DNA of 64,000 nucleotides, from the NCBI GenBank assembly GCA_018902385.1, contig JABSSW010000010.1, positions 496,001 through 560,000 on the forward strand, written 5' to 3'. Under the pieces are notes generated by a model. The model was not told where the DNA came from, did not search any database, and was given only the letters and a program-made list of their open reading frames with translations. The translations under genes were made by a program, and so were the position numbers. The DNA is from Physcia stellaris. Its lineage: Eukaryota; Ascomycota; Lecanoromycetes; Caliciales; Physciaceae. How positions within the stretch are numbered: the stretch's first letter is position 1; each line of letters opens with the position of its first letter. Positions 1-64,000 of this stretch are shown here, one piece after another.

Positions 1-3000
1 GAAAAAATCGATTCGTTGCTGCGACAACTTCTTGCTCTTGATGTCAAATATGATGTATTCGTGATGCAGTCGCAAATAAACAAAAAAATTCTTTTTCAAA
101 TTCAGTGACGTGTGACGACGATCGTAACTGAATTTGACGATCATGTTTGTTCAAACAATGATTTTTTCGACGTTTTTTCGATACTGTAAACGAAACGCGC
201 TTCAGTTTTCAGTCGACATGTCAAACAACAAATTCAAATTATTTTGTAGACGAAATTCGTAGCATAATTCGTTGAAAGTGTAATCGATTTCGGCGACGAC
301 GATATTATTGATGTCGATTTGAATGTAAAATGTGCTCTTCGTAAAATCAACGTTCGAGTTGTTGACAATTCAATAACGTAAAACAATTTCGATCGTTTGA
401 TTGATACGTTTTGATTGCTCGTCAATTTGCGAATGATAAACGATAAATATCAACAAATCGATGTCTAAACGCTTGAAAACATCAGTTCAAAATGCTGACA
501 TGAACTTTTTGTTTCTGTCTGAAATAATAGCGCGCGAAACGTCTCAATCATGACTTAATACAGCGAATAAAAAGGCGTTGATTCATTGTTTCGCAATTCA
601 AATGCTTTTGTCGAACATCAGAAATACTCGTTTGATGAATTTGCAAATGACTGTAAGCATAACGTCGTATTCGTCAACAATCGTCACGAGCAACGCTAAA
701 ATGAAATTCATTGTCATCGTGTGAAAAGATATTGAAAATGACTGAATGAGACGAAGTGAGTCGTACGAAAAATATTTGACAATTCGATGTAATTGATATT
801 GCGAACAATGTGCGACGTATGTTTGAAATTTTCGAATAAATTTTTTGATGAAAAATGAAATCACTATTCGATCATATGTTTTGTGAAAATCAGCATGTTC
901 TAATCGATCATACGCAAATGCAAAAATTTCGTCGACAAACTGCTTGAATATGCAAAGTCTTTCTCGATCGTCATCAAATTCGTCGACGTAATAGATAAGT
1001 TCGTCTCGATAACGAAAACGAAAATCTTCAAAACTGAAAAAAAATTTCTCAATCGATTTTTCAATAAACGACTTTGCGACAGCGAATGAGAGTATCGCTT
1101 TGATGTTTGAATCGATAATGTCGATTTTGACGACGACAATGTCTTTTGATTTGATAAATTTTAATATTTTGACTCAACGTTTGTTTTTTAAATATGTTTT
1201 CTTTAGTCGAATTTTGAAATCATCTGACATTTTCATCAAGATGACGTGATAAGTCATGTCGAAAATGCTTTTCGATTGATTTGAATCGAGCGCTCTTTTG
1301 ACGATGTCAACATTGAAAAACAATCTGAAAAGAACGTCAGACACGATATGTTGCTTTTCGGATTTGTGTTGAACATCTAGTCGAAATTGCGATAAATATG
1401 TCGAGACTCGCATCAAACGTAAATTCAACTTGTCGATGTTATTCGAAAATAGTTTGATTTGCTTGACAATGTTTGTGATGATCGAATGATCAATGTAAAT
1501 GATAATTTGCGAAATTGCGACGACGACTTCGATCATATGACGAGTTCGCTTGACAAATCAAATCAAATCGACTGTCTCAAACTCGATGAATCAATATCTG
1601 ATTTCAGTCGACGTCAAAATCTTACTGAGAAATGATATTGATTGTATATTTTTTTTTGTGAAAATCTTTTTATCGTTTTTGACGTGATAAACAGTTGTTT
1701 CGAAATCACGTTCGTGTGACGCGTCAACGTCGACGTAAAACTGACGCGTTTTGTCATGATGTACTAAAAATGTGAACTTGAAAAAAACTTTTTGAATGAT
1801 CTCGTAAAACTTCATTTCTGAATCGATAAATATGTTCAATCGATTGTCACTATTAAATCGCTTGCGAACGTTGTTTTTCATCGACGAGTTTTTCAACATC
1901 AAAATTTTGCGAATTTGCAACGAATTGAATAATTGAACGTAATATGACACGTAATCGCGCATTCATTCGATGAAATTCAGATACGTTTTCAATTGTTTCA
2001 ACGTGACAGAAAATCGAAACTTGAAAATGACTTTCAATTTCTTCTCGACAATGATGAGTTCAAAACTGTCAACTTTCTGATCAAGCAGAACGACGATAAA
2101 ATATTCGAGATAAATTTTGCTGAATTTCAAAACGATGTTCATTTTGCGAAATAGCTCGAAAATCTTGATTAAATGCTCGATATGTTTCTCAAATGTTTTG
2201 CTAAACATTACAATGTCATTCACGTAAACACGAGCGAAATCGCGAAAATTTCGCAATATAATGTCTATTTGTCGCTGAACATACGTCGAATTGTTTCGAA
2301 ATTTCATAATTGTCACGTTGAATTGCTCGTTGTCTTTATGTGACACGACAGTTAATTTATGCCGATTCGCTATTTTCATCAATCATTGATGAAAAAATTC
2401 GATTGCATTCATAACGCTGACATACGAACATTCGTTGACGAAACTGATAATGTCTGATTGCAACGACATGAAATAATCATTCGATTTTGACATTTTGTTG
2501 AGATCGCGAATGTCAATCACAATTCTGTTTTTCTTGATTGAATTTTTGCTTGACGCATGTACGATTTTTCAAACAACGAAAACAGAAAAATCGTATGAAA
2601 TTGTTTTCTTTGTTCAACTTATCTTCTTTTCTCGATGTAGTTTGTTGAATTCTTGATTTATGAATTCGCGATTCTGTAAATCGACGAAATAAACGCGCGA
2701 AAATTCTGATTTGACGTCAAAAATGATCTTTATCGACATTCAATTTTTTTCGAGCACGTTGATCGTGTCGCCGCTGTCTTTTCAAATGCTGAAAAAACTT
2801 TCGCAGTGCTTTGTAATCGTTGCTGTACGATCGATGACGTGTCATAAACTGTAATGTTCGATGAAATAGTGATTTCGAGCGACGACGTTGAAACGACAAC
2901 ATGAACTTGCAATACTGCGAGAATCGAAATAGAAATCGACGTCGTCGCTGAACTGATAATTAAATCGAACAACAACGACGTTGTTATCATGATTAAATCG

Positions 3001-6000
3001 ACTACTGTCGTCAGAACGCGACGTTTTCAATTGACGTCGACGATCAAATGAACATCAGCGACGTCGACATGATAACAGTCTTTCTCATCGAAATCAAATA
3101 TTTTGTCGAGCTTTGTATGCTTTGACACAATGATTGTTTTGTCGATGACGTTTCTGACGTGAATCATTGATGTTTTGAAATCAACGATATGTGTCATGAT
3201 GTCATTTTTCGCTCCAAAATTGATCGAAGTGACGTGTGACTGAAACGAGTAATTTCGTTCGATTGACAAATTGACGCTCTGCTTAAACGACACTGTCATG
3301 ACGATATGAACTGAAATCGTGACGACATGATGAGATTTGACGACGCGATTGATTCTGAAATTCGTAAATGTACAGATGATCGATGTCGTCATATTGCAAT
3401 TGTCGATGATAAGTTTTCGAATCTGCAAATTGACGATCATCTTTTCTGAACACATAATGTTCGTGTCAATCAGCATTTTGACTCGCAGATTGTCGACGAC
3501 GTGTACGTCTCGCTTGATATGAACAATGAACGTTTTTCTTTTGAGTTTGTCTTCAAAATACAAATTTACGTTGACGTAATCAAAATTGAAATGTTCGCGA
3601 TTTTCAATTTCTCGTACTGTTATCGAATCAGCGATTTGCTTAATGACAATGTCGAATATTAAAACGTGTAATCACTGTTTATCAATCAATGACATGATAC
3701 ATTCGATGTTCAAACATAAATTTTTCATGACTTTCTGATAGACAATCGTAATTTTGACAATAGCGTATTTTCAATTTCTGAATTCGTATTCGTCATTCTT
3801 ATTCGACGTGACAGTGAATATTATGACAAATTGTTTTCACAGCGATAGCTGTGCATTTTTGTCGATGACAGTAATATCGTGAATTTGCTTGTTTGTGTTA
3901 ACGTGTTTGACAACAAACTTGTTGTTTGAAAATGTCTTTCGACAGTTTCGTACATGTTTATGAAGTTTGTTATTCGAATAAAAAATTTGTTGACATAATC
4001 GACACGTATATTCTAGTTGACGAAAAATGTCAACGAAATCGACGTCTACGTAGTCGTGATTGTCTTTCGTGTGATTTGTTGTCGAAAAACTATTTTAAAC
4101 AGATTTCGTAAATTGCTTCTCATGTTCATGATATTCGGAAAAAAAATCTTTCGATACGTTTTTTCAAACGACGTTTTCGTCATTGTCAAATGAATCGACG
4201 ACGTAAACATTTTTTTGATACGCTTTCGCTGATTCATTGCTTTGTCAATTATTTCGTGACTGAAAAAAATAGCGATCGTCAGACTGATTTAATGATCGAT
4301 TGTCAATTGTCGATTTCGAATCGTATTCGTCTTGTTGATAATTTTGTTGATTGTTTGATTGATTGTTTTGCTGTTTTGAGATCGACTGAATTGATTCGTC
4401 AAAAAAACGTTGTGATGTTGATTTCGTAAATCTTTGCGTGTTTGAGAACGAATTTTCTGATTGTGAATATTGATTTCGATACGTCTGCTGACTGTATGAC
4501 GAATAATACTGATATGAATTAGCATAATTCGAATTGTAATTATTTTGTTTTTGAAATTGTCGATTGAGAAACTTTTTGACGAAACGATTTTCGACGTTCT
4601 GATTGACGAGAAGATTGTTACTGTATTGATCAATTTTATCGTCGACACGATCACGATTGTCACGATCTCGTTGATTGAACTGACTGTTTCGACTGCGATA
4701 CACATTCTGCCAAATCTTCTTTTTGACTTTTATTTTCTCGAAAAACTGTGTCAGCGTTGTTGTTTCAGTAAGTGCGTCAATGTCTCGTTTGAATTTCGAA
4801 TCGAAATTTCGTCATGTTCAGATTAGCTGATGATAAATGAAGTCAAAACTGACGTTTTTGACGTAACTGACGATTTGTTGTACGTAGCTGAATGACTCAC
4901 GATCGTTACGAACGTCAACAATAAAAAATCTCTTTGTTATCAACGAATTGATGACGACGAATTGATTGAACTTGAATCGCTTCTTAAATGAGTTGATTCA
5001 TTCTTTTGTCAAATCGATTTGTCGTAATCCGAAACGCTTCAAAGCTGTCAATTCATCGATGTATCAAATGAAAACGATGTTTTGTAAACACGTGTTCAAA
5101 TTGATCTTAACAACGTCGTGATCTTTCGTGACAGCTAAATTCAAAATACGCTCAATGAAAAAATGAACGTTTCGATAATAGACGTTCTTGTCGTTTCTAA
5201 TCATCGATTTCGATTCGTATTTTGCTGACAAATGTGAATCAAAAAAGTCAAGATTTTCGAGTCGTCACGTTGACGTGTCGTGATCATTGTCGACGCCGAA
5301 TACACTCTGTGATTCTGATGATTCTTGAAAGTCTGATGAATTCTGAGATGACGAATGTCTCGTCACGTAACTGTCGAAAATTGCATCGATTATACGTTGA
5401 ATATGTGCATCGATTTGTTTCGACATGTTTGATGTTGACGTGATAAAACGCGAATCTGAATCAAATGAACGATGATAAATATTTTTTTCAGTTGACGTGT
5501 CGAAAATACTGTTCGGTCGTCGATTTGATGTCTCGATTTTCGTTGACGAACGAAACGAATTATTGAGAAATTCGAATAAATTGCGATTTACGTTTTTTTT
5601 TCTGACGTCAGACGATGCTGACGTCGTGTACGAAATGCTTTTAAACTATCATCGATTGATGATGAATGTTTGACAGAATTATGAATCGAGCTGACGTCGA
5701 TCGATTCAGAAAATGATTTCTCGAATAATGTTTTGATGATTGACTGAAAAATGCGTACGTTCTTTCGTAATTGCGAATGATTGATCATTCAACGAGAAAT
5801 GTGTTTCGATTCGAGATTGTCTGTAATTCTGATGTGATCGATAAAAATGTTGACGATTTGAAATTTGCTGATTTCTGACGAGCGTAGTTTTTTCGAGATA
5901 ATCGCTCGAATTGCACGCCGAACGCTGAAAAATACTAAATCGAGATTGATGTCTATCGTATCAATGAAATCTTGCAATTGAAAAACAAAAATGACAATGT

Positions 6001-6600
6001 TTCGACTGAGAAATGTAATCAATTTGCTGAAATTGTCTTTCAAATAGTGAAAGACTTTCACAGTTCGACAAACAAAGCAAAAATGTTTATCTGACAAAAT
6101 TTCGACAAACGAGAAATGAAATTATGACTGTCTGAATGATGACGTGATTTCGTTGAATTTGTTTGATAAACTTGATCGACGAGACAGATGCGTATTCGAA
6201 AAAAATACGTCACATCGACTCGTCACGACTTGATGATCAAAATCGACAACGTCGATTTTGATGAAACTGACAGCTGATTAAGTCGTCAAATCGATTGATA
6301 TGTCAGACAAATAAACGTAAACAAATAGATGACGAAATGTAACTGTCAAAACAGATTTTCTTAGCGAAATTCGACTGATGAATTTGACAGCTGACGATGA
6401 TCTGTCAAGTTGATGAAGCTGCTGAAACAGTGCGTTTGACTGCTGACAAACTGAATCTGATGTAGAACGACGTATTCGATCGACAATCAATGATGTCAAG
6501 TACGCAATACAAATCGAATCTGGATGATGCTATCAATTGATACGATTTGAAGTGTGATAAAGTCTTGCATTGAAAGCATGTAAGATGCGCACACTAAATA
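1..6600 (-). mobile_element. Fossil Ty3/Gypsy LTR retrotransposon, hypermutated, left end outside window
   Basis: Broken remnant of a Ty3/Gypsy-type LTR retrotransposon on the minus strand. Recognisable parts in element order, right to left: a Gln/Asn/Ser-rich gag-like stretch (about 3,950-5,600), a protease-like stretch (about 3,030-3,560), reverse transcriptase (about 2,000-2,700), RNase H (about 1,590-1,960) and connection/integrase-like remnants (about 600-1,540). The stretch from 5,800 to 6,600 has the same base bias but no recognised domain and may contain the 5' terminal region; no LTR pair could be delimited. Interruptions are many, well over ten. Base composition is extreme: GG and CC are nearly absent while CG, GA and TC abound, and this ends abruptly near 6,540-6,605. 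The saturated mutation suggests an old or intensely mutated copy. It looks wholly inactive. Confidence 0.85.
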
Positions 6601-6604
6601 CTAA

Positions 6605-7185
6605 ATGCCAAAAATCTACCGGCGCTAGCCGCTAGTCGGTCTGGTCTCCCAACATCATGCATCCATAACAGAAATGACACGAATTCGAGATCAAAAATCT
6701 CACATACAAATGAAAACTCAACATCATGACGTCACACGATATAAAAAACGAATAGATAGAATCAGGCTTCAAGACCTCAAATGCAAAAGGGAGTGTTAAA
6801 ATTTGTATGTCTCAGGGTCTTGGCAACACGTGATTAGGACAATAGGCCAAATAAGCCACGGTCGCATGTAACTAGAACCTACACACCTACATCAATGAAA
6901 TAATACGATTCAGACTCCAACACAATCCATGTACGGAGAGCACCACAAAGTAAGTTGCATGTCGGTAATCGATTTGTGTTTCTTTCCATATTTCGAATGC
7001 CCAAGATCCGCGACCACCAAACCCCTCAACCTCATCGCCCGCCCGCCTCGATTCCCATCGCGAGACTGACATCCGTGCTCGGAGATTTTCCGCATCAAAC
7101 ATCCATCCACCATAAAAACAGCCCTAGATCAATCTGTACTTCTTGCTCAGCAGTACCACTAACCTCCCAAAAACAGTCAACCCTA
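6605..7185. other. Intergenic transition next to the retroelement fossil
   Basis: Normal GG/CC content returns here, starting with a short GC-rich palindromic-looking stretch near 6,618-6,640. I see no gene. Part of the open frame that continues into the TPR fragment downstream lies here, but its translation is not protein-like. Confidence 0.5.
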
Positions 7186-7518
7186 ACCACCCACTTCTAC
7201 CTCGCAAACGTCTACTCCCGCCAATCCCGCCTGCCTGAAGCCGAAGCCCACCAACTGGCCGCGCTGGAACCGCTCGCGAAACAGCTGCCCCCGCTCAGCA
7301 GCGAGGTGCTCGACGCGCGCTGGGACCCGGCCCTCATCTGGCTGCAGCAGGGGAAGAGGGAAGCGTCCAGAGCGCTGGCGATGGAAATCGTGGCCGCGGC
7401 CGAGGAGGCGAGGGGGATGTCGAGGTATCTGCAGTCGAGCGACTTCGCGGCGCAGTTGAGGGAGCGGTGGGAAGGGTGGGAGGATGGGAGGAGTGTTGGT
7501 GAGGGAGGGGGGTTGTGA
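7186..7518 (+). pseudogene. Orphan C-terminal fragment of a TPR-repeat protein
   Basis: From about 7,186 to the TGA at 7,516-7,518 the plus strand reads as about 110 codons of Ala/Leu/Glu-rich helical protein with a tetratricopeptide-like pattern, including the pieces YLANVYSRQSRLPEAEA and WDPALIWLQQGKREASRALA. This resembles the C-terminal repeats of fungal TPR proteins. The frame upstream is open but not protein-like and no matching N-terminal exon is visible. The local GC content is much higher than in the neighbouring fossil, typical of a former coding exon. I read it as the 3' remainder of a gene whose front part was lost near the retroelement. An exon of a gene with an unrecognised upstream intron is the alternative. 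Confidence 0.45.
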
Positions 7519-7654
7519 GGAATGTAGGTTTTTGAGCCTGTCCTTCCTTCAGAATCTCATTCCGGAACGACGGGTTAATCGTAGTGCATTGATTCGCAGG
7601 TTCTTTCAGCCCTTCCATCGGTGGGTAGTGCGGATACCCTTCTTGGTTCATTCC

Positions 7655-7727
7655 CTTCTTCTTCTTCTTCTTCTTCTTCTTCTTCTTCTTCTTCTTCTTC
7701 TTCTTCTTCTTCTTTTTCTTCTTCTTC
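7655..7727 (+). repeat. (CTT)n microsatellite
   Basis: About 24 tandem CTT units with one interruption near 7,713. It lies 140 bp downstream of the TPR fragment and has no associated gene. Confidence 0.95.
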
Positions 7728-7734
7728 GTTGAAC

Positions 7735-9074
7735 CTCATAACCGTTGAAATCCGTTAAAATCCATAACAAACAACCCTATCCACAAAACACAAAAACCCA
7801 GCACAAAAATATTCCTCCCTCCATACAATCCCATCGATATCCCCGTCTCTCACCAGCATTAGATATGGCAAAAACCATATTAATCTGCACCAAAAAAATC
7901 CACTCGCTTAATCAATTATGGTTTTTTTGGGGGGTGATTTCAAGCAGCGCTATTGATACAGAAGAAAAGGAAGATGCGGGAAGAGGAAAAAGAGCGAGCA
8001 ATTCCATCCCTCCTTCTCCACCATCTCTATACACCAGAACCAACAAATACAATCTATCAGAACAATCTACCAATAACCCCCGCCCTATTAACCACCAAAA
8101 CACCATGAAAAAACAAAGGCCCCCAAGAAGACGCAAAAAGAAAGGCAGTGGGGATTACGATCACTCGTGTCTACCTCCCAAGACTCAAATCACCTTATTC
8201 CATCCCTCCGGCGAGATCCAAAAGGTGTCCGGTCCTTAACACACGACAAAGCATTTCGCACATCTACACCTACACAGTACCGCAGCGATTAACTGATGGA
8301 GGAAAGAGGGAGAATTGGACACTTTTTGCCTCTCGGGTTGTTCGTGATGATAGGATGGGAGGCGGTTCGACGTTCCATACCTCCACAACTCTCAAAAGAA
8401 ACAAAGGAAGATTAAGTAGCCATAGGCTAGTCTGATGCGAAATTGTCTTGGTTTGTCATATTCTCTTTCTTTTCTTACGCTATCTGCTATGATACTCAGC
8501 CATCTCCAGGAAGATAGATAGAGCGCAACTCAACCATATCTCGTTCTCAGGCCCACTTTTCTGTTTCCCGCCGCTGTCCATGCATGTTATCACTTAAGAT
8601 ATCCCGGGAATACTTCCATCGATCTGTTTCTATATTCGACGACTGCGATAATCGCACAAAAGACACGATCGCTCGCTCGCTCGAAACGCGAAGTCTGCAG
8701 TTCCCTTTTCTGGCGAGGCATGCGTGCTGAGCAATTAGTATAGCAAGGTCTTCAATCTTTCCCTGACCGGCCGAGGGGGAATACGTGCATTCAATGTTCA
8801 CACTGTCAACACCAACACCGCAACTGGAAATATCAATACAACAGCGGGCTGAATGGGCGTTGTTTGAACTTTTGCGCTGTGGATCGGATGAATCGATTCA
8901 CCAAGTACATTCTGCGCGACTGTATGCTTACTGGGAGAGGTTTTCCGTGTGCACCACATTCTTGCGGTACTGACGTGGGTTCAGGACCGGGGTTGGTCGG
9001 AATTTGAGGCCACGAATGCGGCACTTGCTCTTTGAGAGATTCGCTGAGGGTTTCCAAGTTCAGACTCTACTGAT
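7735..9074. other. Gene-free stretch
   Basis: Open frames here, including those at 7,745-8,239 and 8,148-8,435, are low-complexity and lack domain resemblance or convincing splice structure. I see no gene, RNA or transposon. Confidence 0.4.
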
Positions 9075-9943
9075 CTAGACACTCGATGCTTCAGACAAAG
9101 TCAAAGTTGGTAAGCATGACCATGCTGTGGAATGATGACCCGACGAAAATGAGGATAAGCGAGAGGCGGCCTTCCTCTTATATACCCAGGATCGCTTTAG
9201 CTCGTTGAAGAACTTAACTTTGATCCAGAAACAGTGTCTCGAAGAGATGGCATCGAGCCTGAATGGGTGTCCGCCAATGGGCTATCTCTACGAAGACCTG
9301 TAGGTTCGAGCACCTTATCTCCCGCAACTGGATCTGCGCACTTCATTTCCTACAGTTCCTTAAGCTCAAGATCTAGAGGTCTTATTGAGATGGCTTGATA
9401 ATGCCCATTCAGAATATCTTGATGGCGATCGGCCGAGCGTTGAGCCTCTACAAGCGTGTAGCTGCGAGACGTGGGTATTATCTATACGAGAGAGAGTTCG
9501 GATCTAGTACGCACCCATGAAGGATACTTAACATCAAGGACAGGAAAGCCTTGTGATTCTGCATCCTTTGGATGATTGGTATGATCTCTCCCTCTTTTCG
9601 GGCCCATTGCATGGAATCGATGACACTCATATCGCCAGTCTTCAATCCATCTAGAAGTTGTTCTAATTCAGAAAATGTTAACACGCAGCTGCTGATAATC
9701 GTCTGTACGTAATGAACACTGAGCAACGACGTGCTTGATGTGTTCATTATGCTCGCTTTCTAGAAGCAGGAACTGCAATTGTGACAGTATACCACTTATC
9801 GCACTGACTTCGGACACAACATATCGAGCCTGACTCGGTGCGCTCCTACCTGCCTTGGTGAATTGATTGAGAAGTCTAGTGATTCGTGCAGCTGCGGTCA
9901 AGATTACCAACACGCCAGCAGCGATGCTCAAAGGCTCTGACAT
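9075..9943 (-). pseudogene. Decayed STAND/NLR-type gene, HeLo-like N-terminal domain only
   Basis: The minus strand opens with MSEPLSIAAGVLVILTAAA and continues through stretches such as EVSAISGILSQLQ, LTFSELEQLLDGLKTGD and WARKEGEIIPIIQRMQNHKA. This is the typical start of fungal STAND proteins (HeLo-like N-terminal domain, known in NACHT or NB-ARC cell-death receptors). A possible intron follows the LSILHG block, after which TLVEAQRSADRH fits the next exon. A tail reading WVYKRKAASRLSSFSSGHHSTAW, broken here as WVYKRKAASRLS and GHHSTAW, matches the region after this domain. The reading frame is interrupted about two or three times and no NACHT, ankyrin or WD40 part follows, so it is a fossil of the N-terminal module. 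Confidence 0.7.
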
Positions 9944-11358
9944 TGTACGATAACGACTTTCGAAGGTACCCTATCAACCTAGGCCTGCCTGTCCTCGCAG
10001 AAACAAACCACAAATTCCGGGAGTCTACGACTTCGTCCTAGAAGTATTATTGCTAAAGGTAGAAAACGCAAGAGCGAGACGCAAAAGCCCCTCGAGTTGC
10101 ACGCGAGGGCTGAGCTGTGATCATAAGGCTAATGTAATGATGGGACCTCACCGGGCGTAGGGCAGGTCCATCTGATTGGACGATGCTCATAGGCTGTGCA
10201 CGAAGCCATTCCGGGGTCTTTTGCTGCCTTCTGCAATTAGCAACGATTCAGTGAATAATATGTTGATAAGATCGGATAGCTGGTCGAGGTTCTGTTTGGC
10301 ACGAGTGACAAGAGTTGAGCACAGCTTTCAGCCTAGCGAATTCTATGGGTAGTAGAACGCTTGGAACCATGGTCGGAAAGTGAAACGCCGCTCAAGCTGC
10401 ATAGTAGATTCAGGCCAGCCAAAGCCATCGAATGCTTCCATTCTCTCCATCTGTGGTATGGAGTAAACATTAGTGAGGAGTATGCTGCATCTTGGAACAC
10501 ATATCCAGTGAAGTGGACTCGGCTGGCACAGAGACGAACGGTCCCAATGTCGTTAGCTGAAGGCACAAGGGACAGAACAACGAGAAAAGTTGGGCAATGA
10601 TCTCGGAAAATGTTTGCCTCACACCAATAACGCCCCCGCCGCCGCTTTGCGTGACGTTCGAAGTATTACCACACGATTGCCGTCGATTCCTAGTTTTCGT
10701 TACCTTGATGAGCGGAAGAATATGATCATGTGATGAATATCCTGCTCAAGGACAGTGAATCAAAAGGGGACTCGGCCAATGATGACTGTTGAGTACCTTA
10801 GGACTCGCTTCGAGGGTTCCTGCGCTGCTGCGGGGTTCGTGGCACCAGTACATGGTACATATGCAGCTGAGCGCATTGCATCGGACAATGCATCCAGTCA
10901 TGGCAGCTCCTCAGTCACCTTCTCTCCTGCTGCATGGCTGGCTTGCTGTAGATGCGGACATTTCAGAGTACCTCTTGAACCAATCACATGCAGCGGCCAG
11001 ATAATGTTGGCTGCTTGAAGGAAAATAACAACAGTTACAGCGATCATGCAAGCTGTTTTTGTCAGGCCAGAGTTAGCTTAAGGCGGAGCTTTTCGGATAG
11101 GTAAAGGCAGCAAAGCATCTGGCGGTTCGACGGTGGCCACCGGTTTGCCATGCCTAGATGGGTTAAGCGGTCGAGTCGGGGCGTTTGTGAATGCATCTTG
11201 TGATGGGCTGCCCCAACCCCACTCTCCCGAGTCTCCCCCACCATCAGCAGATCAATCGCCTTCATCGAGTTAAGCGGTCGATCACCGCCCAGACTTGCAG
11301 CCCGAATGGCGGGACATTCTAGCACGTGATTCTTAGCACATTCACAGTCCGAGCAACT
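9944..11358. other. Gene-free stretch upstream of the metallothionein pair
   Basis: No recognised gene. Several short open frames, the longest about 90 codons, look like chance. A 13-bp direct repeat (GTTAAGCGGTCGA) occurs at 11,162-11,174 and 11,269-11,281, upstream of the first metallothionein promoter. Confidence 0.4.
11162..11281 (+). repeat. 13-bp direct repeat pair upstream of metallothionein 1
   Basis: GTTAAGCGGTCGA is present at 11,162-11,174 and again at 11,269-11,281, 80-200 bp before the TATA box. It could be a repeated transcription-factor site or chance; the sequence alone does not decide. Confidence 0.4.
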
Positions 11359-11365
11359 TATATAA
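11359..11365 (+). promoter_or_regulatory. TATA box of metallothionein 1
   Basis: TATATAA sits inside a perfect 12-bp palindrome (ACTTATATAAGT, 11,356-11,367), 138 bp upstream of the start codon. A strong TATA box suits a stress- or metal-inducible gene. Confidence 0.6.
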
Positions 11366-11496
11366 GTTCACTGCCACCTTCAGCTTTGCTCACCTTCAAC
11401 GCTTTCCAACACATCCAAGCATCCTCTCAATCCAACTCTCAAGTACCAGCATTCCCTGTCTCACCATCAACTAAGCAAATCTTTCAGTCTTCCATC

Positions 11497-11687
11497 ATGG
11501 GTGAGTCACCGAGCTCGAGATAGAGAGGCAGAAGAGTCCAGCTGACAATCTCCCCGTCCAGGTCCCGGATGCTCCTGCAGCTGCGGCTCATCGTGTGCCT
11601 GCCCAAGCGGACAGTGCAATTGCAAGTGTATGTTCCTCACGCCTTCCCAGACCCCTCATTCAGCAACTAAATCTTCTTGCCATAGAA
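11497..11687 (+). CDS. Metallothionein 1 (23 aa, three CxC pairs)
   Basis: Tiny cysteine-rich metal-binding protein of the fungal copper-metallothionein type, expected to chelate Cu(I) in the cytosol. Exons: 11,497-11,500, 11,562-11,627 and 11,686-11,687; introns of 61 and 58 nt have donors GTGAGT and GTATGT, and acceptors CAG and TAG. The 23 residues contain seven Cys, at positions 5, 7, 9, 13, 15, 20 and 22, as CSCSC, CAC and CNC. Seven Cys in about 25 residues matches the Neurospora copper metallothionein. The second intron splits the stop codon (T|AA), so the last exon codes only the final two stop bases. If that intron were retained or spliced at AA|GTGTAT instead, a longer tail without Cys would result. 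The gene lies 770 bp from a second metallothionein in tandem. Confidence rests on the Cys pattern and canonical splice sites. Confidence 0.8.
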
Positions 11688-12314
11688 ATCCACGAGTCAG
11701 CTGCTCCTTGGCGACGGATGACGGTCGGGATACGATACGAGGGGCGTGGGTGATAGCATGAGCGTGCGACTGTATGATATCCAATAGCATGGCGGCATAT
11801 ATGGCGGGAGCAACACACTATCCAGAGGCAGTCTCGAGGTCACAATCACTTGAAGCTGGCTGTCAGCGGGCAACCCAGTAGTAGTGTTGGAATCATCAAT
11901 CTCCCACTCCCCTTGAACCTTTCTCCACGGCGTAATTGCACGCCTTCATTGCTCAATCAATCTTCCCTTGGTCATCTCCGTATTCCTCGTCGTATTGCCA
12001 GCGAGCTGAACCCCACGCTTCTTGTGAACGTCCATGCGTGACTTGTGCTGGTCACAGCGCCAACCTTGGATATGTTTGCTTTTTCCGGGGATCGACCGAT
12101 GTTCGGGCTTGGAGACCCCACGTAAACCATCCGGCCAACCGATCAATCCCGCATAAACCACGCTGCGGGTCCATGTCGCATCGAGCTTCCCATTCGCTGT
12201 TTATGCCCTTTCGGAATCTAGACAGGGCGCATGACGAGGGGTATCTGCCTCAAGGTGGGTGGCACAACGTCACAATTCCACCAGCCAGGGACCGAGCAAT
12301 GAATCAAGGGTAGG
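11688..12314. other. Intergenic spacer between the two metallothionein genes
   Basis: Holds the 3' end of metallothionein 1 and the promoter of metallothionein 2. One match to the copper-activator consensus HTHNNGCTGD (CTTGTGCTGG) lies at 12,042-12,051, but this degenerate motif is expected by chance often enough that I give it little weight. No gene is seen; the short plus-strand frames here are not protein-like. Confidence 0.4.
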
Positions 12315-12322
12315 TATAAATA
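12315..12322 (+). promoter_or_regulatory. TATA box of metallothionein 2
   Basis: TATAAATA within the near-palindrome GGTATAAATACC, 143 bp before the start codon. The spacing is almost the same as for metallothionein 1 (138 bp), supporting parallel promoters. Confidence 0.6.
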
Positions 12323-12457
12323 CCCCGAGATACCCTGCCTAACCCATCTTCTTTTCCCTACTCGACATCTCCTCAGAACCAAACTCTTGCACAATACAAC
12401 ACCAGAAACCTACCGATCCCTTAGCACCAGTCGTTCCACTCACCCCAAATCATCATC

Positions 12458-12613
12458 ATGGGTCCCTGCGGTTGCTCGTCTTGCCCCAACTGCAAGGGTT
12501 CGTGCTCAAGCTGTGGCTGCTCCGGATGCGGTGTGAGTCTTTCCTCCGCTGGCTTTCAAATGGCCTGCCGTTTCGATTGAGTATGGTTCGACCTGACACT
12601 GGTGTAGCACTAA
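12458..12613 (+). CDS. Metallothionein 2 (26 aa, eight Cys)
   Basis: Second small metal-chelating protein of the tandem pair. Exon 1 is 12,458-12,532 (25 codons); a 75-nt intron with donor GTGAGT, branch CTGAC and acceptor GTAG follows; exon 2 (12,608-12,613) supplies only His and TAA. The 26 residues begin MGPCGC and include eight Cys at 4, 6, 9, 12, 16, 19, 21 and 24, arranged as CGC, CSSC, CPNC, CSSC and CGC. The arrangement mixes CxC and CxxC and differs from metallothionein 1, although both start with MGP. It may therefore differ in metal preference. Length and Cys density fit fungal metallothioneins. Its own TATA box lies 143 bp upstream, so independent transcription is likely. Confidence 0.8.
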
Positions 12614-13270
12614 GTCTTTCTCGACCTTGGGCCCTCGTCGTTGGCAGGTTGGGTGGTAGGACAGGGTCGGAATTGATGTAGGGAAAAGAAGAGAGATAGA
12701 GATGGAGGGTGGATGCAGCGATAGCTATATACACTTTTGGGAGAAGGCGTGAGGACCTTGTACCACGCACCTACCTCATAGCTGGTCGAGGCTCCCCAGC
12801 CTCGACGTCAACCAAACCTTCCCCCAATCATGCCGTCCTGAATTAGTGATCGAAAGTACTCATCCATGATGTCTAAAGCATCCATGTAATATGCAAATAG
12901 TAGGAACAGTATGCCAAGAACGGTAGGTAAACATTGTTGCCGAGACTGCTCGTCTGAAGGGTATCATATGTACACAGGTCTCTGGGCGCCTTTCCATACC
13001 AGCTGTTCCAGCTCCCAGCTCCTTACCCATACGATAAATCATTCTGATAACACTAGCTACATGTCAAATACGCAAAAAGCAAGCATTCATGTTGCGTGTT
13101 CATCCAGGCATGAGGACTTTTCCGACCCGAGTTGTTTTCGCCATTGCAAATGCTTAAACGAGATGTGAAAGGAAGGGTGAGATGAGCGACTTTACCGACA
13201 AGGTGTACAGGAGTTGTAAAGAATTGCACTCTGCGCATTGGTCCGTACACTGAACATAAGGTGTTTGTTT
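12614..13270. other. Gene-free stretch after metallothionein 2
   Basis: No gene recognised. It includes the 3' flanks of metallothionein 2 and of the convergent disordered-protein gene. Confidence 0.4.
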
Positions 13271-16200
13271 TCAAAACATGACCCCAGTAGCTGGTGCATC
13301 GGCACGTGTCTGGAACTGCGCCGTCGCGGGGCTATGAGGGTATTGACGCATCGCTGGACTTGACTCTGCCGACCCCTCGGAGCCATGCTGCTGTGTCCCT
13401 GGGCTAGACTCTGTCGACGTATCCTGGTAGGGCTGACGCGTGCTGGAACTAGGCGCTGCGTTTTGTGAGCGCTGGGGCATAGCTGGGCTTGGAGCCATCA
13501 ATGCCTGCTGCCTAGCCTTAGCTGCCATGCTGCCACCTTCGCTAGATGTTTTGCGCAACCTTTGACGCGATGGCTTTGGCTTTGGATCGCCCTCGTCGGC
13601 CGAGAAGGTACTGCGCTCTTCGTACGGGTCGTCTTGCACAGACGAAGGAAGCGGCGATGGCCCCTGCTTCTCGCTCTTTCCAAGGTGTTCAAGGAGTGTC
13701 CGCGTACGCTTTCGGCGTGGGTTGAAGGCTGGAAGTGGCGGCGGAGCCGATGGGAAAGATTCCATACCATTTCTGAGGCTAGCTTCGGGTGGCAGATCTA
13801 CCGTGGTGACAGACGACGTGCAGGACAGAAAGCGAGGTTCAGAAATGTCGTGTTTGTTGATTGATCCTTTGCGATAGGCGGGATGATGTCGGGTTGGCGT
13901 GGGAGAATTCCGAGTATTTATCATTACTGGAGAGGTTGCATTTGGAAAGTTGGAGGGATGGTCGCTGAGCGAGGGTGTGGAATGGGCCGAATGTGTTGCG
14001 GCCATGGGAGACGGTCTTGGGGAGAAGCCAACTTGAGAGTGAACACTTGCAGGCGCAGAGGGAGGACCTCGCGGTTCAAAGTAGCCTGAAGGATTTGTTC
14101 GACTGTTGCTTCGTAGTCGTCCTGGATCTGCAGACTGTGACCGTTCTGTGGATGGCTGATGCCGAGCCATGCTGGCCATCAGTTCTTCTACAGGCCGAGG
14201 AGGACCACCAGCGAAGTTTAATGGTGCATTTTGCTTCTGAGGCATAGGGTCTCTGGCTACTGATCTCGAGTCACCTGTTCTACCTTTTCCACTGTCCAAA
14301 CGTCTCTCGGATAAGTCAGAATTTGATCGATTTTCTCTCGAGGACTTCGAAAGAGGTGGTGAAGTCCGCTGATTCGGAGGCTTTGAACGCTGTCGAGACT
14401 GCAACTGTGCCCTTTGCCCGTCGTTCATGTAGCGACTTCGCTGCTGACTTTCGTCGGGTATAGAACTCTCAACTGATGGTCGACTGGGTATGTTTGTACC
14501 AGGGTCAATGCCTAACATTTTCATGGCTTTGGTTGGATTATCGGCTTTCGGGGCCATGGATGTCTTGCTATTCTTATTTGTCAAGATCCCAAATGGCATT
14601 GCTGGTTTACCAGCAGGACTGGGATCACGGTTGCGAGTTCCTGGACCAGGGCTAGCGGATCTGCTCTCATTCTCTACAAAACTCTTCAAGTTATCTTGAA
14701 CAGCTCGCCTTCTCTCAGCTAGTTCACTGGCAAATGCGTCCCTCTCCTTCTCGGTCTCTGTACTTCCGCCACGGGCATGGTGGGCTCGGAGCTGCTCCTG
14801 CCATGACTGCGCAGGAGCTGACTCCTGGCTCGAACGAGGGGCTTCCCGGCCGAGGATCCGCTGAGCTTTGTCATTCCCCAGCATTTGCTTAGCCTTGGGG
14901 GACTCATGATTTTTCAGTGCAGTCGCTTGCTCTAAGAAATTTCGAGCCGCTACGGCAAGTGGCGGTGGCATTGCGTCTGGTTGATCGGGCTCTGGTAGTT
15001 GAGAGTTCTTTATATCCCGCTCGTCATCTGACGTGCTGTCTTGGTGGAAAAAAGTTTGCGATTGATGTAGACCAGACCCCCGGTAGCTACTGTAATTCTC
15101 CATTGGGAATTTCGATTGTAGACCAGGCGATGGTTCTGGATATATTGATGACTGACCACTGTCGTTTCTTAAATGTGCACGTACAAGGCCGTTCAGCCCG
15201 ATAGTGGTCGTCGTCGGACCTAAGGTGGGTGAATCGGCATCGAGATGTCCCAAGTTTGGTTTACTGATCGAAGAACGATGCGACTGAGTAATGGTTCTCT
15301 GGCTCAGAGTTTCCGACACACTCTCCTCGAGTGCTGGTGTAGGTAATTGACTGAGCCGTGAATGTTGGTAGTTGCTGTTGTCGTAGTCGATCTGTTCAGA
15401 CTCAACAGGCTCTTTGATGACGACTTCAGAGAGGCTCTGGTACGGATTCGACGTATCAGGCGAATCCATGTCTGGCTCAGTGTCTGTCTGTGGGCTTGCT
15501 TCGCTACTACTGAACCCTGAGAAGAAGCTCGTATTGATGGGAGGATGATGTGGATCACTTGTGCCAGGCACACGTCGATCCGGGCTTTCGGGAACAGAGT
15601 TCAAATGTTTATCGTTGCTTGCATAGTTCTGAGGCTGCCGAATAGAACCATTGGTTGAGAATGTACTATTTACAGAGTCATTGCGTGAACGACCTGTCGA
15701 TTTTTCATCGATCGATGGAGCATTCGGTGAAAATGGCCTCACAGGCGGAGGGGTTTCGCGACCTTGTTGTAACTGAAGCTGGCGTTGTGAGTACTGCTGT
15801 TCGTTGTACTGTCTCTTTGGCTTATTGAAAGCACCTGAGGCGGTCGCTTTACCGAGGTCGTTTGGCTCGAGGGCAGATGCGAAGACTGGATGTTCTGTGG
15901 GACTCATCGGAGGGCTTAAAGGTGGCGATCGACCGTACCCGGAATCGTTCTTTTCGAATGAATCCCTCAAATTGTCTCCGCCTAATCCCAGGTCAAAGTC
16001 ACCCATCCTTGGTGGTGTGGCCGACGGAGGCGGGCTTGCTGCGCGAAAGTTGTTGGAAGCGTACAGTGGTCCATTCCGATGCCGATCATTCAAGCTTGTC
16101 ACACTTCTTGATGGCTGGAGAGGTTTTGAAAATGGCTGTTCCATTGCTCGCTGACGGTGTAATGACTCTAGTCTGTGTATCGCTGAATGTTGCTGCTCAT

Positions 16201-17197
16201 GCATCTGCTGGTCCAACCCTTGCCCATACAATCGCTTGTTTTTGGGGACTGGTCGGTCAGAGTAAGGCCCAGGACTTGGGGATGCCATTGAGCTATTAGA
16301 CCCATTCGCGTTTGGTTGTCCACCATAAACGGACCGCTGGGACGCTACCGAGGTAGCAGCGGTAGAATTACGAGGCTGCGACGGACCGGAAGTCGTGGAC
16401 GAAGTTGTCTCTCGATTTTTGTTATACTTTGATGATGGAGGCGAGCCAGACCTTTCGTCCTCCTTGGATGACCTTGTGCTCGGAGGGTCTTGAACGGCTC
16501 TTTCACGCTCCTCCCGCTCCTTTATCCTCAATTGCTGGAACTGGGACACCGATATGTCAGATTCGTAGAGAAATTTTCCTCCCATTCCTCTAGTCGGTCC
16601 AGAGCCTCCATCACTATTACCAGATGCCCTCCTGCCTGATCCATCGACGGGGATCTTGTAGATTTTTTGCCTCCCCCCGAACATCGTATTTCCTTCACCT
16701 TGCTTAGCCCTACTCATGATACTTCCATTCCTGTTTGTATCATCATCAGTTCCATAACCACCATCTGTCGAGTATGAACCAGTCCTGAAAGCAAATGGAG
16801 GTCGAATAGGTCCGCGAAGCGAGTCCACTTCTGCAATGTCCGCGAGTCCCTGTCGGTTGAACATTTCTAGGCGAGAAGCTCTTTTAGGGAACAGCACGCT
16901 GTCATCATTCGCTTTGCCGATTTTCGACGTTGGGTCGTCTTGTTCCCTAAGCATGCTGAATCTTGCAGATAGGCCAGGCATCAACATGCTCGTGCGAAAG
17001 TCATCAGAGGGAGGTAAAACGGCAGCAATGTCGATTCGAGGCTCAGGTACTGGTTGTTGCTCGACTTTCTTATTTCTTCTGAAGGTTTTGGACCTCGCAT
17101 TTGCGGTTGGCACGGGAGGGATTTCCGACTCTACCGACGGTCTCCTGGTTGAGCCTGCGCTGTCGTTTTGCCTCTTCTTCGACCTGAAGCGATTCAT
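13271..17197 (-). CDS. Large intrinsically disordered protein, 1,308 aa, unknown function
   Basis: Single-exon gene. The frame stays open upstream to 17,350, but the ATG at 17,197 gives a basic start (MNRFRSKKRQNDSAG) and follows non-protein-like sequence, so I choose it. The protein is rich in Ser, Pro, Arg, Gln and Asn throughout, with no recognised folded domain and no membrane segment. The most ordered-looking parts are residues about 105-125 (ASRLEMFNRQGLADI) and 208-234 (FLYESDISVSQFQQLRIKE, then a charged helix). Many SP/TP sites and RxxS motifs suggest phosphorylation. The C-terminus is low-complexity with repeated SSP-type motifs. I recognise the type as a conserved fungal hypothetical protein but cannot assign a function. 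A signalling or polarity scaffold would fit the composition, but that is speculation. Confidence 0.85.
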   Translation of the reverse strand: MNRFRSKKRQNDSAGSTRRPSVESEIPPVPTANARSKTFRRNKKVEQQPVPEPRIDIAAVLPPSDDFRTSMLMPGLSARFSMLREQDDPTSKIGKANDDSVLFPKRASRLEMFNRQGLADIAEVDSLRGPIRPPFAFRTGSYSTDGGYGTDDDTNRNGSIMSRAKQGEGNTMFGGRQKIYKIPVDGSGRRASGNSDGGSGPTRGMGGKFLYESDISVSQFQQLRIKEREERERAVQDPPSTRSSKEDERSGSPPSSKYNKNRETTSSTTSGPSQPRNSTAATSVASQRSVYGGQPNANGSNSSMASPSPGPYSDRPVPKNKRLYGQGLDQQMHEQQHSAIHRLESLHRQRAMEQPFSKPLQPSRSVTSLNDRHRNGPLYASNNFRAASPPPSATPPRMGDFDLGLGGDNLRDSFEKNDSGYGRSPPLSPPMSPTEHPVFASALEPNDLGKATASGAFNKPKRQYNEQQYSQRQLQLQQGRETPPPVRPFSPNAPSIDEKSTGRSRNDSVNSTFSTNGSIRQPQNYASNDKHLNSVPESPDRRVPGTSDPHHPPINTSFFSGFSSSEASPQTDTEPDMDSPDTSNPYQSLSEVVIKEPVESEQIDYDNSNYQHSRLSQLPTPALEESVSETLSQRTITQSHRSSISKPNLGHLDADSPTLGPTTTTIGLNGLVRAHLRNDSGQSSIYPEPSPGLQSKFPMENYSSYRGSGLHQSQTFFHQDSTSDDERDIKNSQLPEPDQPDAMPPPLAVAARNFLEQATALKNHESPKAKQMLGNDKAQRILGREAPRSSQESAPAQSWQEQLRAHHARGGSTETEKERDAFASELAERRRAVQDNLKSFVENESRSASPGPGTRNRDPSPAGKPAMPFGILTNKNSKTSMAPKADNPTKAMKMLGIDPGTNIPSRPSVESSIPDESQQRSRYMNDGQRAQLQSRQRSKPPNQRTSPPLSKSSRENRSNSDLSERRLDSGKGRTGDSRSVARDPMPQKQNAPLNFAGGPPRPVEELMASMARHQPSTERSQSADPGRLRSNSRTNPSGYFEPRGPPSAPASVHSQVGFSPRPSPMAATHSAHSTPSLSDHPSNFPNATSPVMINTRNSPTPTRHHPAYRKGSINKHDISEPRFLSCTSSVTTVDLPPEASLRNGMESFPSAPPPLPAFNPRRKRTRTLLEHLGKSEKQGPSPLPSSVQDDPYEERSTFSADEGDPKPKPSRQRLRKTSSEGGSMAAKARQQALMAPSPAMPQRSQNAAPSSSTRQPYQDTSTESSPGTQQHGSEGSAESSPAMRQYPHSPATAQFQTRADAPATGVMF

Positions 17198-19225
17198 TGT
17201 GGGATAGGGAAAGATCACAGATTCGCGATATAGTTTGAGACAGTGTCCTATCCGGACGAGCCTATTCGGTCTACAATTAGTCTTTCGCGTCGATGAGCGA
17301 AAGCCGCTTCGCTTGCAGGCACTGGTACAACGGCTTAGAAGACGCACCAATTGTGCTCGATTCGCGTATACAGGCGAGCGACGACGTGCCGTGTCTGATC
17401 GTGACTTCTGGTTCGGCGCGACGTAAGAGAATGGTGGTCGAGCGGATATGCAGCCCAGCTGCAGGTCGTGTTAAAGTGGAGGAGTTGAATCAATTCTCCG
17501 TTTTGGATGAAAAGTTGAAAAGCGATCGTTCGAGGATCGCTCAGTTGCCACGCGACTCACAAGAATCAAACGAGAGTCGGCGCACACGGGAGAGATGCGC
17601 CGGCGAAGGTCTGGAAATTAGTACAAGTCGCAGAACGATCAAATGAAGGAAGGAGTGGGGAGCGATCGCGCTCTTTTCGTGTGTGATTAGATCGCAAAAG
17701 GGGTTTAGATTGAGATGTGGCCGAGGATCTTCTGCAAGGTACGTAGCGCGTTCCAGCATGGACCAAGAACCCTGATAGTCTGCTCGACGGCATTACCATA
17801 GGCAGCTGAGGGGAGAAATCTCCTGTGCCATGTTTATTTAATGGATTCTTGAATTGATGTCAACGCTTCGCTTCCGTCTTTCGGGAGAGGTGGTCGCCGG
17901 TGACTTTCCGAAAGATGGCTGGAGGGTGAGGTCAAGTGATGTGAGTAAACAACAATTGGAAACATCTGAAGAATGCTCTGCTTGTCACGCCACGCATTTG
18001 CACGGCGAGCCCATCCTTCTCTGCCTTGAGAGTCACATTGAATGCAACAGGCTCAAACACCGTTCAGGGGCTGGCAGGATGGGCCAGAGCCCCTCTCACC
18101 GTGGACGCTGCAAAAGCGTCATCTGTAATCTGCCGAAACAGGAGTCACCAAGCGAAAGGCCAGGTCTCCCACTTCCTGGGAGTCTCCCAGGAACCAAGTG
18201 AGTAACAACGATACCTCGTAAAGGGGCGACTCTGCTGCGCGGGAGCATCCGATTGGCTTAATGCACCACTGGCTCGAGACATAGCCCAGATCCCCGGAGC
18301 GGCCCAGTCACCATCACACTTGACAGGCCACTCAGATCACTCGCAGCTGATGGACCACGTTGTTGGGTCCCAAGGGGCGGCTAGGCTAAGCTATTTAGTC
18401 CATCTGGCTTCCTGGCCGTTGACTCGTCGTGTGCCGGCACCAACAAACTGCCGTTGAAGGCTTCAAAACTCAGATGCCGATTTCGGGATGTTGTGGACTC
18501 GGTGGGTACAAGACCGGAATACAAGCATTGGGTTCGGAAAAATTGTTTCGCGTAGATTGACTAAACGCTGGAAGTGGAAGAAGCCTAGGGTAACAGCATT
18601 TGGGGGACTTGGGGGGTTGGGATGAAAGTGGGGGAAGGCGCAAGATCGACGTGATGGGATGATATCTGCCAACAAGGTTTCTTGTATGCATACCGTACAA
18701 CTCATCACTGAGCATCTGTGCAATCATTTCACGGGCAAAGTTTTCCACCAACAAGGTTTCGTTTGGTCAGAGCAGCACCAGCATCCTCTGCTCGCGCTCT
18801 GGGGACAGCGAAAGCCGAAACGAGAGTCATGCGCTTTGCGGACTCCGCTCTATCCGTTCGTCTGTAGAGATTCTTCGGATACTTGTTTCAATCATCCGTG
18901 TGGGAGGATTCAAACAGCAAGACAGTGACGGACCGCTCCCGACGGAGAGGGTCTTCCCCAACGATTCAGGTGAGGACCTCTCTATCTGTAACCTTTCGGG
19001 GCGGCAAAAGCACTTTCTACCCGTTTGCGATCATCAAGAAAACTAATGGAAAAACGAATGTTTGTGAATGTGATCTGTTCTATTTTTGATTTTTGTAATT
19101 GCTCGTTTCAATCGAGCTTCAGATAGATATACATGGTATCACCCAACCAACCAATCCCTAATCTCCTAAACTCCAGATGCAGTCCAGTTGCATATAAGCA
19201 GTTCGAATAGTCCTAATACTATATC
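17198..19225. other. 2 kb intergenic stretch
   Basis: No gene recognised. Short frames around 17,293-17,646, 17,854-18,201 and 18,470-18,928 lack domain resemblance. A hairpin (9-bp stem, 3-nt loop) lies at 18,173-18,193. The promoter of the disordered-protein gene occupies the left part. Confidence 0.4.
18173..18193. repeat. Short perfect inverted repeat
   Basis: TTCCTGGGA and TCCCAGGAA flank a GTC loop. No gene end is nearby, so a terminator role is unsupported; it may be a palindromic regulatory site or chance. Confidence 0.4.
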
Positions 19226-20447
19226 TCAAAGCTCTGTCTTCTTGCGGAGCTCCTCATTGTCACGCAGCAATGACTCGATTAGTTTCGAGTCATGCGCCTC
19301 CTCTCGTACCGCCCACCAAAGGTTCACTCGCGCAGCTGCGAGATCAACCATATCTTTATTACTTTTATCCCATCTCTCCTCTGGCTCAGTGGCATTCGGG
19401 ATGAAATGCTCTAATTCCATCTTCGCTATCCTTAGGTTTCTCCAGTACTTCTCTACTTCCGTTGGAAAGGAGGTATCTTGCACAGGCACTTGCCAAGAGC
19501 TAGGGCTCTGCTCAATAGCATCCAGCCATGGTTTAATGGCATCCGAATTCTCATCCAACGTGCCGTCGAAATGAACCAGAAAGCTACCAGACTCGGCTTC
19601 CGGGCGCGCATTGGACCGGAAATCGTTGTACCATCTTCGTGGTTGGTAGAGAACGTGATCACGGTATTCAGCCTTGGTGAAAACATGTTTCATGGCGTTG
19701 GTGACGGCGTTGTATTTGAGATCGACTTCAGGCTTGAGTAGAGGTATGGCCATTATCTCGGTGAGCATTTTGATCGACCAATTGTGGACACGGATGAAGA
19801 AGCCTCCGGCATTGAAGCCTTCCCAGTCCTTCGGACCAAGGAAGTAGACTTCAGCAAAGTCATCTGGCGGCAAAAAAAGCGTCTTTGGAATCTCTGGATT
19901 CAGGATGATGGTGTCTGCGTCAAGCCAACTGTGCAACATGTTAGCCATGCTGACATCGGAAGGAATGCTTCAGCCAGGAAAAAGAAACTCACAAAATCCA
20001 CTCAGCTCGCTTGTCAGCATCCTTCTCCATTTCACCCATTATGATATTCAGGAGATGCGCTGCTTTGTTGAAGGCTCCATTGTGGTACCCAGGAACGAGA
20101 TTCTGCCGGAGGACATGTGTTGGGTGACCCCATCGCTCGCCATGTCTGACATGGGTTTCAAGGCATCTTTCATGAGGCGATCCAGGCTCGTAGCCAGAAA
20201 GCATACTCGCTTGCATCAACCTTGGTACAACATCATTCCCAACATCCTCGCCGCGCTTGACTAAGCGTTTCGCTTTGAGCTCGTCCGTAAATTCTAGCGA
20301 TGGGCTCTCGAGCAAGGTGGGACATTCGCATTTTTCGGGGGAAGGACAATTGATTTCCGGTGCCGGCACCCCATTATGTCGTACATACAAGAAAAAGCAA
20401 AAGATCAAGCCGAGAAGGGTCGAAAGGGGTCTGGGTCTACCAAGCAT
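19226..20447 (-). CDS. GT34-family glycosyltransferase (Gma12/Mnn10-like), 385 aa
   Basis: Golgi type II membrane glycosyltransferase of the Gma12/Mnn10 family, members of which add alpha-1,2-galactose or alpha-1,6-mannose to N-glycan outer chains. Exon 1 is 19,993-20,447 and exon 2 is 19,226-19,928; a 64-nt intron (GTGAGT...CACAG) joins them and restores the family motif WIFWLDADTIILNP, containing the metal-binding DxD. Exon lengths sum to 386 codons. A signal anchor (LLGLIFCFFLYV) follows about ten N-terminal residues, then a short Cys/Pro stem. FNAGGFFIRVHNWS and FLVHFDGT are also family-like. The C-terminus is a charged helix. Which sugar is transferred cannot be read from the sequence. 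No neighbour suggests a pathway. Confidence 0.85.
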
Positions 20448-21391
20448 GTTGACTGGAGAGGAAGATGGATGGAGTTAATGTTTGAGAAGGAAAAAGGATC
20501 CTGATTGAAAACATTGTGATACAGTTGGTGATGAAGTCTATACATACTCTGGAATCTCATGGACTACGTGGTGTTCTATGTGCCAAGCCGCAGTGCAGAG
20601 GCTCGTTGTTGGTGATCGAAGGATCTGAGGCTCAGCCTTGTCTGTTTCGAAACTTGGTGAGAAGGTCGGTTTCAATGAGAGTAGCCAGTTTTAGAGACTC
20701 TGCGGTTGAAACATGCTTGTTGGATAACATTAGTCGCTCAGAAAATCGTATGTCAATAACCTGATCGATCCCCGTAGGAACGGAGGAGGATTGGCTCCGT
20801 TTGAGACCTCAAAGGCCACCGTAGTAGTCTTGCTCCACCCTCCCGCCAGCAAGCCAGATCAAATTCGCAAGCCTTAAGAAAATCAAGCTCATTTGCAAAT
20901 GTCACCGATCGTGGATTGATATCTCCGTCGTGGGGAATTTCGCTGGCACATGGCGTGTGTTAGGACACCCACCGTCCAAGCCAGGACATGTGGTCGCACG
21001 GGTGCAACCACCATGTCTTTAGCTGCAGTACATCTGCATCTGACGTTATGCAAGGCGCGATCTGGTGGACATTTGGTCGCCTTGTCTCGGGCTGCTTCCG
21101 AGACTGTCAATGGGTAGATGAGAGGACTGATGCACCGTCGTGGAAGGCCATCGGCATTGCGATATTTTCCCGCCCAATAAAGTAGCGACAGGATCATGTG
21201 GTTAATGGGAAGGGAAAAGGGGTAAGAAACAAAGTCGCTACGCTCCCAACGTGCCCTTGCCCATATCTCTACCATATTTAGGTCAAGTTGGGTTTGATAG
21301 GCATGAGCTCTCGGGATCGAGCTTTGGAATGGTTGAAGTGCATGAGATACTACTCGGTCAAATTGAAAACAACAGATGTTGCTACAGTACT
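20448..21391. other. Intergenic stretch
   Basis: Promoter side of the GT34 gene and 3' flank of glucosidase II beta. The frames at 20,516-20,764 and 20,889-21,275 are not protein-like. No further feature is seen. Confidence 0.4.
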
Positions 21392-23185
21392 CTAGAGTTC
21401 ATCTTTTACTGCCCCTGGCTTCGCAGCTGAGGATGCTGAGCAGACAGCAGGCGTGCCGACTTCCATCCTGTATACACACTTTTCCTCCTCAGTGATCTTC
21501 CAGATCTCATCTTTCTCGGCGCAGGCCAGAACAACAAGCGTGCTCCTGTTGGGACCGTTCCAGCAATGTTGCCCATTTTCGTAACGTAGTGCGACCCTCT
21601 CCCCCAAGCCCAACCCTTTTCCGTCTGCCGGCACTTCGTCGTCTACCATGATGGTATCAAACCGTACAAAGTTGCCCATGCCTGTGTCGCCCCCTCTCTT
21701 CTTAGGCTTCTGCTTGGTCTGCTCCATCCAGCACAGCTCATACGTGTATTCGCCAGAATCTTTGGAGACGCATTGACCTCGCAAGGCACGGAAGACATCA
21801 TCTAGACCATAGTCTTTCTTCAAGTCATCTTCATGGCCAGTGAGTTCGTTCTTGTGGTCGTTTAGTCCGTCTTCCGCTGCCTTCAAGGAGCTACGAGCAT
21901 CGCTGACGGCTTTGGACTCAGAGTCTGGGTCGCCACGACTGGGTGCCAATATTCCATTTTCGATCAAGAGTAGCCGTAAATCGCGTAGCTTCTTGTCCAC
22001 CCAATGGCGTACCGGTACTGGAAGATATTCCTCGATCTTGTAGACTTGAATAACATTAGCATCAAAGCGGGACATAAAGCGAATTGGAACAACATACGAA
22101 CGGTCACATCGCTGTCCTCTTCGGGCTGTTCCCACTCTTCCCATTTGATCGCCCCGGATTCTGAGTCGGGCTTGGATATCTCATCCAAGTCGCGATCATG
22201 GGCATCATCTCCTTCCCAAGGCTTCTCGCGAGCTGCAAATTCCTCCCAGCTTCTGACTGCCCGCTTTACTCCTTCGTCGTTGAAGTTAGGATTGTACTCC
22301 TCCTTGAACGTGCTCAAAACAGTCTCGAGCTCAGCAAGCCTTGACTTAGCGCTATCGCGCTGAAACCGCACATCGGTCAAGGACGTTCGTAATTCCTCGA
22401 TTCTCTCCTTTGCTAGTCCAGCAAGCACGCCGACTTTACTTGCTTTACCCGGAGCTTTAATGACTTTGCCTCGCTCTTGCCTTTCAACCTCTGCCAGTGT
22501 AGCTTGTGCAGCTTTAACCTTGACTTCTGCTCCCTCAATCTCGGTCCTCAAGGACTGTAGTCGATCTTCTACCTCCTTTCTTCGCTTTCCAGCATCGGCT
22601 ACTAACTCTTTCCTCTTCTTCTGTGCTGCACCCAATACTTTCTGCCTCATCTCTTCATTCTTCTTCCATTCCTTGCCAATCTCCTTGCACTTGTTCTCAC
22701 ACGACACAACTTTTGCCCACTCATCGCTGCCATCGCAGCATAAGTCGTAATCGCAAACTCCGTCATTGACGCTCAGGAAAGGGACATAGCTTGGCTGATG
22801 GCCCTTATTCTTGCAATAGAAGCCAGGAAGAGCAAGGGTTTTTGCTGAGTTGTTTATGGAGACATCGCTTAGTGTTGAGGGAGAAAAATCGGAAAGGTAG
22901 GAGCAGGCAGAAGTGCCAGGTTCATCAGAGCCGTCTGGACAATCGCAGAAGTCGTCATTGAGTTTGGCAATATCAAGGGTTACAGAAGGATTTGAGATGC
23001 ATTTGAAGCTGTCAGTCGCTTTGTAGAATTTGCCAACTAGATTCCAGATCAGTCCTATATTACTCGATGGTCCGGATACTTGCTGACCTACACTCGGGAC
23101 CAACGCCGCGCGGTCGAGGTGCGTCAGTTCCTGCAGCAGAGGCAACAGCACTACTAAGTAATATCAAAGAGTCAATTGCCCTCAT
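21392..23185 (-). CDS. GTB1: Glucosidase II beta subunit (PRKCSH family), 561 aa
   Basis: Non-catalytic ER subunit of glucosidase II, which trims the inner glucoses of N-glycans and retains the alpha subunit. Exons: 23,092-23,185, 22,098-23,036 and 21,392-22,044, with introns of 55 and 53 nt; the sum is 562 codons. The first ATG gives a signal peptide (MRAIDSLILLSSAVASA). A Cys-rich LDLa-like pair follows (CDCPDGSDEPGTSAC, then CDYDLCCDGSDEW), then a long Glu/Lys/Arg coiled coil, and an acidic EW-rich stretch. The C-terminal mannose-6-phosphate-receptor homology domain includes YENGQHCWNG. The protein ends in KDEL, an ER-retrieval signal. Length and domain order are normal for the family. It lies on the same strand as rtf2, 310 bp downstream of it. 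Confidence 0.95.
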
Positions 23186-23495
23186 ACTGGGTTTCGTTAC
23201 AGCACAAAGCTCACTCGAGACCAAAAGTTTAGAGCTTCGGATTTGACAAGCTGTTGTTTTCCTAAGGTTCCTTTAGCCGCGGCAAAACGAAACGAACCCC
23301 TGAGTGCTTGGCGCAACTCCTATTTAATCGAGCTGCAGTAAATGAATTGTCTCGTGAATTTCGAGTGGTCATGATCAATGACAATAGTATACACCGACGC
23401 ATGACGAAACTAAACGTATGTACACTGATCTCACGCATTTCCTGAGAATAGCCGTGAAGTACGCCGATAAATGCCCAAAAAGCTCCAACCCCCTA

Positions 23496-24542
23496 CTATC
23501 GCCGGGCACCCGCTGGTATGGAGAAACCCCTGGTCATGAAGTCTGACTCCTTCCCTTGATGTTCAGTACTCGACGAAAACAGGCCTTTGATGTTCTCATT
23601 GTTCCCCATCTTCCGCCGCTTGTTGCGATTCTGTTCCTCTGCTAGAACTCTTGCAGTCAAAGAAGCTGTCCCGGCGTTCCTAATACCCGTGACGGTCGTC
23701 GCTGTTTTATCCTCTATAGGCAGGGGTCCCTCTAGCTTTTGATCACTCTCTTCAGCTTGCATCTTCGGGACGTCATGGCTTGTCTTGTCCTTCTTTCTCT
23801 TCTTGCCGGATCCGGGAGCCTTCTTCAACGAATGCGTAAGTCCTTGCTCCTTCAGTCTCAACGCACGCTCTTTCAAGCGGAGTTTGTCTGCAGGCGCAAT
23901 GGGTAGTATTGATACTATATTTTCGGCGCTGAAAGGCTCGTCGCACTATGAAAATCAGTTGGCGCATGATTCTCGAATAGGGGAATCACTTACCTGCAAA
24001 CAAGCCTCTGCTGACAGCTCCTTCAGCGCACTTTCTGCGAATGCATGACCACAGGGCACCAGGTATACTGCTTTCACCCCAGGGCCAAGGGTCTTATTGG
24101 TGATTGGGCAAACCCACCTCGGGGCACTTCTGCTATTCTCGTTGTTTTTACTATCGTCGCCTTCCTCCACACGATACTTTACTTCTACGACATCTCGTAG
24201 ACTTCCTATGCGCACGTCGTCTTCCTGCTTTTCCTTAGATGTTTCCGCTTCAAGCTTGTCACCGGTCCCGGCGATCAGAGACTCTAGTACTGCATCCTTG
24301 TTGAAAAGCTTGCCTGACCAGTCTGATACCACTGGTGTAGAAAGGGGTCGTTGAGACAATGCACAAGTCACCCAACCATGCTCCTGTTGCTCCTTCTGTA
24401 CTTCTTTTACTTGAGTGGTATTGAGATCCTTCGCAGCCTCTCTGACAAGCTCACGGCGAGTAGGGATGCTGTTGCAAATGGACGTCAGCGCGCGAAGTCC
24501 CTCTATATTTCAGGTCCCTTACCTTCCCCCGTCATTACCCAT
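23496..24542 (-). CDS. rtf2: Replication termination factor 2 (Rtf2), 314 aa
   Basis: Nuclear RING-like protein; in fission yeast Rtf2 stabilises paused forks at the RTS1 barrier, and homologues act in fork restart and splicing. Exons: 24,523-24,542, 23,994-24,468 and 23,496-23,945. Introns of 54 and 48 nt have donors GTAAGG and GTAAGT. The first exon is only 20 nt and encodes MGNDGGS with its start codon; the sum is 315 codons. The N-terminus (GGSIPTRRELVRE, then WVTCALSQRPL) is diagnostic of Rtf2. The C2HC2-type RING-like region includes WVCPITNKTLGPG, YLVPCGHAF and, after intron 2, CDEPFSAENIVSI. The tail is Lys-rich (KKRKKDK), a likely nuclear localisation signal. It is divergent from the BTB-like gene, starts 452 bp apart. 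Confidence 0.93.
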
Positions 24543-24994
24543 CAGCCAATGCCACTGTGAAGAATAGTGATTATTTGCAAAGAGCCAAATGCACAACTGG
24601 GCTACCTCAAGGTACTCTAACTTGACGGGACGTACCTTAGGGTCACTTGGGTTTAGACTTAGGCTTAGTCATGGCGGGACATCCGGGATTTAGCTGCCGA
24701 AAGTCCGTCATTTGCGGGGAACAAACGTTGGCCCTGGGCTGTCTGGGGAAATTCGAGAATGACTCCGATTGTCAAATAAGAATTTCTCCACCCTGGCATG
24801 TTCTTCAATCTGAGAAGAGCGGGGCATCTCGAACTCTTCACAGATCAGTCCTGACCCATCGTCTCCTCGGGTATCTCCAAAGATCTGATTCGGTTCCACA
24901 AGCAGAGCTGACAAATTTTGAAAGGCCAGCTGCCATGGGGGCCACGATCAACTGCGGGGGCCAGCTCGAATCATCCCCGCTGTCCCCAGGAAAT

Positions 24995-27147
24995 ATGAAC
25001 GGACCTGTGCAGAAGCCAGTGTCAAGGACCATGTCCCTCTGGCGACCCCGTTGAAAACTCAGGGTAAGTCTGAAGAATTCAAGACCAAAATTCCCCTTTG
25101 ACAATTGAAGTCCTTGACTAATCTGTCTGCAGCGATTACCGAGAGTGTCCAAGATTTTGGGATCGAGAAGCATGGGAAGCTGCCTCCTCCCTTTTATCCT
25201 GCCAATTCGTCTCCTAGCCGCTCTTCGCTTCCATCCTATCATGGCTCGCCAATTCCCAATGAAACCTCTGACTTAGTCTCGGGTCATCTGCCAGCAACGA
25301 TCGCTGAGGATGGAACGCCGGCTGCGCTCTCTATATCACCAAATGGATACTCTCAATGGAATACTCCAGAATCGGCATATGCTGGGAATCCGACACCTCC
25401 GGACGAAGAGTCACCAACACACTTTAATTACTCCATTGACGCTAAAACTTTCCATCCTCAACCTACTCCGCCATCTGACCTGACGCCCCCTCCCTCTCAG
25501 TCATCATCATCATACCAACGTTACGCATATCCGTACAATATTTCCTTCTATCCCCCAGAAACGCCAGAATTCGTCGATTCCCCTTCTTCAGCACAGTCTA
25601 TGTATCATGGCTATTCTTATGTACCATCCTTGACAGATGCCAATTTCTCCACCGATCTCTATGCTCCCTTGGACTATACAGGCCCAGTAGAAACCTCGAG
25701 GAACGGGCTCTCCACTACTGAGTGCCATGATCCCTTTTCTGACGTTGTCAACCCTCCTTTATACATCGGTGGAGAAGTCGACCGATCTACGCAACCCAGG
25801 GCAGATATCAAACTAGCATCAACGAGCTCTTCCGTCTTGAAACAAGGCAATGGCTTGCCAGAAGATGGTCTGCCTCAGGCTTCTACCCAGGCCAAACCTA
25901 CAGTATCGGAGCTCGCACAAGATTCTGATACAATTAGCAGCGGTTCATCAGATCCATCTGCCAAGGAAGAAGAAGCAAGCGCGTCCGAGGAGTATCAAGC
26001 CTGGCGCAGAACTGCTTTGTATGATCTGCAAAGCGTTCCACAAGAAGTGTGGCGGGAGCGAATGATGATGCCTTCAATCTTCCTACAACATTTCAACAGC
26101 CCTCGATATGCCGACTGTCGAATACGGATCAATGCTCCGGACAAGTCAAAGCCTGGTTTTGATCTACTGCTTCACAGTATCCTTCTTACTTACAGTCCGG
26201 TGTTGGCAGCCAAGCTTGAAAGTTCTGAGCCGGCTAGCGATGGTCTCAGACTAGTAGTGTTGGATGCGAGTGGTGAATTTCTCACCCCTGACTCAATCGA
26301 GTCGGCACTTTACACTTGTTACGGGCGGCCATTGTGCGACTTTATCGGCACAACGGCTGATGTTGCCGTCACAAATGCCAAAGATTCAGCAATGTGGATG
26401 GAGAATGCCTTGGCATTTATAGCAGCTGGGCGGCTACTAGGGTTACCTTCGGTCATTGCTCGTGGCTCACAGATCGCCAGACGTATCTTGAATTGGGACA
26501 ACATTGAAAAAGCGCTTTCCTTTGTGGTACACAGTCGGGCCGGCTTTGACACAGAGGGTGCAGACAGCATTTCCCCCTCTGCAGGAGAAGACAGCTCAAT
26601 CGATCAGCAGTCAGAGGTCCCAGGAGCGTCTGCGGATATAGCACCACTTATGACTAGCTGCCTTCAATTGCTCTTGGATCGATTTCCGAGACACTGGAAA
26701 GTCAACACCTTAGCGCCATCACTATCGTCCATCGATAGGCTTCCCAAAGCTCCAGTGAAGCGACAGATAACTCCAAAGCCCAGACTTAGTCAAATCAAAT
26801 TTGGGGATCTATCCCCTGAAGAGCCTATGAGGACAGAAAGCTTGACAGACCAGGATACACTGCTTTCGAGTATAATGATATCATTACCATTTGGTCTTGT
26901 CCAACGAGTCATACTCGAACTGCAAGAACGCCTCTCATTCGAAGGTCTTCAGAGCCTAGTGACAGAGAGGGAGAGCAGACGCCGATACGCGGTTCAGGAA
27001 GATCCAATGTACAGTCGGAGCACTCCATCGCTAGTCTTGCCCGATTCACTTGTATGGGAAGAGTACGTGGAGTCAGTCACGAACGAGGGCTCCTACCCTC
27101 GGATATCACGGCGACGGACTGGTCATGGAACAACATCAAATTCATAA
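24995..27147 (+). CDS. BTB/POZ-like fungal protein, about 689 aa, 5' exon uncertain
   Basis: The main exon (25,133-27,147) has no in-frame ATG near its front, and it is preceded by a branch-like TTGACTAAT and the acceptor CTGCAG, so a short upstream exon must exist. The best candidate is 24,995-25,049 (MNGPVQKPVSRTMSLWRP), with a weak donor GTTGAA at 25,050 and correct phase; the strong GTAAGT at 25,064 leaves no in-frame ATG. Residues 1-300 are Ser/Pro/Tyr-rich and disordered. From about 26,070 a BTB-like fold is suggested by FNSPRYADCRIRI, FDLLLHSILLTYSPVL and ALAFIAAGRLLGL, although I did not verify the fold. The C-terminal third ends in an Arg-rich tail. The family occurs in ascomycetes without a known function. 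Confidence 0.7.
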
Positions 27148-28717
27148 CGGATCATGAGCATATTTCCTTTACTCTGTCAATTTAGCGTTGCGAGCGGGCG
27201 TGTACAGAGTCGATTTGATAGCGCACGATGCTGATGTGGGTTCACTTCAGAAAGATGATAAAAGTATTGTTGTCAATAGGTCCTTGCATTTGGAGTCTGC
27301 TTCCGTGCTTTGCTAGATACTGTAGTCACCTCCAAGCACTTTATGAATCCTCAAGAGGTCTTTAGAGAATCATGATAACGCGGCCGCTGTTGCATTAGCT
27401 GATTTTCCTTTCCCAGTGAAGTGAATCCTAACCATCACGATCAACACAGTGTTGAACACACCGTCAATAGAGCTCGTGAATGTCTGAAACGCTATTGACC
27501 TGACATTCATATGCCCTCAAACGCCTTTAAAATGCTCTCGCTGCCCCATTCCCTCGTTCTCCCAGAACCATTCGAGTCTCCCCACACACATACCGAAATC
27601 TACCACCTCCCAACTATAAATCACCCCCCAAACCCCACCACCATCAACATGTCTTCCAACACGCAGCAGTATTCCGCAGGCGGTACACTGCTTATCAACA
27701 CCGACATCTGGTTCCCCACCATCGCGCCCCCGTCCCCCAAGCCTCGCAGCTGCGGCCTCGAGCACTCGAAATTCGCCAAGTTCTTCGTCGCAGAGCGGGA
27801 TTCTGGGGCTGGCATCAAGCGCAATAAGCCTGCCTCGGTTGATCTGGGTGCGCCGTATCGGGTCGCTTTTGATGCGGTTGCTGTTCATGGGTCGGGATTA
27901 AGGTCTGGAAGGTTTGGGCGGTTGCATTATTCGTGTATGTTGTGATGCTCTAGGAGATGAGGAATTGGAATGAGTGAGTAGGTATGTGATGATGAGGGAC
28001 TGGATTTTGCTTTTTAGTGAGGATGTGCAGCTGATAGTGATCTAGATAGGGGAGAGTTTGAACGGGTGTGGGCATGGGCATGGTGTTGGAGAGCACATAG
28101 CGGGGCTATGAGTGAGTTGAATGTGGGCGGTTGTTGGGTCTGCTGGTTTAGGATGGCTGGATTACGAATGTATTTTGAGAGGATCCATGTTTCTAGCTGG
28201 ATGATATCAAGCTGTTTGCGTGGATGCTGCATCAATCTCCAGACACGTGGACTGAGAAATGGTGTTCACCTTACTGCCTTGATACTTGTTGGAGGTGACT
28301 GAATGAGATTCATAGCGAGATATTCGCTAATTCGAGTACGTGGTGATCAATGATGTGGATGAAGCAGAACGAACCTCGAAAGGACATCACAGCCAGATCT
28401 CGTGAGCTCTGTTCATGGCTGGCTAGTTCACTGAGATCGATCGACATGGATCCTTCGTGCTTTGGAAAGATTGGAGTGGTGCTTCTTCTTGTCACTTCCG
28501 TCGTTGCTTCATTAAAGAAATTGATTTCGGGATGCGAGGAGGTTTCCTCGTTTCGAATTGTGATAATGCCTGGAGAAATGGACCTTATGGGCGGCAGATA
28601 GGCGCTGAGCCGCCCACCTACGGATACCTCGGCTTTTGTAGGTGGCTTTACTCTTACGTCATCGGCAGATCAGAAAATCAGTCCGAACTGCTGTTCTGTC
28701 CAGACATTCAATTCATA
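27148..28717. other. Intergenic stretch with one possible small gene
   Basis: Apart from the small frame at 27,649-27,945, I see only AT-balanced non-coding sequence and the promoter of the dehydrogenase gene. Confidence 0.4.
27649..27945 (+). CDS. Possible small protein (98 aa), unknown
   Basis: An open frame starting MSSNTQQYSAGGTLLINTD follows a TATAAAT at about 27,616, with a purine/CAAC context at the start codon. GC content rises within the frame. The product is a hydrophilic protein with no domain that I recognise, no signal peptide and no membrane segment. It may be real but could equally be a chance frame or one exon of a longer gene. Confidence 0.3.
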   Translation: MSSNTQQYSAGGTLLINTDIWFPTIAPPSPKPRSCGLEHSKFAKFFVAERDSGAGIKRNKPASVDLGAPYRVAFDAVAVHGSGLRSGRFGRLHYSCML

Positions 28718-29812
28718 ATGTCACAATTTCGACCCGATGTTCTTCGCGTTACTTCTCAATTAAAACGCAATTGGTGCTTACGGCGATATTTGAGCACAAG
28801 TCCTGCAATGGCCGCAGCTGAAGTCAAGAGATTAGGCGTCGTAGGGGCAGGCCAGATGGTACGCTACCATTGACTCAACTCACAGGCATGACGACTAACA
28901 TAAATCTGTTAGGGACTAGGTATAGCCCTTGTTGCAGCCCAAAAAGCGCGGATACCCGTAACCCTCGTCGACAGCTCACAAGCTTCTCTCGACAAAGGCC
29001 TTAAATTCGCAGGTGAGCCAGAACGGAGTCGTCGCTCCACCGTACGTGCAGATACTAAAAGCATTCTTGTTGCAGACAGACTTCTTGAAAAAGATGTCTC
29101 AAAGTCAAGGATTTCTCAGTCCGACGCCTCCGAAGCACGCTCTCGCCTTGAGCCCACGACCAACATCGAAGATCTCTCTTCTGCAGACTTCATCATAGAA
29201 GCCGTTCCGGAAATCCTCGATCTCAAGACCTCAATATTCTCTCAACTAGCTAAGATAGCCCCCTCGCATGCCATTCTTGCCACCAACACATCTTCAATAT
29301 CCATCACCAAGATAGCCGCCGCGACCACACCAAAAGACAATCCTACAGACCTCACAGCTGCTTCAAGAGTCATAAGTACTCATTTTATGAACCCAGTGCC
29401 GGTACAGAAGGGTGTTGAAATTATTAGTGGGCTTCAGACATCCCCATCGACGGTTGAGATAGCATTAGACTTCATGAAAAGAATGGGGAAAATACCTTCG
29501 CAATCTGCAGACTCGCCCGGTTTCCTGGCCAATCGGATCCTTATGCCATACATAAACGAAGCAATCATATGTTTCGAGACCGGAGTCGGTGGGAAGGAGG
29601 ATATTGACAACATCATGAAAAATGGAACGAATGTGCCTATGGGTCCTTTGCAACTAGCGGACTTCATCGGCCTTGATACCTGCCTGGCAATCATGAAAGT
29701 ACTGCATACCGAGACCGGAGACTCAAAATACCGACCGAGTGTGCTTCTCAGTAAGATGGTCGATGCAGGCTGGCTAGGAAAAAAGTCTGGAAAGGGATTC
29801 TATGATTATTGA
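28718..29812 (+). CDS. Mitochondrial 3-hydroxyacyl-/3-hydroxybutyryl-CoA dehydrogenase, 325 aa
   Basis: NAD-dependent enzyme oxidising L-3-hydroxyacyl-CoA (likely short chain) to 3-ketoacyl-CoA in mitochondrial fatty-acid or amino-acid breakdown. Exons: 28,718-28,858, 28,913-29,012 and 29,076-29,812; introns of 54 and 63 nt. Exon lengths sum to 326 codons. An Arg/Ser-rich presequence (residues 1-31, ending RRYLSTSPAM) indicates mitochondrial import. The Rossmann motif GAGQMGLGIA is rebuilt across intron 1. Other family marks are ATNTSSISI, the catalytic STHFMNPVP, SPGFLANRILMPY and the C-terminal MGPLQLADFIGLDTC and GKKSGKGFYDY. Length fits the single-domain HAD family (about 290 plus presequence). 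Confidence 0.95.
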
Positions 29813-29879
29813 AGACAGCACAACAGGCCAGTGATCTCGAAATATGACCGATCTTTCCTGTTAGCCTGCACAGCCGGGG

Positions 29880-31050
29880 ACAATGATAGATCAATATTTC
29901 AATGGCACAAAATTTCGAATCTATCGGTCGATCTACACTTTGCTTCTGATTTCGGTCATCATACGTTCAGTAGCGGCAATTCTCAAAAGCTGGGCTGCTT
30001 TGGCAAATCCTTGCGCTTTGGGATTTGGTGCCAGCGACACAAGAAACATAGACAAGGAAGACAACACTTCGGCGATACTAACAAGGATGGCCTAACGTTG
30101 CAAACGTTGTCTTAGACGGGCCACGCGAGATACATGAAAGTGCAGCCGGGTAAGCTGTCCAGAAGCTAAAACATACTGTGAGAAATCTCTGAAGGTATCA
30201 GCGGTCCACAGCGACATTGACATAGCGATCTTCACGATTGGTTGCAACGACATTACCTTCTTCGACATAGCAAAAGCGTGTATCTTTCGATTCGGGTTGG
30301 CTATGATGGACTGGCGAAATCGACTTATTTACATAGAATCAAGTCACGAACGACCTTCGAGAAACATTCGGCTTCACCCGTTCGACAATCCTCAGCCAGA
30401 TGCTTGATCGTGACTTCGAACTCTACACGGCTGGCTGTGCAGCTTTCTGCTCAACTTCAACTTATTTTCCTTGGGAGCTTATTGACAATTGTCGCACCTG
30501 GATGACGGACCAGGACGACGGGATTATTGCTGAACGCCAATTACTCGGATATTAGAGTCTCTGTCGTCTTTGCGGACTAGAGCAATGCTTTCGAAGGTCA
30601 TCGATACTGGAGGGAAAGCCAGATCCAAACAATGTTCTAAGCGGATTGGCTCTTAGACGTAAATCAATTATACTTTGGCAACTCCATCTCCATCTACGTA
30701 CTACGGAACCACGCAAGCTGGACAGTATGCTGCTTCCACGTTGAAGCCATCGAACACGAAAGGCATAGTGGATACGTGTGTGATGATATTTGATGGGCTT
30801 GCACGAACTTTAAATCCACCATCCATAATCACGATGCGATCAGGCCAGAGGTTCTCTCTGCTTATATTGCATCGCCATTGAGCCCCAACTGTCATAATGG
30901 TGTAGCCTTTCAGTCAACGACTTCAGCGATGGGAGCGTCGTCCCAAAAGCAAAGGCCATACCGGAAACACCAGCATCAACAGCTATTTTATAAAGTGACT
31001 CAAGCGATGACTCAAATTACTGCAAAGATAAAAGTGTTTGAACCACAGAT
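29880..31050 (+). pseudogene. Decayed SGNH/GDSL hydrolase gene
   Basis: The 1.4 kb gap between the dehydrogenase and tof1 has no intact gene, but scattered blocks in different plus-strand frames match the fungal secreted SGNH hydrolase order. About 30,186-30,320 reads SDIDIAIFTIGCNDITFFD then AKACIFRFG, containing the block III GxND. About 30,405-30,470 reads DFELYTAGCAAFC, resembling the FxLYVTGYAxFF strand. About 30,580-30,600 reads NAFEGHRYW, like the hallmark FEGHRFCE. A possible start region lies near 29,960 (CALGFGASD, where GDSL-type starts are expected). At least five frame changes or stops separate these pieces. Orthology is inferred by eye; the enzyme is not functional. Confidence 0.5.
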
Positions 31051-31236
31051 CACTCGATGAAAAGCTTTCCTCGTTGTTGTGTTAGCTGTGTTAAATTAAT
31101 ATGCCGAGGTTCGGCTTTAGAGAGTGTGTGTTCTTATTTCCGGCAATGTCGCGTCGCGTCTTCCACGCGTTTCTGTACTACTGAGTAGCCATCTTGAAGG
31201 ATAGCAGTTTGACAGCAGTTGACGATTTCGCCAACG

Positions 31237-34200
31237 ATGGAGCATGAATCTGAGACTGCTCTGAATCCTCAGTCATATAGCACAGTCGACCACGAAGTCC
31301 GCGCTTATGTCTACAGTCTTGTCTCCGCGGTACAGCCCCTCATAGTAAATTTCCCTATCTGTAGCTAACACCTATCTGCGACAGCTTGGTGGGACCGGCG
31401 CTGACGAAGATGGCCGATACATACTCGGCGATGATGCCTTAGCTTGCTTGAAAGACATAAAAAAATGGCTGAAACTCTACGACGAAAAATCGAATCGGTT
31501 GGACGTTGCACGGTGCCTTGCCGAAGCGAATCTGGTGAATGGCGACCTCTTGGAAATACTGGCAGCATGGCCAGAAGAGGCGACGGATGACAGACTCAAG
31601 AGCAAGATCTCGCTGGCGTGTTTGGAGCTACTGGTGCCATTGACATGGCCGATTGAGAAGAATGAAATGCAGATGACCGTCAACCACCATCGCCATGTAC
31701 CCTATCTACAGCTTGCACAAACAAAGTACAAGCGTGCTATTATCCAACACGATGCGATGATACTGAGGACTGCGGTCCGCATCGTGCTTCCATCTATAGC
31801 GTTACCGCAAGGAGAACGATCGTCTCGAGACGAAGGCATTATAAAACTCTTGCTTTACTTTTGTCGGAATGTGGCCATGATAAGTGCGCCCGGAAATTTG
31901 CCAGTCGAGGGGAATGAGAGCGAGGTCTCAAGATCGGCAACAATCGAGGCCTTTCACAAGCAAGAGGTCCTTGCACTACTCCTCACAATTGCCTCAAATA
32001 TGGGTGAAGATTTCAACACTCAGGATACCGTCATACTGGAGGTTCTCTTCCACCTACTCAAAGGCGTTGATGTTGAAAAATTGTTCATGGACAAAGAACA
32101 GATGGACGCTTCAAACTCAGACGAATTAAAGTCCCTCCTCAAGAAAGAAGCCAACATGCACAGAAGCTATGCGAAGACTGCTCCAACCCGACACAATCGT
32201 TTTGGCACCATGATATGGGTAAAGCGCGACAATGCTCGCGGTGTTTCTGCCGTCTCAGGCCAAGATGTCCTCAATAACGACCAAAAAACTCTTACAAAGA
32301 TGGACCAATCCAAGCAATGGAACAAGCCCCGACAACGCTCTAAAGACGCCGACCAATCATCCGACCGTTTCGATCTTCCAGTACCCCTTACACCTTCAGC
32401 AACCATCCACCTCCGTTCCTTTGTTGAAGAGTTCCTCGACTCCAGCTTCAACCCCCTTTTCAACCACATCCGCAAAGCAATCGAACGCGAAGCTGAGCGC
32501 GTCCTCGACGCACATAGTCAACAATTTTTCTACCTCATCTCTTGGTTCCTTGAAGCTGAGCGCGTCCGCCGCCGTAAAAAAGCCGAATCTCTGAAGAAGC
32601 TGAGAGGGCCCGCCTCGAAAATAACGACAGATTTCGAAGCCGACTCCTTTGCCCTGATAGCCAGCGTGCTAAATCAAGAAACCTTTATACTTCTCAACCG
32701 CTTTACGCAAGATCGACTAGACATGAAGTCCTGGCGCGACGTCAATGCCGGCACCAGAGCCTTCACACAGGTGCTACTAATCGTGCAGGATATGGCCGAG
32801 TCCCCTGTTGAAGAGGATCAAGAGATTGCAGAGAACATCCAGAATCGCATCTTCTACGAAGAAACGACACACGACCGCATCATCGCCATCCTGCGCGCGT
32901 ACAAAGATCAAGGATTCGGCTACCTTGAATCCAGCACCGAGCTCGCGCATGTCTTCTTACGAATGCTGGAGCGCTACTCGCGTGAGAACGTAGACCTACA
33001 AATCCGTTCGCGGCGACGAGCTCGCAAGACCCGCAAAGCAGCTACCGCCCATCAACGCTCGGCCAATGCCTCCGACAACGACATCGATGCCGACAATGCC
33101 TCCGAGCAAGAAGACGCCGCCGAAGCCGCCCGTGTCTCCCGCGAACGGAAATTTGACTTCTCTCGCTTTTGCGCCAAATTCATGACCCAGTCCTGTATCG
33201 ACACCTTCGTCGCCTTCACCCACTACTATGCCGACCTCTCCCCTTCGCAGCTAAAGCGTGCGCACCGCTTCTTCTATCGTGTTGCCTTTAAGCAGGAGCT
33301 CAGCGTGATGCTCTTCCGGCTGGACATCATCGCGCTTTTCTATCGCATGATTAAGGGGCCGCAAGGTCTTGATCCGGCTATAGGGAGTGTCTGGGGTGAA
33401 TGGGAGGAGTTGGTGAGGCAATTACTGAAGCGATTGGTGAAAAAGATGCAGGAGCGGGAGAGCATGGTTGTTGAGATGCTATTTAGCAAGATTCGTTCGT
33501 CAGTTTTCTACCTGGAAAAGGGGTACGAGGAGCCAAGTGCCGAGAAAAAGATCAGGCCGCCGGCGACACTGGAGGTTAGAGGGACGATGAGCAGGGAGGA
33601 GCAGATCGGGGTCGCGGTTGCGGTATTATATGATGAGAAACTTGAGCTGGTGGACTGGGTAGCGAAAGTCATATCCGACGCAGCGAGTGAGAGGCAAAGC
33701 TGGGAGGCGGAAGCTGCTGCTCGACGCGCTGAGGCTGGCGACGATTTAGATACCCCGAACGCCACTGACGCACCGAACAGCGATGCTGCATCAAAGCCCG
33801 CTCCTCCCTCCATAGTCCTCATCCCCGGGACCCCAGAGCGCGCAACCGCGCTGTTCAAAGACGCTAAACTCCGCCTTCTCCTCACTCTCTCTGGCTTCTC
33901 CCGCCTCGGCATCGATGACGAGCCCGGCGCGACCTGGATCCTTCCCTCTAATCTAACCGCCCGCGAGCTGCACGAAACGTATGAGATCATTGACCGCCAT
34001 AGGCGTGATCCGGTCACGCAGTACGGCGACGAAGATCCCATCAGTGCGGAGGATCTGCTGAGGCGGAAAGCGGCACCGAAGGCGCGAAGAGCGGAGTATG
34101 ATGATGATAGCGAGGGCGATGGGATCGTTCCTGATGGGGAGGGAGAGGCCGAGGAGTTCCTGTTCCCCGGTGGCGGACCGGTTGATGATCCCTCCTCTCG

Positions 34201-34972
34201 CAAGAAAGACGCCTTGGCTCAGCTGAAGAAGAAGCGGAGGAAGCGCGGACAAGTTGCTTCGGAGGATGAAGAGGGGAATGAGGGGCTGGATGAAACGACG
34301 AGGGAAGCGCGGCGGAAGGCGAGAATGGAAGCGGATCTGGAGAAGAGGCGAAAGATCAAGAGCACGGAGTTTGTAGGCGATAGTGAGGATGATAGTGAAG
34401 CTGATGCGGAGTTTTTCCGGAAAGAGGAGGAGAGGCGGAGGAAGCAGATGGGGAAGGTTGCCGAGGCGCTGAGCGCTGGGAGGGTGGAAAAAGATCAAAA
34501 AGGTGACAAGGAGGGGAGGAATACGGGAGGCAAGAAAGCAGGCAAGAGGAAGTCCGAAAAGGGAGATATCACAGCAACAGCGGCCGCGAAGCGGAAGAAG
34601 AGCAACAAGGTACCATTGCTGGAGGACGAGAATGGAGATGAAGACGAAGATGCCTCTGGACTCGATACAATGTCAATGGATGACTCCTCTCCTCCAGCAC
34701 GAAAAACGCTCGCGATCAGCAGCGACGACGAGGAGTCCGATACACCCCTTTCATCGCCGCACGTCGCGTCCTCCCTGAGCATATCGAAATCCCCTTTTCA
34801 TGGAGCTCGTAGCGCATCGCAAGAAGCCGTCTTCGAGAAAGTGGAAGCTATCGAGCTAGGCACGAGCGGTGGAGATGAGGTTCGAAGCGAGGAAGGCGAA
34901 GGATTGCACATCTCGAAGCCTAAGAAGGTCAGGAGGGCAGTTGTCCTTGACGATAGCGATGAGGATCTGTAA
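31237..34972 (+). CDS. tof1: Tof1/Swi1/Timeless fork-protection protein, 1,226 aa
   Basis: Nuclear component of the fork-protection complex (with Csm3/Swi3), needed for fork pausing and S-phase checkpoint signalling. Exon 1 (31,237-31,329) encodes MEHESETALNPQ through YVYSLVSA; a 55-nt intron (GTACAG...GACAG) leads to exon 2 (31,385-34,972). Exons total 1,227 codons. Conserved front: DDALACLKDIKKWLKLYDE, WPIEKNEMQMTVNHHRH and RTAVRIVLPSIALPQGERSS, the Timeless N-terminal domain (residues about 40-310). A helical middle with FLDSSFNPLFNHIRKAIERE and FMTQSCIDTFVAFTHYYADL follows. The C-terminal third (from about residue 900) is very acidic and basic by turns, with many E/D and KKRRK stretches and two SDDSEAD/SDEDL-type ends. 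Length is at the upper end for the family. Confidence 0.96.
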
Positions 34973-35640
34973 ATGTATTTTTGGATTTTTGGGATCAGGA
35001 TACTCTCAATCATGAAACTAAGGTAGGAGCTATTACTCACTAGAGAGTATTCATCAAGTAGCCCAGTTTCTTTCACGGAATACACACACGTTTACAGAAT
35101 CGAAATTCGACCGACTTGGGACGAATCCGAAAGATGGTCCCGCTTTCGTGTCACAATTCATGTACGAGTACCTTCTGCCAGGAGCCAGAACGCGGCTTGC
35201 CATATCATAAGGAGGAAATTGGTAAGATGCTAAATAACATGGTTGCAACGTACCATTCTATGCTGATAGGACAGGACTGATCAGGATAGAGATAGGATAA
35301 ACCAGAGATGCTACTTCTGTCCCTCCCTAGATCAGCACTCAAAAGCCCATAGTCCATCTCGCCGTGTGTGTTTGATAGCCCATCTACCACCGTCGTCCTC
35401 ATATTGAATGAGATCCTAATACGTCTTCAAGCCCACACAGAGCAAATACCATATCACCCTCATCCCTCACCACTCACACCTTCCACGCCGCTACTCCACC
35501 TCCCCAACAACATTCCTCTCATCCTTCCACGCTTGCGCTACGTATCTACACCCTTCATCAGCGACAACTCTTATCATTGCTCCAGCTCCTCAAAGATACC
35601 CCTCAACAAGCCCCTCAAACCCCCCGGATAAAAAAAAAAC
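34973..35640. other. Convergent intergenic stretch
   Basis: Lies between the 3' ends of tof1 and the thioesterase gene. I see no gene; the CT-rich frame at 35,368-35,631 is low complexity. Confidence 0.5.
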
Positions 35641-36863
35641 TCAGAAATCAACATACTTAGTATGGCTCCCCCTCGCAACCAACTCCCCCTTCGCATCCGT
35701 GAAGCGGATGGAGGTGTACGCTAGGGATTTGCCGACTAGTTCGTTTCCGTTCATTCGTCAGTCAATATACTGTGTTCAGTCTAGGGGGTACGGACAGACA
35801 GATAAGGGAAAGAGCACAGGCAGGTAGGGAATCTAACATTTATCACAACTAACCTCCTTCCCCCCCACACACACGTCAGTCCCTCTCCCTTTCCCTCTCC
35901 CTCACACCCATATCTACAAACGAGAAGGGGAAGGGGAAGGGTAGCGCACCGCTTTCAAGACATCCCCGATTCTACCACCGCTTTTGAGGTAGGTTACTAG
36001 GCCCTGTCAGTTTACTGTCTCTACCGGGGGAGGGATGGGGGGGACTAAAGCTACCATTCAAATCAGTCGAGACGCCGGTACTGAACAACCCCTTTGATGC
36101 CACGGCTAGCGAGCCGCCGAGATCGACTTTGGGGGTTAGCTCTTGTTTGGTATCACGTATTATCCTGAGGTAGAGAAGGAGATAAGGGGATAAGGGGGAA
36201 AGATGAGGGGAAAGGGAGGAGGAAACGCACCCATGCTGGCGATTGTGCCGCCGTGGAGGATACCGAGTCTATTCTGAGGAATGCTTGGGGGTTAGGGTGG
36301 GATGTTTGAGGAGGAGGAGGGGAGGTGAGGGGATAGGGAGGGGAAGGAGGAAGGGGAAGAGGGAAAGGGAATAGACGGACTGTGTGTTCCTTCCGGATAT
36401 CGAGTTCGAAATTGACGAGGCCTGGTTTGGCGGCTGTGATGCGTAGCTGAGGGGGGGTCAGCGTGGTTGTATAGACAAGGAAAGAAAGGGTAGGTTCATC
36501 GAAGACAGCATCCAATGAGATTTCGGAGTACGGAAAAGCAGATATTGAGTCTCGGCAATAGGAACGTTGGAGGATGGAGAAGTAAGGTAAACTGGAGTGT
36601 TCGCTAGGCATACTCAATCTACAAACGGATTTGGTGAACAATATTAACAGAGAGAACCTACATTATCGAGCAGTCTTTACGCATCTATGTCAGAAATATT
36701 GCTAGTGAACCTATGTGGATGTTGGACATGACCACCTTGGCTCCAACCCTGAATTCGCACGGAATGCTTCCCAGACCTGACACTAGGTTCAGCGATTTGG
36801 GCTCAAAAGGGGAAGTCAAAACTTCGCTAGACGTACTGATCTCACGAATTTGAGAGTAGCCAT
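35641..36863 (-). CDS. Hotdog-fold acyl-CoA thioesterase (4HBT/ACOT13-like), 174 aa, nine exons
   Basis: Small thioesterase hydrolysing acyl-CoA, probably in mitochondria or cytosol. Exons (minus): 36,837-36,863, 36,736-36,782, 36,507-36,618, 36,381-36,446, 36,231-36,273, 36,055-36,126, 35,950-35,996, 35,838-35,853 and 35,641-35,735; the sum is 175 codons. The core is clear: LRITAAKPGLVNFELD, NRLGILHGGTIASMVDLGG (hotdog HGG motif), GLFSTGVSTDLNVTYL, SGGRIGDVLKA, CDKFGKSLAYTSIRF and ELVARGSHTKYV. The first three exons (MATLKFVRS, CQVWEAFRANSGLEP and the next) are less certain, though phases close exactly. One exon is only 16 nt. Two donors are weak (GTCCGT, GTCTTC). Introns are rich in GGGGAA or polypyrimidine runs. 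Length is normal for the family. Confidence 0.8.
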
Positions 36864-37052
36864 ATTGGTGGAGACTCGGGCGATATGAAGGATATAGGTA
36901 GGATAAGTGAGGTTGCTTTGAGGGTTAAGGACAATCATAGTATCATATGCTCTATTCTACGTAGCTGTGCTGCAGTGTACATAGGGAACCGAATACGAAG
37001 GATATCTCGACTCGACAATGACGCAGAAACCTTCATTCTTGACCGCTTTACA

Positions 37053-39290
37053 TTATAATTTCCTTTTAACCAATCCTTTGAAAAAGTCGAAGCTGTTTGA
37101 GTCACTCTGCAGCGTGATGATCCTACCTGTGGCTCTGTCCCCAAACGCCAGCTCTTCCGCAATGAGCAGGCCCCAATCTCTGGTGATGCCCTTGATGCGA
37201 GCTCTTATTCCACCTTCAGCCTCGAGCGTAACGATTTGATCCATATGAAGCCAATTCTTGTAGTACAAGCCTTCCAGATCTTTATCGAAGCCAGTTCTAA
37301 CGAAGCGGGAATAAAGGTCCGAGAAGGCTGTGAGTATCCGAGCCAGAAGCTTCTCCAGGGTAAAAGGGGCAGGAGGCTTGAGTGCATTCAGCGAGGTCGT
37401 TGGAGAGGCATTGGTGGTGTTCAAGCCTATGCCAATGACGGAAAGATATTCATCTGAGGAATAATGTGAATTGACTAAGATCCCGCCTATTTTGACATAG
37501 GTCTTAGAAGTTGCGTCGGAAGGATCTAGCGCATCTACGGTGAAGAGGATCTGTTTTAGCAATTTTCCACAATAATTCATTGCAAGAGACAGAGAAAGGG
37601 TGCGTACATATATCGTTCGGCCATTTCAGTTTGACAGGTATCTTCTGGTAACCAATATCATATCCCTTGATGCCATCAACAATAGCCATTGCAGCAAGAT
37701 ATTGGAGAAAAACCACGGGAGCATGCGGCATAAGGGACATCGGATGGCGGACAACCGTAGAAAATATCAATGAGCCGGCTGGCGAGACCCAGACATTGGA
37801 GCCCCGTCCACGACCTGCAACTTGAGTTGTTGCTGTTGCAGTGAATCCGGTTGGAAGACGTCTCAATAATTGAGTATTCCTAACACTGTGAGCCGAGAGA
37901 CAACTCAGGTGAAGAAGACTGTAGGTACTTCTCTAGTATGGTGTTGGTGCTTGTGACAACCTCTCCGTAAAGAAGGTGTTTACCAAATGCATCTCCTCCC
38001 TCGATCGACTTGGACTGAAAATGCTTCAGATTGGAAAAGAAAGCATGGTGGTTGAAGTATGGAGTTTCTTTGCTTTGTGGGACATCTTGGTCGTGAATAA
38101 GGATATGTTTGGTGATCTTACTATAATCGAGAATTCTATCTTGGTCAGCCTCCTCCCCGCCTGTGTCAGGCAGCGCATTGGCAAGAGAGCCGAACGACCA
38201 AGTAGATGACCTCGCAATGCAGAACTTGTCATTTTCATCTTCTATGTACTCTTGCTTGTCCTGAATAGAAATGATGTCTGCAAGGGAAGCTACTATGTCT
38301 GATAGGTGGGAAGGCGAAACCGAGGAGAGGTGGAGTCGGGAAAGGGACGGTACCACGTTCTGTTCTTGGTTCACTTGTAGGCCAAGCTTCCACAGACAAG
38401 CTTTGAGGAAGTCCGTCCTCTGCTGATCATCTTCTGCTAATGCATCGACAACCTTGTCGTATCCTGGCACATCGGCATCCCTGTCAAGATTGACTGCAGC
38501 AAATCTGAAAGCTATTAATAATCTATCTGTGCGAAGCAAATGTGAATACTTACTCGGGATGATTGCTCGTCAGAATCGCAGCTCCTTCACCCACTTTGCA
38601 GTAGACCACAGCTGCTTTGCCTTCCCCGCTGTCCACATGAACATTATCCGTAAAGCTCGCAATAACCTCAACACCCTTGTCTCGAAGTTTCGGAGCATCT
38701 ACAAAGACGCCTCCACCATTGTAATAAGCTCGAAATACCGTCGGAACAGACCCCTTGGCGAGCACGGTCTTCGAAACGGCAATCTCAGCGGCTCTAGTTC
38801 CCTTCTCGCTGTGGTAAACAAAGCCAGGGAATGCACACCCCCGACACGTGCCAGGGTAGAAAGCTAGTTCTCGACTTCCGACTACCTCCATGTTCTTTCG
38901 TCCAACCTCGAATTCGCACCTCTGGCTTGCGTAGTACCCGCCTGCGCAAAGTCCAAGATACAAACCTCCACGCTCAACATATTGACTGATTCTCCGATTG
39001 CCTTCGCCATTGAGGGTACGACAGTAGCCTAAGTCTGCTCCACCGGGAAAGACTAGCAAGGCACAGGATGGGGTCCAGGGTTCTTTAATGATTGCTTCGC
39101 CAGTGACTGTAATCACGGCATAGCTGGGTGAAAGAAGGCGCCGAAGACTGTAAAGGCAGTGTCGAACGGACTCGACAGTGCTTCCATTGCCTTGAGAACA
39201 CGTTAGTAAGCTAAGGTCTTCCTGCAGTGAAAGAAATGCTTGTAATGTCGTACCCGAGTACACAAGGACGTTCATGCGCTTAGTAGCCAT
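37053..39290 (-). CDS. BPL1: Biotin--protein ligase (holocarboxylase synthetase), 688 aa
   Basis: Attaches biotin to the conserved Lys of acetyl-CoA and pyruvate carboxylases using ATP. Exons: 38,554-39,290, 37,929-38,504, 37,608-37,879 and 37,053-37,534; introns of 49, 49 and 73 nt; the sum is 689 codons. The N-terminal half is a class I glutamine-amidotransferase-like domain typical of fungal BPL: VFPGGADLGYC and LGLCAGGYYASQRCEFEVG. The catalytic domain begins near LLYGEVVTSTNTILEKN; it has the biotinyl-AMP loop VAGRGRGSNVWVSP, the strand VKLKWPNDIYALDP and VKIGGILV. The C-terminal domain has FDFFKGLVKRKL at its end. Domain order and length are normal. It is divergent from the DUF3128 gene, with 135 bp between the start codons, so the promoter is shared. 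Confidence 0.95.
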
Positions 39291-39425
39291 GATTCTTGCT
39301 CGTTTGTATGCTTAAAGCCCTAGTTGAGATTGGCTCGCTGGTCAATCTGGCACTATCAGAAAGAATCCGAGCTTAATTGACTTTAGCTGCTACCACTTCG
39401 CAAGACACACAACAACCTGGTCACT

Positions 39426-39886
39426 ATGCCTCAACAAACGACGACAGACGATACCACAAAATTAGACATAGACGACGAGCCCGACGACTGGTAAATTTGC
39501 AGATACATAATTTCATTAGTGCTATCTGGCTGACATGTTTCAATCCAAAGGGACAAGAGGATCTTCACTACAGGCTGTGCCGGTACATCCCAAAAAACCA
39601 GGCCTTTAGTATGGATATTGCGACGAGAGAAGCTGACCTACCAAGATGAGCAGGGCAAGCTTAACGACTGCTACTTCGAGAAGAAGGATTGGCGTTTATG
39701 TAAGAATGAGGTCTGTGATCGGTCTCATCCAACCAATTCTCTAATTCGCACAGGATTATTCGGTTGATCCAGCTGTCTCGAGAGACTTGAGAGCTAACTT
39801 GTATCTTTACACAACAGATGGAAACATTTCGTCAATGTTGGAAGAAGCAAGGAAACGACAAGCGGACGGAAACGAAGGATGTGTAG
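39426..39886 (+). CDS. Small Cx9C DUF3128 protein (Emi1-like), 76 aa
   Basis: Four-exon gene: 39,426-39,490, 39,551-39,582, 39,646-39,710 and 39,818-39,886; the sum is 77 codons. The second exon is 32 nt. The spliced protein begins MPQQTTTDDTTKLDID, then EPDDWDKRIFTTGCADEQ, GKLNDCYFEKKDWRLCKNE and METFRQCWKKQGNDKRT. CYFEKKDWRLC is a Cx9C motif, with further Cys before (TGCA) and after (QCW), as in the DUF3128 family that includes yeast Emi1 and human C22orf39-like proteins. Such proteins are often imported into the mitochondrial intermembrane space by the Mia40 pathway; that location is inference. No conventional signal is seen. The gene is divergent from BPL1. Confidence 0.85.
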
Positions 39887-40148
39887 AGAGAACCTCCCAA
39901 CTTTGTAGATTATCAGGCGATACGACCATTTAGTAAGGCACACACATCAGATTCCGAGAGCTACAAGGCAATGCTAAAGGTAGACCTTTCCCAAAGTCAT
40001 CTTCTCGTGATATCGTCTTCTGCTCGGTGTCACGTGCGCGGCTGAAAACGCCACTTTGCCAAGCCTACGTTAAGAAATATGATACCAGCCCCATTTCGCG
40101 ACGCAGAAAACCCCAAATTATCTCGCTTTGCTTGAGACATCAAACATC

Positions 40149-41239
40149 ATGGCTACTCTACTATTCCAGAGAGCAGGATGGTCCTTACAGATCTCAAGGA
40201 CCTCTCGAGCCTTCGCCATCTCCTTCACCACCGCCCTTCCCCGCCGCCAGAACCCACGACATCTCGCCGAAACCTCAGATGGCCTACGTTCGTCTCGACA
40301 TCGCAGCACCCCTTCCACACGCCACTCCACCCGAACCTCTCAACAAGACTCAGCTCGCAGCATATTCACCACGACGAAAGTCTACCAAGAGCAGCAAGCC
40401 CAGCGCTCATCCACCGCCCCTGTAGTCCGTCTCCTCACACCCTACCCCTAACAGATCACTAAACGTGCTATCCAGCGCCCCACACCCGCAGAACCTACAA
40501 CGCCCCTCCCAGACCTAACAGACGGACTCTCCGACCAACCCGTCGTCCTGGACGAAGGCGCCCGCCAGGTAGACTGGACGCGCTCCTTCCACGGCCTCTC
40601 CTCGGAATCCTTCCCCAAAGAAGCCGCCGACGTCCTGCTCGCGCCGCTCGAGGCCAACGATATAGAAGTCAAGCCCGATGGGATCGTCTACTTACCCGAG
40701 ATCAAGTACAGACGGATATTGAACCGGGCGTTTGGGCCCGGTGGGTGGGGGCTCGCGCCGAGGGGGGAGACGATCGTGACGCAGAAGGCGGTGACGAGGG
40801 AGTACGCGCTTGTGGTGCAGGGACGGTACGCTACTCATTGTTCTTTCTATCTTCTTTCTCTCCCTCCCCCTCTCCTCTCCTTCCAAAGATTTCAAACCCC
40901 CTCGTCAATAACCCCTCACAACTACCCGAGCTGCCAACGCTAACCTCGCCTCCAAAAAGCCTCGTCTCCGTCGCCCGCGGCGAAATGGACTACTTCAGCC
41001 CCGAGGGCATCCCGACCGCAGCCGAGGGCTGCAAATCCAACGCGCTGATGCGCTGCTGCAAGGACCTGGGCGTGGCCAGCGAGCTGTGGGACCCGCGCTT
41101 CATCCGGTCCTTCGTCGCGGCCCACGCCAAGGAGGTCTGGGTCGAGCATCTGGTCACGAAGAAGAAGAAGAAGGTCTGGATGCGCAAGGATGATGCGGTG
41201 AGGTACCCGTTTAAGGAGACGAGGGGGTTTGGGCCGTAG
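40149..41239 (+). CDS. MGM101: Mitochondrial genome maintenance protein Mgm101, 300 aa
   Basis: Rad52-like single-strand annealing protein of mitochondrial nucleoids, needed for mtDNA repair and maintenance. Exons: 40,149-40,421, 40,476-40,825 and 40,960-41,239; the sum is 301 codons. The Arg/Ser/Thr-rich N-terminus ([20 protein letters not shown]) is a mitochondrial presequence. The conserved core comprises [54 protein letters not shown], then across intron 2 [20 protein letters not shown] and [30 protein letters not shown]; the Lys-rich end [12 protein letters not shown] is typical. Intron 1 (54 nt) is uncertain in its exact donor: GTAGTC at 40,422, GTCCGT at 40,425 and GTCTAC at 40,380 all keep frame with the acceptor at 40,475. 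Confidence 0.93.
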
Positions 41240-41974
41240 GGGGTGGGGGGTTGGGCGGTCGTGGTTTGGGGGTGGAGGTAGAGTGTGTGGGAATGTGAGG
41301 ATGGAGGTGGGGTCGGCGGTTGTGTGGATGGCTTTGTCAGCTCTGAAAAGCTGATGGGTTGGCTGTGAAGTTATAGCTCTCCAATATATTGGAAGCAACA
41401 GCGCGAAACTGGAAAAGTGTGGGGAAGGAGGATTGGCCAGCTAGCTACACATCTGCAACTTCCTCAAACATGGTTTTTCTCTGGACTCGTAGTCATCAAC
41501 CGAGATCTCCTCAAGGGCATAAAGTACCTTACATTATCCGCGAGACGTACCCAAATCACATCATCACAAAGCATGACCGAAGCATTTTCCCAAATACTAT
41601 TCAATAAGCAAATGCAAGCTAAGAGTACATGAACTGCATGCCGGCTCGCCAGCAGGTATCTTTTTGTTGAAATCCACGAAATCCACACGCTTAGAAAGTA
41701 TAAACCACCGCTATGCTAAAACACAAAAACACAAACGCGCAATCCACGCATAAAAATCAAACCGTCGCTATGCTAAACAACAGAAACGCAAACTCGCTTG
41801 AAAACGCTCATTGAAAAAGAAAGAGAAAAAGAAAACAAACCACGCTCTATCCACCAAATCCCCAACTTTCCAATCTGCTTTGTAACAGCGTAGGCAATGC
41901 CGATGTCCCCAAAGGCAACAGGTCTTTAGTCAAGACCCAAACATCTCGATGTTTGGGTCACATTCTCCGTCGTC
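41240..41974. other. Convergent intergenic stretch with imperfect direct repeat
   Basis: Lies between the 3' ends of MGM101 and RCC1. About 41,703-41,750 and 41,761-41,800 are imperfect tandem copies sharing CGCTATGCTAAA followed by an A-rich run with ACGC steps. No gene is seen. Confidence 0.5.
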
Positions 41975-43876
41975 TCACTGATTCTCAGCCGGCCCAGCAA
42001 TAATCGAGAACTGGCCGCCACATCCAGCCCAGGTGATCTTCTTCCCACGCACAGCCGTATTCTCCAGCTTCGTAGGCACGAGCACATCATCCCCATGTCC
42101 CTGACCAGTTTGATAGTTGGTGCTGAAGCCCCAGCTGAAAGCTTCGCCAGTTCCATTGATGGCAATGCTATGATCCGTTCCAGCAGCCGCGAACTGAGTG
42201 CCGGTGAGATTAGGAACGGGGAGTGGGACAAGCTGAGCTGCACGATTGCCGCTATCATTGACAGCGACGTCGTCTTCATTGAGAGTCGATGGGTCGATGC
42301 CCATCTGGTTGTTGTCGCAGCGGCCGAAGGTGAGGCAAGAGCCGCCCTGGGTGACTGCTATGGTATGGAAGCCTCCGCCGGCGATTTGAATAACTTTATC
42401 ACTAGGGCGGGTCAGGGAAGGGACTCTGGTGGGGATGCGGACAACGTTGGCATTGGCCCCGTCCCGCTCGATGCGTGTGCCCGTCTGTCCGTGGCCGTTT
42501 AAGCCCCAGGCCCAGACTTGGTCTTTGTCGTCAATGGCGAATGAATGGTCGTTGCCGCATGCGATGTATTGGATTTTCTTACGACCCATACGGAGCGGAG
42601 TAGGGACTATCGACGTGTAGTGGTGACGCTCGATGGAACGGTACCCGAGCTGACTCTGTGGGTTGGCACCCCAGCAGTAGGCTTTGCCATTAATGTCGAG
42701 GGCAAATGCGCTGTTGGATCCGCATACAACGCTCTTGATCTTCGTCAACTCCTCTAAGAGGGCAGGAGTTCGCTGGAGTTTTTCATCGGGTGAGAAACCA
42801 AGGATACCTTCGGTGTTCTAGGGAATAATTAGTGTGTAAAGCTAGAAGCAAGACTCTCTTACTTACCCTGAATGTTCCCCAACCATAAACGAGTCCATCG
42901 TTGGTAACCGCAAACGAACAGCTATCACTAGCTGCTACTTGAGTGAATACTGTACCTTCTGGAAACGACGTGCTTGGAATAGCAGTGGGTGTGGCCTCTT
43001 TCGGGTTCAGCCCGCTGTCTTCGTCGTCACTATCTTCGTCTTCTTGGTCTGCATTTCTTAGTCCACCGCTCCACGAAGTATCGCGCCCCAAGGCCCCATC
43101 ATCGTTCACACCCCAGGTCAAGATTTTATTGTCATGGGTCAACGCAACCACGTGCATACCACCGCAAGAAACCTGGACTACACCAACATCCGCAGCCGGG
43201 AGAAGTGGATTTAATCGCGGGCGCTTGACGTCAATGGCAGTCTTCGCAGTGCCCAGACCAAGTTCGCCAGCTGAGCCTTCACCAAAAACATAGACATTAA
43301 GCTTTTCCGTAGGGGCTTGATTTATGACCGTTTTCGCTTTCGGAGCTTTGGCTTGAGGCGTGCGGGCTCTCTTAGCGGTACGTGGAGCCACCTCTTCCTC
43401 GTCTTCAGTTTCTACGGCTTTGCGCTTTTGTGACGCGTTTGCCTTCGTGGTTGTCGCGGCTTTTGTAGTCGTTTTCTTAGGGGCTGAAGCAGTGGTTTTT
43501 GCTGGAGCTTTTTTCGCTGCAGAAGCTTTCTTCGAGGCTGCCGATATCTTAGTACGACAATTTTCACTCAGGGACGATTTCAACTTACCAGCGGGTGCGG
43601 CCTTCGTAGCTGGCGCCTTTTTCGTTTTCGTCACTTTAGAAAGAGCAGGCGCCGCTGAGGCTTTGGTGGGACGGCTGGATTTTCTTGTGGTAGTGGTACT
43701 TGCGACAGCTACAACAGGAGCAGCCTGAAGTGATTTGTCAGCTTAGCGTTCCAAAGACTCTTCGCCAAATGCAATAAACTCACCTTAGCGGGCGCTTTAC
43801 GTTTACTCGCTGTGTTCGCCTTTGGTTTTGAGGCAGCTGAGTTACCTGCAGCAGCTGTGGCCTTCTTTGGAGCCAT
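41975..43876 (-). CDS. RCC1: RCC1-family Ran guanine-nucleotide exchange factor, 580 aa
   Basis: Chromatin-bound nuclear exchange factor that loads Ran with GTP (Pim1 in fission yeast). Exons: 43,784-43,876, 43,589-43,724, 42,867-43,537 and 41,975-42,817; the sum is 581 codons. The N-terminal about 160 residues are Lys/Ala/Thr-rich (PKKTTTKAATTT, SQKRKAVETEDEEE), a likely DNA-binding tail with nuclear signals. Seven-bladed propeller repeats follow, with FGEGSAGELGLG, VSCGGMHVVALTHDN, TWGVNDDGALGRDT, ASDSCSFAVTNDG, YGWGTFRNTEGILGFS, CGNDHSFAIDDKDQVWAWGLN and GGGFHTIAVTQGG. An acidic insert (about residues 235-255) sits in blade two. The 51-nt intron at 43,538-43,588 (GTAAGT, TACTAA, CAG) has no stop and a length divisible by three; if retained, the protein would be 597 aa. 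Confidence 0.93.
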
Positions 43877-44381
43877 CTTTAAGGTGCAGAAGCAACCGCC
43901 GATGTTGTTGCGACGCCAGCTGCTTTTTCCGGTTTTGAATGTGTCAAAGGGGAGTTCCGAGGTGGAGGTGCAGGTGGGAGAGTTGAGTCCGAAGCAAGCT
44001 CAGTGAAAAGTGCAGCACCGATTACTGCCTGCTCTGTTTTCCTCGCTTTCGAGCGTGTTGTCGGAACGTTGCGAGAAGGGGCTGCTAGATTAGAAGTAAG
44101 AAGAGACTCATGAATCAGGCGAACTTCAGGCGTGGAGGGGGTAGGTAAGGGTGGGATCTTGGTTGACGGTGATATGAGGAACAAAATCGACACCAAGCTG
44201 GTACAAATTATTGATATTGACCTGAAAAAAAGTTCGCGAAGAAAATGTCAACAATGCCACGGAATGCGGGCCGCGGTCGAGTGCAACGCTTACCGACATT
44301 AAAGGCTTAGTCCGGAAATCGGTCCGGTTCTTAGTAACACGAAGAACATCCAATCATTCATCTCAGCTTGTCACTCCGCTA
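43877..44381 (-). other. RCC1 leader with possible 5' UTR intron and upstream ORF
   Basis: Upstream of RCC1, an intron-like segment (44,222-44,293; donor GTAAGC, acceptor after a T7 tract ending CAG) could lie in the 5' leader. Spliced, an ATG at 44,352 opens a 51-codon frame (MDVLRVTKNRTDF... to a TGA near 44,127). This may be a small upstream ORF of the RCC1 transcript or an independent small gene. No domain is recognised. Confidence 0.3.
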
Positions 44382-44425
44382 CGGAGACCCACACCATTAG
44401 TTCTGTCACTGGCCCTAACCCTATG
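44382..44425 (+). repeat. Left terminal inverted repeat of the MITE
   Basis: Begins CGGAGACCCACACCATTAG and ends CCTAACCCTATG. Pairs with 44,836-44,879 with one mismatch. Confidence 0.9.
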
Positions 44426-44835
44426 GGGGCAAGAAATGGGGGCAATTTCCGCTGTTTTGGCCGCAGAGGTGCAACGCACTTTAACATACCACTTGTGCCA
44501 CGAATTCAGATCAAATCGTTTCAATTTGTTGCAATATCTGTAGCATAGAATGATTACTATTATCTGATTAGGCTCAATCGCATTTTGATGTTGAATCTCG
44601 TCGCTATTTCGATGAAATTGCGTTATGATCGATCGCAATACTCTCACGTGCGAAGCCTGCGCGTTGCTCAACGTGACTTGAGAATGAAGTTATTTTCATC
44701 CAAACTGAGAGAATTCTACATACAAAAGAGAATAGATCATTCGAGAGTCTTCAAAACGTGCACGCCTTTTATTTGAAGTCACATCATATCGGATGACTTT
44801 CAAGCTCTGATGTGGGGTGTATAGTGAAGCCCTAA

Positions 44836-44879
44836 CATAGGGTTAGGGCCAGTGACAGAACTAATGGTGTCGGTCTCCG
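44836..44879 (-). repeat. Right terminal inverted repeat of the MITE
   Basis: Read on the minus strand it begins CGGAGACCGACACCATTAG. Pairs with 44,382-44,425 with one mismatch. Confidence 0.9.
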
Positions 44880-44881
44880 TA

Positions 44882-46085
44882 CCAGAGCAAGTGTTCGTCG
44901 ATGGATTGCAGAACGTGCAGAGCAAAGCTCACGGAATTGGAAACAAAAGGAAGGCCGAGAATGAAAGATTTTATGAGCATGAAATCAGAAACATTCATCG
45001 TAAGGTAGCCTAGCCACCGCTATTGTTACCGTGGGTTGTTGAGCGCTATCCAACTTCACATTACCACACTTATTAGGTCAAATTGGAACGAAAATAGACT
45101 TCATCCAGTGACAATAATAATGGGATGGAAAAGAGCTTCTAAACACATAGGAGAAAGCTCTTTCCAGTGCAGTATCCTTTCCAATGTCGACTAAAATTTC
45201 TCACAGCGTCTCCTTGCTTCGCTCCTGCAGCACTTGTGTAGGTTTTTGTCTTCCCAATCACTACCTAAGGTGAATATTCTTCGGCTACTTGACAAGTACA
45301 ATCCGTGACCTGCGATGGCTGTACTCATGATAGCCTGGCTGATTTACAACTTCGGCCATGGACCAGACGGAAAAGGGAACGAATGCCGCAGCAGTCGCAG
45401 AGACGAACACTTCTTCTGATACTCGCTCGATATTGCACTTGATTGAAACAATCACATCGTTCAACACACGCTTCCTGTTGCTCGTTCCAAAGTCCTTTAC
45501 ACCGACATACAAAGGCTGAACATAGAGCCTTCTTACTTTAAGAAGACGAGGAATGACCTACAGCTGGTCCCATACCGAACCGGTATCTAGAAGGATGGCT
45601 CTGATGCAGTAAGCGGTGACAATTGTGAGCTTGCGAGTACATTCGAGACTATCTCCAGTCTAGATGGAAAGTTATGCCTTCTATTCTACAGTTATGATCA
45701 GACACCGCAGTCTGAGGGTGTTGAACTCTTAGGGGGAAGATTGAAAGAATCACAAGCTGTGATGTTGCTGCTCCCGCTCCCAGCTATGTGAATCTTCGAA
45801 CTTGGGACCTAGATAGTAGCCCCAGAGAACATAGGGATAGACTCAATGCTTGTGTCATGGTCTGGTACTAACTGCTGCGGTTTTTGTATATACTCCGACA
45901 GACCTGCAATTATCCGACTTCGGACGGGTTCAATAGATGATGTTTTTTTTCATCTCATTTTCAATCATATGAGTACCATATCCATATGCTTTGTCCCAAG
46001 GACTAATCCACGTCTTGCCACAAGCAGAATATTAATGGTGAAGCACGGAGAGCAGAATCGCACCACACCAGACCACGGATACTCC
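44882..46085. other. Gene-free stretch right of the MITE
   Basis: No gene recognised. A minus-strand frame at 45,285-45,512 is hydrophobic in its middle but matches nothing I know. Confidence 0.4.
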
Positions 46086-48032
46086 CTATACCAGCCAAAA
46101 CACAGAAACGGAGACCAGCAGTAGAATTGAAACTATCCAATCGACAACCATAGTCTCCGCTGCGCCCACGAAAACTTGCGGGCCCATCGCGGTGGTATTC
46201 ATGTCTTGCTTGATGAAATCAGCCACCTTCTCCGCAATCGCATACGTATTGCCCCTGACATGCAGCGGGACAATACTCGCATCAACGACCCTCACATTCC
46301 TCGTCCCGGAAACCCTCAATCGAGGAATCCACCACACCGCCCAGATCCCGTGGCATCATCGCGCAGGTCCCAACCACATGCCACCCGCTCACGAACCGAG
46401 CATTGATAAGATCTCGAACGGTCTCGTCGTTCATATCCGTGAGCAGAGGCACGAGCACCTTGCCGTTCCCCTTGAGATGGGTTGACATGGGAGGCGTAGT
46501 GGAGATATTGAGGGAGAAGTATTGCAGATCCTTCAGGACCTCGAAGTCGAGCCTGTGGGAGAGATAGCGAGGGTCGAATTTGGGATTATCGTTTGGACGA
46601 GGCCGAGCGGATATGGACCTAGCCGCGAGAGAACGGATGCGCGACGAAGCCCCCAATGAAGGCGAGTTTATTCTCCTCGCCGGGCTTGGGTCGGCTACCG
46701 TGACCGGCAGTGCCGCTGGTCTGTACGGCTTGTTCGTTGGGGTCAAGGGGCTTTTTGAGATCGAGTTGGGCTCGCAAGCCTGGACGTAGATTTGCGGAGC
46801 TGTTGAAGTATTTTGCTACCAGCTCAGCTGGTCTGTTCTTCTTGTCTGGACCGAGGATCTGAGGCCAGGATAGCTGTGCTGTTTGGCTGACTCCACCGGC
46901 TAGGAGACCAGTGCCGTTTTCGTGGAAGATCTTTCTCCAGAATGCGTTTTGCTCTTTACCGTAAAGATCATCTCACCATCATTGGGAACTAAGGGGACGC
47001 CGTACTGGATGATCCTGCAGGTTTTCGCCAGCGTTGGGGTTTTCAACCAAAGTTTCGATTCCGAACGATCCGAGAAGCTTGACACCACTGATACCTGACA
47101 GCTCAAGCATCTGAGGCGATTTCATGGTGCCGCCGGAAATGATGAACTCCTTGGTAGCGTTGACGATGAAGCTCGCACTATTCGCTGTGAAATTTAGTCC
47201 GTTGCAACAAAAAGGTCGCGACTCCGGTCACTTGAGAATACAATGTTACGAACGATGGCTTGGGTGGCTGTGTGAAGATTTGGCCTAGTTGCATAGGGTT
47301 TCCAGTACGAGAATCCTGCAAAACTTCGCTGCGATGTTCCAAGCGTCAGGACCATTGGATTAGTGTACCCACCCTGTGAAACACCGTCTCGCGGATCGCC
47401 GTTGAGTGCAAGCCCCAAACTAGCTAGAGTCGACGGCCAGGCAGCTCGAACAGGCGTATAGAAAGGAGTGAAAGACGCATCGACTGGGCCTCCATAGCCA
47501 TGCGCTGCCTCATCGATAAATACAGTGATACCGAGGCCTTTTACTAGTGGTGATGCTCCCTGAAATTTTTCGTACTTCTTATAATACGGTGCCAATGATT
47601 CATAATTGCAGCCCGTATTGCCCAGATTCTCCCAATCATCCAAGTCAGTTCGCAGTGCGAAGGTGAACTGCATGAAATTGATGCCGCTAGAACCACCCAG
47701 CATCTTGCCACGAGCTTGTGCTACTTGGAGTCCATTCAGCGCTTCCTGGTTACCGATATATTCTGCTGCTTGCCGCGTGTATATTAATCACAGAGCTTAC
47801 CTGTGGTTCACTCAACATGTTCCAGTCATACTTAGGATCACCTGGCAAATCGAACATGTACAGTGGTGTGGTGACTTTTGCGTCGCTGGTCAGATCCTCG
47901 CCCGCTTCCAACGGACACAGTAGGAATCTCGGATAAACGATTGGCAAGAACCAGACCTGCTGTCCCTCCCCCAGCAATGAGATAATCAAAGCTCATTGCA
48001 GCGAAGGCTTCAGGAGTCATGAGCGAAGCCAT
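46086..48032 (-). pseudogene. Decayed GMC oxidoreductase
   Basis: Covers nearly a full-length FAD-dependent GMC oxidoreductase (aryl-alcohol or glucose oxidase-like), but in pieces. The start reads MASLMTPEAFAAMSFDYLIAG with GGGTAGLVLANRLSE (FAD-binding GxGxxG). The GMC signature GKMLGGSSGINFMQ follows a probable intron near 47,765-47,808. Middle parts are EFIISGGTMKSPQMLELSGI and GENLQDHP. The C-terminal active-site region is SGWHVVGTCAMMPRDLGG and then VRVVDASIVPLHVRGNTYAIAEK. The frame changes at about 47,930, 47,190, 46,620 and 46,320, and a stop interrupts the part after GENLQDHPVRRPLSS near 46,985. With at least four breaks no long product is possible. The ends are intact, so decay seems recent and by small indels. 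Confidence 0.85.
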
Positions 48033-49163
48033 CGTCCTAGATTTTCCTGACAATCCGAGCTGTAGACCAGCTGGAGCGCAAGAGTAGAGAATTCCTGATG
48101 TCGATCCGAATGTGTGCCATTCTTTGGCTAGGTGGGCATTTGAGATAGCACAGCAGACGGTTGTTTGGCAAGCTGCACCTTCAATCCTCCACTCTACACT
48201 TTTTTTGTCGATGCGCACGAAGCAAATTGATCAAAGCTCCTTGTGCATTGACTTTTTGGTTTGTTAGGAAACGAAATTTCTTCATCTGATGTGCTTGAAT
48301 GTAGACACTTTTCTTTGGAAGAGGTGCCAGCAACTGTGTTTGCAGCAGCAGTCAGCTTTCCGAGCAAAAGTGGCCTTTCATCGGTCACACACACGGATCG
48401 TCAACCTTGGGAAGGAGCCTTGATCCCTCTTTTGCAGAGTGAGCAAATGGTACCTGGAGCGTGCTCGTACTGTCGGCGTATCTCTACGCAGTAAGCCCTC
48501 GCTGCTGGTAGCGATGCTCTAAAGCTCGATTCAAGGGCGACGAAGAAGAAGCTGGTGGAGAGCAGCCTGAAAGAATGCATCGACGACGTGATAGATATTA
48601 TTCTGGCGCGACGGATCGAGCAGCCATATGACTTAAGGTGGTTTCCGGTTTCGAGGGATTAGACTTTTCGTCCGGTGTATGGAACAGGTCGTTCTGCATA
48701 TTGAATACATGACAATAATCCTTTGGTACTGTAGAAGTAATAAGAATGCTGTAGGATTGCTTTCCGAGGCATGACTTACATCCTACCATTATATTACTTT
48801 GCCATGTTCCGTTCCAGCCTTGTACACTCTTTTGTAACCAGACCAACAAATTTGATTTATTGTTACTACAGAATTTTCGAATTATAGACCTTAATTTTTT
48901 GTTGCCGCTGAAGTGTCTTTGAGGAAGGGAAATTGGACCCAGAGAAGCCTTCTGAAGACTGCAAGACGGTAAATTGTTACAGTTGTCTTTTTCGCAAGCG
49001 AGCTTTGTGGTGGGTTCTTAATCGTCCAGATATCTGACACAACAATAGCGATCTGAGGTTAGCCCAGCCAGAGTTATGGCAGCTCTCAATTCGGAGACAA
49101 GTCAAAGTGTCCCAAGGTATGAGAATGAAGGTATGCCGTACATCAAACACTATACGTCTATTT
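48033..49163. other. Gene-free stretch
   Basis: Between the GMC relic and Arl1. A short plus-strand piece near 48,455-48,490 (GACSYCRRISTQ) faintly recalls the second half of a Zn2Cys6 cluster, but without the first half it is not called. No other feature. Confidence 0.35.
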
Positions 49164-49929
49164 TCACGACTCAGCATTTACAGTTTGCTGTCACTCCAAG
49201 CATTAGCATGAGCGGCAAACGAAGAGAGGACTACAGGACTCACAACTAGCCAATCCATGCCTTCATTGATTCCTTTACCGTCCACAGCTGAACAAGCCAC
49301 TATACTCCAATTTCGATCCCGCAGCTCCCCTAATCGAAGTGCTTCTGATATGTCTCCTGCTCCTTTCGCTCCAGGCTGATCCTGTTTATTCGCGAATACC
49401 AGCAACGCCGCTTCTCGTAGCTCGTCCTCATTCAGCATGGCGGACAACTCATCTGAAGCAGTATTGAGTCTTTCTATATCCGTGGAGTCGACAACAAATA
49501 TGACCGCTGCGGTGTTGGCATAGTAGCATCGCCAGTACGGTCGTATTGATGTCTGCCCACCTAGATCCTTGGTTGTGTCAGCATTGACACGCAGGACTGC
49601 GATCCAGTACTGGAAACGCTTACCCAAACGTTGAAGTTGAGATTTTTGTATGTTACCGACTCGACGTTAAATCCTATTGTTGGTATTGTCGTGACAACCT
49701 CCCCAATCTGACCGTACTATTAGCATGACCAGAGTCAACTCATGCACATTGGTGCTTGCCAAACCTTAAGTCTGTAAAGCAGTGTTGTTTTGCCGGCATT
49801 ATCCTATTCACTTTCTCAGCCACAGATGAGGTCCAACGGTTGGCGTCATACAAGTCCCAATATCAATATGCGGATCTCTTTCTTCGACCATAGCAGGCCC
49901 GACAGTATCCTTGAGACGGAGCCCCCCAT
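49164..49929 (-). CDS. ARL1: ADP-ribosylation-factor-like GTPase Arl1, 182 aa
   Basis: Small GTPase of the trans-Golgi that recruits GRIP-domain golgins. Five exons: 49,852-49,929, 49,765-49,803, 49,624-49,707, 49,244-49,567 and 49,164-49,187; the sum is 183 codons and all introns are phase 0 (48, 57, 56 and 56 nt). The start MGGSVSRIL has Gly2 for N-myristoylation. P-loop GLDNAGKT (residues 25-32), switch [13 protein letters not shown], switch [20 protein letters not shown] and the SA motif ACSAVDGKG are all present. [21 protein letters not shown] favours Arl1 over Arf1. The last exon encodes only QTVNAES; reading through the last intron would give a false tail. Divergent from ARP8. Confidence 0.95.
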
Positions 49930-50735
49930 ATTCTGGATTGAACGGAGACCTTCGTGTGGGATCGAGCTGCTCTTATGATAGGGTTCTGAGTCTGCGAAGT
50001 GGGGAGAGAACCTGATAGCTGTACGGGCAAGGTAATTTGGTTAGAAGTTAGAAGAGACAAGCTGTCCTTTGCTTGAAGAGTGTTGATAACAAAGTTTGAT
50101 AAGATGAAGGTGGATATGGTTAATTAGACAAGTAGATCAACAATTAGATCACTTCTCAAGACGACACAACTGTAGCCTAGTATTGCGGAAGGCAGTTTGA
50201 AGGTTGTCATGAAGGCACTCCGAGGACATTAACGGAGGTATGATCTGAGGCCCGGCATCCTGAACAAGAGCGCTAATCGAGATGCGTCTAGCTTGACGTG
50301 ATAAAGCTTATCTTTGTTCCAGCCAATCATTACGGGCGCGCAACGCCACTGCCGGCGAATTCTCAGAAGGCTGCATATTTTAGCTTACGGGGATTCCGGT
50401 CCTCTTCGCCGACTCATGGACTCTACCAAACATACGAGTACCCACCGACAAAAACACCAAAACCGATCAATGGATACAGTCTGGGAATTTCATGAGCATT
50501 CCCCCACAATCCTTCAGCAGCGTGAAACCTTTCCCACCATATAAATTCTGCGTTCACTTCCTAATTGCGGCTATTGCAGCAACAACCGAAACTACCTCCA
50601 CTCTTCCTCTCATCCCAAGGCCTCGCTCCGAGCAACATATTCCTGGGAAACCATCAGCTACTGGCTCACTCCGTTATACTTCCATTCGTACTGTTCTATC
50701 TTTACGTACTGAAGAAAGCAGAGATAACAGGCGTC
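49930..50735. other. Divergent promoter region of ARL1 and ARP8
   Basis: 806 bp between two start codons. No gene or repeat is seen. The ARP8 frame is open upstream of its first ATG but non-protein-like and without another ATG. Confidence 0.5.
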
Positions 50736-52918
50736 ATGGTTGGCAAGAAGTCTGGAAAGGCACTCCTACGGGAGGAAGGCCTTGAAAGAACAGACAATAG
50801 TCTCGGCTTGACTAGCTGGCCAGAGGTTAATCCCATAAATCAGAAAAACTACTACACAGAGTTCTTGAAGCGAGATGATCAGATTCTCCCATATAGGCTT
50901 CAGCAGGAAGAACGGCGAAATCGTATGACCACCCAGGCGAAGAACAGGGACCGAGAGCTGGCACAGACTGGATTGGACGACGTAACAGCTGCCGATGCTG
51001 AGGTGGATCTTGGCGATGACGTTGGCTTAGACGACACTACTACATCGGATCAGGAGCAATTGGGGTCAAAGATCATTGTCATACATCCTGGAAGCCAGAA
51101 CCTGCGCATTGGGCTTGCGAACGATTCCCTGCCAAAGACAGTGCCAATGTGTATTGCCAGACTATGGGCTAAATGCGAGTCCGAAGATGGCGACGGTGAA
51201 CCAAGACCCAAACGGCTAAAGACCAACGACGGCTCCGTTGCGGCCCCAGAGAAAACGTTCGGTCCTAGTGTAAGTGGCCAGCTCATATTATCTGATAGAC
51301 ATTAATCAGGCTGCAGTTTGCGTCCGAGTATACAACAATGTCTGCGGAACTGAAAACATACATGCGGGCTAACAAACAGAGGGTCTTACCCAATTCCAAG
51401 GAGCTGGTCGTGAACTACAACAAACGCTTCGAACCAGAAACAATATCAGAGCATAATGATCCCCTCCGCATCGATTGGACCGAGATACCAGCGAAGCCAC
51501 CACCCTACTTTACAGGAAAGGAGGCTCTGCGGATTCCGGACTACTCGAATCCGAGGTACAAGCTGCATTGGCCTTTACAGCATGGTCAATACAATGAGAA
51601 AGATTACGACCAGAAGCTACACCTTTTCAACGATGTCACCGTTATCATCGAGGAAGCTATCAAGAACCAGCTAGGCTTGAGGAGGAAGAAGGAGTGGGGA
51701 CAGTACAGTTGCGTCTTTGTTGTCCCAGATCTCTACGAGCGTGAATACATCACTCAGACCTTTGAAATGGTTTTGCGAGATATGGGATTCGGTAGGCTCG
51801 CCTTTATCCAGGAAAGCTTAGCTGCTTCATATGGCGCAGGCTACACCATAACCTGCGTTGTAGACATCGGGGCTCAAAAGACTTCGATCTGCTGCGTAGA
51901 TGACGGCATGTGCGTTGAAGACTCACGCATAAACCTCAAGTATGGTGGTTTCGACATTACAGAAACCTTTCTCAAGATGATGTTATTCGACCATTTTCCC
52001 TATCAAGAAATCAACCTCAAGCGACGGTACGACTTCCTTCTAGCTGAAGAAATCAAGAGCCAGTACTGTAATTTAAAGATCGAAGATGTGACTGTCCAGC
52101 CTGCCGAGTTTCATCTCAGAGCACCTCAGCAAGAGACTCGCAAGTACACCTTTAAATTCTACGATGAAAAATTTTTAGCTCCTCGAGGTTTCTTCGCGCC
52201 AGATATATTTGAAAATGCCCCGAAGATGGAGGGTCGACGAAAAATCATCCAGCCATCAACCAATATCTATAGTGGGGTACCTGACGATCCCATTTCGTCT
52301 GCACAATCGGCCATCATTCACGCTTGCCTACAGCTATCCGGTAGAGACATTACCAATGGGGACGCTTCTATTGGAGACCTACCTTCCACTCCGCTCCGAC
52401 AGCCTCCAGGCCTCCTACAGCGACTCAACGAGCCGAATGACCGATCTTCCCCGGCGGCAAACTCTCCGGCCGGTGATGAGGAAGAAAGTACACCGGCGCC
52501 TGGTGGAGACGGCAATCTCAAAAATGGTCCGAACAACTCCAGCGCAGCATTCCCAGACGAGGTACTGCCAATTGCCCCGCTTGAGCACGCAATTTTGACA
52601 TCTATCATGTATGGTGCTCGTAACGACGAGCGGAAGATGAGAGACTATCTTGGTGGTATCATGATCATTGGTGGTGGTTCTCAGATTCCCATGCTCGACC
52701 TTTTTCTGGAAGAGAACCTCAAGAAGGCGAGACCGGCGCACTCCAAGGACGTCCAAGTTGGCGCTAAACCTCGTGACCTTGACCCACAGGTGGTCGCGTG
52801 GAAAGGGGCCAGCGTTTTCGGGAGAATCCCTTCGACAGATGATTTATGGATTGGGCGGATAGAGTACGACCGCTTGGGCGCTCGAGTATTGAACAATAAG
52901 GTCAATTGGATCTGGTAA
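50736..52918 (+). CDS. ARP8: Actin-related protein 8 (INO80 complex subunit), 711 aa
   Basis: Nuclear actin-related protein; with Arp4 and actin it forms the DNA-binding module of the INO80 remodeller. Exon 1 (50,736-51,269) and exon 2 (51,317-52,918) flank a 47-nt intron (GTAAGT...CTGCAG); the sum is 712 codons. The start MVGKKSGKALLREEGLERTD and SWPEVNPINQKNYYTEFLKRD are Arp8-specific. The actin fold is seen as IIVIHPGSQNLRIGLANDSLP, LFNDVTVIIEEAIK, VVPDLYEREYI, FIQESLAASYGAG, CVVDIGAQKTSICCVDDG, YGGFDITETFLKMML and MIIGGGSQIPMLDLFLEE. A disordered acidic insert (about residues 540-600) separates subdomains, as in other Arp8s. It ends with VNWIW. Length is normal for fungi. Confidence 0.96.
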
Positions 52919-54327
52919 CTGCAGAGGCTACGAAGACGGAGAATATCATCGCCCTTCCGCTATCCGGATCCACGCCAAACAAGGAGTGCTTATTACAACG
53001 ATGAAATCACGCTCAATTAATCGTATTTGAGCATGTGTTACAATGGAAGGTGATGTGTAGAAGAATTGGGATAACGGTTCATTGGCACGGGATCCTGTAG
53101 GATGAGAAACTAACTCGCCATGTCTGAAGGGAGCATGGTTACTATTCAGTATCCGAATCACGGTCTCCTTCTCCTGATCAAGGAGATTTCATGTCATATT
53201 AGGATGCAGGAAGGTTGCGTTGTCAAAGGCTCAATCGATCATTCCACGACTTCGGCAAACTACGAGGCGACAGCAATCGGGGAGTTCAGGTCGCTAAGAT
53301 CTGGTTTGGTCGATTCGAGCTTACGTATACTCCGCGATACGGCTAAGGGAATGTTGCCAATTGATCTGCGGTGATTGATCATGACGGTTGATTTCACCGT
53401 TAAGCAGCAGCAATACTTACCTAGCGAGCTTACAGTTAGGTAAGGCTACCTAAAGGTGCTGATGCCGTTAGCTGCCTTGGCGGCGGCGATAGGCCACTAT
53501 ACCGCCAGTGGGACTGGGACTGGGACCTGGTTTCAACTTTTTGACGCTCTCGTCGCTTCGCAACTTTTAAAACGTATTCCTACCGTTGAGGTTTGTGCAA
53601 TAATGATCATGTCGCCCAAGGTCTTGACGGCTTCTGTACTCGTAGGTACTAGCGCCCATCGCACGGTGGATGGCACAGATTAAGGTGTTGCTCAGCCTCC
53701 ACCATGCCGTAATATCAGGACCTTTTTACGAGCTCAACGAGCTCCGCGCGAACCAATTATTTTCAGCATCACACCTCCTTCTAGACACAGCTAGAACACT
53801 TGTACCGCACTCAACCTTCAACAGCGGTCCAGAGAAGAGTTCCAAGATGGCACGACCGCCATGGGACGCGTCACCTCATGGCGTGCATGCGATGGGGGCC
53901 GAGGTGGCTTGACCGAAAGCTGCATACTGCTAAAGCCAGGGGCCAAAGTCGCATTTCCCAACCACATTCCAGCCGCTTTACTTTCCCCCTCGCCCGCTGT
54001 CTTGTCGACAATTTTGCACTGCGTTTCCAACAACTAAAACGGCGTCATCAACAAGGGACTCTTGTACGCGCTCCGGGGTGTCTCAAGGCAGAAGCTTCTT
54101 ATCGATGCTTACTTAACTGTCCAACTTTCCTTTAGCATTAATTTCTTTCCAATTACTCTCCTTCACCCATATGGTTTCCGCCCCTAGAGGTTTCTCATTC
54201 AGCGAGGCGAACCCTTCGTAGCACTCTCATGTTCTTGTTGAATGATTCTCTGCACTGGCCACTTCTCATGAATTAGCTGTTCTCGATCTTGTACCCTTGA
54301 CACTGAAAGACTAGGCCCTACGTGAAA
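52919..54327. other. 1.4 kb intergenic stretch
   Basis: No gene recognised. A short tandem run of the hexamer GGGACT (about 53,511-53,529) and repeats of the pentamer TAGGT near 53,421-53,450 are seen. Confidence 0.4.
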
Positions 54328-55910
54328 ATGAAGCTCTTAGCAGTCGGGTTTCTCTCTGCCTTCGGTAAGAGTGGATGAAGACCCCACAGACAACAGCGTA
54401 CTTATGGTGATAGTCACTACAACCTACTCGCAACAGCTAGCCTCGCAATGTGTAACAGGAAATGTCTGCTACAGCGTTAACATCCCTGAAAATAGTGCAT
54501 CCAGTGGAGATGGCGACATCTTCTTCCAAATCTCTGGTCCCTCTGATTTTCAGTATATTGCTCTAGGCCAGGGAACTCAGATGGCTGGAGCGAATATTTT
54601 CATCATTTACGCCGACGAGAGTGGAACGAACGTTACAGTTTCTCCACGGTTGGGCAAGGGCAACCGCGAACCTGATGCCGATGATTCAGGCCAGGCTACG
54701 CTTCTCAGCGGGTCTGGTATAGCTAGTGGAAAAATGACGGCAAATGTTCGCTGCTCGAAATGCACATCTTGGAGTGGTGGGGAAATGGATATAACGTCGG
54801 CCAACTCCCAATGGATATGGGCAGTCAAGTCGGGCTCATCCGTCAACAGTAATTCCGTGTCCACACATCTCTCGCAGCACGAAGGGCAAGGGTCTTTCAA
54901 CCTCGACCTTACCAAAGCCCGTGGTGGTAACTCAGTCAACCCCTTCGTTGAGTCTCAAACTACAACTACAGGTGCAACTCCAAGCTCAGTTGCTGAATCA
55001 CCTAGTGATAGCTCCAGTGCAGCCGCTGGAACGAGCTCTGGCGGCTCCAGCTCCAGTGGTGGAGCAGCGGACTACGCTCAAATTGCACAAAACTACGTAA
55101 AGAGGAACAAAGCTGTAATAGCTCATGGGGTGGTTATGGGATTGAGCTTCGCACTTCTATTTCCCCTAGGCGCCATTCTCATCCGTCTCCTATCCTTCTC
55201 AGGGCTAGTTTGGTTTCACGCTGGTTTGCAGGTTTTGGCTTTAGCACTTGCTATAGCGGGTATGGGTTTGGGAATATACATTGTGAGTGAATACCGGAAA
55301 TATTTTCGTCTGTTACGTGTCTTCATGAGGCTGGGGAACTACATCTTTCGAGGAATCTCATGAGCTCTTGCTTTCGAAATTCATTACAATTTGATACGAG
55401 CTGTACCTGGAAGCACTACGCTGACCTAGGTATTAGGCTACCTGGCCCAAAGAAGTCCATTATGTGAGCACTCCCGGGTCCAATATTTGAAAGATTGCAA
55501 CAAGCTAATAATACTAGATCAACCATTACCACCCCATCATCGGCCTCGTGGTTATCTCCCTGCTAGTCTTCCAACCAATACTAGGATTGTTGCATCACCA
55601 AATCTATAAGCGAAACGGCGGTGTTCGTACCGTTTGGGCTTCCTTGCACGTCTGGTATGGACGTCTCCTGATTACATTGGGGATCATCAACGGGGGCCTC
55701 GGTCTCCGCTTAAGCGACAACACAAAGGGTGGAGAAATCGCCTATGGTGTGGTGGCTGGGTTCATGTGGCTTCTGTGGATGGCGGTATCCATCGCGTCAT
55801 ACGTGCGGTCTACGAAGCAGCAGACGACCGGTGAGAAGATGACGGGAGGCTATCAGCGGAATCATGGGAGCCCTTACTCATCGTCTCAAGAGGAAGCAGA
55901 ACGCAGATAA
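54328..55910 (+). CDS. DOMON plus cytochrome b561 membrane protein, 432 aa
   Basis: Membrane electron-transfer protein with an extracellular cytochrome domain. Exons: 54,328-54,364, 54,414-55,282 and 55,518-55,910; the sum is 433 codons. The first exon gives a signal peptide (MKLLAVGFLSAF). Residues about 20-200 form the CDH-cytochrome-like DOMON domain (CVTGNVCYSVNIPE, DIFFQISGPSDFQYIALGQG). A Ser/Gly/Thr linker follows (about 205-245). Then comes the b561 core of about five membrane spans with the heme His residues: VIAHGVVMG, WFHAGLQVLAL, NHYHPIIGLVVISLL and WASLHVWYGRLLI. The second intron (235 nt) is long for this window. The tail is hydrophilic. Related fungal proteins are often near secreted redox enzymes; no partner is visible except the distant GMC relic. 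Confidence 0.92.
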
Positions 55911-56834
55911 ACCGAAAAGGGATTCGTGTTTGTATTGAGAGGTTCACAGGCTTCACAAAGGGGTATAGGAGCATGCAAGGAGGCGCCCCGATCTGAACGG
56001 CCATGGGTATAGTGCTACGAAAGTCATCTGGATGAGCTATGAGTGTACAGAATCGCGCTGCTGAGTAGAAAGCTTCGGAAGATATTGGCCAATAGTTCAA
56101 TGCAACACATGAAGGCACACTCTTTCGGAGATGATGTCTGGCGGATGGTTCCTACATACATACTCCTAACTTCACTGCAGAAACTCCTAGCCTGCCATAC
56201 CTTATACGGAGTACTCCTCCCTCCTCTCAGAGGAGTTTTCTCGTCGCTCTCGCTTATGTCGGGACGTATTTCCGTTAGCGCCCCAAAATCCAAGCAATAA
56301 TTCACCTCTCCCGGCATCTGTTCTCCGCAACGCGATAATCCTCTCAACGACCTCCCAGTCTCCAGAATGTGTTTCTTCACACAGTCAGATGTCTGGAACG
56401 GTGAGCGACTGACAGAAGCTTCGAGCTTGCTCATCCGACTTGAATGTCTGCCATACCATCTCTGGGCCTCACTCAACTCCTGAGCTGTGAAGCATGGTTT
56501 CAGATAAAGGTACAATGAGATCTGGCAGTTGTCATTCTTGCCGCTAGACATGACTGTGCAAAAGGGAGGCTAGTCTCATAATTTCATTGCGACTACTTCC
56601 GTAAAAATGCGATCCTGATCACCAAGGTACTAGGAGTTCGTCTGCAATGTCCGGAGAAAAATTTTTCATGTCGCTGCTCAGAGTCACAGCTATGTTATTC
56701 ATAGGCTTAGACGTTGTGCCTTGCAAGATGCACATTCGCGCTTGCAGGCTATATCAAAACCAAACTTCAAGTCTACGTCTTCATAAGATAGTCAGCCTTT
56801 TCGAAAGAGCGTGGAGCAAATCGCATGAGCTCAA
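55911..56834. other. Stretch with one doubtful 175-codon minus-strand frame
   Basis: The frame at 56,024-56,551 (minus) starts MSSGKNDNCQISLYLYLKP and is open for 175 codons. It has no domain I know, Cys scattered without pattern and no intron, and could be a fungal orphan or chance. Otherwise nothing is seen. Confidence 0.3.
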
Positions 56835-58363
56835 TCAGCTCTTATCTGTGCCATTTGGAAGCCCATTCTGATGATATGGCCGATAGATCACCTCCATGAC
56901 TGACATGAGACTCCCCGGTGGTTTAATCATATTTTTCAAGGCCAAGCAACCCTCTTCATCATGAGCCCGTGAGAATAGCTCTTCAAATTCTCCGACCTCA
57001 CGCTCTTTGCTGTTGAACGTTTGGATCATAGTCAAGTCTCGAACACGAAGAAGTCCTTCTTCCACCGTGCTAATAGAGCCTGGGCGCGGGAGTACCGTGT
57101 CCATAATAATCAAGCGTGCTCCTGGAGACGCTCTGAGAGCTTCAAGCTGGTTCTTCAGTATCTTCACAGCGTCGGCAGCAGGCCAGTCGTGGAGAATCAT
57201 TCGGAGGAGATAGACATCTGCGCCTTGGACGGGCTGTGGAGTGAAGAAATCGTAGGTTCGAGTGCTAATGCGTGAGCTTTGCGCTTTGGGAAGTGCAGAG
57301 ACTAGACGGTCGGAGATCGTGCCTTCAAGGTCCTCGACCACGAACCGTAGACGAGGAAAGGCTTCTGCGAGCGCGATACTGGAGCTGGCAGTGGATCCAC
57401 CAACCTGTATACAATTTCAGCGTCTTCCATAAGATGAACAGCAGACATCGCGTCAACGACCCACATCCACTACCACTGCGTCCCCCAAACCAGCCCAGTC
57501 AAATCCGCTAAGCAAATGATTCAAGCTGGTTCCATAGCTGGACTGAACACTGCGCATATAAGCAGCGAAGGTGCTCGACAGTTCCGCTGATTTGGCGAAA
57601 AAGTCAAAGAAAGGGACGTCTGTCTCCATCGCAATGTTGAATGCAGTCTGATCTTTCCGACTAGTAACGCCCCATTTCTCCGTCGCGTCTCCGAAAGCCG
57701 CGGCGACTGGAGCCGAGAACTGCGTCATGAATCTGACCCAGCTCGTAAGACCTGGGTCCTTGGCGAAGAGAGCGGAGACAGCGTTGTGGGTTATTTGACC
57801 AGGTACAGGCTCGCATAGAAAATTATTGGTTATTGCCATTCGAATTACGCTTTTGAGTTGAAGCTCAGGCACGCCAGTGGTGCTAGCAAGGTCGGAGTAC
57901 GAAATCCGAGTCTCGCGACGGACATGACTAAGGACGTTGAAACGGCAAAGCCATTGCAGGCAAGCCAATTGTTGGTACTGAGATATGTGTCAATAATCGT
58001 GCGGGAGGGTTGAGACAACTGGCAGAACTTGTCAATGAAGATAGCAAACGGGCTCTACAGTTCTTGAGGAAAACAATTCAGGAGACTAACGTGAATGGCT
58101 AAATGAGGCAGGTATTCGGCTGGTTCAGTGACCAGCTGCTTTATTGCCGCTGCGGAGGCGACAAGTTCTTGCCTAGCATTTTGCACTTCTAAGGGCGCTA
58201 AAGAGGGAATCGTGACACTCGGTGCGAGGGGGTCGAAAGATGGATGAGGTAGGCTCTCCGAAGAGCAGAAAGAGCTAATAGTTTCGACGGCGGAATTGAC
58301 GCTCTGAGCGTACTTTTGGAGTGAAGACAAGCTGCCGTTCGTTTGCGCGGAGGAGTTCGACAT
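56835..58363 (-). CDS. Polyketide-type O-methyltransferase, 451 aa
   Basis: SAM-dependent O-methyltransferase of the fungal secondary-metabolite type (plant-COMT-like fold). Exons: 58,091-58,363, 57,465-57,977 and 56,835-57,404; the sum is 452 codons; introns are 113 and 60 nt and phase 0. The N-terminal winged-helix dimerisation region includes LACLQWLCRFNVLSHV and ETRISYSDLAST. The SAM site DVGGSTASSSIALAEAFP is rebuilt across intron 2, followed by LRFVVEDLEGTI. The catalytic His lies in LLRMILHDWPAADAVKIL, then LIIMDTVLPRPGSISTVEE. Length (450) fits sterigmatocystin 8-O-methyltransferase-like enzymes. It lies within 6.5 kb of an SDR and a flavin halogenase, suggesting methylation of a phenolic product of the same pathway. 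The substrate is not readable. Confidence 0.93.
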
Positions 58364-58903
58364 TGATGCGACATAAAGAGAGGCTTAGGTGGCTCCCTTT
58401 GTCAACTTATCTGTCGAGGCTGGCGCTGTAAACGGCAGGGACAGTATTCGTACCTAAGGACCTCACTAATTTACTTCAAATATGGCGTTTCTAGTCATTG
58501 TGAGTATAACGTCGACTACTATCGCTGTAGCTTTGGCCTCCATTTGATCTCGGTTTGATTCCATATTTTCGAGTGAGGGAAAACCATGGAAATATCAATG
58601 GCCGATAGAATAAAAATACAAGGATCAAATGCTGGTCGGTACAGTCTCGGAATGCCGAGATGCAGGAATATCGGCATTTCGAAGACTTCGGGGCCCCCTG
58701 AGCATTTGCGAAAAATTGCATCACATCTTCAGCCATGAGTAAAAATTGAATACGAGCCAATTGTGAGCTTCGCTTGTCCAAATCATCAGTGGGCTACTTT
58801 CATTCTAGGTTGACAGTCGCATCCAGGTCTACGCTCAAAACCTACTTTTCGTCGTACCTAATCCTTCATTCCTCTTGTTCCAGGCGTCATCGCGAAACAA
58901 AGA
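58364..58903. other. Divergent promoter region of the OMT and SDR genes
   Basis: 540 bp between two start codons, compatible with shared regulation. I see no gene and no obvious palindromic Zn2Cys6 site. A (GC)n run inside SDR intron 1 follows at 58,982-58,991. Confidence 0.4.
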
Positions 58904-60084
58904 ATGGGTGCCAATTTGCAAATAAGTGATTTATTTAATGTAGATGGTTTGGTGGCTGTGATCACTGGAGGAGGCACAGGTGCGCGCGCGCGCCCTTCTC
59001 CGTGACCTAGGGATCTTATAGATACTGACCATGGCACAAATTCAATAGGTATCGGGAAAATGATGGCCACTGCCTTAGCCAAAAATGGGGCACATAAGGT
59101 ATATATCATCGGCAGGCGCAAGGACAAATTGGAAGAGGTGGTCGCCGAATCCCCTGGGTAGGCTTTCCTACTCATCCTCACGAGAGATGCATATTCTGTA
59201 TCCTCTATGCTCCCACCCATAGTAGCAGTCATGATGTACTGGCTTTACGTAAGTAATAGACCCCATGGCTTACTCGTTGCGCCTTAGCATCATCGTCGCA
59301 GTTCCCGGTGACATAACCTCCCAAAAAGACCTGCAAGCCATGGCCTCCCACATCCGCAACGACGTCGGCTACATCAACGTCCTAATCGCCAACGCAGGAA
59401 TGACAGGCCCAATGCTCGAAGACCTGAAGCCGCGACACACCCTGTCCGACTTCGTGCAGCACGCATGGAAGACCCCCATGGCCGATTTCACCACCGTATA
59501 CGGTCTCAACTGCACGGCGCTGTATTACTCCGTGCTTGCATTCCTCGAGCTGCTGGACGAGGGCAATAAGAGCCGCTACCAGGGGGGAAGAGTCAGGTGA
59601 TTGCAACCGCCAGTACTGCGAGTTTTCTCCGCCATCCGAGGGCTGGGTATGCGTATTTGAGCAGCAAGGCGGCGGTCATCAGCTTGATTAAATGCTTCTC
59701 GACGTTCTGCGTGCCGTGGGGGATCCGCTTTAATGCCATTGCGGCTGGATGTTCGTAGTCTCCCCTTTTATCACCAAACCCCCCATAACTTTCGCGGTAT
59801 CGAGCTACTAGCCAATGAGACACTTGCTGATCAATCCCCCCTCCCCAGTATTCCCCTCCGACATCGCCCAACCGCTCTTCAAGCAATTCATCATCGATCC
59901 CACCAAGTCGATTACCGAGGAAGGCGTCTTCTCGCGCTCGTACCAACCCGCCGAACGAGCGGGTTCGATCGAGGATATGGCGGGGCTGGTCCTGTACATG
60001 ACGAGCCGGGCGGGCTCGTTCGTTAATGGCAGCGTCATGCTCGCGGATGGGGGGAAGTTGGCTACTATGCCTGCTACTTACTAG
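58904..60084 (+). CDS. Short-chain dehydrogenase/reductase, about 298 aa, one frame discontinuity
   Basis: NAD(P)-dependent SDR of the classical type. Exons: 58,904-58,979, 59,049-59,157, 59,223-59,248 (26 nt), 59,302-59,750 and 59,849-60,084. Motifs: TGGGTGIG (residues 21-28, cofactor), IIGRRKDKLEEV, PGDITSQKDL, LIANAGM (NAG), ATASTASFLRH (Ser) and GYAYLSSKAAV (YxxxK). NAIAAGLFPSDIAQP crosses the last intron, and GSVMLADGGKLA ends the fold. The exon sum is 896, one short of a multiple of three. The shift falls at a run of six G at about 59,582-59,587, between RYQGG and SQVIATA. Either the run lost a base in this strain, making it a pseudogene, or the assembly undercounts the run. It is divergent from the OMT. 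Confidence 0.85.
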
Positions 60085-60908
60085 ATATGGCCCCGGTGAC
60101 TTGGGGATGGAATGTTGGGAATGGGATTGAAGTTGAGGTTAGTAGCTCTGGTTCGTGATATCTTCAGAGTTGGCGATAGGAGGGAAACTCGTCGTTGATT
60201 TAGCGCTTTGGAAGAGCGGCTACGCTTGCAAGACTTAGGTGTTGGATTCCTCAATGGCGTCCCTGTTTACGCCCGTGTTGGCTGTTCTGTGGATCTTGGG
60301 AGGTACAATAATCTTTTAGATCCCATGTATAACGTTTTTTTCTTGATCCAATAATCCATGTGGAAACATCGTGGGACGCTCTCCTTCAAAGAAATCACGG
60401 TCACTGTTTCAAAAGGTGTTTTACTACACAGACACCTCTTTTGGCTATTCTGACCCATTTCCGCTCGATCCGGTAGATCGGACCAGAGATATTTTGATGG
60501 GTCGAGAAGTTCCTGGGAAAGATGAATAATTCGGCCAAATCCTCAGAGTTCTTGAAGGTCCCCACTTCGCTAAGGGTAGTGTAGTGATAAATACCAGAAA
60601 CATATCATTGTTTTTTGGTGTGGAACGACGCTCCGGGTAGTGGGTGTCAGAGTAGCAAATGGGGGTGTCAGTGCAGTATATATAAACCTTTTAAAAAGCA
60701 GCTGGCTTTATCTGCGTCATAACCGCAGTATAGAACGAAGTTGGGTTTATTCGTGGATCGAAGTACAGCGACCTCACCGAAGGGACTCAAAAACGCGAAT
60801 GTCCAGACTGCAGGAACCCTACAAGGCAAGGCAAAACAATCGCGTCATGCCAGAACCATTCGACAGCGACCAAGAACCAATACACAGCTCAAGAACACCC
60901 TCGATCCC
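60085..60908. other. Convergent intergenic stretch
   Basis: Lies between the SDR and halogenase 3' ends. No gene recognised; frames at 60,267-60,458 and 60,640-60,939 are not protein-like. Confidence 0.45.

Positions 60909-64000
<3,092 letters not shown>

Follow-up and report, generated by a model that had tools for sequence, protein, structure and literature searches.

Loss of cytosines before pyrimidines in transposon relics of Physcia stellaris points to a probable RIP-like mutator that prefers CpC

In transposon relics of the ascomycete Physcia stellaris, the cytosines that have turned into thymines are nearly always those followed by a pyrimidine (CpY), CpC being hit before CpT, and C followed by a purine is mostly spared. 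We consider it likely that the transposons here were killed by a RIP-type cytosine mutator that is directed at repeats and specific for CpY, with CpC ahead of CpT. The analysis started from a 64,000-nucleotide stretch (contig JABSSW010000010.1, here C10, positions 496,001 to 560,000), referred to as the window, for which an earlier note based on the letters alone had proposed RIP-like hypermutation of C followed by C.

The loss of CC and GG at the window locus is real and larger than this note gave. Bases 1-1,980 contain three GG (292, 574 and 1360) and no CC, exactly as had been counted; in 1,000 shuffles of the same composition the two dinucleotides together averaged 112.7 and never fell below 86, in line with the more than 100 that had been expected. 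Over bases 1-6,590, we found 13 CC and GG against a shuffle mean of 396.8 and a minimum of 350. The observed-to-expected ratios (o/e) in 1-6,600 were 0.04 for CC and 0.03 for GG, compared to normal values of 0.93 and 0.96 in 13,000-56,000, so the flank does not share the depletion. CpG, CpA and TpG, described as plentiful, had o/e values of 2.40, 0.98 and 1.45, and GA and TC, described as very common, reached 1.67 and 1.43. TpA had been called not raised, which is correct as far as it goes; it is actually low (o/e 0.39). AG (0.37) and CT (0.71) were depleted too, indicating that CpT is a second target. A 100-bp profile across the edges placed the end of the tract near 6,600, as proposed, and its start at about C10:493,900, roughly 2.1 kb upstream of the window and hence not at position 1. 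The features of this locus are the following.

1 to 6600, no strand: hypermutated tract, right-hand 6.6 kb of about 8.7 kb (CC and GG 13 against 397 expected in 1-6,590)
787 to 942, minus strand: match to a broken Integrase_H2C2 (integrase zinc-binding) domain of a Ty3/gypsy-type pol (PF17921, 25.7 bits, cut-off 25.5)
1384 to 1755, minus strand: match to a broken RT_RNaseH domain of the same pol, in the same frame as Integrase_H2C2 (PF17917, 32.3 bits, cut-off 24.8)
6535 to 6670, no strand: right terminal direct repeat, 136 bp, 90% identical to its mate at C10:495,153-495,288
6794 to 6922, no strand: outer direct repeat of about 128 bp framing the tract, right-hand copy (mate at C10:493,772-493,899)
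7001 to 64000, no strand: flank of normal composition containing open reading frames (o/e of CC and of GG per kb, 0.62-1.34)

The Pfam domains in the tract were found with stops translated as X, and we read them, in order and type, as a putative broken Ty3/gypsy-type retrotransposon, of which the 136-bp terminal direct repeats are presumably the LTRs. Because the depleted tract stops within the right terminal repeat, the terminal pair provides an internal control. Taking the right repeat as reference, the left one carried C>T at 8/9 CpC and 5/14 CpT and at 0/22 CpA and 0/12 CpG. Thus, 13/13 right-to-left C>T changes fell at CpY, small numbers that come from the window locus itself; one further difference, at CpT, went in the reverse direction. 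Similarly, the outer repeat pair showed eight C/T differences, five at CpC and three at CpT, again a small number.

The mutation spectrum was then derived from copies of a retroelement of normal composition (L046, C12:58,801-62,800). Of its 41 matching rows (40 scored of 227 candidates), one was the element itself, one a 95% identical copy on C5, and the other 39, mostly full-length, had 68-80% identity. Segments of four copies from the latter group (on C95, C51, C2 and C35) were pooled, with L020 and C120 kept outside the pool. Relative to L046, the pooled copies showed C>T at 1031/1205 CpC (86%), 693/1185 CpT (58%), 48/1123 CpA (4%) and 32/1163 CpG (3%). Compared to the 95% identical copy on C5, taken as background (CpC 17/266, CpT 12/272, CpA 7/251, CpG 11/258), the CpA and CpG rates of the four decayed copies were near background. 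C>T and G>A accounted for 1806 (806 and 1000) of the 1924 substitutions, the other types for 118, and 1724/1806 lay at CpY. Transitions from C:G to T:A are therefore almost exclusive and occur on both strands, as in RIP and as the earlier note had argued.

The near-complete CpC preference claimed at first stands in so far as CpC is the preferred context, and falls short in that CpT is also a target. The first 2 kb of three copies form a graded series, with CpC/CpT fractions of.75/.44 in C95,.86/.53 in C51 and.93/.75 in C2, and all four pooled copies had a lower fraction for CpT than for CpC; since CpT follows CpC along this series, CpC as the sole target was ruled out. The copy on C120 (951 columns, 4 transversions) had lost nearly all of both, with C>T at 145/149 CC (.97), 93/104 CT (.89), 16/126 CA (.13) and 3/144 CG (.02). 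With only 4 transversions in this copy, its CpA changes probably mark a weak target that is reached late. L020 (on C86), the most diverged copy, showed CpC.88, CpT.87, CpA.20 and CpG.14 along with 158 transversions, ordinary divergence being superimposed on it. An unrelated element carrying a DDE_1 transposase gave the same order when L035 was compared to L041, namely CC 222/278 (.80), CT 185/304 (.61), CA 20/295 (.07) and CG 18/310 (.06). Repeats are hit, as the earlier note had supposed, here the Ty3/gypsy-type relic, the decayed retroelement copies and the DDE_1 element.

These comparisons bear on two explanations of another kind. DNA that is foreign or unusual in composition, or an error of assembly, would fit blocks that are AT-rich, odd in their dinucleotides and in many cases located on small contigs. 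This reading hardly deserves credence, since both element families compared include normally composed copies within this genome, and it was ruled out by the copy differences, which run one way, C>T at CpY, and by the terminal repeats of one element, which differ likewise. Ultraviolet or another dipyrimidine-lesion signature would account for CpC and CpT both being affected, as both are dipyrimidines. We dismiss it almost entirely: TpC before a purine, a dipyrimidine as well, is spared in the pooled copies (C>T at TCA 11/361, TCG 15/418), which rules out such damage, and lesions would not stay within sharp-edged transposon relics.

The same pattern was found at many other sampled loci. The genome comprises 43.97 Mb in 147 contigs, from which 20 stretches of 10 kb were chosen, non-randomly, at matches and where small contigs begin; together with the 64-kb window they make 264 1-kb windows, a biased sample that gives no genome fraction. 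CC+GG o/e was below 0.1 in 143 of these, at least 0.6 in 113 and between in 8, and the mean GC content was 27.9% in the depleted windows compared to 49.3% in the normal ones. AT-rich blocks with odd dinucleotides often lay on small contigs. In the sampled loci, the depletion was confined to repeats, in that transposon relics were mutated, the flank was normal, the edges were sharp and the windows were bimodal; this was judged on non-random loci, with copy number known for part of the depleted windows. We also compared loci pairwise, dropping alignments of <400 columns or <80% identity, within-locus pairs, pairs with unmutated copies and the overlapping pair L040/L044, each of which was retained against third loci. 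Across the 40 pairs kept, which are non-independent, the differences numbered 3901 at CpT, 1073 at CpA, 839 at CpG and 259 at CpC, those at CpA and CpG being commonest where transversions were many.

By the indices in use for RIP, these loci would go unnoticed. With thresholds taken from the available text of two published sources (PMC7882544, PMC6714961), the composite index was positive in 0/143 depleted windows, the product index TpA/ApT reached at least 0.89 in 0/143, and the lowest substrate index among the 143 was 0.92; the sole RIP limit within reach of some depleted windows would be the former, lax one of 1.03 for the substrate index. TpA/ApT ranged from 0.33 to 0.48 across the window tract together with eight depleted loci. 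Among the normal windows, 2/113 were composite-positive. A CpA target, raised TpA/ApT and lowered (CpA+TpG)/(ApC+GpT), as RIP requires, were thus not found here; loss of CpA with an excess of TpA was absent from the other copies and windows examined, and the absence of the classical CpA-to-TpA signature stated in the earlier note is borne out. On the composite index of the 143 depleted windows, classical CpA RIP hidden elsewhere was rejected. In contrast, (CC+GG)/(TC+GA) was 0.000-0.017 in the eight depleted loci and the window tract versus 0.74-0.98 in four normal stretches, and this simple index could reveal further cases.

We then looked at the distribution of the changes between the strands. 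In the copy on C95, three 200-bp bins were changed on nearly one strand only (1/20 vs 23/28, 3/24 vs 19/25 and 4/28 vs 20/26; Fisher p 1e-7, 1e-5 and 6e-6, with no correction for the 46 bins tested across four copies), and its first 2 kb contained 116 same-strand runs compared to an expected 140.5 +- 6.9. The runs test was weak in C51 (156 vs 167 +- 7) and empty in C2 (193 vs 195 +- 6), and C35 was examined by 200-bp bins only. Overlapping episodes would wash out the signal in the advanced copies C51 and C2. The pattern, with strong strand tracts in C95 alone, suggests discrete enzymatic episodes along one strand.

Such tracts would also be produced by a different cytosine deaminase, of the AID/APOBEC type, working on single-stranded repeat DNA, and this would give C>T without any need of 5mC. 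AID/APOBEC enzymes are known to read the base 5' of the C they edit. Here, the 5' base had little effect on CpC (ACC.89, CCC.87, GCC.82, TCC.86) and the 3' base decides, so that editing of this type failed on its own dependence; APOBEC_N, the one deaminase family searched for, had no match in the genome at E<=1, and we regard this explanation as very improbable.

The main rival, in particular for old copies, is slow decay, in which DIM-2-type methylation of heterochromatin, mainly at CpC and CpT, would be followed by spontaneous deamination of 5mC over many vegetative generations. It would draw on the DIM-2 orthologue that the genome appears to encode, and decay would be limited to the methylated contexts; in the available text of PMC8016269 and PMC13297926, the DIM-2 context varies by species, being CpT in Neurospora and CpA, with raised mitotic C>T, in Zymoseptoria. 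However, C>T at CpY stood at 1724 to 200 for all other changes, so decay far above background would be needed, strand-coordinated tracts as in C95 are unexpected if each site deaminates independently, and two 95% identical copies are clean. We therefore rate slow decay as rather unlikely.

The stop codons in the relics offered a further prediction. Mutation at CpY can create a stop only by turning TGG into TGA, whereas mutation at CpA yields TAA and TAG from CAA and CAG. Of 527 RVT_1 candidates, 150 were scored; these matches, 10 of them without any stop, contained 250 TGA, 33 TAA and 3 TAG, and 11 DDE_1 matches (2 of them neighbouring and overlapping) contained 48 TGA and 3 TAA. The stops are thus mostly TGA, as predicted for CpY.

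Compared to RID-dependent RIP of Neurospora crassa, the process described here shares transitions from C:G to T:A on either strand, the targeting of repeats, AT-rich relics and a RID-like gene. It differs in that CpC exceeds CpT and CpA and CpG are low, whereas the available text of PMC5496416 gives the order CpA>CpT>CpG>CpC for N. crassa and CpA~CpG, CpT>CpC for Trichoderma reesei; it also differs in that TpA is low instead of raised and stops are mostly TGA. CpC, the least favoured context of RIP in that source, is here the most favoured and nearly exhausted, and CpA is hardly touched. Signatures at CpA, CpT and CpG were described in a study of 10 genomes (available text of PMC4352252). CpT-type RIP in Magnaporthe, Botrytis and Sclerotinia resembles our case in having CpT as a real target and a RID-class gene, but its signatures in the same text are CpA and CpT, with CpC not among them. 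DIM-2-linked methylation and mutation in Neurospora and Zymoseptoria is alike in the presence of a DIM-2 orthologue and in a context that depends on the species (CpT, CpA), and unlike in that the available parts of PMC8016269, PMC13297926 and PMC11315935 give no CpC preference. CpG/TpCpG hypermutation in Microbotryum is likewise repeat-linked C>T in a non-CpA context (PMC4352252, available text), yet CpG is the best preserved context here, with 32/1163 changed. Ascobolus MIP (Masc1) has enzymes of the RID/Masc1 kind in common with our genome and, as far as the text of PMC4352252 goes, methylates only, whereas the changes here are mutations. A k-mer survey of 1,239 genomes concluded that RIP-like defences have a CpA preference in common (PMC12543289, available text). 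No CpC-dominant mutator was found in our searches, which covered the listings and part of the text of an open-access collection free of preprints.

To the earlier suggestion that cytosine methyltransferase genes be sought, the genome offers three candidates of the Dnmt1 family, two RID-like and one DIM-2. The search used the PF00145 profile alone, which a divergent enzyme might escape, and returned four matches in three genes, on C3, C6 and C5, each with its catalytic motifs. The C3 gene aligns to PDB 9bap_A (1456 residues) over residues 220-905 (E 2e-181), a chain that we infer from its length and the available text of PMC11315935 to be Neurospora DIM-2; judged by this alignment, the C3 gene is a DIM-2 orthologue, with a Pfam BAH match below the cut-off (19 of 30.8 bits). 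The C6 and C5 genes keep the catalytic motif IV PPCQ and carry EET (C6) and EQT (C5) as motif VI, both of which we take to be marks of the RID/Masc1 class. No BAH domain was present in the exons scanned of either gene. By length and motifs, both predicted proteins resemble RID/Masc1, so that a RID-class methyltransferase, which RIP requires, appears to be encoded on C6 and on C5; the C6 gene contains in-frame stops, probably within short introns.

The C6 and C5 products are 40% identical in the catalytic region. This divergence, with EET versus EQT in motif VI, would accommodate two separate processes, one for CpC and one for CpT, carried out for instance by two RID-like enzymes, and the lag of CpT behind CpC in all four pooled copies points the same way. 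This is a version of, and overlaps with, the explanation that we prefer, and we think it improbable as a distinct one: CpC and CpT climb together along the series, as with one enzyme and two grades of target, and in Anisogramma a pair of rid genes goes along with different contexts. Anisogramma has the same set, two rid genes and DIM-2, and yet shows CpA and CpT signatures (PMC10998396, available text), so that this set is not diagnostic.

For the CpY-specific repeat-directed mutator that we favour, the enzyme would be of the Dnmt1 family, either a RID/Masc1-like protein or the DIM-2 orthologue. It would read the 3' pyrimidine and bring about C>T in repeats, on one strand each time, probably around mating and in rare episodes rather than continuously. 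The presence of a MAT alpha gene is a hint of a sexual cycle. As the two 95% identical copies on C12 and C5 are unmutated, a state in which a system at work all the time would not have left them, not all repeats are currently being targeted; these may be recent copies, or sex may be rare. We read the process as functionally RIP-like and, by the criterion of CpA preference, as non-canonical RIP. More tentatively, this lineage may possess a repeat-directed mutator with a specificity almost opposite to that of RIP, CpY in place of CpR, owing either to a RID or DIM-2 that has acquired a new specialisation or to an enzyme that does not belong to the RID pathway.

RIP is recognized chiefly by its target dinucleotide, and DNA saturated with C>T is missed here by the usual RIP index. 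If our reading is true, such fungi would be scored as RIP-free by surveys based on CpA and TpA, and a class of genome defence may be unrecorded. If it is confirmed, comparing the RID or DIM-2 of this species with relatives of the CpA type would make it directly testable what determines the sequence preference of RIP and which enzyme carries out the chemistry.

A second pair of direct repeats, the outer one, with members about 128 bp long, flanks the hypermutated tract at these positions:

C10 (the contig holding the window) 493,772-493,899, first copy
window 6,794-6,922, second copy

This pair possibly marks both termini of a short non-autonomous element in which the gypsy-type element is nested. 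Just beyond the mutated tract, a (CTT)24 microsatellite (window 7,655-7,727) has retained its CpT sites. On two small contigs, C120 and C130 (positions 1-10000 of each), composition shifts from normal to CC/GG-free inside about 1 kb, indicating that mutated DNA is sharply bounded there as well. C10 has another island without CC/GG, 4-5 kb long, at 467,001-471,000 (positions ~1,001-5,000 of the fetched stretch L017), only about 22 kb from the island of the window.

Within the window, the tract has kept the following sites:

window 292, 574, 1360, 2362, 2771, 3214, 4137, 4710, 5029, 5296, 5515, 5918 and 6522, 13 surviving CC/GG

Eleven of these 13 lie in a GCC/GGC or CCG/CGG context. In the partly mutated copies of a retroelement, by contrast, CCG had no protection, with 158 of 177 sites changed. 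The copy on contig C95 (L048) harbors, at alignment positions 1-200 and 1,600-2,000, stretches of 200-400 bp with mutations nearly all on one strand, which may be the preserved footprint of single mutation episodes.

The genome assembly contains one DIM-2 gene alongside two RID/Masc1-like methyltransferase genes, whose catalytic regions are 40% identical:

C6:791,557, RID/Masc1-like gene, motif VI EET
C5:499,307, RID/Masc1-like gene, motif VI EQT

It also carries two unmutated copies of the same retroelement, 95% identical to each other:

C12:59,140-62,189, unmutated copy
C5:1,165,350-1,168,398, unmutated copy

Beside this pair, at least 39 further match rows were found at 68-80% identity (40 scored of 227 candidates), and all four copies fetched from the 39 rows (C95, C51, C2 and C35) were strongly mutated. 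Since the C12 and C5 copies are clean among these relatives, the defence is at present sparing these two.
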